37,004 bases of DNA, from positions 1 to 37,004 of the IMG/VR virus record IMGVR_UViG_3300028920_000160; one strand, 5' to 3'. This DNA comes from a virus. The notes below the pieces were generated by a model. It had not been told where the DNA came from. It ran no database searches and was given only the letters and a program-made list of their open reading frames with translations. Both the position numbers and the translations under genes were made by a program. How positions within the stretch are numbered: position 1 is the stretch's first letter; the number at the start of each line of letters is the position of its first letter. Shown here piece by piece: positions 1 through 37,004 of this stretch.

Positions 1-148
1 ACGGCGATTAACTCCATAAGAATGAACCCAGCGACATACCATGCTTTGTTTACCCCTTCCGAAAATCCTTCCCCCCGCTTTATCTTTTCGACTATGGGAT
101 CAAGCGCCTTCAGCTTGTCGTCTACGGCTATAGCGCGGGTATCGTCTT
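1..148. repeat. Terminal overlap, left copy
   Basis: The first 148 bases recur at the right end (36857-37004) with two differences: T at 13 versus G at 36869, and G at 137 versus T at 36993. The reading frame of one gene continues correctly from position 1 into the unique sequence left of 36857, so the two ends are the same locus in a circular or circularly permuted molecule. A true terminal repeat is possible, but natural repeats are normally identical, so assembly overlap or strain mixture is likelier. Confidence 0.9.
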
Positions 149-635
149 TTGTCTGTTTTTCCCGAAGGGAATCGATCATGGCTCGATGATCGTCAAGGGT
201 CTTTTCAATTCTGGTCCCCATAGCTTCGATTTTTCTTTCATGGTCGTTCGTGATCCGTTCGATCTTTTCATTGAAGAATTCCCGGTCCCGTTTGTTTTCA
301 TCGAATAATTGATTCAGGGACGTCTTCATCCCCTGGATAAGCTGTTGCTGATTTTCGGTTTTTTCGATAGTTCGTTCGAATCGGATGATAACAGCCTGGA
401 ATTCATGGACCGCCTGATTCATCATCTTGTTCGTATGTTCATCCCGCGCATATGCCCCGTCGACGTCTTTTTCAACACGGTTTATCCGGGATTTCATTTC
501 TTCATGGGCTTCTTTGTTGTTTTCGATGTGTTGTGTCACAACGCTTCGAAGGGATTGAACCTGTGAATCGGTGTGACCGTTGATATCCCGCTTCATCCCG
601 TCAAGATAAGCCTTCAGATCGACTTCCATTTCCAT
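1..635 (-). CDS. Coiled-coil protein with C-terminal membrane segment, XhlA-like holin accessory candidate (continues across the junction)
   Basis: This is the 5' part of a gene read leftwards off position 1 and finished at 36832-36856, giving about 219 aa. No other minus-strand frame through this stretch stays open. The first ~185 residues are highly charged and heptad-like, rich in Glu, Lys, Asp and Arg. The C-terminus is one hydrophobic segment (WYVAGFILMALIAVGGYFF) followed by Gly-Gly and the stop. Coiled coil plus a single C-terminal anchor resembles XhlA-type haemolysin/holin accessory proteins, which are usually much shorter (~90 aa). The amidase gene starts 2 bp after its stop, supporting a lysis role. 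The start is uncertain: ATG at 635 (chosen) or two codons later, both near G-rich stretches. A lysis or membrane-tether role is inference. Confidence 0.75.
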   Translation of the reverse strand, partial: MEMEVDLKAYLDGMKRDINGHTDSQVQSLRSVVTQHIENNKEAHEEMKSRINRVEKDVDGAYARDEHTNKMMNQAVHEFQAVIIRFERTIEKTENQQQLIQGMKTSLNQLFDENKRDREFFNEKIERITNDHERKIEAMGTRIEKTLDDHRAMIDSLREKQTKDDTRAIAVDDKLKALDPIVEKIKRGEGFSEGVNKAWYVAGFILMELIA

Positions 636-703
636 CCCCGATTTGCCCCTTTCGCCGCGTCTTTTTATGCTGGGCGGTTTTAATTTGAGTATAACGGGGG
701 ATG

Positions 704-732
704 AATAGAAAAAAAAGTATATTTAATGTCAG
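704..732 (-). promoter_or_regulatory. Sigma70-like promoter for the lysis operon
   Basis: On the minus strand CTGACA (727-732) and TCTATT (704-709) are separated by 17 bp. The site lies just past the tRNA terminator and about 70 bp before the start at 635. A second -10-like hexamer, TATACT, sits at 689-694 without a good -35. The promoter would feed the wrap-around gene, the amidase and the genes down to the terminator at 35361. Confidence 0.5.
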
Positions 733-737
733 GATAT

Positions 738-773
738 AAAAAAACCCGCCCAGGCCGAAACACTGTGACGGGC
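738..773 (-). terminator. Intrinsic terminator after the tRNA
   Basis: Minus-strand RNA forms a 7-bp stem GCCCGTC/GGCGGGT including G-U pairs, with a 16-nt loop, followed by seven U. It lies 6 bp after the tRNA 3' end, so it should end the transcript carrying the 861-1952 gene and the tRNA. Confidence 0.65.
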
Positions 774-779
774 AAAACA

Positions 780-852
780 TAGCGGGGATCGGACTTGAAC
801 CGACGATCTCCGGCTTATGAGGCCGGCGGGATACCATCTTCCCCACCCCACA
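780..852 (-). tRNA. tRNA-Met (anticodon CAT), initiator-like
   Basis: A full 73-nt cloverleaf folds on the minus strand. The D stem is GGGA/TCCC, the D loop AGATGGTA, the anticodon stem CCGGC/GCCGG with loop CTCATAA, the variable loop AGATC, and the T arm GTCGG-TTCAAGT-CCGAT. The acceptor TGTGGGG/CCCCGCT has a U1-U72 mismatch and discriminator A73. CCA is not encoded. An unpaired 1:72 position and purine11:pyrimidine24 (G11:C24) are bacterial initiator hallmarks, and the sequence aligns over its whole length with tRNA-fMet. The three G-C pairs above the anticodon loop are present, but the third is reversed (C31:G39). A lysidine tRNA-Ile (CAT) is the alternative but would have a paired 1:72. 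It lies 8 bp after the coiled-coil gene and before a terminator, so it is probably processed from that mRNA. Confidence 0.95.
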
Positions 853-860
853 GATATATT

Positions 861-1952
861 CTACATCGATTCCGCCGCAGATGTCAAAACAAAAGCGGCT
901 TCCTGAATAGCGGATTTCGCTTCCGGGGATTCGACGAAATTCAGCTTCGAAAGAAGATCGGTCGCGTAACTGACCAGCTTTTCCTTTTCCGGGGCCATCG
1001 CCGCCCGTTTCGCTTCTTCGGCTTTCCGCTGGGCTTCTTCCTGACGCCGACGTTCTTCTGCCGCTTTTTCTTCATCAGCTTTCCGTTTTGCTTCAGCGGC
1101 TTCTTCCCGGGCTTTCCGGGCTTCAGCTTCGGCGGCGGCGGCTTTGGCTTCAGCGGCTTCGCGTTCCTTTCGGGCTTTTTCTTCGGCGATTTTCTGGGCG
1201 GCGTCGTGTTCTTCGGCCTCTTTCCTCAGTCTTTCGTTTTCGTCCTGAATTCGCGCCTGTTCGATCTGATACAGTCGATTCTTTTCGATCATTTCTTCGT
1301 GAAGCGATTCGAATTCTTTATCAGATGTTTCATCGGTCAGAAGTTCCAGCGCTCCGAACTGGGCGAACGGGGCCAGCTTCAGCCGTCGTTCGGTGAACAG
1401 TTTTTCCTTCTTTTCCCGGGCGATCCGGTCTTCTTCCGCTTTACGTTCAGCGACCTTCAGATTTTCCCAGTTCGTCCGGGTCCCGGTCAGGAAGTTATTC
1501 CAGACAGCTTCATCCATGCCGGACAGGTCCATCGAAGAACCGTCGAAATCGTATTTTGACAGCTCCGCTTCCCGGTCTTCCTGAAGTTTCTTCAGCCGTT
1601 CTTCTTCAATCCGCTGATAGTACAGTTCGACATCCTTCAGGCTGTTTTCCTTATCGGCGACAGCCCATTTCAGGATATTCGCGGTTCCGTCAATGGCCTT
1701 TCCGGCGCGCAGGTATTCTTCCTTCATTTCCTTCCGGCGCTTGTCGGCTTCGATCCTGATCTTCGCGATGTCCAGACGAAGACGTTTCGCCTTCGCCGAT
1801 TTTTCTTCGGACTGTTCCATTCCCATGACTTCGTCATAGGCCGCTTCGAACTGATCCAGCATGTCCGCCATAGGCTGAAACACCGATCTGATCTGTTCGG
1901 CTTTGCTTTTTTCAATTCCCTTCAATTCGGTCGTCAATGCGAGTTCTGACAT
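861..1952 (-). CDS. Long alanine/glutamate-rich coiled-coil protein, early gene
   Basis: The 363-aa protein is almost entirely coiled coil. Residues ~25-110 are helical. A short non-coiled part with a Trp-containing stretch lies at ~130-165, and residues ~230-320 are a very regular Ala/Glu/Lys/Arg run. The C-terminus is a small hydrophobic-patterned helix. No enzymatic motif is visible. The start is set by AGGAGG six bases before ATG. It is transcribed divergently from the nuclease/ATPase operon off a shared operator region and precedes the tRNA. Similar coiled-coil proteins are common beside phage recombination genes, but their function is not established. A structural or accessory role in recombination is inference from position only. 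Confidence 0.85.
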   Translation of the reverse strand: MSELALTTELKGIEKSKAEQIRSVFQPMADMLDQFEAAYDEVMGMEQSEEKSAKAKRLRLDIAKIRIEADKRRKEMKEEYLRAGKAIDGTANILKWAVADKENSLKDVELYYQRIEEERLKKLQEDREAELSKYDFDGSSMDLSGMDEAVWNNFLTGTRTNWENLKVAERKAEEDRIAREKKEKLFTERRLKLAPFAQFGALELLTDETSDKEFESLHEEMIEKNRLYQIEQARIQDENERLRKEAEEHDAAQKIAEEKARKEREAAEAKAAAAEAEARKAREEAAEAKRKADEEKAAEERRRQEEAQRKAEEAKRAAMAPEKEKLVSYATDLLSKLNFVESPEAKSAIQEAAFVLTSAAESM

Positions 1953-1979
1953 AGACCCTCCTGTTCTTTGGTAAAAAGA

Positions 1980-2008
1980 ACTATAGTCCTACTGGACTAT
2001 TGTGTCAA
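1980..2008 (-). promoter_or_regulatory. Consensus sigma70 promoter for the coiled-coil/tRNA transcript
   Basis: TTGACA (2003-2008), a 17-bp spacer and TATAGT (1980-1985) on the minus strand. The start codon at 1952 is about 27 bp downstream. The palindromic operator at 1983-2000 lies inside the spacer and -10, where a bound protein would block RNA polymerase. Confidence 0.85.
1983..2000. promoter_or_regulatory. Palindromic operator 1
   Basis: ATAGTCC-TACT-GGACTAT is a dyad with seven paired bases per arm around four unpaired central bases. A degenerate second copy (GTCAAG|CTGGACTA) is centred 18 bp further right, at 2009/2010. The same core occurs at 35322-35341 in another promoter. Binding by a phage repressor or activator is inferred. 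Confidence 0.75.
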
Positions 2009-2021
2009 GCTGGACTATACT
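1993..2021 (+). promoter_or_regulatory. Promoter of the recombination operon
   Basis: TATACT at 2016-2021 is a good -10; the best -35 at 17 bp is TGGACT (1993-1998), four of six consensus bases. Both elements overlap GGACTA half-sites of the operator region, so this promoter and the opposing one are probably controlled together. The first gene begins at 2048. Confidence 0.55.
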
Positions 2022-2047
2022 GAATCTACCAGTGAACAGGAGGAAAT

Positions 2048-2908
2048 ATGAATGTTCAACACATTAACCCGACGACGACAATCATCGAAGGGATGTCGAA
2101 TGATATGTATCATTCACAGGAAGACGCCGAAGTCCCCCGGCTTTCATATTCAACAGCGAAGACAATAATTCAGAAATCCCCGCTTCATGCGTGGAATGAT
2201 CATCCTCGTGGCGGGAACGCCCGGAAGGAATCTTCCGCGTCAATGGACATGGGATCAATTATTCACGGGCTTCTTCTGGGGCATGGCGATGAAATTGTCG
2301 AAATCGACGCAGATTCTTTCCGGACAAAACTGGCGAAAGAACTTCGCGACGAAGCGAACGCCGCCGGGAAAATACCCATTCTGAAGTCGAAGATGGATGA
2401 TATCCGAATCCTGGAAGAATCTGTCAAGTCCCAACTCCGGGATATATACCCCCGGTTTTTCGAATCTCATTTTTCAGAATTGACCGTATACTGGGAAGCC
2501 GACAACGGCGTGAAATGTCAATCGCGATGGGACTGGATCGCCCCGGAAGACGGCCTGATCATCGATGTGAAATCCACGGCGGACGCCAGTCCTGAAAAAT
2601 GCGAACGGAAAATTCTGGACATGGGATATCACATCCAGCAATTCATGTATACCCGGGCCGCTGAAAAGGCGTGGCCGGCGATGGCTGGGCGATTCGAATA
2701 TCGTTTTCTGTTTATCGAAACCGAACCGCCCTATGCGATAAACATCGCCGAAGCCGATTCGATGTTTTATGAACTGGGATCACTTCAGGCATATCGGGCC
2801 GCGGAACAATGGCGGATCGGTCTTGAAACCGGTAAATGGAAAGGATACGGGGAAACATTTTTGTACTGTCCGGCCTGGGCAATGACAAAAGAAGGGTTAA
2901 ATCAATGA
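2048..2908 (+). CDS. PD-(D/E)XK nuclease, RecE/DUF3799-like exonuclease candidate
   Basis: The 286-aa protein probably digests DNA ends to feed recombination. The N-terminal third carries a conserved Ser/Tyr-rich helix and the motif GSIIHGLLLG (~residues 75-84). The nuclease core has a glutamate-containing strand (LTVYWEADNG), then LIIDVKST (~175-182) with the D-x-K residues of PD-(D/E)XK enzymes, then YHIQQFMY (~197-204), the usual Q-x-x-x-Y motif. This resembles phage exonucleases of the DUF3799/RecE C-terminal group. AGGAGG precedes ATG by five bases. The stop overlaps the ATPase start (ATGA), so the two are translationally coupled and likely cooperate. Confidence 0.8.
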   Translation: MNVQHINPTTTIIEGMSNDMYHSQEDAEVPRLSYSTAKTIIQKSPLHAWNDHPRGGNARKESSASMDMGSIIHGLLLGHGDEIVEIDADSFRTKLAKELRDEANAAGKIPILKSKMDDIRILEESVKSQLRDIYPRFFESHFSELTVYWEADNGVKCQSRWDWIAPEDGLIIDVKSTADASPEKCERKILDMGYHIQQFMYTRAAEKAWPAMAGRFEYRFLFIETEPPYAINIAEADSMFYELGSLQAYRAAEQWRIGLETGKWKGYGETFLYCPAWAMTKEGLNQ

Positions 2909-4110
2909 ACGAAAACACAAGGAAATTCGATATTAAACCGGCGGTTCGGTCGGCTGTTCCGCTTTTGATCGGGCTGTTCGGTCCGTCCGGCGGAGGAAAG
3001 ACGTTCACGGCGCTTCGACTGTCGACCGGGATTCAACAGGTATTCCCGGGACCGATTGTTCTGATCGATACCGAAAACGGCCGCGGCCTTCATTACGCGG
3101 ATCAATTCAATTATGAGTACGTCAAATTTGATCCCCCTTTCGGATCGATGGACTATCTTCAGGCCCTACAGTTCGCCGCCAGTAAAAAACCTGCGGTAAT
3201 CATCGTGGATTCGATGTCCCATGAACACGAAGGTCCGGGCGGTCTTCTGGATTATCATGAACAGGTTCTGGATCGCATTGCCGGGAACGATTACAAAAAG
3301 CGGGAACGGGTCAAAATGCTGGCATGGTCTGAACCGAAACAGGCGCGTCGCCGGCTCCTGAACGGGCTTCTTCAGATACCGACGAATTTTATCTTCTGTT
3401 TCCGGGCGAAGGAATCCAGCAAGCCGGTGAAGAATCCGAAAACCGGGAAAATGGAAGTCGAAAACTTCGGATTTGAACCTATCTGTGGCGACGAATTCGC
3501 CTTCGAAATGACCGTGAACTGTCTTCTTCCTCCCCATGCGAATGGTGTCCCCGTCTGGGAATCAGACCGTCCCGGGGAAAGGATGATGATGAAACTTCCC
3601 GAACAGTTTAAGGGAATATTTAATCAGCCGGGGATTCAGCTGGATGAACGAATCGGTCATATACTGGCGTCCTGGGCGCAAGGAAATACAGGGAATCAGC
3701 CTCGATCCGCGAAAAATCACCATGATCCGAACGATCGTGAACCACAGTATAACGGTGAAATAAATCCGGTACTTCCCGGGGAAATGATCGAAATGATTTA
3801 TAACTCCGAAGAAGTACCTGAAAAAAAACTGATCCTTGAATGGGCGCTGGTACAGAATGAAGAAATCCAGAATCATGTCGCCGACATCATTCTTCGGTCT
3901 GAAGAATACGACAACAGCCCGGAAGGTCGCGCTGAAAAGATGAAGGATTATCTTCGGATATATATCCTTCATCCCCGGGTCCGCGGTCATAAGCTGGACG
4001 ACGGTCGATATCTGGCGGCCGCCTTCGACCAGTCAATCAAAACGGAAACCGATATCCGAAAGCTGTGGAAGGCTGTCCAGTATGGATATTCGGTCATAGG
4101 GGGAAAATGA
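2905..4110 (+). CDS. RecA-like AAA ATPase, Sak4-type recombinase candidate
   Basis: This is a 401-aa P-loop ATPase. Walker A GPSGGGKT is at residues 26-33, an acidic strand IVLIDTENG at ~51-59, and Walker B AVIIVDS ends at D102-S103, followed by a conserved histidine region (SHEHEG). The core (~15-230) matches phage RecA-fold ATPases of the AAA_24/Sak4 group, proposed single-strand annealing or strand-exchange proteins. The C-terminal ~140 residues are acidic, helical and unrecognised. The start ATG overlaps the nuclease stop; longer upstream starts lie inside that gene. The nuclease/ATPase/SSB set is typical of phage recombination modules. A replicative loader role is a less likely alternative. 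Confidence 0.8.
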   Translation: MNENTRKFDIKPAVRSAVPLLIGLFGPSGGGKTFTALRLSTGIQQVFPGPIVLIDTENGRGLHYADQFNYEYVKFDPPFGSMDYLQALQFAASKKPAVIIVDSMSHEHEGPGGLLDYHEQVLDRIAGNDYKKRERVKMLAWSEPKQARRRLLNGLLQIPTNFIFCFRAKESSKPVKNPKTGKMEVENFGFEPICGDEFAFEMTVNCLLPPHANGVPVWESDRPGERMMMKLPEQFKGIFNQPGIQLDERIGHILASWAQGNTGNQPRSAKNHHDPNDREPQYNGEINPVLPGEMIEMIYNSEEVPEKKLILEWALVQNEEIQNHVADIILRSEEYDNSPEGRAEKMKDYLRIYILHPRVRGHKLDDGRYLAAAFDQSIKTETDIRKLWKAVQYGYSVIGGK

Positions 4111-4361
4111 TGTCCGAACCGATCACCGAAAAGGAATTCGAAACGATCAAAATCATCGAAGAATTCGGGCCGTACATTTCACAGCGTGAAGTCGCCGAAA
4201 AGCTGGAAATTTCCCGGACCGCCGCCCAGCACCGGATCGAACAGCTGGAACGGAAGGGATGGATCAGACGGGAAATTCTGTCATCCCCCGGGGGAAGAAA
4301 GGAACCGCGAAAGGGACACAAACTGATCATCATCGGGGCCGCGGATGAATCGAACGACTGA
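4107..4361 (+). CDS. Small winged-helix DNA-binding protein
   Basis: The 84-aa protein is one winged helix-turn-helix of the MarR/LexA N-terminal type. Helices span ~5-20, the HTH is YISQREVAEKLEISRTAAQH (~23-42), the recognition helix continues to RIEQLERKGWIRR, and the wing carries Gly/Lys/Arg. There is no sensor or protease domain, so this is not a full LexA. The start ATG overlaps the ATPase stop; a second ATG follows directly. A GGGGG tract lies just upstream. Its place in the early operon and its bare DNA-binding fold make it one candidate for the protein that binds the TAGTCC-N4-GGACTA operators, but nothing in the sequence proves that. Confidence 0.8.
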   Translation: MMSEPITEKEFETIKIIEEFGPYISQREVAEKLEISRTAAQHRIEQLERKGWIRREILSSPGGRKEPRKGHKLIIIGAADESND

Positions 4362-5433
4362 AGCCTATGACAAATTCACCGATGCGTTCGGATTCATTGT
4401 TCCGCTGACAGTCCAGATCGGGATGGTAACGGTTTCTTTGATCGGGATCGCGCTGAATCCCCTTCTGGCGGTCGGGTATTCCGGGCTCGGTATCGGCGCG
4501 GTTCTATTCGCTCCCCGTGCATTCAAAAAGGGGTTGATTGCGGCGATGAACCGGGAAATATTCGACGCGATTCGATATTTCGTGAACTGGTCGCTTCTAG
4601 CGGGATTCTCCATATTCATCGGTATTTCGTTTTCCCTGGCCGGGACATCTTCCCAGACCGAAGTTTCTGATATCGTGATCACCATTGAATCCGACAGTCA
4701 GCCGGGGGGATTGCTGTATGAACTGGAACAGGACAAAAAAGCGGCCGAAGCATTGATCCCGGGGATGAAGGATGAATTTGATCAGTCGTTCAATCTGGAA
4801 ACAACCATGTCAATCCAGAACAGGATGGACGCGAACGATCAGGAAATCAGGCGTCTTCAGTCGGAAATCGAAACCCGAAGAAATTCCATCATTAGCGGTG
4901 AAGCTACCAGACAGGCGCGAAGCCTTGTTCAGTCGACCGGTTCCGAATCTGTCTTTCGGGCGATCCCTGACGCTGTATCCGGCGGGAAAACTATCCCCTT
5001 GATCTTCTGGTCTGTCCTGATGATCGGAACTGAACTGATGATAATCAACAGCCTGACGATCCAGTCACAGGCGCGAGAAAGGCCACAGACGGGACTTTCG
5101 CGGGAAGTCGACAACCTTGTCCACTACCACGAAGAACCCCTGAAATCGGGCGGGTCTGGCCCTGATGGTGAAGAATCTGCCGCTATTACTGCGGATGATA
5201 TCCGAAACTATGCGAATGTCCGATATGAATCTGACTCCTGGGACCGGCCGCTTCTGCGTCCCCATCAGTCAATCGAAGCCCTTTCGACCATGGGAGTTTC
5301 GGAAAGGAAGTACAACCGGATCACCGATCTGGCAATGGGGAAGGACTTGTTTCGGACGAAAGACATGGACACATATCCCGCGCCGTTTATCAGCCGGGAA
5401 ACATTTATTTCACAGATACAGGAGGAACAATGA
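4345..5433 (+). CDS. Multi-span membrane protein with central coiled coil, unknown function
   Basis: I do not recognise this 362-aa protein. Two hydrophobic segments occur at ~15-60 (including VTVSLIGIALNPLLAVGYSG), a third at ~80-100 (WSLLAGFSIFIGISFSLAG), a charged coiled-coil stretch at ~125-195, and another membrane segment at ~213-232 (IPLIFWSVLMIGTELMI). The C-terminal ~130 residues are polar and probably cytoplasmic. The gene overlaps the winged-helix gene by 17 bp and the next gene by 4 bp, so it belongs to the operon. Membrane proteins are unusual inside phage recombination operons. It might tether DNA replication to the membrane or act against the host. Confidence in the gene is high, in function none. 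Confidence 0.85.
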   Translation: MNRTTEAYDKFTDAFGFIVPLTVQIGMVTVSLIGIALNPLLAVGYSGLGIGAVLFAPRAFKKGLIAAMNREIFDAIRYFVNWSLLAGFSIFIGISFSLAGTSSQTEVSDIVITIESDSQPGGLLYELEQDKKAAEALIPGMKDEFDQSFNLETTMSIQNRMDANDQEIRRLQSEIETRRNSIISGEATRQARSLVQSTGSESVFRAIPDAVSGGKTIPLIFWSVLMIGTELMIINSLTIQSQARERPQTGLSREVDNLVHYHEEPLKSGGSGPDGEESAAITADDIRNYANVRYESDSWDRPLLRPHQSIEALSTMGVSERKYNRITDLAMGKDLFRTKDMDTYPAPFISRETFISQIQEEQ

Positions 5434-5675
5434 TCAAAATGGTCAGAAAGAACCGTCGGTTCAAAGTCAGCGATTATGAAATCGAACTGACGGCCGGAGG
5501 CGGTGTGTATCAGATTCTTTCGAACGGTGAATATCGCCGTCGGAGACTGTTGAAAACAGAAAAGCGGAACGATCAGACATTCTACTATTTCAAGATGGTG
5601 GACGGTAAAGTTATCGAATTTTTCCGAACGACGGCCGGCGTTCTGTCGGCATCGGTATACAAGGGGGAAGTGTGA
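5430..5675 (+). CDS. Small basic beta-rich protein, unknown
   Basis: The 81-aa protein has alternating hydrophobic and charged residues suggesting a small beta fold and a basic N-terminus (KMVRKNRRFK). No known motif is seen. AGGAGG lies six bases before ATG, which overlaps the stop of the membrane protein gene. Its own stop overlaps the GTG start of the SSB-like gene, so it is tightly coupled to DNA-handling genes. A nucleic-acid-binding role would fit its charge but is only inference. Confidence 0.8.
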   Translation: MIKMVRKNRRFKVSDYEIELTAGGGVYQILSNGEYRRRRLLKTEKRNDQTFYYFKMVDGKVIEFFRTTAGVLSASVYKGEV

Positions 5676-6124
5676 GTCGAAAAGTAGGCGACCTGACCGT
5701 GAAGGTCGGGGAATATCAGAAAGAAGGCCAGACGAAAGGCCGGTATGAAAATATCGGAGTTGTAATGGAAGACGATAGCGGGCGGGAATTCATCCTGTTA
5801 AAACGGACGTTTAACCCCGCTGGAGTCCCAGGAAGCGGAGACCGGGATAGTATTGTGGTGTCAATTTTTAATAATGATGGTCCCGGGCAGAATCAGGGCG
5901 GACATGATAAACCGCAAGCCCACTATTCATACAACGGCGGTCAATCTGGATATGGCGGCGGCGGATACCAGAACCAGAATTCCGGCGGATACGGCGGAAA
6001 CCAGCGACAACAGGGACCGCCCCAGGGACAGCAAAATATGAACTATGGCGGCGGGAATTATCAGAATCAGGCAAAGGGCGGATTCAAAGATGATGATCCT
6101 TATGATGATCAAATTCCCTTTTGA
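5672..6124 (+). CDS. ssb: Single-stranded DNA-binding protein (SSB-like)
   Basis: This 150-aa protein has the layout of bacterial/phage SSB. A compact beta-rich N-terminal domain spans ~1-70, a Gly/Gln/Asn/Tyr-rich disordered linker ~75-135, and the acidic tip DDDPYDDQIPF closely matches the SSB C-terminal tail that binds partner proteins. The OB domain is short and divergent (classical SSB is ~110 residues), so sequence searches may miss it. GTG start overlaps the previous stop (GTGA). It should coat single-stranded DNA during replication and recombination and recruit host factors through the tail. The promoter at 6128 begins immediately after the stop. Confidence 0.8.
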   Translation: MSRKVGDLTVKVGEYQKEGQTKGRYENIGVVMEDDSGREFILLKRTFNPAGVPGSGDRDSIVVSIFNNDGPGQNQGGHDKPQAHYSYNGGQSGYGGGGYQNQNSGGYGGNQRQQGPPQGQQNMNYGGGNYQNQAKGGFKDDDPYDDQIPF

Positions 6125-6127
6125 TTT

Positions 6128-6156
6128 TTGACATTCCGTTATAGCGGATATATAAT
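6128..6156 (+). promoter_or_regulatory. Perfect consensus sigma70 promoter, apparently leaderless
   Basis: TTGACA (6128-6133), exactly 17 bp, TATAAT (6151-6156): both hexamers are perfect. The ATG of the HNH gene begins at 6163, six bases after the -10, which is where transcription normally starts. No Shine-Dalgarno is present, so the mRNA would be leaderless. It can also drive the RusA gene and those after it. Confidence 0.9.
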
Positions 6157-6162
6157 TCTGAC

Positions 6163-6603
6163 ATGAAATGCAAAAAATGCGGAATTGAAAAACAGGAATC
6201 AGATTTTTATAAGAATGATCGAACCTGTAAAGAATGCCGGAAAGCAATGGTCCGGGAAAATCGGGCGAAGAACATCGATTATTATCGTGAATATGATCGG
6301 CTACGCGCGAACAACCTGGACCGCATTCAGGCCCGAAAGGAATACCAGCGTAAAAATCCAGAACGGATAAATCGAATAAAATCAGAATGGAGGAAACGAA
6401 ATCGGGAAAAATCACGCGCTCATAGACTTGTGTATTATTACATCAAGAAAGGGGATTTGACTCCGAAGCCCTGTGAGAAATGCGGAAATTCGAAAACCGA
6501 AGCCCATCATGAAGATTATTCAAAGCCGCTTGATATTATCTGGCTGTGTGATTCATGTCATAAAGAATTACATAATCATAAACGCGAAAAGGAAAGATTA
6601 TGA
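6163..6603 (+). CDS. HNH-type zinc-binding endonuclease
   Basis: The 146-aa protein has an N-terminal zinc knuckle (CKKCGIEKQESDFYKNDRTC then ECRK), a basic helical linker at ~30-90, and a C-terminal HNH-like core: CEKCG, EAHHEDYSKPLDIIWLC (~115-131), then DSCHKELH. The paired histidines and CxxC pairs match phage HNH endonucleases. Such genes can be homing elements or packaging/recombination nucleases. It has its own consensus promoter and probably a leaderless start, unlike its neighbours, but its stop overlaps the RusA start (ATGA), which argues for stable integration in the operon. It is also more A+T-rich than the neighbouring genes, hinting at later acquisition. Confidence 0.85.
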   Translation: MKCKKCGIEKQESDFYKNDRTCKECRKAMVRENRAKNIDYYREYDRLRANNLDRIQARKEYQRKNPERINRIKSEWRKRNREKSRAHRLVYYYIKKGDLTPKPCEKCGNSKTEAHHEDYSKPLDIIWLCDSCHKELHNHKREKERL

Positions 6604-7034
6604 GAATCGAACTTAATGTCCATGGGACCCCGAAGCCCCAGCCCCGACAGCGACACGCGGCCCGGAAGGGGAAAAACGGGAAAGTGTTCGTTCAGAACTA
6701 TACCCCGAAAGACGCCCCGGTCCAGGACTGGAAATCGGCAATCAGACAAAGGGCGATATTCGATGAAGTCGCATTCAAACGGATATCCGGTCCGATCAGT
6801 CTGTCGGTCATGTTCTTTATGCCGATCCCGAAATCGCTTCAGAAGAAAGTCAGCGAACTGGACCCGCATATCAAGGTTCCGGATACCGACAATCTGGCGA
6901 AGGCGGTTATGGATGCACTGACCGACTGCGGCGTATGGGAAGACGATAAACAAGTCTATCGGTCTTCATTTTCAAAAGTTTATAGCTCCGATCCCGGGGC
7001 GAAAATAATCATCGAATGCCAGGAGGGAACATGA
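6600..7034 (+). CDS. rusA: RusA-family Holliday junction resolvase
   Basis: The 144-aa length is close to typical for RusA (~120-150). The N-terminal strand ELNVHGTPKPQPRQRH and the diagnostic core PDTDNLAKAVMDALTD (~92-107) followed by GVWEDDKQV supply the conserved aspartates that bind Mg2+. The enzyme cuts four-way junctions made during recombination or replication, probably before packaging. ATG overlaps the HNH stop; the stop overlaps the next small gene. The context with nuclease, RecA-like ATPase and SSB supports the call. Confidence 0.92.
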   Translation: MRIELNVHGTPKPQPRQRHAARKGKNGKVFVQNYTPKDAPVQDWKSAIRQRAIFDEVAFKRISGPISLSVMFFMPIPKSLQKKVSELDPHIKVPDTDNLAKAVMDALTDCGVWEDDKQVYRSSFSKVYSSDPGAKIIIECQEGT

Positions 7035-7183
7035 ACGGCATAATTGACAGATTGCTAACCACAGCAAACGAAAATCTTCAGAATTTCAAGTTTATTCTTG
7101 AAACCGAAGAAAGCGGCCGGAAAATTGCCCGTACACAGGGTAAAGTCGCTGGACACAAGGAATTTCTGAGTCTGTTATTTTAG
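7031..7183 (+). CDS. 50-aa protein, unknown
   Basis: A very small gene starting at ATG that overlaps the RusA stop, with AGGAGG four bases before. The product is one amphipathic helical protein (begins MNGIIDRLLTTANENLQN) with a basic C-terminal half. No motif is recognised. Tight coupling to RusA and the strong ribosome binding site support it as real. Function unknown. Confidence 0.7.
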   Translation: MNGIIDRLLTTANENLQNFKFILETEESGRKIARTQGKVAGHKEFLSLLF

Positions 7184-7216
7184 GAATTTGGAATAAAACA
7201 CTGGGAAGAAGACGGA

Positions 7217-7537
7217 GTGAAACCAGATGAACTTCGTGATATGACTCCTGATCAGGTTTTCGCTCTGGAAGATGATATCAAAATCCTGAAGGCTGATTCC
7301 CGGTGGAGCGCGGTTCTCGCAACGCTGGACGAAAAAGTCGAAGAAATGAAACACCATCTTCTGTTCGAAGCCGATAAATCCCGCGATCTTGATCTGATGC
7401 AAGGGAAACAAAAGGGTCTTCATTATTTTCAAGGCGTTTTCAATAACTTTGAATCATTCGCCGAAAAACTTCGCGAAGATGCGAAGAAGGAAAAGGAAAA
7501 GGAAGATAACGCGCTTTTCAATCAGGACGAATTATAA
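7217..7537 (+). CDS. Acidic/helical protein, unknown, last gene of the early operon
   Basis: The 106-aa product is highly charged and helical, with repeated Asp/Glu/Lys and a lysine/glutamate-rich C-terminal stretch. No known domain is seen. Translation probably starts at GTG 7217, preceded by a purine-rich GGAAGAAGACGGA; no ATG exists upstream in frame. It is separated from the previous gene by 33 bp and ends at the bidirectional terminator region. Function unknown. Confidence 0.75.
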   Translation: MKPDELRDMTPDQVFALEDDIKILKADSRWSAVLATLDEKVEEMKHHLLFEADKSRDLDLMQGKQKGLHYFQGVFNNFESFAEKLREDAKKEKEKEDNALFNQDEL

Positions 7538-7575
7538 AAAAAGCCCCGGCGGAACTGGGAAGTATCCGTCGGGGC
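7535..7575 (-). terminator. Intrinsic terminator of the structural operon
   Basis: On the minus strand GCCCCGACGG pairs with CCGCCGGGGC (10 bp, one G-U, 13-nt loop) followed by seven U (A-run 7536-7542). It lies about 40 bp past the last virion gene and stops late transcription from entering the early operon. Confidence 0.9.
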
Positions 7576-7589
7576 AATACCAGGAACAG

Positions 7590-7619
7590 GCGGCTGTGAA
7601 GATCAGCCGCTTTTATTTT
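7590..7619 (+). terminator. Intrinsic terminator of the early operon
   Basis: GCGGCTG/CAGCCGC forms a perfect 7-bp stem with a 7-nt loop followed by TTTTATTTT on the plus strand. The T tract overlaps the stop codon of the opposing gene at 7613. With 7535-7575 it insulates the convergent operons. Confidence 0.85.
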
Positions 7620-8197
7620 ACTTCCGGTTTCACAGGCCAGTCAATAGTTTTCGGGAATCCCTTCTGACTGGGAACATCGCGAAGTGCCTGACGATACGAT
7701 TCAAATTCCGCCTTGTTCGTCGCCGGATAATCCGGCATCATGACGAAATCAGTCTGGAACAGAAGGCTGTCGCGCTTCTGTTTTGCCCGACGGGAAAGAA
7801 CTTCATCGTCGACTTCCCATTTTGAACCGGTCCATTTCGATTCATAGTCTTCCCGAACGACGGCGGTCATCGTGTCATCGGGTTCCTGTCCGATCTGGAA
7901 TTTGATCTTCTGTCCAGTTTCCTTGTCCCAAAAATCTTTTTCCCGATAATCGGATTTTACTTCATACCCGACACCGGAAAAAACGACCGTTTCATTTTCA
8001 CCGGGGGAAAGTATCCCCTTTACGATTATTTCTTCTTTCGTCAGAAGTCGACCAGATTCATCGATCTGATCGACAGGAGTCCCGACCATTCCCGTAAAAG
8101 ATTCAACAGCCCGAAGATCGCGGTTCTTATCCTTCGGAAGAACCTTTGAAGAAAAATGACCGATAATTTTTCCGTCTTTGATTTCGATATATTGCAT
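7613..8197 (-). CDS. Tail fibre assembly chaperone
   Basis: The 194-aa product follows directly after the fibre gene, as tail-fibre chaperones do. The central part contains a repeated Gly/Trp/Asp pattern (ESKWTGSKWEVDDE at ~133-146) and the C-terminus has ALRDVP and WPVKPEV, close to the ALRDIT...WP motif of the family. The start is taken as ATG 8197, which overlaps the fibre stop (TAATG) and has AAGGA upstream. A start 18 bp earlier lacks a ribosome binding site. It probably folds or attaches the receptor-binding fibre and is not part of the virion. Confidence 0.85.
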   Translation of the reverse strand: MQYIEIKDGKIIGHFSSKVLPKDKNRDLRAVESFTGMVGTPVDQIDESGRLLTKEEIIVKGILSPGENETVVFSGVGYEVKSDYREKDFWDKETGQKIKFQIGQEPDDTMTAVVREDYESKWTGSKWEVDDEVLSRRAKQKRDSLLFQTDFVMMPDYPATNKAEFESYRQALRDVPSQKGFPKTIDWPVKPEVK

Positions 8198-9027
8198 TAT
8201 GCTGTCCTTCGCCATTTTCTGACTGTTCTGTTTATTGCCCGTGTTTCGGTTCCTGTTCGTGCGCCGGGGGAGTTTGCTGAGTTGAAGTCAAGCAATGCGG
8301 CGGCTGTGTTTCCGGTTGTGTTTGCGCTGTCGTTGCTGCTGCCGTCGCCGTCGCTATCAGAAAACGCCCCAACACCCGCAGATCCCGTCCGTTCGCGGCC
8401 AAGGTTCCATGAGCCTGTAATCTGTTGCATCTGGTCCAGCTGTTCCCCAGATTCGAAAGCTGAAGCGTCTCCACCTTCAAACCGGATAAAGTCTCCGGCC
8501 AATTCGCTTGAAACATTCGACCATGTTCCAGGAAATCCAAGCGTCGCCGGATCGGAATCACCTGGAAATTGAATATAGGTCGACCCGACCGGATAGACAC
8601 CAGATTTTCCGAAAAGATATTCCCAGTTCGTCCCGATGGTAAGGGAAGGCTGATTCCCTTGATTCGGTGTCGGATCGGCTCCTGTCAGGGAAATATAAAC
8701 GTCCCCCCCTTCCTGGACGATGGACACATCCGCATAATAATCGGTATCAGTATCCCATTCGGGAATTCCCGACTGGAACAGATACGCCAGCTGTCGAGTT
8801 GTCAGGTAAAACAGCGAATTCAGGTCTTCGGAGTACGGAAGACGGCTTGTCCCCTGGTCCGAAGTGATCGAAAAATATCCCTGAAGATATTCGGTCAGCG
8901 ACTGAATTGTTGCGATGTCCTTCGAAGTCGAAGCGGACCCGGCCGCCTTCGAACCGATCTGTCCGAATTCACCGGCCCCGCCAGTTTCGCCGAATACCTT
9001 CTGAATCGCCCTTGTCAATATGGACAT
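8197..9027 (-). CDS. Tail fibre / collar-domain receptor-binding protein
   Basis: The 276-aa protein ends the baseplate gene series. The N-terminal ~60 residues are helical and may attach to the baseplate. The middle contains a carbohydrate-binding-like stretch (EWDTDTDYYADVSIVQ). Residues ~150-195 match the phage tail-collar type (YPVGSTYIQFPG, LGFPGTWSNV, FIRFEGG). The Ser/Asp/Gly/Asn-rich segment (~205-255) leads to the typical fibre C-terminus AINRTVRKWRRTA. It probably binds the host surface and sets host range. A good ribosome binding site (AAGGGGG) precedes ATG. Confidence 0.85.
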   Translation of the reverse strand: MSILTRAIQKVFGETGGAGEFGQIGSKAAGSASTSKDIATIQSLTEYLQGYFSITSDQGTSRLPYSEDLNSLFYLTTRQLAYLFQSGIPEWDTDTDYYADVSIVQEGGDVYISLTGADPTPNQGNQPSLTIGTNWEYLFGKSGVYPVGSTYIQFPGDSDPATLGFPGTWSNVSSELAGDFIRFEGGDASAFESGEQLDQMQQITGSWNLGRERTGSAGVGAFSDSDGDGSSNDSANTTGNTAAALLDFNSANSPGARTGTETRAINRTVRKWRRTA

Positions 9028-9036
9028 TGTTCCCCC

Positions 9037-9783
9037 TTAATAGGTCAATGATGATCCGAATGTGTCCTGACTGTACAGGTTCGATCCGGTCAAAAATGTC
9101 GGAATTTCAGTCGCCGAATAGTTAAGCGACCCCATTATATTTTCAATATCTGATACGAAACTGATGTTCAGTCCGACCGACGCCGGCTTCGGAAGCGCCA
9201 TCTGTGCGACAGATATTTCGACAATCCGCTGAAGATCAGTATCAAAAATATAACTTATCGTCATGTTTTTTTCATCGGTGAAAATAACCGAATCACCGAA
9301 AAACTGATCCAGAAGATCATCGATTTCACCCACAGAATGATTGCTGTTATTCTGAAGAATCTTCATCTGAATGATCAGAAGAAGTTCCTGATCGGTCAAT
9401 GATAGCGCGGACTGTTCGTCGGTTTCATAAGTCAATATCTGCGCGTCCGGCGGATCGGTTTCTGAATAATCAATCGATCCGACAATGTCGACATATGGCG
9501 TCGGTTCATTGTAATCTACACCACCGAAAAAGATTCGGGAAAAATCTATCCCCGTGATAACTCTTTCTGCCCCGACATATTTCGCGATGACATTCAGCTG
9601 TACACCCTGGGCTGTGTTCCCCAGGGAATCATCGATATTATAGGCAGATTCAACAGCTTTGATCAGTTCGAAAATGATTTCCTGTTCCATCAGCGTCTGA
9701 ACATGGGCTTCAGCCTTCGCCTTGTTCTTGTACTGGATGATCAGAAGATTTACATAATATTCGACCAGTTCAGCATTCGTCAT
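9037..9783 (-). CDS. Baseplate wedge protein, DUF2612-like
   Basis: The 248-aa protein lies between baseplate J and the fibre, the position of gpI-type wedge proteins. The N-terminal half is helical (LVEYYVNLLIIQYKNKAKAE) with a conserved LGNTAQGVQLNVIAKYVGAE block (~54-73), and the middle contains LTDQELLLIIQMKILQNNSN. These match DUF2612 proteins of contractile-tailed phages. It should link the wedge to the fibre. ATG overlaps the J stop. Confidence 0.8.
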   Translation of the reverse strand: MTNAELVEYYVNLLIIQYKNKAKAEAHVQTLMEQEIIFELIKAVESAYNIDDSLGNTAQGVQLNVIAKYVGAERVITGIDFSRIFFGGVDYNEPTPYVDIVGSIDYSETDPPDAQILTYETDEQSALSLTDQELLLIIQMKILQNNSNHSVGEIDDLLDQFFGDSVIFTDEKNMTISYIFDTDLQRIVEISVAQMALPKPASVGLNISFVSDIENIMGSLNYSATEIPTFLTGSNLYSQDTFGSSLTY

Positions 9784-10967
9784 ATGATAGTGATCCTTGA
9801 AACGTCGTTCACGAATCTGTTCTGAGGACTGGAAACCGAAACTACTTCGGTATAAGTGATATCGTCAGTCGATAATTGCATTCCTGTTACCCGATATTTT
9901 GAATTGATATTTTTCACGAAATCGACGACGTCATCAGCTCCGGCGTCGCCGCCGATATCCCAGATTATCCCGCTTACGATCTGATCTTTCAGATTGTCTT
10001 CGTCGATGAATCCACCCCCGATCAGTTGTATCGAAAATCGAATATACAGGTCTTCGTTTCCTGGTCTGTCGAAGTTCACTTCGTAGGTCGATCCATTCGG
10101 CCTGTCAATGTCGACAGATTCCGATCCGCGCATTCCTGCGCCGGCCGACTTTTTTCGATATATGACTTCACCGATTTCTGTGTCATCTCCACCTTCGACT
10201 ATCGCCCATATATAATGGGCCGGCGTTCCGTCGGCGTCAGTCACGTTCGTGTTGTTCTCATAGACCCGGGCAACGGTCACGCCGGCAAGGTTCGCCAGTG
10301 CCGCTTCGATTCCGTCAAGAAATCCGATTGAAGGAAGAGCGACAGAAGACCGCCGTCGGACTTTCAGCTGGGCGTCGGTTTCTTCGTCCTGTCCTCTGAC
10401 TGTCGCGCCGGACGGATTATTAACACCGGTAACACCGGCGACAATGGTCACGGGGGTCGTGATTGTGTTCAGCTGTACTTCGACCTGTCCTATTTCTGCG
10501 GCCCGGAATGTCAGGCTGTTTGTACCGGCCCCGCCGATCGAAACGGATGAAAGAAGATAGTACAGCGTTCCCGCGTCATCTTTGACAGTATACAGGTTCG
10601 ACACCGTCGGATTCAGTTCGTCGCTTTGCGAATCCAGCCCGACCAGATTAACAGCGCGGTCTGTTGTGATATCGATCGGCGTCTGGGTATATGTTCCGCC
10701 GTTCCGCGTGATCCCGTTGATCGCGACCCGCTGATCCAGAATCCGGCCCTGTGCCTGATCAGGATCGAAGTTCGCATTCAGTTGCTGAAGAAGCTCCCGA
10801 AGATCGACGCCCCCCTGGGCAAAAATATTGACCTGTTGTCCGTCAGGTGAATTCTGGTCGACATTTATGTCGTCCCCGTAAATTTCTTTCAGTGAATCGA
10901 TCTGTTCGGTCCGAAGTTCGGTAAGTGACTTTGTTTGTAGTCCGGTGAAATCAATTGAATCAGGCAT
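9780..10967 (-). CDS. Baseplate wedge protein J
   Basis: The 395-aa protein matches the baseplate J/gp47 family. The N-terminus has LTELRTEQIDSLKEIYGDDI and SPDGQQVNIFAQ. A central domain contains GVTGVNNPSGATVRGQDEET (~181-200), nearly diagnostic of the family, followed by LKVRRRSSVAL and GFLDGIEAALANLAGVTVA. The C-terminal half is beta-rich. J proteins form the ring of the wedge that contracts with the sheath. A strong ribosome binding site (AAGGGGA) is present, and it is followed by the coupled DUF2612-like gene. Confidence 0.92.
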   Translation of the reverse strand: MPDSIDFTGLQTKSLTELRTEQIDSLKEIYGDDINVDQNSPDGQQVNIFAQGGVDLRELLQQLNANFDPDQAQGRILDQRVAINGITRNGGTYTQTPIDITTDRAVNLVGLDSQSDELNPTVSNLYTVKDDAGTLYYLLSSVSIGGAGTNSLTFRAAEIGQVEVQLNTITTPVTIVAGVTGVNNPSGATVRGQDEETDAQLKVRRRSSVALPSIGFLDGIEAALANLAGVTVARVYENNTNVTDADGTPAHYIWAIVEGGDDTEIGEVIYRKKSAGAGMRGSESVDIDRPNGSTYEVNFDRPGNEDLYIRFSIQLIGGGFIDEDNLKDQIVSGIIWDIGGDAGADDVVDFVKNINSKYRVTGMQLSTDDITYTEVVSVSSPQNRFVNDVSRITII

Positions 10968-10976
10968 TTATTCCCC

Positions 10977-11798
10977 TTAATCTTCCACAATGTGACCGAT
11001 CGCAACGATTTTAAGCCCTAATAGATCAGTCAGATCATCCTGAACTATCGCTTCGATCCCGTCGTCAATGTCCAGCCGTATAGCGACCCCGCGATTTTGC
11101 TGACCGGCCAATGCAATGGTAAACGAAAAACCACGGTCAGCACCATTATCAAACAGATGCACATCGCCGAGCAACGTAATATCGGCATTGTTCTTGAAAT
11201 TTCCGTAGTTTTCAAATGTGCCGTCTGCCCTCGCCACCCTCAAGATAAGCCCGTTTTCTATCCCATCGGTTATATCTCCGAAATCAGTCAATACTGGCGT
11301 GGTGTTTGTGACAAGAATTCCATGAATGCGAGTAATGTCAATTCGGAATGGATAATCGAACGTTCCCGACGGCCCGCGAACCCTGAATATAACCGGCGTT
11401 ATGCTTCCATCGATATTCATGTTCGTGGGAGTCTCGAATATTTCGAATCCAACCTGTGCTTCAATGTCAAGCCTTTTGTCCAGGACCAGAGAAACGCCAG
11501 CGTTTATTCCCGTTACTTGATAGAAACCCACATACGATGGTCCTAACAGGACGACGACTGACCCGACGGAAAAGCCGGTTGTCGATGCTACATTAAGCAC
11601 CCGCTGATCTATAGCCGATATCGCATCAACCGTAGTCGCCCCAACGCCTCCGTCAGAAAATGGAATGACCAGGCTTCTGGACGTTTGATCTCCGATGATA
11701 ACGTCGATATTTTGACCGCCATCGGAAACAGCAAGCGCCTTTTTTCCGTTTTGTAATGTGACATAAGCATCCTTTAACGATCCCAGTTCTTCAGCCAT
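10977..11798 (-). CDS. Baseplate-region beta-rich protein, unknown
   Basis: The 273-aa protein sits between gp25 and J, where most P2/Mu-like phages have no gene of this size. The N-terminal domain (~1-60) is beta-rich. Residues ~60-100 have LNVASTTGFSVGSVVVL, a short beta unit seen in many phage and tail proteins. The centre (ITPVIFRVRGPSGTFDYPFRI) and C-terminus (FSFTIALAGQQN) are also beta-like. Its base use differs from neighbours, with more CAA, GGC and TTA codons. It may be an acquired receptor-binding or peripheral baseplate protein. I do not recognise a family. Confidence 0.8.
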   Translation of the reverse strand: MAEELGSLKDAYVTLQNGKKALAVSDGGQNIDVIIGDQTSRSLVIPFSDGGVGATTVDAISAIDQRVLNVASTTGFSVGSVVVLLGPSYVGFYQVTGINAGVSLVLDKRLDIEAQVGFEIFETPTNMNIDGSITPVIFRVRGPSGTFDYPFRIDITRIHGILVTNTTPVLTDFGDITDGIENGLILRVARADGTFENYGNFKNNADITLLGDVHLFDNGADRGFSFTIALAGQQNRGVAIRLDIDDGIEAIVQDDLTDLLGLKIVAIGHIVED

Positions 11799-11801
11799 CT
11801 T

Positions 11802-12143
11802 CTATACCTCAAAAGTCGCGGCCCCGTAGATTGTCTGTACGGAAACCTGTGCCGTGAATCCGCGTCCTTCTTCGTCAATGGTAGACTCATAGCTAGTAAT
11901 TTGCAAGATTCCTTCTGATTGAAGTATAACCCGCTTCACATCGCTGTCCAAAAATACCTTCGTTCCGATGTTAAGAAAATTATTATAATCGACCCCTTCG
12001 GCTGTCGCGAAAAAACAGTCACCCCGCCATGATCGAAGACGGGTCTTCACGTTCAGAACAAGCGCGTCCATCTTCCTCGTGAATGAAGCCTTTCCCTTCC
12101 CGAAGGTCCAGTCGTTGTTTGTATCAAGCGCCCTGTGAATCAT
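11802..12143 (-). CDS. gpW/gp25-like baseplate wedge protein
   Basis: The 113-aa length and position before baseplate J match gp25/gpW family proteins. It contains the basic region KASFTRKMDALVLNVKTRLR and a beta pattern ending in FTAQVSVQTIYGAATFEV. The family fold resembles a lysozyme-like wedge that nucleates sheath contraction. Its ATG overlaps the spike gene stop by a few bases. The call rests on order plus length more than on strict motifs. Confidence 0.7.
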   Translation of the reverse strand: MIHRALDTNNDWTFGKGKASFTRKMDALVLNVKTRLRSWRGDCFFATAEGVDYNNFLNIGTKVFLDSDVKRVILQSEGILQITSYESTIDEEGRGFTAQVSVQTIYGAATFEV

Positions 12144-12775
12144 CCGATTTTTACCTCACTACTTCCGCCGCTGATCTTCCCGGACAATGATGTCGGGACC
12201 GTGGGAACACTTCCCGGGGCAAGCGCATTGATCGCCGCCGATACTGTTGTGACCCATGTCCAGAATATAGCATCTTCCGACGATACGCTGGAAATAGGGT
12301 CATCGGTTCGCGCCGCCGGCTTTTCCGATCCTGGGCCTGACTTCCCCAGAATCCGGACATGCTCGCCGTCCATATCCCGGGCTGATGTCGAAGGGGATAT
12401 CCCGACAAGTGCGATCCCGTCGGAAAGACTGTGTTTCCGCGTATCGGCCGGTTCGGTGACATTCGCCGAATTCCACCATATATCGATATTACGATCATTA
12501 AACAGGATCAGGCAAAAATCCCCGGCTTTTATCGGGATATCAATATAGCTGTTCCCTCCTGACAGAACAAAATAGGGACAGTCGACCAGAACGGGATAAT
12601 TTATCGTCGATCCGTTCGGGATTCGCCGTTTGACCTGGATCGCAATTTCACAAGTCTGATTGTCGTTTACTTTTTCAATCTGTCCTATCTGAACGCAATT
12701 GATAAGGGCCAGCGTTGAATCCTGATATTCCTTCAGGACGTTTTCCAGATTCGGGGGGATCACAGTCTGATTCAT
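12140..12775 (-). CDS. Baseplate spike / puncturing protein, Gp138-like
   Basis: The 211-aa protein follows the hub gene, as in phages where a gpV/Gp138-type spike pierces the membrane. Residues ~20-110 form an OB-like beta domain (ALINCVQIGQIEKVNDNQTC, IPIKAGDFCLILFNDRNIDIWW). The rest is Ser/Asp/Gly-rich, ending SGGSSEVKIG, compatible with a short spike tip. The stop of the hub gene overlaps its start (ATGA). The family is assigned from motif pattern and synteny. Confidence 0.75.
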   Translation of the reverse strand: MNQTVIPPNLENVLKEYQDSTLALINCVQIGQIEKVNDNQTCEIAIQVKRRIPNGSTINYPVLVDCPYFVLSGGNSYIDIPIKAGDFCLILFNDRNIDIWWNSANVTEPADTRKHSLSDGIALVGISPSTSARDMDGEHVRILGKSGPGSEKPAARTDDPISSVSSEDAIFWTWVTTVSAAINALAPGSVPTVPTSLSGKISGGSSEVKIG

Positions 12776-13623
12776 GATATCTCCTGAAGTCCGTTCGCGC
12801 CGAAGTACAGCTGAATATTTGTTTCGGCGTTCCCTCCGTCGGCCCCGGATATTTCTACGTCATGGGAAAATCCCATGATTTTATACTGACCATTGAATCG
12901 TTCTTCAATGGACCTGATTTCATATACTCTCCCTACCTGAAGCTGTGGCTGGAAAAGACATTTCACATCCAGAAACGTTTCCCGTCGCTTCGGAGTCGCC
13001 AGAAGATCGGTCGGGTCCAGAAGAACAACATCGCCGGAAATAACTTCATCGTCCGAAAGGATGTTCACAGTTTCATTATCGATGAAGAACTGACCATTCG
13101 ATTCGCGGTTCAAAACTTCGGAAGACTGCCCCAGAAGAACACGACCCCGGGGCGATGATCCTTCCCCTGATCCACCGACAAGGCCGGCGATCGCGTTCGG
13201 CATATCGTTGATCACAGAAGAAAATATATCAGCGTTCGATGTCCCCGCCGCGACTGTCTGGGCCGTGTATCCGTTTTGAATCGCGTCCATACCGTCATAA
13301 GCGTCGATATCCGTAATCCATTCGGTTTTTTCCTTATAGGAAAACGCTTCATAAATGTTTCCCTGGAAAACAGTGTGAAGGCGATTATTGTATCCGGCCT
13401 GAAGTAAAACCCGCCAGTATTCTGTCGTCGAATATCGGTCTTTGAATATCTGGTTCCGCGTGGGCTTCCCCAGATTTATAATTGTGATTTTTGCTTTGTT
13501 CGCCGATGCCAGAGTGTTCCGCGTTATATTGAACCGGATCGTGAACGGCGGTTCGATGGTAAGCTGTTTTCCCGCCGGCGTGAAAATGTCGAGTCTGTAG
13601 GTTCTTTGCCATTTCCCGAACAT
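12772..13623 (-). CDS. Baseplate hub protein, gpD/gp27-like
   Basis: The 283-aa protein corresponds to the late-control-D/hub group. The N-terminus FTIRFNITRNTLASANKAKI and TIINLGKPTRNQIFKD are typical of the phage hub families with a tail-tube-like fold. The middle contains TYDAYDG-type sequence (ITDIDAYDGMDAIQNGYTAQ). The C-terminus has the strand pattern NGQYKIMGFSHDVEISG. It caps the tube and holds the spike encoded next. It follows a small baseplate protein gene and overlaps the spike gene by 4 bp. Confidence 0.8.
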   Translation of the reverse strand: MFGKWQRTYRLDIFTPAGKQLTIEPPFTIRFNITRNTLASANKAKITIINLGKPTRNQIFKDRYSTTEYWRVLLQAGYNNRLHTVFQGNIYEAFSYKEKTEWITDIDAYDGMDAIQNGYTAQTVAAGTSNADIFSSVINDMPNAIAGLVGGSGEGSSPRGRVLLGQSSEVLNRESNGQFFIDNETVNILSDDEVISGDVVLLDPTDLLATPKRRETFLDVKCLFQPQLQVGRVYEIRSIEERFNGQYKIMGFSHDVEISGADGGNAETNIQLYFGANGLQEIS

Positions 13624-13974
13624 TTAGTCATTCCTTTGGCTGATATAGAAATTCTGAACCTGTGTCACTTCTTCGGGAGTCAGGACCGACATTCGAACCC
13701 GTCCGGAAATGAAGTCATTTATCAGGAACGGTTCCCCGCCATCAGATACTTCGACAGCGATCCCGAAGGGAATAATCGCTTCGTACTGACAGAGAAGGTT
13801 CAGCCCATTATATACCCGCTGTCCGTTCAGCTGGAAATCCTGATAGGTAATATCCATTTTCCACTGTTGCGACGCCGTGAGATAGTACAGAACGATTTCG
13901 ATAAAATCACCATTCGAAATCGATGTCTGCAGCCGCTGTCTTCCTGTCGCCCGTATTCCTGTCAGTGTTTTCAT
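13624..13974 (-). CDS. Small baseplate/tail protein, DUF6983-like
   Basis: The 116-aa protein is beta-rich with the motif LTASQQWKMDITYQDFQLNG (~32-51) followed by RVYNGLNLLCQYEAIIPFG. Such proteins of DUF6983 type are found between tape measure and hub in contractile phages, where they may be tail-tube terminal or baseplate-inner proteins. ATG overlaps the preceding gene's stop. The family is a best guess. Confidence 0.7.
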   Translation of the reverse strand: MKTLTGIRATGRQRLQTSISNGDFIEIVLYYLTASQQWKMDITYQDFQLNGQRVYNGLNLLCQYEAIIPFGIAVEVSDGGEPFLINDFISGRVRMSVLTPEEVTQVQNFYISQRND

Positions 13975-14774
13975 TATTGACCCCCGAAGACCTGGAACAG
14001 AAATGAAGAATCCCGTTCTTCCCCCTGAACAATTCCCTGATCCTGTTCGTCTGCCGCCTGTACTTCTTCCCGAGCTTCGAATTGACTTCGGTCGTATTCG
14101 ACGACTTTGACTTCTGACACGCGGATTTCCTTCAGCTGAATCTGGATGTCCGTCAGTTCTTTTGTCTGGTCGTCCTGGGTAAATCCCAGGGACATGATCA
14201 TCAGATTGTCAAAATATTTCCATGGAGTTTGAAGCGACAGAAGCGAATCCGACCTGAACAGGGCTTCCAGCTTCTTATATGCCGCCTGTTGAGCCGTCTG
14301 TTCCGGCCCTTCGCCTTCAAAAGCCACGACAAGATTCTGGGTTTTCTGAACCGTTGTATCAATGGCTGACGCCGCGTTCCTGACCTGAGAAACGGCGTTC
14401 TGGGCGATCTGTACCGCCCCGGGAGTAAAGTCCCCAGCGTATGCTTCGACAGTTTCCAGCCGGTTCTGAATGTCCTGTGTCGCCCGTTCTGCGGCATTTC
14501 CGCCACGGAATACCAGTTCCCCGACGAAACCGCTGATCGATATCTGGGCCGGTTTTATCGTTTTATGATCGTGAAGGAATGAATTGTTTTCCGTGAAGTG
14601 ATCGGTGATATCAGCTGTCAAAGTCAGAGTTTCCCCGGACGGTACATCGAACAGAAACCCGGACAGCCCTTTCTGACCCTGTGGCGCCAAAAGAACATTC
14701 GCCCGGGAATCCAGATAGCTTTGAGAATCTACCGACCCGATATTCGGCTGTTGTCGTAATTCATTGAAACTCAT
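13974..14774 (-). CDS. Tail/baseplate protein following the tape measure, unknown family
   Basis: The 266-aa product lies directly after the tape measure gene, overlapping it by 4 bp. The N-terminal ~80 residues look beta-rich (LLAPQGQKGLSGFLFDVPSG, LTLTADITDHF), residues ~85-180 are helical with a Gln/Ala pattern, and the C-terminus is beta then acidic. Proteins in this slot in DUF3383-sheath phages are baseplate components contacting the tube, some with LysM-like domains; I see no clear LysM. Function inferred by position. Confidence 0.7.
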   Translation of the reverse strand: MSFNELRQQPNIGSVDSQSYLDSRANVLLAPQGQKGLSGFLFDVPSGETLTLTADITDHFTENNSFLHDHKTIKPAQISISGFVGELVFRGGNAAERATQDIQNRLETVEAYAGDFTPGAVQIAQNAVSQVRNAASAIDTTVQKTQNLVVAFEGEGPEQTAQQAAYKKLEALFRSDSLLSLQTPWKYFDNLMIMSLGFTQDDQTKELTDIQIQLKEIRVSEVKVVEYDRSQFEAREEVQAADEQDQGIVQGEERDSSFLFQVFGGQ

Positions 14775-16222
14775 TGATCCCGCCCTGTTTGAGCCGAAGC
14801 CGCGTTCAGCTGGCCCTGTAGATAACTGTTTACATACTGGGCCGTCTGTTGAGGATCGCCAGCCCCGTTCACATTTATTTCAGCGTTTACTGTCGTAGTC
14901 TGATTGCTATTATTATTCCGGGCAAATAGACCGGTTCCGAACAGTCCGCCGCGTTCCTCCCGTCGGGCCTGAACGTTCGCTTTTGCTTCCTTGTCCCCGA
15001 AAAGCGCCCTTACCCCTTCGGTGAAATTGGTCCATCCTTCCGATTGTAGGAAATTTGAAATAGCATCTTTTAATATGTTTATCTTGTCTATGATCCACTG
15101 AATAATATCTCCGAACCTTCCCCATGAATCCAGGATATTGTCGATCTTCGCGTCATCCCCGTTGACGAATGCCCCGATCAGTTCCATCAGTTCGGTGAAC
15201 CTATCAACGATACTTAATATCGCCCCTCCCAGTTCCGGAAAATTCTCCATCAGCTTCCCGAACATTGAATTCTTTCCCTGTGAATATGCGTTGATATCAT
15301 CCAGAACCGCAATCAGAAGAATTATCCCCGCCGTTATCATTCCCAGCGGTGAAAGAAGAAGGGCCGAATTCATCATGACAATCACGCCGACAAGGGCATA
15401 GATCGCATTTTCCCATCCGATCGTCGATCTGATCAGACGGTCTATCATGCCGGCGACATTCATGATCGCCCCCAGAAAAGCCGACACATATTTGTATGCT
15501 GTTTTGAATCCCTTGATAAATCCTTCGGAATTTGCCTTGATAAATTCAGTCATCTTTTTCGTGGTATTCGCGATCTGTGGCGCAAGCCCGACCGCGATCT
15601 GGGCCTTCAGCCATTTTATAGCGCGGCCGGCAAGGTCGATAGATGACTTCGTCTGATTCAACGTTTCGATGGCCCGGGGGGAAATAATAAAAGCATTCTG
15701 TGCCATGGCGTCGAACTGATCCGCGGATAGTTCCAGAGTCTGAAGCATCGACGAATTTATTCCCATCATTGACAGGACGTTCTTCCGCTGGGCTTCACTA
15801 AGTCCCCGGGTTTTCTCCCGCAATTCTTCCAGAATCTTGAATGGGTCCTGTTGCGGATCAATTCCCAGAAGCTGGTATCCGGAAATGTTTCCCTGTCCCA
15901 GTCTGATTTTTGCCTGATTGTCGGCGATAGCTTTCACAGCCTGAGTCACAGATTCTGCTGAATTGTTCGTCTGTTCGGCGACAGCTTGCCATTTCTGAAG
16001 TTCCTGGGCCGACGCCCCCGTTTCGGATTCAAACTGTTTGAAAGAGACAGCGGCGTCCAGCGCGTCCTTTGTGATCTTCGTGATTGCGGCGCTTGCAATT
16101 CCGGCGGCGGCCGTCGCGGCGAATAGTGTCGTCTTTACGCCGGCCATGGCATTTTTGAAACTGTGGGCTTTTGCTTCGTCTGTTTTCAGCCCGATTCGGG
16201 CGAATATATCCGCGATCGTCAT
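14771..16222 (-). CDS. Tail tape measure protein
   Basis: The 483-aa protein has the usual plan: a helical N-terminus (DEAKAHSFKNAMAGVKTTLF), Ala-rich helices, a long central helical stretch, two hydrophobic segments around 270-310 (IYALVGVIVMMNSALLLSPL then GMITAGIILLIAVLDDI), and an Asn/Gln-rich tail. It sets tail length. At ~1.5 Å per residue the tail would be roughly 70 nm, short for a myovirus. No Shine-Dalgarno precedes ATG; instead GGGGGG-TATAAT-N6-ATG is seen, the same arrangement as at the small terminase gene. The preceding terminator at 16248-16276 suggests a new transcript starts here. Confidence 0.88.
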   Translation of the reverse strand: MTIADIFARIGLKTDEAKAHSFKNAMAGVKTTLFAATAAAGIASAAITKITKDALDAAVSFKQFESETGASAQELQKWQAVAEQTNNSAESVTQAVKAIADNQAKIRLGQGNISGYQLLGIDPQQDPFKILEELREKTRGLSEAQRKNVLSMMGINSSMLQTLELSADQFDAMAQNAFIISPRAIETLNQTKSSIDLAGRAIKWLKAQIAVGLAPQIANTTKKMTEFIKANSEGFIKGFKTAYKYVSAFLGAIMNVAGMIDRLIRSTIGWENAIYALVGVIVMMNSALLLSPLGMITAGIILLIAVLDDINAYSQGKNSMFGKLMENFPELGGAILSIVDRFTELMELIGAFVNGDDAKIDNILDSWGRFGDIIQWIIDKINILKDAISNFLQSEGWTNFTEGVRALFGDKEAKANVQARREERGGLFGTGLFARNNNSNQTTTVNAEINVNGAGDPQQTAQYVNSYLQGQLNAASAQTGRDQ

Positions 16223-16228
16223 ATGGCT

Positions 16229-16240
16229 ATTATACCCCCC
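16229..16240 (-). promoter_or_regulatory. -10-like element six bases before the tape measure ATG
   Basis: GGGGGG (16235-16240), then TATAAT (16229-16234), then six bases and ATG at 16222, on the minus strand. No good -35 is found. The arrangement is base-for-base parallel to that at 29695-29706. It may be a late promoter giving a leaderless mRNA, or a long-spaced G-rich ribosome site. Confidence 0.5.
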
Positions 16241-16247
16241 GGGTTTT

Positions 16248-16276
16248 CAAAATAAAAGCCGTCAAAATGACGGCTT
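16248..16276 (-). terminator. Hairpin terminator between tail chaperone and tape measure
   Basis: AAGCCGTC/GACGGCTT forms an 8-bp stem with a 5-nt loop, followed on the minus strand by TTTTATTTT. The stop of the frameshifted chaperone lies inside the hairpin. On the plus strand only a weak T tract follows, so it mainly acts on minus-strand transcripts. Confidence 0.7.
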
Positions 16277-16504
16277 GTTTATTTCGTGATCCGTGATTTC
16301 GTATGTTTCCAGAAACGCTTCGAAATCCAGAATCCCGAACACATCGCTGATCATTGCCTGTCTGACTTGTGAAGGGTCTCCGCCATAATAGCCTTTCCGG
16401 GCTACTTTCAGACAGATTATAGTTATTTCGTCGGCGGTGATTTCTGTCCTGGGACTTTTCCTTTCAGGACTTCGGGGATTAAGGACCCGAAATTTAGACC
16501 CTTG
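16262..16504 (-). CDS. -1 frame extension of the tail assembly chaperone
   Basis: Reading in the -1 frame from the slippery site gives 80 further codons to TGA at 16262-16264, without a start codon of its own. The translated segment includes ITADEITIICLKVARKGYYG and SDVFGILDFEAFLETYEI, which looks like real protein. The fusion is 125 + 80 = about 205 aa. In lambda (G/GT) and P2 (E/E+E') the equivalent extended form links tape measure and tube during tail assembly. Position just upstream of the tape measure fits exactly. Confidence 0.85.
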   Translation of the reverse strand, partial: QGSKFRVLNPRSPERKSPRTEITADEITIICLKVARKGYYGGDPSQVRQAMISDVFGILDFEAFLETYEITDHEINKPSF

Positions 16505-16878
16505 AAAAAAGGGGAAAGATTCGCCTTCGCGATTTCCATCATGATCGGGAAATAGTGCTGTCGGTTTTCCGTCTTTTCGAAGAAATCTTCAGTGATACGG
16601 AACGACTGTTCACCGCTTCCGATTGTACATCGTTTCCCCAGGGCGAAAAGACATTCCCGGACCCGTCGGTCCGTCGATACCGACAAAACCATTTCCATGA
16701 TTCCACCGATATCGACGTTCCCCATTTCCGTTTCGAAAATATCTTCATCGAATTTGATTCCCGACAGGCTGAACTTGATTCCTTTTTCCCGAAGGGCATC
16801 CGAAAGGGCTTTCTGAAGCGCGAACGCTTCTTCCAGGCTTCCTTCGGTGATCTTCAGTTCCATTCCGTTTATCTGCAT
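16423..16878 (-). CDS. Tail assembly chaperone, short form
   Basis: The 151-aa protein is encoded between the tube and the tape measure, the standard place for the G/E-type chaperone. It is mostly helical and acidic in the first half (TEGSLEEAFALQKALSDALR, ~12-31) with a basic C-terminus. AGGAG lies upstream of ATG. The slippery heptamer T-TTT-TTC at codons 124-125 lets some ribosomes shift to the -1 frame and make the 205-aa form. It helps wrap the tape measure and is not expected in the virion. Confidence 0.85.
   Translation of the reverse strand: MQINGMELKITEGSLEEAFALQKALSDALREKGIKFSLSGIKFDEDIFETEMGNVDIGGIMEMVLSVSTDRRVRECLFALGKRCTIGSGEQSFRITEDFFEKTENRQHYFPIMMEIAKANLSPFFKGLNFGSLIPEVLKGKVPGQKSPPTK
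16504..16510 (-). other. -1 ribosomal frameshift site (T TTT TTC)
   Basis: On the minus strand the zero-frame codons CCT TTT TTC contain T-TTT-TTC, an X-XXY-YYZ slippery heptamer of the T6 type used by several tail chaperone genes. The frame after slippage is open for 80 codons; the zero frame ends after 26 more. No obvious strong stem follows within ten bases. Confidence 0.85.
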
Positions 16879-16879
16879 A

Positions 16880-17347
16880 TTAGGTCAGACTCCTGTCGAC
16901 GTTCGCGAAGAATATGACCCATTCGGTGATCGATGCTTCCGTGTCGCCTTCGACGTTTTCCTTGACGTTCGGCATCTTCTGGATGATCCCGCCATTCATC
17001 GCGTAAACGTCCGCGGTGACATTTCCCAGGCCGTCGCCGGCGCGTTTCACGAATTCACCGGTCAGAAGCGGATAGGCGGCGCGATCGCGAAGATATAGGT
17101 TCATTTCGGCATTGAAATATTTATCATCCGCCGATCCCCGGACCACGCGAAGGGTCAGTGTCGCCTGTTTTCCGGTCGAATTGAACGAATATATCGTGTT
17201 CCCGTTCTTTCCGACTTTTCCTTCGACCAGATTGTTCCCGAAATCCAGCACCCCGGTATCACCATCGGCCAGATCAGCCAGAGTCCGAAGACTTCCGCCG
17301 GTTGATCCGATCTGAATGATGTCCGATCCTGTCAATGATACACTCAT
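16880..17347 (-). CDS. Tail tube protein, DUF3277-like
   Basis: The 155-aa protein immediately follows the sheath gene and has the beta-rich pattern of tube proteins: SLTGSDIIQIGSTGGSL at the N-terminus, GVLDFGNNLVEGKVGKNGNT (~32-51), TLTLRVVRGSADDKYF (~63-78) and VTADVYAMNGGIIQKMPNVK. This matches DUF3277-type tubes that pair with DUF3383 sheaths. It forms the hexameric inner channel for DNA. GGGGGAA precedes ATG. Confidence 0.85.
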   Translation of the reverse strand: MSVSLTGSDIIQIGSTGGSLRTLADLADGDTGVLDFGNNLVEGKVGKNGNTIYSFNSTGKQATLTLRVVRGSADDKYFNAEMNLYLRDRAAYPLLTGEFVKRAGDGLGNVTADVYAMNGGIIQKMPNVKENVEGDTEASITEWVIFFANVDRSLT

Positions 17348-17357
17348 GAATTCCCCC

Positions 17358-18830
17358 TTACGGTTCGACCAGAACGGTCACATCGGAACTGTGAATAGCT
17401 CCGGCTTCTTTCGCGGCGATCTGTACCAGCGGAGCGACACGGGCGTTTCTGGACGTTTGTGACTGCTGGGCGACCGGCTGGGAATATATGAAATATCCCC
17501 GTTCTTCGATGTTTCGGCGCTGATCGTCCGGGCTGGGTCCGAACGTGGTCGGATCGTTCCATGTCCCCGGGGCGTACACTCCGGCGTTCACATAGCGATT
17601 CATGACGGCCCGATATGCCCCTTTCAGACCGGTCATTCCTTCTTCGGTCTGGGGGATCTTCGTGTTTGTGGTCGCCAGAAAATTGAATCCAGCGATCTGA
17701 AGATCGACAGTCAGGGCAAGGCGGGTATACATCTGGTCCGCGTACTGATTCGCTCCATGGCTGAAAATCTTCGGGATACCGATATCCGCCAGAACATCGA
17801 CGCCGGCCTTCTTTGCCGAGTTCAGAAGATTGTCATCGATCAGAGAATCGGCGGTCAGCCCGACGAAATCCTTCAGATTCATCGTCAGCGCGGTTCCGGT
17901 ACCTTCGAAATTGATCGACATTAGGATCGACATATATCCGGCCGCAAAGGTCAGGGCGTCGATTTCTGATTCCGAATAGAACAGACAGCGGGTTTTTGTA
18001 TATCCCGCGTCCTTCAGATCGGTGAATATTCCGGCGATGTTAGCCTGGACGTTTGATCCGACGACCTGGAAGATATTCAGCGACTGGACAGTCGCGGCGG
18101 TTTCTTCCAGAAGCGCGTCGGTCATTTTCTCATTGTAGCAGACCCCAAAATAAGGGATTTTCCCGACGGTCCGAAGAATCGCGTCTTTGATCCGTTCAAC
18201 GCCGGCGGCCGCCCCGGTTACAGTTCCGGAAAGCCCCAGGATCAGGGCGATGTCGGTTCCGGTCCCGGCTGATCCGATTGTGATATCGGACGTCGCCCCG
18301 GAAGAAACGGTCGCCAGCTTGATCGAAGCATTCCCCAGTTCACCGGTCACAGTGAAGACCAGACCGGCCGATGTTACGGCGGTACTGTTCAGACTGTCTT
18401 CCACGGTTTCGACGCTGGCAAGGTCGATGGACCCGATAAGAAGATCGCCGGCCGATCCGCCATCTACAGCGGCGTTGACATTGTAATCGTCCGCGGTCAG
18501 CTGAAGAAGATTGACCCCGCCTTCCGACAGGAGAACCGCCGGCTGTGCCGCGGCGCTCTGTTCCCGGGGGATAACGACCACGAATCCGCCGCCTGTGATC
18601 ATGTTTCTGTTCTGGGCGAACGCCGCATTTACCAGCGTATAGGTTTCTGAATTGCTTCCGAAATCTTCAGCAACGCCGACGGGATTCAGATAAACCTTCG
18701 CGTCGCCGAAATCCGCGGGGATCGGGACTTCGTCGGTAATAACCGCGAAAGCCGAAGTATTAACTTCAGCAAGGCCCCGGGCCGGTCCGGATACACTGAC
18801 CCGAACGACATTTTCAAGACTTACGCTCAT
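17358..18830 (-). CDS. Contractile tail sheath protein, DUF3383-like
   Basis: The 490-aa size and order (neck, sheath, tube, chaperones) identify this as the sheath. The N-terminus VVRVSVSGPARGLAEVNTS and a Gly/Ala-rich middle, with LKDFVGLTADSLIDDNLLN (~292-310) and GANQYADQMYTRLALTVDLQ (~340-359), agree with DUF3383 sheaths. The C-terminal domain ends in AKEAGAIHSSDVTVLVEP, likely the inner contraction domain. It makes this a myovirus. AGGAGG precedes ATG. Confidence 0.9.
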   Translation of the reverse strand: MSVSLENVVRVSVSGPARGLAEVNTSAFAVITDEVPIPADFGDAKVYLNPVGVAEDFGSNSETYTLVNAAFAQNRNMITGGGFVVVIPREQSAAAQPAVLLSEGGVNLLQLTADDYNVNAAVDGGSAGDLLIGSIDLASVETVEDSLNSTAVTSAGLVFTVTGELGNASIKLATVSSGATSDITIGSAGTGTDIALILGLSGTVTGAAAGVERIKDAILRTVGKIPYFGVCYNEKMTDALLEETAATVQSLNIFQVVGSNVQANIAGIFTDLKDAGYTKTRCLFYSESEIDALTFAAGYMSILMSINFEGTGTALTMNLKDFVGLTADSLIDDNLLNSAKKAGVDVLADIGIPKIFSHGANQYADQMYTRLALTVDLQIAGFNFLATTNTKIPQTEEGMTGLKGAYRAVMNRYVNAGVYAPGTWNDPTTFGPSPDDQRRNIEERGYFIYSQPVAQQSQTSRNARVAPLVQIAAKEAGAIHSSDVTVLVEP

Positions 18831-19312
18831 ATAAGAACCTCCGTCTGTTGTTGTGAATCGAATGTTTCAACATCTTTTCGTATTTCCTTAACGCTGTTTA
18901 TGATAACGCTAAATCTGTACCGGTGCAATGATGAAGGCCCTTCAATTAGCGAAAGGTCATTTACCGCCTGGGTCCGGTATATTTTTATGGTGTTTTCTTC
19001 CTGTTTCTGTTCTGAGTAGTAAGAATTGACCGCCCCGATGATTTCATACATTCGATCCCAGGCTTCGCTATTCTTCGAAGTGAATTCGACGAAGAACTTC
19101 GTCGCTGTGACTACCTTCTGAACCATCTGATCCGCTTCGGGATCGAATCGTTTTGTGTTTGCGATGACCTGGGAAGTCTCCTGTCCGACGACGATATATA
19201 GGGCGTCGTCGTTCGGGGCTTTGAAGTTCTGATCGTACAGAACGACCCGTCCATTCGGAAGGCTCAATTCGTGCTGAAGAATGTCACATAATATTTTCGA
19301 GATGTCTTTCAC
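18827..19312 (-). CDS. Tail terminator / neck protein, LIC_12616-like
   Basis: The 161-aa product precedes the sheath gene, the usual place of the tail terminator that stops tube polymerisation and joins tail to head. The N-terminal helix ISKILCDILQHELSLPNGRV and the strand pairs DALYIVVGQETSQVIANT and ATKFFVEFTSKNSEAWDRMY fit the LIC_12616/neck group. It starts at GTG, which overlaps the previous gene's stop (GTGA). Confidence comes mainly from gene order. Confidence 0.75.
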   Translation of the reverse strand: MKDISKILCDILQHELSLPNGRVVLYDQNFKAPNDDALYIVVGQETSQVIANTKRFDPEADQMVQKVVTATKFFVEFTSKNSEAWDRMYEIIGAVNSYYSEQKQEENTIKIYRTQAVNDLSLIEGPSSLHRYRFSVIINSVKEIRKDVETFDSQQQTEVLI

Positions 19313-19659
19313 GTTGAAACCTCATAGTCCCGGGTCACAGTGTACTTCGTGAATCCCGATTTTCGCCAGTCAAAGGCGTCTTCAATGCGATATTTCAGGC
19401 CGTCGGAATCCTGGACAATATCATCCAGATTGAAATATACATTCGAATCCAGGACAATAACGGACCAGTGCTTTCTTCCGCGCTTTTCTTCAGGGATACG
19501 TTTTATCGCCTGGGCCGGGGCCGGCTGGAAGTTAGCCGGATAGCTGACATCAGAAACCGATTCGACCGTTTCGAAATCGACGACGGTCTGGGTTACAAGG
19601 CTGATCTGTGTCGTTTCGGTCCAGCCCTTCAGGGCGTTTCCCAGATATGGAATAGGCAT
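19309..19659 (-). CDS. Head-tail joining protein, unknown family
   Basis: The 116-aa beta-rich protein contains RKHWSVIVLDSNVYFNLDDI (~62-81) and a C-terminal SGFTKYTVTRDYEVS. It sits between the tail-completion protein and the terminator, so a neck (stopper) role is likely. AGGGGG lies upstream of ATG. No clear named family. Confidence 0.7.
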   Translation of the reverse strand: MPIPYLGNALKGWTETTQISLVTQTVVDFETVESVSDVSYPANFQPAPAQAIKRIPEEKRGRKHWSVIVLDSNVYFNLDDIVQDSDGLKYRIEDAFDWRKSGFTKYTVTRDYEVST

Positions 19660-19662
19660 CTA

Positions 19663-20163
19663 TCAGCCCCCTACCTTTGAAGTGACCGCCTGTCGGCCGG
19701 CTCCTGTATGTATCAGAATCGCGGCTGATCCCTTTTGCTGAATTGTTGATTCTGCCAGTTCTGGCCAATTTCCGAATCCTCCGGTTTCGAATGCTTCCTG
19801 AATCCGCGCTTCACAGGCCAGTCCCAGAAGTTTGAAAATCCCTTCAATGTCGCCTTTTTCGATAAGCGACTGAATCTTCGGTTCCAGCGCTTTTTCGATT
19901 TCCTTCTGGCCGGTTTCCAGCGGCATAACCAGCCATGACCGGGAAGGGATCACTGTAGAGTTTCCCCGACCGGCCTTGTCGGTTCCAAATTCATGAACTG
20001 CCATTATCAGCGCCAGCGTCGCACCGCCTTCGACCGTCTTATTCGTGGACCCGAGAATTCCGACATCGACGAACATCTTTTTCCCCAGGTTTTCCACAAG
20101 TTTTTCCAGCCTGGAAAAATCCCCGGTCACTTCGCTGTCGCCGTTCTTCTGTTTGAAACTCAC
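19663..20163 (-). CDS. Tail completion / virion morphogenesis protein (gpG/HK97 gp10-like)
   Basis: The 166-aa protein has LIMAVHEFGTDKAGRG (~53-68) followed by STVIPSRSWLVMPL, the VxEFGT...IPxRxxL signature of phage morphogenesis proteins of the Mu gpG and HK97 gp10 groups. The C-terminal half is helical and ends with ILIHTGAGRQAV, equivalent to the LxDTGxLxxSI ending. It completes the neck or tail. It starts at GTG overlapping the stop of the small membrane gene, with GGAGG six bases upstream. Confidence 0.82.
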   Translation of the reverse strand: MSFKQKNGDSEVTGDFSRLEKLVENLGKKMFVDVGILGSTNKTVEGGATLALIMAVHEFGTDKAGRGNSTVIPSRSWLVMPLETGQKEIEKALEPKIQSLIEKGDIEGIFKLLGLACEARIQEAFETGGFGNWPELAESTIQQKGSAAILIHTGAGRQAVTSKVGG

Positions 20164-20306
20164 TTGTCCTCCACAATGAACGCGACAACGGTCAAAATGC
20201 TGGCAACAATCACTTGATCAACTACGGGAAGCCCGTTCATATCAACAAGCGCACCCCATAATATCCACGCAACCGCAAGAATGACAGCCGCTTTCCTTCT
20301 GGTCAC
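20160..20306 (-). CDS. 48-aa two-span membrane protein in the connector region
   Basis: This tiny gene begins at GTG inside the stop of the DUF4054-like gene and ends inside the GTG start of the tail-completion gene, so it is coupled on both sides. The product has a basic N-terminus (TRRK), a hydrophobic helix AAVILAVAWILWGALVDM, a short turn, and a second helix VIVASILTVVAFIVED. A two-span membrane protein is unexpected between neck genes. It could be a small holin-like or superinfection protein. Function unknown. Confidence 0.75.
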   Translation of the reverse strand: MTRRKAAVILAVAWILWGALVDMNGLPVVDQVIVASILTVVAFIVEDK

Positions 20307-20725
20307 GGCTGTGTCGCTCCCGGTATTGCAAAGATAGCCCCGTCAAGATAGGGCTTTGTCAGGATCAGCCATTTCTGTCCCCAGTAGGTCGTCGCGTAAA
20401 ATGCGAATTCCCCCTGATTCATCCAGTCGGGAATCGACAATGATTCGCTGATCCCATCGGCTGATCGGCTGTTCTGATTGTATGCGGATTGTCCGCCGGA
20501 TGCAGCGGCGTCCAGGTCTTTCTGTAGGAAATGGGCTGTCAGATACAGCTTCGCCTGTTGACAGGTCGCTTCGGTCGGATATAGGCCCTGATTGATCACC
20601 GCTTCCATTTCAGCGATTGCTGAATCGATGTCTTTATCCCGTACAGCGGGAACGTCCACGCCATAGGTAAATTGACCGCGATCAAACTGATCCTTGAAAT
20701 CGGCCGCGGTGATTGTACAGGTCAT
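20303..20725 (-). CDS. Head completion protein, DUF4054-like
   Basis: The 140-aa protein has the N-terminal strand TAADFKDQF, the helix IDSAIAEMEAVINQGLYPTE (~35-54), then QAKLYLTAHFL, and a C-terminal Trp/Tyr-rich region (YATTYWGQKWLIL), typical of DUF4054/gp6-type connector proteins that seal the portal after packaging. The start overlaps the preceding small gene's end by 4 bp. Confidence 0.8.
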   Translation of the reverse strand: MTCTITAADFKDQFDRGQFTYGVDVPAVRDKDIDSAIAEMEAVINQGLYPTEATCQQAKLYLTAHFLQKDLDAAASGGQSAYNQNSRSADGISESLSIPDWMNQGEFAFYATTYWGQKWLILTKPYLDGAIFAIPGATQP

Positions 20726-20943
20726 TTATCCGCCTTTTTGGTTTCCCGGCGTTTCTGGACTTCGTCATCGACCATCTTCTGATAGTCCTTTTCCAGAATC
20801 GCCCCTTCATGTTTCTTGACGATTTCGTCGGCTTCCGCCTGGGTCTTTACGACGACGCATTTCCGAGGCTGAATGACGATCCGCTTTTTTCGATCCAGAA
20901 CGATCGGTTTCAGATTTCGGTTGTATACTTTAATCCCGGTCAT
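20722..20943 (-). CDS. Small basic structural-region protein, unknown
   Basis: The 73-aa product is beta then helical, with a basic stretch RKKRIVIQPRKCVVVKT (~18-34) and a helical charged C-terminus. Its first half resembles the start of the next gene upstream (20946), both showing a basic beta segment followed by a helix, suggesting old duplication. It may be a minor head protein. It stands between the coiled-coil gene and the connector gene. Confidence 0.75.
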   Translation of the reverse strand: MTGIKVYNRNLKPIVLDRKKRIVIQPRKCVVVKTQAEADEIVKKHEGAILEKDYQKMVDDEVQKRRETKKADK

Positions 20944-20945
20944 GG

Positions 20946-21281
20946 TTATTCACCTCCGCCGGATTCGCCGCCCTTCCCATCGTCTTTTTTCGCGGCCGCT
21001 TCAGATTCCAGTTCTGCGATCCGGGCTTCCAGTTCGGCCTTCTCTTTCGCCAGCTTTGCATTCTGGGCTTCCAGCTTCTTCGCGTTCCCCTTCGCGACTT
21101 TGGTCGCTTCCAGGTCTTCGAAAAGGATGAAGTCCCGGGGATACGCCTTGATATAAAATTCTGCGATGTCTTCGGGAACCGTGACAGCTCGGCCGGGAAC
21201 GGACTTGATTCCGTTCTTCAAAAGGATTTCGCGTTTCCCGCGGTTGTGAAGACGAACCTGTTCGATTTCTTTCTTTGCCAT
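20946..21281 (-). CDS. Small beta plus coiled-coil head-region protein, unknown
   Basis: The 111-aa product has a beta N-terminal domain (KREILLKNGIKSVPGRAVTV) and a long Ala/Glu/Lys coiled coil at ~58-100, ending in a Gly/Ser/Glu-rich tail. Similar proteins occur after major capsid genes as decoration or adaptor proteins. Its ATG follows within a few bases of the stop of the 21282 gene. Exact role unknown. Confidence 0.78.
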   Translation of the reverse strand: MAKKEIEQVRLHNRGKREILLKNGIKSVPGRAVTVPEDIAEFYIKAYPRDFILFEDLEATKVAKGNAKKLEAQNAKLAKEKAELEARIAELESEAAAKKDDGKGGESGGGE

Positions 21282-21749
21282 TTACATGACTCCATATATG
21301 CGATCTTTGAAATATAAGCGCGAATCCGGGGGGATTATCACTTCGATCCCGGCGGCCTCCGCCCTCCCGATCCAATAAAAAACGGTGTCCCGCTGGTCGA
21401 TATACTCCTGATGCGTTGCCATATCCGCCCCGGTTATGTATATCCGCTGATATCCTTCTTCCAAGGCGTAAGCTATCATCCACGCGATCGAAGAACCGAA
21501 AACGGGTCCGTATTTATTCAGAAGATACTCGGCTGGGAAACGCTGAAACGGGCCGTATACTGATATGACCCGACCCGCTTCATCGTTCAGCCAGCCTTCC
21601 ATCGCTTCGGGCTGATGGAGATTGAAAATCCAATCAACGCGGTCCGATGGAAGCTGATGGAATACCGTGGAAACGGCCCAGATTTCCCCGGGCGTGTCCA
21701 GGCATTTTTCAAAGCCGGGCGCACGCCCGACTATACAAACTTCCTTCAT
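21282..21749 (-). CDS. Rossmann-like protein, DUF115/sialyltransferase-like, in the capsid operon
   Basis: The 155-aa protein starts with VCIVGRAPG (residues ~4-12), a glycine-rich nucleotide-type loop after a beta strand, then WIFNLHQPEAMEGWL. The core GSSIAWMIAYALEEGYQRIY (~86-105) followed by ITGADMA and an Arg/Tyr/Gly-rich C-terminus resembles DUF115-type proteins and small phage nucleotide-sugar-like enzymes. It is encoded between major capsid and connector genes, an unusual place for an enzyme. It might modify capsid or host glycans, or be a structural derivative. I cannot assign a reaction. Confidence 0.75.
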   Translation of the reverse strand: MKEVCIVGRAPGFEKCLDTPGEIWAVSTVFHQLPSDRVDWIFNLHQPEAMEGWLNDEAGRVISVYGPFQRFPAEYLLNKYGPVFGSSIAWMIAYALEEGYQRIYITGADMATHQEYIDQRDTVFYWIGRAEAAGIEVIIPPDSRLYFKDRIYGVM

Positions 21750-21754
21750 CCGGA

Positions 21755-22789
21755 TCAGGTCGCCGTTTCGTCGAAATACAGAACTTCGCGCTTGCGGTTA
21801 ATCAGGAGTCCGGAATACTGTCCGTGCGCCGGCTGGGTCCAGTTGAAATTGTTCGCGGTCCCGGCTTCCAGCATGGTGAAGTCTACGGGGATCGACATTT
21901 TCATGGTCTTCGGATCGTTCTTGTACAGAACATAGCGGTTCTTGTTGATACCGCGGTCCGAGTTCCGGGAAGCCTGTCCGTATGCCAGCGACTTGACTTC
22001 GAAGTTCGGATTGTCAGTCGCCGCCCGGAATGCGTTCCGAAGATATTCGATCTTCGAAATGTTCGGGAAGGAAGAGCTGACGGCGTTTACCAGACCCAGA
22101 TAGTCCGACGTCGGAACGGCGAAGGTATCGGGCTTGTCTTCGGTGTCGTTGCTGTTCGTGAAGTATGCGGCAAGCGCACCGCCCACAAAGGCATTGAACT
22201 GGGTTTCGGACATCTGGTTGATCGGAACGGTGATCAGCGAAGTATTGATATTTACTTCCGCGTCGTTCAGAAGGCCAGTGACGTCGGATTTCGCTGGATG
22301 GCCGAGAAACGCGACTTCCTGGATTCCCAGGTCCCAGTCGGTTTTCAGGCTTTCCATCTTACCGGACACAAGGTCCCAATTCGAAGCGGCCGCGGCCTTC
22401 GCGATATCGATGATGGTCCAGACGATCTGTTTCGCCCAGGTTACGATCGGCATCCGAATCGGAGCCATGGCGACGTCGGCCTGTGCCAGACGTCCGGTGT
22501 CCTGATTCGTGTCGATGTCGCCGGCGAAGAAATCACCGCCAGTCTGGAAGGTCAGGTTCTGGATGATTTCATCCATGAACGCGCCATATCCGACGTCGAC
22601 CGGCATGAAATCAGCCGGGGCGATTTTATAGAACTTCTGTTCGACGACATCCGCCCGGATTTCGGACAGCGTGTCGATCAGATACTGATATCCCGATCCC
22701 GAAATATCGATGTCGCCGTTTGCGTTGGTCAGCATCTTTCCGGCGATGGTCATGTGAGGCTTCAACAGCCCCTGGGTTTTAAGGATCAT
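21755..22789 (-). CDS. Major capsid protein (HK97 fold, DUF2184-like)
   Basis: The 344-aa size and order (protease/scaffold, cement, capsid, connectors) identify the major capsid protein. It has no long N-terminal delta domain. LGIQEVAFLGHPAKSDVTGL (~154-173), the motif FAVPTSDYLGLVNAVSSSFP (~224-243), and the C-terminal MSIPVDFTMLEAGTANNFNW (~299-318) fit DUF2184-type capsids. AGGAGG is 8 bases before ATG, consistent with high expression. Confidence 0.88.
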   Translation of the reverse strand: MILKTQGLLKPHMTIAGKMLTNANGDIDISGSGYQYLIDTLSEIRADVVEQKFYKIAPADFMPVDVGYGAFMDEIIQNLTFQTGGDFFAGDIDTNQDTGRLAQADVAMAPIRMPIVTWAKQIVWTIIDIAKAAAASNWDLVSGKMESLKTDWDLGIQEVAFLGHPAKSDVTGLLNDAEVNINTSLITVPINQMSETQFNAFVGGALAAYFTNSNDTEDKPDTFAVPTSDYLGLVNAVSSSFPNISKIEYLRNAFRAATDNPNFEVKSLAYGQASRNSDRGINKNRYVLYKNDPKTMKMSIPVDFTMLEAGTANNFNWTQPAHGQYSGLLINRKREVLYFDETAT

Positions 22790-22804
22790 AGATCAACCTC
22801 CTGA

Positions 22805-23290
22805 TCAGGTGCTGGGCGCGGCCGGATCGACCAGAACGCGGACGATGTCGCCCTGTGCGAACGACTTGTCGAGAAGAATACCGAACTGTGCATCGGTTCC
22901 GACTGCCTGAACCGCTCCGGGCGTGGTCACATCCAGGGCAACGCCTACACCACGGGCAAGCGCGGCGGACGCGGTCATGAACTGGACACATCCGCGGAAC
23001 GAAACCTGGGTAATATCCCCGGGCTGTACAACGCCCTTTTTGATTTCGTAAATCCGCGCACCGAAGGGGACATCGGTATCGGCGGACAGGACATCGACCA
23101 GGGGAACCCCGTTCGGATCGTCGGCGCCGCCGTCTACCAGCTGAAGCCCGGTTCCAGCCTCAATGTCAGAAGCGGCCGAACCGGGATCGATGCGGACAGT
23201 GAAGGAAGTATCCAGACCGCCGGCTTTCAGGTCCAGCTGTCCGGGGATTACGGATTTCTTGAACTGATTCTGGTTGAGAACGTCACTCAT
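22805..23290 (-). CDS. Capsid decoration/cement protein, DUF2190-like
   Basis: The 161-aa protein is beta-rich and Gly/Val/Ala-rich (FTVRIDPGSAASDIEAGTGL, VTTPGAVQAVGTDAQFGILL). Such proteins encoded directly before the major capsid gene usually bind the capsid surface at three-fold sites. Its ATG overlaps the scaffold stop. Function is inferred from place and composition. Confidence 0.75.
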   Translation of the reverse strand: MSDVLNQNQFKKSVIPGQLDLKAGGLDTSFTVRIDPGSAASDIEAGTGLQLVDGGADDPNGVPLVDVLSADTDVPFGARIYEIKKGVVQPGDITQVSFRGCVQFMTASAALARGVGVALDVTTPGAVQAVGTDAQFGILLDKSFAQGDIVRVLVDPAAPST

Positions 23291-23808
23291 GCGTCAGCCC
23301 CCTTTTTTTCGATTGCCGATCCGTACCGGGATTTCCCGCGGACCAGACGTTTCCGAAGCGTGTCGACTTCGGGCTTTTCGCGCTTTTCGGTCTTTCCGGC
23401 GGCATTCTGGATGGTCCGGAAATTCTTGTTCGGCTTGTTCTTCGCGCCGTCTTCGTCGCCGAGACTGTTCTGTTTCACAGAATCTTCCAGGGGATCGTCG
23501 GTCGGTTCGACGGTTTCGTTCGTCTTCGACTTGTACGCTTCGTAAAGCGTTTTCATCGGGACTTCTTCGCCGTCGATTTCGATGGTGTCATCCATCGATA
23601 CGGACCCGCCGCCGGCTTCCGACTGGGCCTTCTTCATGTTCCGGAAGTTTTCCACCATTTCCGAAACAGGGACGGATTCACCGTCGACTTCCAGAACGGC
23701 GTCGGCGTTGACTTCCATTTCTTCGACTTCGTCGTCGATTTCTTCGGGTTCTTCGACTTCGTTCTTGCGAACGGCCTTTTTCTTCCCGATGTTAAGTTTC
23801 AGCTTCAT
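23287..23808 (-). CDS. Nested scaffold protein (internal in-frame start)
   Basis: An in-frame ATG at 23808 is preceded six bases upstream by AGGAGG, far stronger than the start of the full-length gene. It gives a 173-aa acidic helical protein beginning MKLKLNIGKKKAVRK and rich in Glu/Asp/Val, typical of capsid scaffolds. The arrangement copies lambda C/Nu3, where protease and scaffold share a C-terminus. Most product of the locus is probably this shorter form. Confidence 0.85.
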   Translation of the reverse strand: MKLKLNIGKKKAVRKNEVEEPEEIDDEVEEMEVNADAVLEVDGESVPVSEMVENFRNMKKAQSEAGGGSVSMDDTIEIDGEEVPMKTLYEAYKSKTNETVEPTDDPLEDSVKQNSLGDEDGAKNKPNKNFRTIQNAAGKTEKREKPEVDTLRKRLVRGKSRYGSAIEKKGADA

Positions 23809-24300
23809 AATTCCTCCTGAATTAGAATTCTGAATAATTTGTGTGTCGCTGTAGCGGGGATTCGACACAATCGCCAGATGATGATAATCCGCCGAAATGA
23901 CTTCTTCATCATAGGGCATATTGTTGTAAATTCCCCCAGGACCCGATTCCGGGATGTAGGCGTTCGAAGCGCCATATCCGTTTTTTTCGATGTTGTTCTG
24001 GGTCTGTTCATCCCAGATCATCGCGTCCACCCAGTAGCGATTCGTTTCTTCGTCATATCCGACATCGCTGACGACACCGTCGGCCATTTCAGCGAGTTCC
24101 CCACTTGAAAAATTGAACGCCGTTTCAGCGTCAATGATCTTGTGGGTTTCGTTGAAAACGGGTTTCCCCTTGAACGTCGGGTTCATTCTGTCCAGAACTT
24201 CCTTCCGAACCAAAACCAGATGTTCTTCGCCATTTTCGCCGGTGTACCGTACCAGCCCGGGGGATACGTGGAAAATTCTGTACCGCTTTGGACTACTCAT
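23287..24300 (-). CDS. Prohead protease-scaffold fusion, DUF2213-like
   Basis: The 337-aa protein has two parts. The N-terminal ~165 residues form a beta-rich DUF2213-type protease domain (IFHVSPGLVRYTGEN, FKGKPVFNETHKIID, GVVSDVGYDEETNRYWVDAM, ISADYHHLAIVSNPRYSDT). The C-terminal half is acidic and helical, as in scaffolds. An internal start at 23808 makes the scaffold separately. ATG 24300 has no Shine-Dalgarno, but lies 7 bases after TATTAT of a consensus promoter, so the message is probably leaderless. An earlier ATG at 24396 lies upstream of that promoter. The fusion likely clears and processes the scaffold during capsid maturation. Confidence 0.85.
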   Translation of the reverse strand: MSSPKRYRIFHVSPGLVRYTGENGEEHLVLVRKEVLDRMNPTFKGKPVFNETHKIIDAETAFNFSSGELAEMADGVVSDVGYDEETNRYWVDAMIWDEQTQNNIEKNGYGASNAYIPESGPGGIYNNMPYDEEVISADYHHLAIVSNPRYSDTQIIQNSNSGGIMKLKLNIGKKKAVRKNEVEEPEEIDDEVEEMEVNADAVLEVDGESVPVSEMVENFRNMKKAQSEAGGGSVSMDDTIEIDGEEVPMKTLYEAYKSKTNETVEPTDDPLEDSVKQNSLGDEDGAKNKPNKNFRTIQNAAGKTEKREKPEVDTLRKRLVRGKSRYGSAIEKKGADA

Positions 24301-24307
24301 GAAGCAA

Positions 24308-24336
24308 ATAATAGCCCCATGTCCCCGGCATGTCAA
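24308..24336 (-). promoter_or_regulatory. Consensus promoter for protease/capsid genes, apparently leaderless
   Basis: TTGACA (24331-24336), 17 bp, TATTAT (24308-24313) on the minus strand, seven bases before ATG 24300, so the transcript should start at or just before the start codon. It is divergent from the plus-strand promoter at 24385, with 48 bp between the two -35 elements. Confidence 0.85.
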
Positions 24337-24384
24337 ACAATCGCGGATTATCTGAAAATATTTCAATCTTTTTTGTTTTCTGTG

Positions 24385-24413
24385 TTGACATTTCAATTTG
24401 ATTGCTGTATATT
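24385..24413 (+). promoter_or_regulatory. Consensus promoter of the plus-strand cassette
   Basis: TTGACA (24385-24390), 17 bp, TATATT (24408-24413). Transcription would begin near 24420 and enter three small genes. The leader holds an inverted repeat CCAGCC...GGCTGG (about 24448-24467) just ahead of the first ribosome site. Confidence 0.85.
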
Positions 24414-24475
24414 TATATCAAGTTCGAAAGAACAATACAACGACCCGCCAGCCGGTCAGTAGGCTGGAAGAAACA

Positions 24476-24643
24476 ATGAACGAAATCAGAAAAAATGACT
24501 ATGCAATTCAGCAGATCGGAAACATGATTTTTTACGGATATTACTATCAGGGAAGTTTTGGCCGTGAGCAATTCCACGTAATTGAAGCAAAAGAATATAC
24601 AGCGAGAAAGCTGTCAAACATGAAGAAAAAATACGGTTTTTAA
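24476..24643 (+). CDS. 55-aa protein of the inserted cassette, unknown
   Basis: Translation begins at ATG 24476 after GGAAG. The product is Tyr/Lys/Ile-rich (DYAIQQIGNMIFYGYYYQGS at ~8-27) and ends MKKKYGF, with no known motif. It is the first gene after the plus-strand promoter in an otherwise minus-strand head operon. A regulatory or host-interaction role is plausible but unproven. A longer upstream start would overlap the promoter and is rejected. Confidence 0.75.
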   Translation: MNEIRKNDYAIQQIGNMIFYGYYYQGSFGREQFHVIEAKEYTARKLSNMKKKYGF

Positions 24644-24684
24644 TAATAATCCGGGCTGCGCGGTTCAGCGGCAAAGAGAAAACA

Positions 24685-24858
24685 ATGAACAGCGAATGTC
24701 AAAATCAAGAACCGGTCATTTCGACCGGAAATCCGCACCACGACAGACAACGGTGTCCGGCCTGTGGAAGTCTAAATTTGAAAGTGACCGCCGAACATGA
24801 TCCGAAAGGATATAACGGCTATGAATGCCAGTCATGCGGCTGTCAATTCGGGAACTGA
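24685..24858 (+). CDS. Zinc-ribbon protein, 57 aa
   Basis: The small protein has two Cys pairs: CPACGSLNLKV (~24-34) and CQSCGCQF (~48-55), about 20 residues apart, the pattern of a zinc ribbon. Such ribbons bind nucleic acids or RNA polymerase. The start has a weak GAGA site. Its leader (ending AAAACAATGAAC) resembles that of the previous gene (AAACAATGAAC). It ends 12 bases before the next gene. Confidence 0.75.
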   Translation: MNSECQNQEPVISTGNPHHDRQRCPACGSLNLKVTAEHDPKGYNGYECQSCGCQFGN

Positions 24859-24870
24859 TCAGGAGGAACC

Positions 24871-25050
24871 ATGAAGCCAGAAAAAAATCACGGCGGAAAA
24901 CGCCCCGGAGCCGGCCGGAAGCCGGCGTTCGAAAAGTCGACGGTGATTCATGTTAGAATCCCCGATAGCTGGATCGACGAAATCGAAAAACAGGCCAGTA
25001 CCCGGACTGAGTTTGTCAGACAGGCGATCAGGGAAAAACTCAAGAAATAA
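24871..25050 (+). CDS. Small RHH-type DNA-binding protein with AT-hook-like N-terminus
   Basis: The 59-aa protein begins with a basic GGKRPGAGRKP stretch (~8-18) followed by a ribbon-helix-helix pattern: beta strand STVIHVRIP, helix SWIDEIEKQASTRTEFVRQA, then IREKLKK. AGGAGG precedes ATG by 6 bases. RHH proteins usually bind palindromic operators as dimers, so it is a candidate regulator of the divergent promoters at 24308/24385, or of the TAGTCC-N4-GGACTA sites. The 3' end overlaps the opposing head morphogenesis gene by 11 bp. Confidence 0.82.
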   Translation: MKPEKNHGGKRPGAGRKPAFEKSTVIHVRIPDSWIDEIEKQASTRTEFVRQAIREKLKK

Positions 25051-26041
25051 TCGGAACCGCGACACATCGACAGCCGAATTCTTCGCCGGGATGTTTTGTC
25101 CCGCCGGATAATTCGGCTTTGCTTCGCCATTTTCCCGCCTTTGCATCTTCCATCGTTCGGGCGTATACCATCGGATCATCCAGCCGGCAGATTTTTCCGT
25201 TCATCGCGTGGTGATCCCCGTGTCCGTCCGTCGGATTCGGATACTGTCCGCCCGGGGTCCCGACGACCCTGGAATCCCGGGACGATGACCATCGATAAAG
25301 GCTGATCCCCGCGTCTTCGAACCGTTCCTTCCGAACAGCGGACATAAATAGCGATGTCTCCATTCTGGCCAGAAATCGCGCCTTCGCCTTCGTCGTACCG
25401 TATTCCGCTTGTATTTGCCGGATCATTTCGTTCCGGTTGAATCCGGCCAGGGCGTTATCCTTGACCATCTTCAGAAGTCGTTCGGTCTGTTCCGGCGTGA
25501 AATTCTTGATATTGATTTCCTGATTCCGTCGATAAGCGTCGATATTGTCCTGGGACGGGACCAGCTCCGCGTCGATCTGGACCCCGACGTTTGCAAGGTC
25601 CTGTTCTGCCCCGCGGATCAGCGTCGCCGCGACACGGTCGATCTGAAGTTTCATATCCGCAATTGTCGCTTCGACCCGGGACGGGATGCTTTCGACGATA
25701 CGCTGAATCTTTTCGTTCAGATGTCGCGCCTTATTGTTCGCAACGGCGGCGGCGGAAGAAACATCAGCCGGGGGTAATCCCCGCCAGACTTTCGCCCGGG
25801 CGTCATATTCGGCGAACTTGTCCAGTTCCCGGGAAACCGCCATCGTGAACCGTCCACGAAATACCCCGTTCGAATAAAACACAACGCCCCGACGGATAGC
25901 ATCGATCAGAGCATTGTTCGCATTCAGTCGGAAATATGGATCATCCAGTGCTTCGAAGATTTCCCGCCAGTAGGTTTCATAGAAATACCGTTCAAGATCG
26001 GTCTGGATCGGCTTATAGTATTTTTCTTCCAGGGATAGCAT
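25040..26041 (-). CDS. Head morphogenesis protein (Mu gpF / SPP1 gp7-like)
   Basis: The 333-aa protein ends in the family's signature: FLARMETSLFMSAVRKERF (~229-247), then YRWSSSRDSRVV (~255-266), GHGDHHAMNGKICRLDD, and the final HPGEEFGCRCVAVPI. The H..nG...P..pGe...CrC pattern is typical of Mu F-like minor head proteins. The N-terminal ~200 residues are helical. It may enter the capsid and help DNA delivery or portal-capsid contact. TAATG coupling with the portal gene supports the start at 26041. Confidence 0.9.
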   Translation of the reverse strand: MLSLEEKYYKPIQTDLERYFYETYWREIFEALDDPYFRLNANNALIDAIRRGVVFYSNGVFRGRFTMAVSRELDKFAEYDARAKVWRGLPPADVSSAAAVANNKARHLNEKIQRIVESIPSRVEATIADMKLQIDRVAATLIRGAEQDLANVGVQIDAELVPSQDNIDAYRRNQEINIKNFTPEQTERLLKMVKDNALAGFNRNEMIRQIQAEYGTTKAKARFLARMETSLFMSAVRKERFEDAGISLYRWSSSRDSRVVGTPGGQYPNPTDGHGDHHAMNGKICRLDDPMVYARTMEDAKAGKWRSKAELSGGTKHPGEEFGCRCVAVPIIS

Positions 26042-27792
26042 TATTTTCCCTCAATCGTCGCCAGCTTTGAATAATATTTCCCGTCTTCGGTCAGATGGTC
26101 CATTGCGATCTGGGCGGCGACATCGGGGTCCTGTGTATGCTCCGCTTCTACCTTCAGCCCTTTCCTGAACTCCCGCTTCAGAATCATCAGCGGAAGATTG
26201 TGTTTCTTCGACAGCGACTTCAGCGTTTCCTTGTCTCCGATCCCGGTCATATCGCCGGCATTCTTCCGGGCTTCAGAATATGCAATCGCCAGCGCCTGAT
26301 CCCGGTCTGTCACCGTCTTCCCGTGGGAATCTTTCAGCTTACCGTCGGAAAATTCCCGCATGACCCGGGCTATTTTCTTGTCCTGTTTCGTCTGGGCGTT
26401 TCGTCGGATTGTGTAGGTATTTATCCCCATCTGTTCCCCAGCGACAGCTCCCTGTCCATCGTCGCCGGCCTTCCCTGGTTCTTCCGGCGGTGTCGGCTGT
26501 TCGGGAAGAAGCCCGTCAGCGGCCCGGGTATTGATCGAAATAATTCCTTCGTTCTGCATGATCTGACCCCATTCTTCCGAATCGATCAGGCCCTTTTCAT
26601 AGGCGACTGTCGCCCGATTGAATTTTGAATCTTTGACCTGTTCTTCTTCCAGTGCCGAAAGGACCCGAAGGGACGGCCATTTCAGACTGAACGGGGCTTT
26701 CCGGCCCCATAGGTGAAACATATTTATTTCGACCATCTTTCGGATGATCGGTTTCATCGGCATTCGGATATCCGATTCGATCATCAGATTATAATTTTCT
26801 AGATCACTTTCCCCGGTATTGAATCCCGACGCCGAAAGCCCAAACAGCTTTGTCATCGGCATTCGAAGCGCGGCGGATATACCGATCCGGTTTTCCCCCA
26901 TGACTTCGGCCAGACCGCCGAAACTCATGGTCTTTTGTTCGAATTCATCCTGGGCGTCCAGGAGGATCGCATTCGTTACCGATTTCAGTTCGTTCGTAAG
27001 CTGGACCCGTCGTTCGATATTCGCAGTCGAAGCGGCGGTCGCCAGTTTTGCGGCAAGGTCTTTCATCCGGTAAACATCGATTTTCGCTTCGTCAAGAATT
27101 TCATACAGAACGTTCTGGGTCTTCAGATACAGGTTCAGCGGCGGAATCATTCGTTCGGCTTCTGACATACCCCAGCCCCGAAGCTGACGCCGGACATAAT
27201 ACGGGGCGCGGCGCCCGGAAATAGTCAGAACCCGGGATTTATGGATCGGCTGTCCGAACAGAAGCCAGCTTTCCGCGTCGCTGATTTCATCGGTCTGGTC
27301 ATAGCCTTCGATATACGGCCGGCCGCTTGATATCTGCCAGCGGTCGACGTCGTAAAACTCAATAGGCGTCATGTCCAGCCGGCGATAATCCATCGGCTTT
27401 TCAGGGTCCTGATTCGTGTTGACGATCAGCGCGGCCCCGCCGTACAGCCGGCCCCAGTTCCACGCCTGTCGAAGTTTCGTCCATTGATCGGTTTTTTCCA
27501 TGAAATCCAGAAGTTCATCGATATCATCGGCGGACATCTGGGGAGATTCGATTTCGATCCCCCGGGACAGTGCGTCCTGTGTCGGGAGATCGATCGCGGT
27601 CTGAATGATCCCGCTGGAAGTATACAGGTATGTCAGAATCATTCGGTTCAGGGTCAAAAGGGAATAATTATTATTCCAAGCTACCGTGTCGTATCCGGCC
27701 AGCATGGACCCGCCTGTGATCGTGTTTGCGACTTTCATGGTCGCGACCAGTTCCGTCAGACCGTTTGTCACCATCTTTTCGTTCGGTTTCAT
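26041..27792 (-). CDS. Portal protein (DUF1073-like) with extra C-terminal small domains
   Basis: The 583-aa protein is longer than the usual 400-500. Residues ~30-430 match DUF1073 portals (YSLLTLNRMILTYLYTSSGI, AIDLPTQDALSRGIEIES, GRRAPYYVRRQLRGWGMSE, TKLFGLSASGFNTGESDLEN). After a Pro/Gly/Glu linker (~435-455) come two additional small units: KIARVMREFSDGKLKDSHGK (~475-494), DUF6496-like, and AEHTQDPDVAAQIAMDHLTE (~552-571) followed by YYSKLATIEGK, DUF5661-like. It forms the dodecameric ring for packaging. The extra domains are unusual on a portal. Confidence 0.88.
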   Translation of the reverse strand: MKPNEKMVTNGLTELVATMKVANTITGGSMLAGYDTVAWNNNYSLLTLNRMILTYLYTSSGIIQTAIDLPTQDALSRGIEIESPQMSADDIDELLDFMEKTDQWTKLRQAWNWGRLYGGAALIVNTNQDPEKPMDYRRLDMTPIEFYDVDRWQISSGRPYIEGYDQTDEISDAESWLLFGQPIHKSRVLTISGRRAPYYVRRQLRGWGMSEAERMIPPLNLYLKTQNVLYEILDEAKIDVYRMKDLAAKLATAASTANIERRVQLTNELKSVTNAILLDAQDEFEQKTMSFGGLAEVMGENRIGISAALRMPMTKLFGLSASGFNTGESDLENYNLMIESDIRMPMKPIIRKMVEINMFHLWGRKAPFSLKWPSLRVLSALEEEQVKDSKFNRATVAYEKGLIDSEEWGQIMQNEGIISINTRAADGLLPEQPTPPEEPGKAGDDGQGAVAGEQMGINTYTIRRNAQTKQDKKIARVMREFSDGKLKDSHGKTVTDRDQALAIAYSEARKNAGDMTGIGDKETLKSLSKKHNLPLMILKREFRKGLKVEAEHTQDPDVAAQIAMDHLTEDGKYYSKLATIEGK

Positions 27793-27813
27793 GGATTTAC
27801 TTTACTCCCTTTA

Positions 27814-29196
27814 TCACAGAACATCAAACATCGAAACGTTCCCCGGACCGAATGCGATTGTCAATCCGTCGATCATCGTGTCCACGATATCGTCGTTCGC
27901 GTGTTTCATATCGGCTGAAAATGCCGCCATTTCTCCGATGGCGACGTTCGTCCACGGTGCATTCGCCGGAATATACAACCGGCCGGCCTGAATGTAGTTT
28001 AGCACATCCAGAAGCCTTGTATACTTGTCTTTGTCCCGCTGGATCGGAACTATCGGGATCGCCGATTCGACCTGTAGGTCCTGGATCAGTCCTGTCCCGC
28101 TGGCCTTGTCTTCGACGTAGAATCCGGAAGCCCGGGTTTCACCATATCCGGGATGCCATTTCGACCAGATATCTTTCGCGGCCTTTCGAAGCCCTGGGGA
28201 TGTTACTTTGTCCCGCCACAGGTCCAGCCAATACAGCGCATTTTCTGACGTCCCCCAGACGGAGAAAACGGTGAAATCGTTGTGTTCCTTCGCCTTTTGC
28301 GCGGTGTCCCCGGTTATGAATATCCGTTCGAATCGTTCGGGAAATGTCTGGTAATATTGCAACCATTCTTCCCGGATCACGTTCCCTCCCTGGATGAATG
28401 GATTTTGCTGATACATCGCTTCCCAGATCACCGCCGGCATGGAAGCCTTGATCTTCAGAAGCTGTTCCAGTGGATGAAGCGATGGAACAAGCGCCTTCCC
28501 GTTTTCGATGGCCCGATACTTGACTTCGGTCCAGTCCTCATTCGTCGCGCACCATGCCGCCAGATCGTTCGTCGTCCATCGGGTCAGCATCAGCACCGAC
28601 CCGGATACTTTCGACATCCGGGTTTTGAATACGCTATTGTACCATTCGATCACCGCATTATTTTGCGTTGAACTTCGGGCCTGTTGCATATCCTTGTACG
28701 GGTCATCGATGATCCCGATATCCGTGGAAAATCCAGTCAGCGATCCGCCGACCCCGACGAACCGCGCCCCTCCCCGGCGTTTCACAATGTCAAAGCCTTC
28801 GGCGGTCTTTTCCCCTTCGGTCGGGTCATTGCTTGTCCGGAGTTTTGTTTCCGGAAAAATCTGGCGATATGCCGGCGTCGCCATAACCCGCTGGATTTCC
28901 ATGTTCCGCTTTTTCGCCAGCGGGAAGGCGTATGTCGCAACCGAAACCCGGATATCCGGATTTATCCCCAGGACCCAGGCCGGGAACAGTTCAGCCGCTT
29001 CCCGGGATTTCCCGTGTTGTGGCGGGGCTTCCAGTAACAGATTCGGCATTTCCCCGCGCTGTGTTGCGATATAAAACCGCTGAAGATCATTCGCGACCCG
29101 ACGGGAAAAATCGCTGAACACGAAGTCCGGCTGGATCGCGGCGATGAAGTGAACGAACGAAACGCGGCAACGGTTCACCGCTTCGATGGACAGCAA
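27814..29196 (-). CDS. terL: Terminase large subunit
   Basis: The 460-aa motor/nuclease has a Walker A-like APPQHGKS at residues 57-64 and Walker B as DIGIIDDPYKD (~150-160). SVLMLTRWTTNDLAAW (~190-205) is the coupling region. The nuclease domain begins with FITGDTAQKAKEHNDFTVFS (~291-310) and includes FYVEDKASGTGLIQDL (~368-383), supplying the acidic metal ligands. It translocates DNA into the prohead and cuts it. The start is TTG, directly after the small-subunit stop with a GGGGAA site, so the two are coupled. Confidence 0.93.
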   Translation of the reverse strand: MLSIEAVNRCRVSFVHFIAAIQPDFVFSDFSRRVANDLQRFYIATQRGEMPNLLLEAPPQHGKSREAAELFPAWVLGINPDIRVSVATYAFPLAKKRNMEIQRVMATPAYRQIFPETKLRTSNDPTEGEKTAEGFDIVKRRGGARFVGVGGSLTGFSTDIGIIDDPYKDMQQARSSTQNNAVIEWYNSVFKTRMSKVSGSVLMLTRWTTNDLAAWCATNEDWTEVKYRAIENGKALVPSLHPLEQLLKIKASMPAVIWEAMYQQNPFIQGGNVIREEWLQYYQTFPERFERIFITGDTAQKAKEHNDFTVFSVWGTSENALYWLDLWRDKVTSPGLRKAAKDIWSKWHPGYGETRASGFYVEDKASGTGLIQDLQVESAIPIVPIQRDKDKYTRLLDVLNYIQAGRLYIPANAPWTNVAIGEMAAFSADMKHANDDIVDTMIDGLTIAFGPGNVSMFDVL

Positions 29197-29688
29197 TTAT
29201 TCCCCGCTTTCAGGGACTTCTGCATCGCCCCCATTTATCGCCGATTCAAGATCGTCCAGGGTTACTTCCTGAATTTCCAGTCTACCCGAATGTTCGACTT
29301 CTTTTTTGTCCCGCCATTTTTCAGGCTGTCGATTTTTCAGCCATATGAACGCCGCGGCTGTATCAGGCGGATAATGCTTTTCAATCGGTGTGACAATGGA
29401 CTGCCCCATATATGAGGCGACATGAACATCCGGCGCGACATATCCGGTTGCGCGTTTGTATAAAGATTCCGCGACATTCGCGTCCGCCATGTCTTTCGCG
29501 CTTTGTATGGCATCTGAAAACTCCTGATAAGCATCACGCCAGACATGAATGGTTGAAACGGCTACATGAAAAAAATCAGCCAGTTCTTCGTTTGTCGCGC
29601 CGAGAAGGCATAGCTTGTACGCCTGTTCCGCGTATTCTGGTTTATATTTTGTCGGTCTCCCGCCAGGATGTTTGATTTCGTCACTCAT
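29197..29688 (-). CDS. terS: Terminase small subunit
   Basis: The 163-aa protein has the usual TerS opening GGRPTKYKPEYAEQAYKL (~9-26), an HTH at ~30-60 (LGATNEELADFFHVAVSTIH), and a later helix-rich part ending AAFIWLKNRQPEKWRDKKEV (~122-141), the common TerS LkNr..eWrdk motif. It recognises phage DNA for packaging. No Shine-Dalgarno lies at normal distance; GGGGGG-TATTAT-N6-ATG instead suggests leaderless expression. Confidence 0.92.
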   Translation of the reverse strand: MSDEIKHPGGRPTKYKPEYAEQAYKLCLLGATNEELADFFHVAVSTIHVWRDAYQEFSDAIQSAKDMADANVAESLYKRATGYVAPDVHVASYMGQSIVTPIEKHYPPDTAAAFIWLKNRQPEKWRDKKEVEHSGRLEIQEVTLDDLESAINGGDAEVPESGE

Positions 29689-29694
29689 GTTTCA

Positions 29695-29723
29695 ATAATA
29701 CCCCCCTGTTCTGGATTATGCAA
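29695..29723 (-). promoter_or_regulatory. Candidate late promoter of the packaging genes
   Basis: TATTAT (29695-29700) is six bases before ATG 29688 and preceded by GGGGGG (29701-29706); at 17 bp the -35 would be TTGCAT (29718-29723), only three of six consensus bases. The same GGGGGG-TATWAT-N6-ATG layout occurs before the tape measure gene, hinting at a phage-specific late promoter. Confidence 0.55.
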
Positions 29724-29726
29724 TTT

Positions 29727-30392
29727 TCAGTAAATCGGATGACCGTCGTATTCGTCCCGGTACTGGTTCTGTCCCGCATGATTTTCCACAGCCGGGGGAA
29801 GGTTGATCCCGTCGGGAATTTTCGTTCCCTGATTGTATTCGGATTTTTCCCTGGGTAACGTCATGTTCCAGCGGATATTCATCCAGTTTCCGGTCGGTCC
29901 GTTTCCGGCTTTGAACCATTCTTCGGTCGGATAATCCATCCCGGTTTTTTTCTTGAATTCCGGTTGAACGAATTTCCTGAAAAATTGTTCGGAGTTCATC
30001 GCCATCCCGTTTTTTGCGGCGTCTGACATCATAGCAAGATAAATTTTGAAATTTCCGTTGACGACTTCACAGGCCATAGCGTACATGATCGCCGGCGTGA
30101 TCCCGGTCAGAATCGGCTGTTCGGTTTTTCGATATCGTGAAGCCTGTTCACGACGTTCTTCCCGTTGTCGGACCCGGATGTCGCCGATCGTGTCGCTGAT
30201 GTGTTCCAGAATCGGAAGCGATTTTCCGTACAGTTTTTTCTTCATGACTTCATTCGCGACGGTCAGAAGAATGTCCTGATGGCTTTTCACTTCGGCGATG
30301 ATATGATCTTTCATGACCGGCGTGTATTTCGCTTCATAGGCGCTTTCAAGATGCGCGATGAAGTCCAGTGTTTTCATCCCCTGGTAGTTCAT
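29727..30392 (-). CDS. Possible helicase loader-like protein
   Basis: The 221-aa protein follows and overlaps (ATGA) the initiator-like gene, the place where lambda-type phages have the helicase loader P. It is helical (DFIAHLESAYEAKYTPVMKD; AEVKSHQDILLTVANEVMKK) with a central conserved-looking ITPAIMYAMACEVVNGNFKI and a proline/asparagine-rich C-terminus. No P-loop is visible, so it is not a DnaC-type ATPase. The assignment is by context; an initiator partner of other kind is possible. Confidence 0.6.
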   Translation of the reverse strand: MNYQGMKTLDFIAHLESAYEAKYTPVMKDHIIAEVKSHQDILLTVANEVMKKKLYGKSLPILEHISDTIGDIRVRQREERREQASRYRKTEQPILTGITPAIMYAMACEVVNGNFKIYLAMMSDAAKNGMAMNSEQFFRKFVQPEFKKKTGMDYPTEEWFKAGNGPTGNWMNIRWNMTLPREKSEYNQGTKIPDGINLPPAVENHAGQNQYRDEYDGHPIY

Positions 30393-31537
30393 AGTTCCCC
30401 CTGTTCCTGTTCGTATACGTCTTGAATCCCCAGCATTTCGCGTCGGCGCTGTGCTTCTTCAGGGGATTCTTCCGGTTGCTGATTATACGTCCCAGTCCGG
30501 TATCGTGTCATAAATTTTTCCATAGGATTATTTTCATCGATGAAGTTCTTCAGGGAATCCGACATCAGGAAATTTCCGATGGACATGAACGGCGAACGTA
30601 TTTCATGGTCCGGGGAATTGTACACCGCTTCATAGTTCCGCAAAGCCTGGGAAATTTCGTCGGTCGAATAGTACGACAGATTATCCTGAATTTGTCCGAA
30701 TGCGGGATGATTCATGATCGACTTACGTTCGGTCGGGAATGCGTTCATGTTCGCCGATTCGGAAATGATGTTCTGAAGGATCGAAGCTGAATGTCGATAT
30801 CGATTCTGCCCCTGGATGGTTTCGGGTTCTTCAGGTAAAGAATAATCGAATCCATAATCGGGATATGACGAAGAAAAATCAGATGGCGCTTGAATAGCGC
30901 CTGGTTCTGTTTTTGTTTCTGAGTTTGTATATGAGTTTGTATATGAGTTTGAATTTGTTATGAGTTTGTTTTGTTTTTGTTCTGTTATGTAGTATGGAGT
31001 ATCGATACCCCTTCGATACCCCTTCAATACCCCATCCCGGAACTGTTTTATGGCATCTAAAAGCTGTGAATCAGTGTATTTCCCGAATAACTGCATCATC
31101 GGGTTCCAGACAATCTGTTCTGTCGTTTCTTCACCGTTCTTTGATTTCGGAGTCCATCGGGCCAAAGGTTCCCGGGGATCGTACAGAAAAAGCGTCAAAA
31201 ATGGTTCTTTGACATTCTTCAGTTCGTCGGCGACTTTCGTCATCGTCTTCCATGATTTGTTTTCGTTGTACTTCCGCCAGTTGATTATTGCAAGTTCCTT
31301 CGTCGGAAGATTGTAAACGATCTTTTCGTCCTGATGGAAACGCTGAAGACCGGACAGAATAGCTTCCTGATTAAGCCCCGTTTCCATCTGGACATGATTC
31401 AGCGATATTTTGTAAATTCCTGATTGAGTCGTGAAGTCGTTCGTCAGAAGATAAACGAACAACAGCTTTTCATTCGGCGTAAGGTCCAGAAGATAATCGT
31501 CCCGCCACATTTTTGTATCAATTGGCCTGTATGACAT
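30389..31537 (-). CDS. Replication initiator-like protein (winged-helix N-terminus) with origin repeats inside the gene
   Basis: The 382-aa protein has a winged-helix N-terminal domain (~1-110): DTKMWRDDYLLDLTPNEKLL (7-26), YLLTNDFTTQSGIYKISLNH and VQMETGLNQEAILSGL, followed by a strand with IINWRKYNENKS, as in DnaD-like and phage initiator proteins. A low-complexity Asn/Ser/Tyr/Thr repeat (~195-210) is encoded by tandem DNA repeats that look like iterons. The C-terminal half is helical. It probably binds the origin embedded in its own gene, like lambda O. AGGAG precedes ATG. Confidence 0.75.
   Translation of the reverse strand: MSYRPIDTKMWRDDYLLDLTPNEKLLFVYLLTNDFTTQSGIYKISLNHVQMETGLNQEAILSGLQRFHQDEKIVYNLPTKELAIINWRKYNENKSWKTMTKVADELKNVKEPFLTLFLYDPREPLARWTPKSKNGEETTEQIVWNPMMQLFGKYTDSQLLDAIKQFRDGVLKGYRRGIDTPYYITEQKQNKLITNSNSYTNSYTNSETKTEPGAIQAPSDFSSSYPDYGFDYSLPEEPETIQGQNRYRHSASILQNIISESANMNAFPTERKSIMNHPAFGQIQDNLSYYSTDEISQALRNYEAVYNSPDHEIRSPFMSIGNFLMSDSLKNFIDENNPMEKFMTRYRTGTYNQQPEESPEEAQRRREMLGIQDVYEQEQGEL
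30920..31033. repeat. Iteron-like tandem repeats, candidate replication origin
   Basis: TGAGTTTG occurs four times at 30920, 30932, 30944 and 30961 within an A+T-rich stretch, the first three at 12-bp spacing with TATA between. Nearby an 11-bp unit (N-TCGATACCCC form) is repeated three times at 31001-31011, 31012-31022 and 31023-31033, the third with one change (TTCAATACCCC). Both lie inside the initiator-like gene. Iterons plus a melting-prone A+T-rich region are the normal build of such an origin; the function is inferred. Confidence 0.6.
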
Positions 31538-31545
31538 GGGTTCTC

Positions 31546-31713
31546 CTAATATTCGATAATTTCTTCAGACATTTCTGAATATTCGATTTCCATTATTTTC
31601 GTTGGTTCATTTATGCCGTAAAATCCAGAAATTTCTTTTCTTGTCTGTTCGATCTGATATTCGTTTTCCACGAATATTTTGACAAAACCATAGTCGATGA
31701 TAAATCCCTTCAT
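31546..31713 (-). CDS. 55-aa acidic protein, unknown
   Basis: A small gene beginning at ATG 31713 with CAGGAG eight bases before it, ending at TAG 31546. The product is acidic (MKGFIIDYGFVKIFVENEYQ ... SEEIIEY) with a hydrophobic beta-like N-terminus and no known motif. It begins directly downstream of the terminator of the structured RNA, so its expression depends on read-through or processing. The next gene's ribosome site overlaps its stop. Confidence 0.75.
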   Translation of the reverse strand: MKGFIIDYGFVKIFVENEYQIEQTRKEISGFYGINEPTKIMEIEYSEMSEEIIEY

Positions 31714-31726
31714 GTTGTCTCCTGAT

Positions 31727-31843
31727 AAAAAAAGCCATAGACAGCGAGTCCGGGAAGGTCAGTCCCGAAGTTCCCCCAGCAATAAGGGAACGAACCCGCC
31801 ATCTATGGCTATTGCTGATTACGTCAGAATGACCAGTTCTGAC
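31727..31843 (-). ncRNA. Candidate structured small RNA with its own promoter and terminator
   Basis: From a start near 31843 the minus-strand RNA folds as follows. A 5' hairpin GTCAGAA/TTCTGAC (31823-31843) begins at +1. A ~12-nt linker follows. P1 is 9 bp (31802-31810 with 31733-31741), and a second 6-bp helix is 31795-31800 with 31743-31748. Inside this are two hairpins: GTTCCC/GGGAAC (31786-31791 with 31770-31775) and CGGGA/TCCCG (31763-31767 with 31751-31755). Seven U follow P1 (31727-31733). This is a three-way junction ending as a terminator. It may be a free sRNA or a cis-acting attenuator/antiterminator ahead of the 31713 gene. Confidence 0.8.
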
Positions 31844-31849
31844 CCTGTT

Positions 31850-31877
31850 ATTATATCGGATTCCTGATTTTTCACAA
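31850..31877 (-). promoter_or_regulatory. Promoter of the structured RNA
   Basis: TATAAT (31850-31855) on the minus strand with TTGTGA (31872-31877) 16 bp upstream, four of six -35 bases. The -35 includes the stop codon of the PP-loop gene. The predicted start falls at the first base of the RNA's 5' hairpin, a common form for stable small RNAs. Confidence 0.65.
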
Positions 31878-32645
31878 TCCACATACCCCGTCACATTCGC
31901 CTAAAAACATATCGAATTGGCTCATGTCTGATTCAAAGTCAATATCCTTTAACGGCTTTCCGGATCGATGCAAATATACTTTGTCTTTCAGTCTGGGATT
32001 GTCCCGAATTATTGCGTCGAATTCCACAGCGTCATTGAATTCATTCGGTGACATTTGTTTCATTCTGTTCCAGAAATTATCGTCATGAAACGGGCATCCG
32101 ATACATGATGATTTCGGGACATTTTCCCATCCCATTTTATCCAGGTAAAATCGACAGTTATTCCGATTCATCCTTGCTTCGATAAGTGGGAATTTATGAA
32201 TCGTATATTTGACCCTTGAATCTTTCATTCTCTGAATTTCATCGGTAGAAATTCCCATCCATATATCGAAAGGGTTTTTCGCTGAAGCTCCTAGTTCTCG
32301 GCATCGTTTTTGAACTGGAATGATTTTGTATTCCTTCGAACATTGCCGGCGTAGCATTGATATTTCCCCGGTAGTTTCGTTTTTTGTGAATAGCGGCATT
32401 GATGCGAAGCGATGTCCATCTTCATTGATTGCGTCATTCCTGATATTTCCATTGCTCACGACTTCTATTTCGAAATTGTGTTTTTTTGAATATTCGATCA
32501 GTCTGTCCAGATGATTATATACTTCCTTCGGCTCCCAGCCTGTATCCGAAAATATAGCTTTATCCGCCCTTTCCAGATCGCCATGTATGGACATAAGAAC
32601 AAGCGCCGTACTTTGTACACCCGCGCCCAATGATATAATTTTCAT
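31872..32645 (-). CDS. PP-loop ATPase, phage PAPS-reductase-like, with Cys pairs
   Basis: The 257-aa protein carries the PP-loop SLGAGVQST (residues 5-13) followed by a hydrophobic helix and FSDTGWEPKEVYNHL (~33-47), the core of PAPS reductase/ATP sulfurylase-type adenylating enzymes. Several cysteines are clustered: RRQCSKEYK (~99-107), SSCIGCPFHDD (~179-189) and the tail ECDGVCGL. The CxxC plus isolated Cys could hold an iron-sulfur cluster. These phage proteins activate substrates with ATP, possibly for nucleotide or DNA modification. It lies directly after the methyltransferase gene. AGGAG precedes ATG. The true substrate is unknown. Confidence 0.82.
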   Translation of the reverse strand: MKIISLGAGVQSTALVLMSIHGDLERADKAIFSDTGWEPKEVYNHLDRLIEYSKKHNFEIEVVSNGNIRNDAINEDGHRFASMPLFTKNETTGEISMLRRQCSKEYKIIPVQKRCRELGASAKNPFDIWMGISTDEIQRMKDSRVKYTIHKFPLIEARMNRNNCRFYLDKMGWENVPKSSCIGCPFHDDNFWNRMKQMSPNEFNDAVEFDAIIRDNPRLKDKVYLHRSGKPLKDIDFESDMSQFDMFLGECDGVCGL

Positions 32646-32653
32646 ATTTTCTC

Positions 32654-33250
32654 CTATTGTTTTTTGTTTAATTTTGCGATTTCGATCAGATCGACTTGAA
32701 TTTCATACGACACGCCCGGGACCTGTAGTTCCGTTTTCGAAAATATGAACCACGCGTATTGTGCATTCCCGCCCAGCTTCGGAATTCCCGGCTGTGATTC
32801 TTCGGTCATGAAAAACTTCGGGACCATTTTGATCCGCCCGACATATTCCGGAAGCCCCAGGATTTCCCGTGAGAAGTCATTGAAGTTCACGACTTGCATG
32901 GACAGAAGACAATATACCGTGTCGACCAGTTCCAGGGCATGAAGGATGAATTCCTTCTTTTTCCCGAACGGAGGGTTCATGATTATGATATCATACGGGA
33001 CAGCGGTGATATCCATGAAGTCCACGCGAAGATATTCCGGTCCAGAATATAGATCGGTATATCTGACATTGTGAAATCCATTATTTTTCAGAACCCGGGG
33101 AATGACCAGTTGTCCGGCGCATGGGTCCCAGATCGATACATCTTTATCCGCCGGCATATATTCCGCCAGCGCATGAACGCAGATGTCCGGCGTCTGGTAA
33201 AAGTCCCGGGGATTCCTGTTTTTCTTGTGCATTGCTTTTTCAAGGCTCAT
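32654..33250 (-). CDS. DNA N6-adenine methyltransferase, phage type
   Basis: The 198-aa protein contains the two hallmarks of amino-methyltransferases: DPCAGQLVIPRVLKNNG (~42-58), an S-adenosylmethionine site variant, and IIIMNPPFGKKKEFI (~88-102), the NPPF catalytic motif. The start DFYQTPDICVHALAEYM is typical of phage adenine methyltransferases. It is compact without a separate target-recognition domain. Without a restriction partner it may protect phage DNA from host enzymes. AGCAGGAA precedes ATG. Confidence 0.88.
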   Translation of the reverse strand: MSLEKAMHKKNRNPRDFYQTPDICVHALAEYMPADKDVSIWDPCAGQLVIPRVLKNNGFHNVRYTDLYSGPEYLRVDFMDITAVPYDIIIMNPPFGKKKEFILHALELVDTVYCLLSMQVVNFNDFSREILGLPEYVGRIKMVPKFFMTEESQPGIPKLGGNAQYAWFIFSKTELQVPGVSYEIQVDLIEIAKLNKKQ

Positions 33251-33310
33251 TTTTGTTCCTGCTTTCTCTCAGATTGCCCGTCAGATAGCTGTCGCGCACC
33301 GTGAGCGTTT

Positions 33311-33517
33311 TTATTTCAGATTTACGTCTAATTCCATGCCGATCTGATTAGAACCGCTTACAGACAGCTTGTGACGCTTCAGCTTTTCAAACAGTGCGAC
33401 ACGGGACATTGACGATATATTCTGGAAGCCCAGGTCCCTGGCGTACTGATCGAACAGCTTCTTCTGTTCTTCCGATTCGACTGAAAAACTTATCGTCTTT
33501 TTGCTTGATCCTGACAT
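33311..33517 (-). CDS. Ribbon-helix-helix DNA-binding protein, 68 aa
   Basis: The small protein has a beta strand KKTISFSVESEEQKKL (~6-21), then a helix FDQYARDLGFQNISSMSRVA and a second helix FEKLKRHKL, fitting an RHH dimer fold. GGAAAGG lies ~6 bases upstream of ATG. It is a candidate for the regulator of the palindromic operators, and it lies in the operon controlled by one of them, allowing autoregulation. Its first 131 bp overlap out of frame with the HNH endonuclease C-terminus. Confidence 0.78.
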   Translation of the reverse strand: MSGSSKKTISFSVESEEQKKLFDQYARDLGFQNISSMSRVALFEKLKRHKLSVSGSNQIGMELDVNLK

Positions 33518-33887
33518 GATTTTTCCTTTCCGATATGAAACATCGGTTCCCTGGTTTTGTATTCCGGTATAGTTGATTTTCGCTTCTGGTCATCCATTCC
33601 AGATTGAAGGCGTGGAAATTATCGTGATCTTCATCGATGTGATTCACTTCATCCTTTCCGTCCAGGTTTAGACAGAAATGAAGGGCGACCAATCGATGAA
33701 CGTCGATCCGATACGTCTTTCCGCGGTGAAACATTCTGACTACCGGATAGGCCCCGTTCCGGCTTCCCCGGACACATGGCTTCAGAATCTTCTTTGAACG
33801 AAAGCTAAAAACTTCCCCGAACTGATTGATCCGATAGGGAAGTCTGTCGCCGTCTATGACGACATCTGTCCATATCCTGATCATCAT
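33387..33887 (-). CDS. HNH homing-type endonuclease (NUMOD4 + HNH)
   Basis: The 166-aa protein has an N-terminal NUMOD4-like part (~1-55: RINQFGEVFSFRSKKILKP) and an HNH core VHRLVALHFCL, EVNHIDEDHDNFHAFNLEWM (~79-98) then TRSENQLY, with the H-N-H pattern of freestanding homing endonucleases. After about residue 123 the sequence runs into the RHH gene in another frame, so the last ~43 residues may be non-functional read-on. ATG overlaps the previous gene's stop. It may act as a mobile element or nick DNA. Confidence 0.82.
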   Translation of the reverse strand: MMIRIWTDVVIDGDRLPYRINQFGEVFSFRSKKILKPCVRGSRNGAYPVVRMFHRGKTYRIDVHRLVALHFCLNLDGKDEVNHIDEDHDNFHAFNLEWMTRSENQLYRNTKPGNRCFISERKNHVRIKQKDDKFFSRIGRTEEAVRSVRQGPGLPEYIVNVPCRTV

Positions 33888-34105
33888 TTATCGGACTCCC
33901 GTAATATTGCATAGGCGTGAAATGTAGCATTTTGCAATTCTGCATAGTCCATCTGTGCGCTATTTCTAATGCACCGCTGTGATCTATAAATAATTTTTTT
34001 CAGTCGGTCATTTTCGTTTTCAAGTTCTGATATCATGGAGAAAATTTTTTTATTGACTTGAAAAGTTATTTTGTTTTCATCGATCTTCATCTTTCCGCCT
34101 TTCAT
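33884..34105 (-). CDS. 73-aa coiled-coil protein, unknown
   Basis: The small protein has a beta-like start (ITFQVNKKIFSMIS) and a coiled coil LENENDRLKKIIYRSQ (~27-42). The start ATG 34105 overlaps the previous stop; a second in-frame ATG at 34090 has a better site (GGCGGAAAG). No known function. It lies in the minus-strand small-gene chain and overlaps the HNH start by 4 bp. Confidence 0.72.
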   Translation of the reverse strand: MKGGKMKIDENKITFQVNKKIFSMISELENENDRLKKIIYRSQRCIRNSAQMDYAELQNATFHAYAILRESDK

Positions 34106-34278
34106 GTTCCGACACCCTTTTTATCCGATTCGTCTTCACTGAGAGCGTCCATAACATCATCGAAAGACACCTGAAGAACGTCCTGGACGTACTGAATGGC
34201 ATATTCCAGACTATGGCCGTCGTTCAATGCAAGATCAACAATTTCTTTTATTCTGTACGATTGACCCTGTTTACTCAT
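34102..34278 (-). CDS. 58-aa acidic protein, unknown
   Basis: A small gene with ATG overlapping the stop of the zinc-binding gene and its own stop overlapping the next ATG, so both ends are coupled. The product is helical and acidic (YRIKEIVDLALNDGHSLEYA; VQDVLQVSFDDVMDALSEDE), with the look of a small helical adaptor. No motif is recognised. Confidence 0.72.
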   Translation of the reverse strand: MSKQGQSYRIKEIVDLALNDGHSLEYAIQYVQDVLQVSFDDVMDALSEDESDKKGVGT

Positions 34279-34466
34279 CTTCGTTCCTCAATTTCGCGTT
34301 CGATTTCACGATCTTTCCGACAATCGTGTTCAAAGTCTGCGGAGGCTTCGTGTCTGCCCCGACAGTTTTCTTCGTCGTGATCTTCGTCTTCGTCGTATGG
34401 ATCGACCCATTTTCCACAGTATTTACACCGATATTCCCCGGTAAAAGGATCATAGTTTTTGCTCAT
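34275..34466 (-). CDS. Small zinc-finger-like protein, 63 aa
   Basis: The protein contains CKYCGKW (~14-20), a very acidic linker, and ENCRGRHEASADFEHDC (~33-49), compatible with zinc binding by Cys and His. The C-terminus is a charged helix. ATG overlaps the previous stop (ATGA) with GGGGGAA upstream. A competing frame at 34271-34453 lacks a ribosome site. Role unknown; perhaps nucleic-acid or protein contact. Confidence 0.75.
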   Translation of the reverse strand: MSKNYDPFTGEYRCKYCGKWVDPYDEDEDHDEENCRGRHEASADFEHDCRKDREIEREIEERR

Positions 34467-34747
34467 AATTTATTCCCCCATTCAGCGACAAGGCTGACCA
34501 TCGCTTTCCGAAGGGCGCGAAGGCTTTCGACTTCTCCCTTTAGCTGTTCAATTTTATGATTTTTCTGGAAGATTGTCCGATCCCGTTCTGTGATCATGCC
34601 CTGGGTCCTCCGGTCTCCGTTGATCTTGTCCAGCTTACGCCGAAACAAATACCAGAACAGAGAAGCCGTCAAAGCTCCCAGAACAAACACAGCGATCCCG
34701 GAAAACCACAGAATCAAATTCGGATGTCGCATTAGTAAAAAAGCCAT
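34463..34747 (-). CDS. Single-span membrane coiled-coil protein, unknown
   Basis: The 94-aa protein has one N-terminal membrane segment (LILWFSGIAVFVLGALTASL, ~11-30) followed by a positively charged FRRKLDK and a coiled coil at ~48-85. Its layout (N-terminal anchor plus coiled coil) resembles Rz-type inner spanins, but its location is in the early operon, not the lysis cassette. ATG 34747 (AAGGCGG upstream) is chosen; an alternative TAATG start lies five codons later. Confidence 0.75.
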   Translation of the reverse strand: MAFLLMRHPNLILWFSGIAVFVLGALTASLFWYLFRRKLDKINGDRRTQGMITERDRTIFQKNHKIEQLKGEVESLRALRKAMVSLVAEWGNKL

Positions 34748-34917
34748 GGAAACCGCCTTTTTATTCCTTCAGACATTTTCCTGATCTTCATGTCCGATCT
34801 GGTCACGCTTTTTTTATTTTTACGCTTTCGGTCACAGTCAAGGATGAATGATCCGATAACTATGAAAAGAAGAATCGCCGCGATAATGGCGACTAAGATG
34901 ATTTCAATAATATTCAT
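34732..34917 (-). CDS. Small membrane protein, 61 aa
   Basis: Begins at ATG 34917 after GGGAGG, overlapping the stop of the 34-aa gene. One long hydrophobic helix IIEIILVAIIAAILLFIVIG (~3-22) is followed by a strongly basic tail (RKRKNKK and RRFP). Likely a small inner-membrane protein. A longer form starting at 34989 is possible but has no ribosome site. Function unknown. Confidence 0.72.
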   Translation of the reverse strand: MNIIEIILVAIIAAILLFIVIGSFILDCDRKRKNKKSVTRSDMKIRKMSEGIKRRFPWLFY

Positions 34918-35018
34918 TTCTGCATTTCCTCCCATAGATGATTCCAACATAGGCACATAATCCATTCCCCATTGATTCGAATAAACCATCGGCCATTTTC
35001 CTTTTTTATTGCTCTCAT
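34914..35018 (-). CDS. 34-aa protein, unknown
   Basis: A very small gene whose ATG overlaps the stop of the 35015-35290 gene and whose stop overlaps the start of the membrane gene (both ATGA). GGAGG lies upstream. The peptide MRAIKKENGRWFIRINGEWI then MCLCWNHLW is rich in Trp and has two close Cys. The couplings argue for translation; function unknown. Confidence 0.6.
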   Translation of the reverse strand: MRAIKKENGRWFIRINGEWIMCLCWNHLWEEMQK

Positions 35019-35290
35019 TTCTGAAGGTCCTCCATCATGAATTCCAGCTGTTCGATGATATCTTCCGGTGTCTGAATGTCCTGATCCCGGATCATTTCGA
35101 TGATTGTGTCCAGCTGGATGATTGCCGTTTCGACTTTCCCGAACTTCGGTTTATCGTGTAGACCCGATTCATGTTCAGCTTCATACCGACGTTCCGCTTC
35201 TTCTGCGATTTTATCCTGGCGAAGATGTTCAGATTCAAGATCATAGTTATATTCTTCTTCGCTATCATACTTGTTTCGATCAATGTACAT
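35015..35290 (-). CDS. 91-aa acidic protein, first gene of the right operon
   Basis: The product is highly acidic and helical (SEEEYNYDLESEHLRQDKIA; IIQLDTIIEMIRDQDIQTPE), with no known family. AGGAGG is seven bases before ATG. It is the first gene behind the operator-controlled promoter at 35320-35348, so it should be made early. Acidic small early proteins are often host-takeover or DNA-mimic proteins, but that is inference only. Confidence 0.8.
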   Translation of the reverse strand: MYIDRNKYDSEEEYNYDLESEHLRQDKIAEEAERRYEAEHESGLHDKPKFGKVETAIIQLDTIIEMIRDQDIQTPEDIIEQLEFMMEDLQK

Positions 35291-35319
35291 CCTGATCCCT
35301 CCTGTTCCTGTTGAATATA

Positions 35320-35348
35320 ATAGTAGTCCAGCTGGACTACTGTGTCAA
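35320..35348 (-). promoter_or_regulatory. Operator-controlled consensus promoter of the right operon
   Basis: TTGACA (35343-35348), 17 bp, TACTAT (35320-35325) on the minus strand. Its spacer and -10 contain the perfect palindrome at 35322-35341. The geometry is the same as at 1980-2008, including the TTGACAC before the operator, so both promoters are likely regulated alike. Confidence 0.88.
35322..35341. promoter_or_regulatory. Palindromic operator 2
   Basis: AGTAGTCCAGCTGGACTACT is a perfect 20-bp palindrome. Its core TAGTCC-N4-GGACTA is identical to operator 1 at 1983-2000. It overlaps the promoter -10 and spacer, so the bound protein would block transcription. Confidence 0.85.
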
Positions 35349-35360
35349 GTGAAAAGGAAT

Positions 35361-35386
35361 AAAAAAGGCCGACCCGAAGGCCGACC
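35361..35386 (-). terminator. Intrinsic terminator of the lysis operon
   Basis: Minus-strand GGTCGGCC-TTCG-GGTCGGCC forms an 8-bp stem (two G-U pairs) capped by a UUCG tetraloop, followed by six U. It lies about 20 bp past the last lysis gene and just before the next promoter. Confidence 0.9.
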
Positions 35387-35405
35387 AGCAAACACATTTT
35401 TGAAA

Positions 35406-35840
35406 TCAAAATGTTATTGTGACGCCGGCATAAACGCCGATATCACCTTCCTTTCCGGGGACATATATGACCCCGGCTTCAGCCCCGATCGTCGGAGCCG
35501 ATAGCATTTCCGATAGTTTCAGCAATCGATCCGCCGACATCTTCAGACTGTCTTCCAGCGTCTGAAATTGCTGATTGAAGTCCGTCAATTCTGTTTTGTA
35601 AATTTCCAATTCCGCTTTTGATTGCTTTAACGTCTGAACTAAGTTCAGCGAGTCCAGCGCCCACGTTCGCAACATCCCGGCCGGCATCTGAATCAGCTGA
35701 TCGTCGGGAACGCCGTCCAGCGTTTCCAGAACCTTTGACCAGTTCGATGATCCCCCGGAATCCGCTGATTCGGATTGCGCCAGCAATGGCCCCGAAAAGA
35801 ATACCGAAAAGAGTAGAAAGAATAATGCGAATCGTTTCAT
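35406..35840 (-). CDS. Secreted coiled-coil lysis-cassette protein, possible spanin-type
   Basis: The 144-aa protein has a clear signal peptide (MKRFALFFLLFSVFFSGPLL, cleavage likely after LLAQS), a coiled coil at ~65-110 (LKQSKAELEIYKTELTDFNQ), and a C-terminal beta hairpin IYVPGKEGDIGVYAGVTITF ending in Phe, like outer-membrane protein ends. There is no lipobox cysteine, so it is not an Rz1-type lipoprotein. Its codon choice (CTG, CAG, GAA) matches the genome better than the overlapping frame. It may be the outer partner of a spanin pair or a unimolecular variant. Confidence 0.78.
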   Translation of the reverse strand: MKRFALFFLLFSVFFSGPLLAQSESADSGGSSNWSKVLETLDGVPDDQLIQMPAGMLRTWALDSLNLVQTLKQSKAELEIYKTELTDFNQQFQTLEDSLKMSADRLLKLSEMLSAPTIGAEAGVIYVPGKEGDIGVYAGVTITF

Positions 35841-35844
35841 TCAT
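35479..35844 (-). CDS. Possible overlapping inner-spanin-like gene (out of frame)
   Basis: A 121-aa frame starts four bases before the secreted-protein gene and overlaps it for almost its full length. It encodes an N-terminal hydrophobic segment (IILSTLFGILFGAIAGAI), a basic stretch, and a coiled-coil-like part with repeats (LAELSSDVKAIKSGIGNLQN). This is the outline of an inner spanin and recalls the Rz/Rz1 overlap. The U-rich signal region of the other frame would give hydrophobic residues anyway, and codon choice is less typical here. It may be only a shadow. Confidence 0.35.
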   Translation of the reverse strand: MNETIRIILSTLFGILFGAIAGAIRISGFRGIIELVKGSGNAGRRSRRSADSDAGRDVANVGAGLAELSSDVKAIKSGIGNLQNRIDGLQSAISDAGRQSEDVGGSIAETIGNAIGSDDRG

Positions 35845-36254
35845 TCATCCCCTTCCTTTGATTCTTCCCCGGCCCTGGACGCGATTTTGTTTCCTTCCAG
35901 TCCAGACATCAAAAGTCCAATGATCACTATGGACCCGGAACCGAAGGCGCCGGCGGACATGCTTATTGCCAGGCCATCGACTTGTTTTCGATATAATGCA
36001 ATCCCGAACAGAATAAGCATCATGACAACGGCGATAATATATCGGTAGGTATGGGCCAACTGATATTTCCCCTTCGGCATACCCGCCGAATTTTTGATCA
36101 TTGCCGCCAGATCGACGCCGAGAAAAAGACTGATGACAGCGGTAAAACTTGCCGCCATGCTATCGATTATTCCGACATCATCAAGGACAAACAGAACCGC
36201 GGCGACGATCAGAAATGCGACGACCATCAGCGCGATCTTCCAGAATCGAATCAT
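35841..36254 (-). CDS. Four-span membrane protein, holin candidate
   Basis: The 137-aa protein has four hydrophobic segments: IALMVVAFLIVAAVLFVL, then SFTAVISLFLGVDLAAMI, YRYIIAVVMMLILFGIAL and SGSIVIIGLLMSGL, with a charged C-terminus (ASRAGEESKEGDE). AGGAGG six bases before ATG 36254 decides the start; an upstream ATG lacks one. Position between the amidase and the secreted coiled-coil gene makes it a good holin candidate, though known holins mostly have one to three spans. Confidence 0.78.
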   Translation of the reverse strand: MIRFWKIALMVVAFLIVAAVLFVLDDVGIIDSMAASFTAVISLFLGVDLAAMIKNSAGMPKGKYQLAHTYRYIIAVVMMLILFGIALYRKQVDGLAISMSAGAFGSGSIVIIGLLMSGLEGNKIASRAGEESKEGDE

Positions 36255-36268
36255 GTTCCCTCCTGTGG

Positions 36269-36829
36269 CTATGCTTTGAACATATCCATCTTGAATTCCT
36301 CCCATTTCGCCGGATCATCGACAAAAATCTTCGGACACCGTTTTTCATTGACCGGTCGAATATGGCTGTGCATTAACAAATTTTGAAGTTCCAGATCATG
36401 TTTGAAAAGAAGAACCTTCACCAGCTTTATTGCTGATTGATATGTCGATTCCGTAAAATTTCCCGTGGAATCGACGGGGATCATTTCAACCCCGATTGTG
36501 AAATTGTTCGGGCTTTGTCGATCTGAACAGATCGGGACCCCTTTGTATTCTCCGAAATATTTCTTCGCGAAATCGGTATAGTTCCGGCTTCCGACATGAT
36601 ATGCGACTTCGTTCGGGGGAATTGCTTCATAAATCTTTCCAGCCATGTCGATGACAAAATGTGCCGATCCATAAACGCCATTTTTATCATCATCCCACCA
36701 TGAGATTACTGTCTGGGCGGTCTGTTTCGGGGCTCCGGTCCAGTGAATGACGACGGCGCGGACCTGGGTCAATTCCTTTCCCGGGCGTGATTCGGTCCCG
36801 ATGTCAATGTGTGACTTGATAATTTCCAT
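36269..36829 (-). CDS. N-acetylmuramoyl-L-alanine amidase (endolysin)
   Basis: The 186-aa enzyme is the peptidoglycan-cutting endolysin. The Amidase_2/PGRP motif VIHWTG gives the zinc ligand H29. YHVGSRNYTDF lies mid-protein, and LLMHSHIRPVNEKRCPKIF (~151-169) carries the second histidine and the K-x-C end of the T7-lysozyme zinc site. There is no signal peptide or membrane segment, so it needs a holin for export. ATG 36829 starts two bases after the stop of the coiled-coil/membrane gene. A longer upstream frame overlaps that gene and is rejected. Confidence 0.92.
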   Translation of the reverse strand: MEIIKSHIDIGTESRPGKELTQVRAVVIHWTGAPKQTAQTVISWWDDDKNGVYGSAHFVIDMAGKIYEAIPPNEVAYHVGSRNYTDFAKKYFGEYKGVPICSDRQSPNNFTIGVEMIPVDSTGNFTESTYQSAIKLVKVLLFKHDLELQNLLMHSHIRPVNEKRCPKIFVDDPAKWEEFKMDMFKA

Positions 36830-36831
36830 CT

Positions 36832-37004
36832 TTATCCCCCGAAGAAATATCCGCCGACGGCGATTAACGCCATAAGAATGAACCCAGCGACATACCATGC
36901 TTTGTTTACCCCTTCCGAAAATCCTTCCCCCCGCTTTATCTTTTCGACTATGGGATCAAGCGCCTTCAGCTTGTCGTCTACGGCTATAGCGCTGGTATCG
37001 TCTT
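36832..37004 (-). CDS. C-terminal part of the wrap-around coiled-coil/membrane protein
   Basis: This is the second copy of the 3' end of the gene seen at 1-635, here including the true stop TAA at 36832-36834. It carries the C-terminal membrane segment FILMALIAVGGYFFGG. Differences from the left copy change two residues: Ala versus Glu in the membrane segment and Ser versus Arg before it. The amidase gene follows after two bases. Confidence 0.8.
   Translation of the reverse strand, partial: DDTSAIAVDDKLKALDPIVEKIKRGEGFSEGVNKAWYVAGFILMALIAVGGYFFGG
36857..37004. repeat. Terminal overlap, right copy
   Basis: Matches bases 1-148 at 146 of 148 positions. The right copy encodes Ala in the membrane helix where the left has Glu, so the right version is more likely the genuine sequence there. 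Confidence 0.9.

Follow-up and report, generated by a model that had tools for sequence, protein, structure and literature searches.

Late-gene gating in phages by protein antitermination is known, and in the Q-dependent late gate of lambda (PR'-6S RNA-tR') a promoter and a short terminated RNA precede a long operon. RNA gates placed directly before replication initiators are, to our knowledge, found in few systems, of which P4 is one. In riboswitches, in amino-acid attenuators, and in the attenuators of plasmids pT181 and pIP501, the leader can form mutually exclusive helices of which the later one is a terminator, and these two plasmids control their replication by an attenuator together with an antisense RNA. 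In satellite phage P4 (CI/seqA-seqC), RNA-controlled premature termination occurs ahead of the replication genes, and in the Gifsy-1 IsrK locus a phage promoter is followed by a short structured RNA with an intrinsic terminator, with readthrough into a 45-aa ORF and a regulated gene; alternative folds of IsrK control the translation in trans of an antirepressor (PMC4825925). The put RNA of HK022 consists of two adjacent stem-loops (~70 nt) and acts on terminators located further downstream (PMC9378689).

The element described here is encoded on the minus strand of a 37,004-base phage genome (referred to as the window, the whole stretch of DNA that was analysed), between a PP-loop/PAPS-reductase-like gene and a 55-aa ORF, behind which come a DnaD-like replication gene and then packaging genes. 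With a probability of roughly 0.55, we consider it to be a regulated transcription attenuator of the terminator/antiterminator type that would gate the replication operon of this tailed phage, and we file it as an attenuator-type phage leader RNA with no Rfam membership. The Gifsy-1 IsrK locus, the P4 immunity RNA, and lambda PR'-tR' are the closest known designs. IsrK displays the most similar order of parts, including a leader with alternative folds and an ORF of 45 rather than 55 aa, but in the window it is the terminator stem itself that the competing helix overlaps, and a replication initiator is encoded behind it; the window RNA was not found to be related to IsrK in sequence. The P4 immunity RNA is the most similar in place and role, whereas its antisense RNA is processed from the transcript and the present design relies on an intrinsic terminator of 20-26 bp with no Rfam match. 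With lambda PR'-tR' the element has in common a promoter and a short terminated RNA followed by a long operon; here, however, the RNA can form a competing helix, replication genes come first in the operon, and the scan of genes revealed no Q-like one. Relative to known terminator/antiterminator leaders, the element differs in having no known aptamer or leader peptide, in its very long branched terminator, and in its association with a phage replication operon.

A direct terminal repeat of 148 bp (1-148 and 36857-37004) makes it probable that the genome in this record is complete and either circular or circularly permuted. The phage carries contractile tail genes (sheath, baseplate) as well as TerS, TerL, and portal genes, and a search for a close named relative found none. 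A capsid-protein scan yielded ten phage records with structural genes up to 60-80% identical to those of the window (capsid 59-80%) and with different early and replication regions. Over positions 7613-27792 of the window, identity of the head and tail genes to those of G001-G010 reaches 60-80%, and TerL, replication, and early genes have been exchanged, which amounts to strong mosaicism. No family match was obtained for the 55-aa ORF. A phi29-type pRNA was rejected as an identity for the RNA, since the phage has its own TerS/TerL and the RNA carries a terminator. The features of the locus are collected in Table 1.

Table 1. Coordinates of the RNA element and of its neighbouring genes in the window.
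Feature	Position	Strand	Remarks
PP-loop/PAPS-reductase-like gene	31872-32645		
-35-like hexamer TTGTGA	31872-31877	-	Consensus match only; overlaps PP-loop gene stop codon
-10 hexamer TATAAT	31850-31855	-	16-nt spacer from -35; start predicted near 31843
5' hairpin	31823-31843	-	7 bp, GTCAGAA/TTCTGAC; 7-nt loop CUGGUCA
Alternative helix, 5' strand TCAGCAATAG	31809-31818	-	Touches terminator stem
20-bp terminator stem, 5' arm AGCCATAGATGGCGGGTTCG	31791-31810	-	
Alternative helix, 3' strand TTATTGCTGG	31776-31785	-	Within terminator loop
First internal hairpin	31770-31791	-	GUUCCCUUA-UUGC-UGGGGGAAC
Second internal hairpin	31752-31766	-	GGGA-CUGACCU-UCCC
20-bp terminator stem, 3' arm CGGACTCGCTGTCTATGGCT	31733-31752	-	
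U7 tract	31727-31733	-	Predicted 3' end of ~117-nt RNA
55-aa ORF	31546-31713	-	First gene past terminator; ATG at 31713; Shine-Dalgarno AGGAG 31723-31719
DnaD-like replication gene	30389-31537	-	Presumed controlled gene; phrog_6251 E 2.5e-31, phrog_1701 E 1.8e-23

The 117-nt RNA (31843-31727, minus strand) has a folding energy of -54.7 kcal/mol. A nearly identical 121-nt stretch gave z = -6.1 against dinucleotide shuffles, none of the 200 matching it; across the genome, scanned on both strands in 10-nt steps (7,378 windows), no 117-nt segment folds better than this locus. Its central part is an uninterrupted 20-bp helix (AGCCATAGATGGCGGGTTCG/CGGACTCGCTGTCTATGGCT, RNA positions 34-53/92-111) made up of 16 Watson-Crick and 4 G-U pairs, and a helix of at least 20 bp arose in none of 2,000 shuffles. 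The terminator loop holds two branches of 9 bp and 4-7 bp, and, as in an intrinsic terminator, the G+C-containing stem is directly followed by the U tract. That this is a real structured terminator RNA is almost certain. The loop of the second internal hairpin complements that of the 5' hairpin over 5 bp (p ~0.008), which could represent a kissing contact that stabilises one of the folds or could be where a further copy of the RNA binds.

A first-pass annotation of this DNA had proposed a complete RNA-gene layout on the minus strand, all elements of which were found in place: TTGTGA-N16-TATAAT, a 7-bp hairpin beginning at the predicted start, two internal hairpins (the two branches of the terminator loop), and seven U followed by the AGGAG of the downstream gene. 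Its 9-bp closing helix and inner 6-bp helix, listed there as separate, are actually one continuous 20-bp helix, and both the alternative helix described below and the loop-loop complement were absent from it. The comparison of fold energy with shuffled sequence that it had proposed came out in its favor, and both its description of the locus as a previously unrecognised structured RNA and its option of a riboswitch-like attenuator are supported by the lack of an Rfam match, the shuffle-proof fold, and the same terminator/antiterminator design in two relatives.

The promoter-like site scores 10/12 and its placement, 7 nt ahead of the 5' hairpin, fits; the match alone is not significant, because that half of the window contains 23 sites of this type where 20.3 would be expected. 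A 30-codon ORF (31802-31710, minus strand) spans the terminator and ends in a TGA that overlaps the start codon (ATG) of the 55-aa gene. Leader-peptide attenuation via this ORF was set aside, since it lacks a Shine-Dalgarno and the relatives were not found to have a counterpart. A second open frame through the RNA spans 31607-31894 on the same strand.

The segment that touches the 5' side of the terminator stem can pair with part of the terminator loop (TCAGCAATAG/TTATTGCTGG, RNA positions 26-35/59-68), giving an alternative helix of 10 bp of which 8 are Watson-Crick. The two helices have bases in common, and a pseudoknot combining them was judged sterically impossible, there being no linker to span 20 bp, so that they are mutually exclusive. 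The helix pair has the anatomy of a terminator/antiterminator pair. In predictions for the growing RNA, transcripts of 68-98 nt mostly adopt the alternative helix, and those of 104-117 nt the terminator instead. The antiterminator-constrained fold of the full-length RNA reaches -33.6 kcal/mol, leaving the terminator fold ~20 kcal/mol better, and a strong effector would therefore be needed. The loop complement at the exact position touching the stem has p = 0.004 in the window, under a null that was set after the window had been seen.

A helix of equal quality, 10 bp long, appears somewhere in 8% of shuffles, and the alternative helix taken alone is only suggestive. The locus could be a plain, very strong intrinsic terminator insulating the early genes from the replication/packaging operon, in which the competing helix is accidental and the downstream genes have their own promoter, for which a promoter-like TTGATA-17-GATTAT lies downstream (31521-31493). 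Fold and U tract support a terminator well. However, the other terminators of the window phage have stems of 5-10 bp, 20 branched bp being unnecessary for termination; a promoter directly ahead of an insulating terminator would be pointless; and the loop complement is found again in two relatives (G008 and G009), likewise in contact with the stem at that position. We consider an insulator of this kind unlikely.

These relatives emerged when long stems that end at T runs were searched for blindly, first in the six records with most sequence and then in all loci; this search found the window, G008 (L303 16480-16575), and G009 (L309 3469-3562 = L082 5686-5779). Both have structural genes in common with the window phage, and in both the element likewise lies just before the replication operon, the order being element, 66-aa ORF, and Lin1244_N/replication-initiation-like gene in G008 and element, HNH gene, and DnaD-like gene in G009. 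Each element possesses a 5' hairpin, a long stem (25 and 26 bp, respectively), and U7, with fold z-scores of -7.6 and -6.5, and the energies of the terminator and antiterminator-constrained folds (-72.5/-49.5 kcal/mol for G008, -80.0/-55.6 kcal/mol for G009) rank as in the window. Perfect complements between the stem-touching segment and the loop are present in G008 (AGGGACAG/CTGTCCCT, p 0.010) and G009 (CCTGGGA/TCCCAGG, p 0.005) and, having been found after the window, constitute an independent test. As in an attenuator, the upstream strand can thus form a helix that excludes the terminator at all three loci, where the complement lies within 2 nt of the stem although 70 nt were searched. In 3.17 Mb, a U tract was found together with a stem ≥18 bp long and a loop complement ≥7 bp long only in the window, G008, and G009.

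Clear members number only three, two of them with common flanks. The element is absent from G003, G004, and G005, yet these have structural genes in common with the window, and no promoter-like site of at least 9/12 was found at the G008 element. A loop pattern based on G008 and G009 gave 16 matches, of which only these two were true members. BLASTP produced no alignment between the 55-aa and 66-aa ORFs, and the idea of their homology was dropped.

The sole Shine-Dalgarno-like bases ahead of the ATG in G008 (AAGGGG) and G009 (GAGAGG) sit in the 3' arm of the terminator, unlike in the window, where the Shine-Dalgarno lies outside the stem; stem opening in these relatives would therefore activate transcription along with translation. 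This favours RNA refolding over a put- or Q-type antitermination site, at which polymerase would be modified and would then ignore later terminators, as polymerase modification alone would leave the bases locked in the stem. The element does lie between early and replication/packaging genes, its order of promoter, short RNA, and terminator resembles lambda PR'-tR', and it is, like HK022 put, a cis-acting phage RNA near a promoter with two hairpins. Put RNAs, however, are two stem-loops of ~70 nt with no terminator of their own (PMC9378689) and act on polymerase at a distance, an organisation that was not found here. The put/nut-like site proposed in the first-pass annotation has no positive support: a strong terminator closes the element, and the scan of genes, some small proteins of which have no assigned family, revealed nothing N- or Q-like; we regard an antitermination site as highly improbable.

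Alignment of G008 and G009 by their flanks revealed a 5' domain ~90% identical, a conserved U7-ATGTCAGAA junction, and an identical TTTTTTTATGTCAGAA; the 5' domain, examined as a possible aptamer, is absent from the window RNA. Among the 24 stem pairs, 12 are unchanged, 6 are changed on one side and 5 on both sides with pairing kept, and 1 is broken, so that 11 of the 12 changed pairs still pair, 5 of them via double changes. Sequence inspection indicated that changes at paired positions of the 5' hairpin also keep pairing. This pattern of substitutions supports the stem as an RNA structure in the G008/G009 pair. A hand-made structural alignment of the window with 4 gaps, which is an illustration and not proof, keeps all 20 pairs, with 10 double changes to G008 and 5 to G009. 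Compensated stem pairs, the kind of covariation put forward earlier as a check, are thus seen between the two relatives; no sequence homologue of the window RNA itself was found in the sequences searched. The conserved 5' part next to a replaced terminator part may have arisen when entire replication cassettes recombined, and not by stepwise change.

Occurrence of the same design in different letters before the replication genes of two relatives suggests that the element is probably an on/off gate, for which we infer termination by default and regulated readthrough into the genes controlled. Transcription would start at the promoter-like site or run in from the early genes, and the nascent RNA would first form the 5' hairpin and the antiterminator helix. 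Once the last arm had been made, the far more stable 20-bp helix would displace the antiterminator and RNA polymerase would stop at U7, producing the ~117-nt RNA by default. A signal holding the antiterminator or occupying the loop would permit readthrough into the 55-aa ORF and the DnaD-like gene, possibly extending to the terminase and structural genes behind; candidate signals are an antisense RNA, a protein, the host state, or the small RNA itself.

The terminated RNA might instead be the regulator, a trans-acting phage sRNA like P4 CI RNA or Gifsy-1 IsrK that pairs with its own nascent leader or with another phage mRNA and keeps the replication genes off. Such a role would suit the promoter-like site, the 5' hairpin at the start, the U7 end, and the complementarity of the loops CUGGUCA and CUGACCU, and the IsrK order of promoter, sRNA, terminator, 45-aa ORF, and regulated gene is alike (PMC4825925). 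However, its best complement to other phage transcripts, including the downstream transcript as expected of an IsrK-type sRNA, is 11-12 nt, the same as in shuffles; no Rfam family matched, phage antisense RNAs included; and no integrase, which would have pointed to lysogeny, was found among the genes scanned. We consider a trans-acting function quite unlikely. The stand-alone sRNA suggested previously is compatible with the locus as a terminated product, but no excess complementarity to other phage transcripts was found. In a further alternative, with pT181/pIP501 as the model, an antisense RNA made from the opposite strand would act on the attenuator. This would also account for a terminator/antiterminator leader preceding a replication gene, and a plus-strand promoter-like ATGACA-18-GATAAT (31531-31560) points through the element. 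This site is, however, one of many chance-level matches and no good plus-strand terminator was found beyond the element; we consider antisense control of this type very improbable.

Searches for the element by sequence and by family model gave negative results. Rfam 15 covariance models at gathering threshold returned only tRNA for the whole window and no match over the L303 region; the best match at the locus (E<=10) was the plant miRNA MIR5200, with 18 bits against a gathering threshold of 70, and the families of P4/P1 antisense immunity RNA and phage antisense RNAs gave no covariance-model match. The first-pass annotation, which had called for the Rfam search, likewise could match the RNA to no known ribozyme or riboswitch consensus. 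No sequence homologue was found by blastn in phages, nor with covariance model R1, applied to 2.25 Mb of loci and to ten close phage records, and a 15-mer pattern from the RNA gave chance matches only. Baiting viral contigs with the 55-aa and DnaD-like proteins, and genome contigs with TerL and capsid, produced no matches, and nine other named phages with related replication genes showed ordinary short terminators only.

It is their architecture, and not their sequence, through which elements of this kind are found, and a recurring element with no Rfam match, whose form is kept as its letters change, would offer a testable RNA timing device for phage replication as well as a structural search pattern for what sequence-based surveys miss. 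More speculatively, and with doubts of our own, the three loci might represent a new class of phage RNA gates travelling as a cassette with the replication-initiator gene, in which a phage-specific 5' domain is joined to a long branched terminator of 20-26 bp and the letters turn over almost completely, with the base pairing, the antiterminator complement next to the stem, and the U7 junction remaining fixed. If so, letter turnover could set specificity between phages, e.g., self-recognition by the terminated RNA.

Several other structures were noted during these searches. In Tenacibaculum phage JQ (L335 2173-2220, region 2147-2220), a 10-bp terminator precedes a 78-aa ORF and a DnaD-like gene, and the upstream leader contains a strand (AGCATCCTAC) that is a 10-bp perfect complement to the loop, this strand being 27 nt away; the fold is not significant (z -1.4), and the element is a possible further attenuator, to be taken as a lead only. 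An unrelated phage record (L133 2169-2308) contains a nearly perfect inverted repeat of ~31 bp, flanked on either side by T/A runs, that probably belongs to a mobile element or forms a bidirectional terminator. Two records of phages with a PP-loop gene (L031 973-1086 and L035 2142-2255) have in common a terminator-like stem of 12-13 bp with an adjoining 9-bp loop complement (AAGTGTAAC), which may lie within coding sequence.

Elsewhere in the window, a tRNA-Met (CAT) gene (780-852, minus strand) has a promoter-like site nearby (887-858) and adjoins a 363-aa gene of unknown family with two homologues in G009. A 16-bp palindrome, TAGTCCNNNNGGACTA, is present in two perfect copies (1984-1999 and 35324-35339); a repressor gene to match was not identified in the phage. 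Each copy overlaps a good sigma-70-like promoter on the minus strand (2008-1980 and 35348-35320), and the palindromes are probably operators of a phage repressor.
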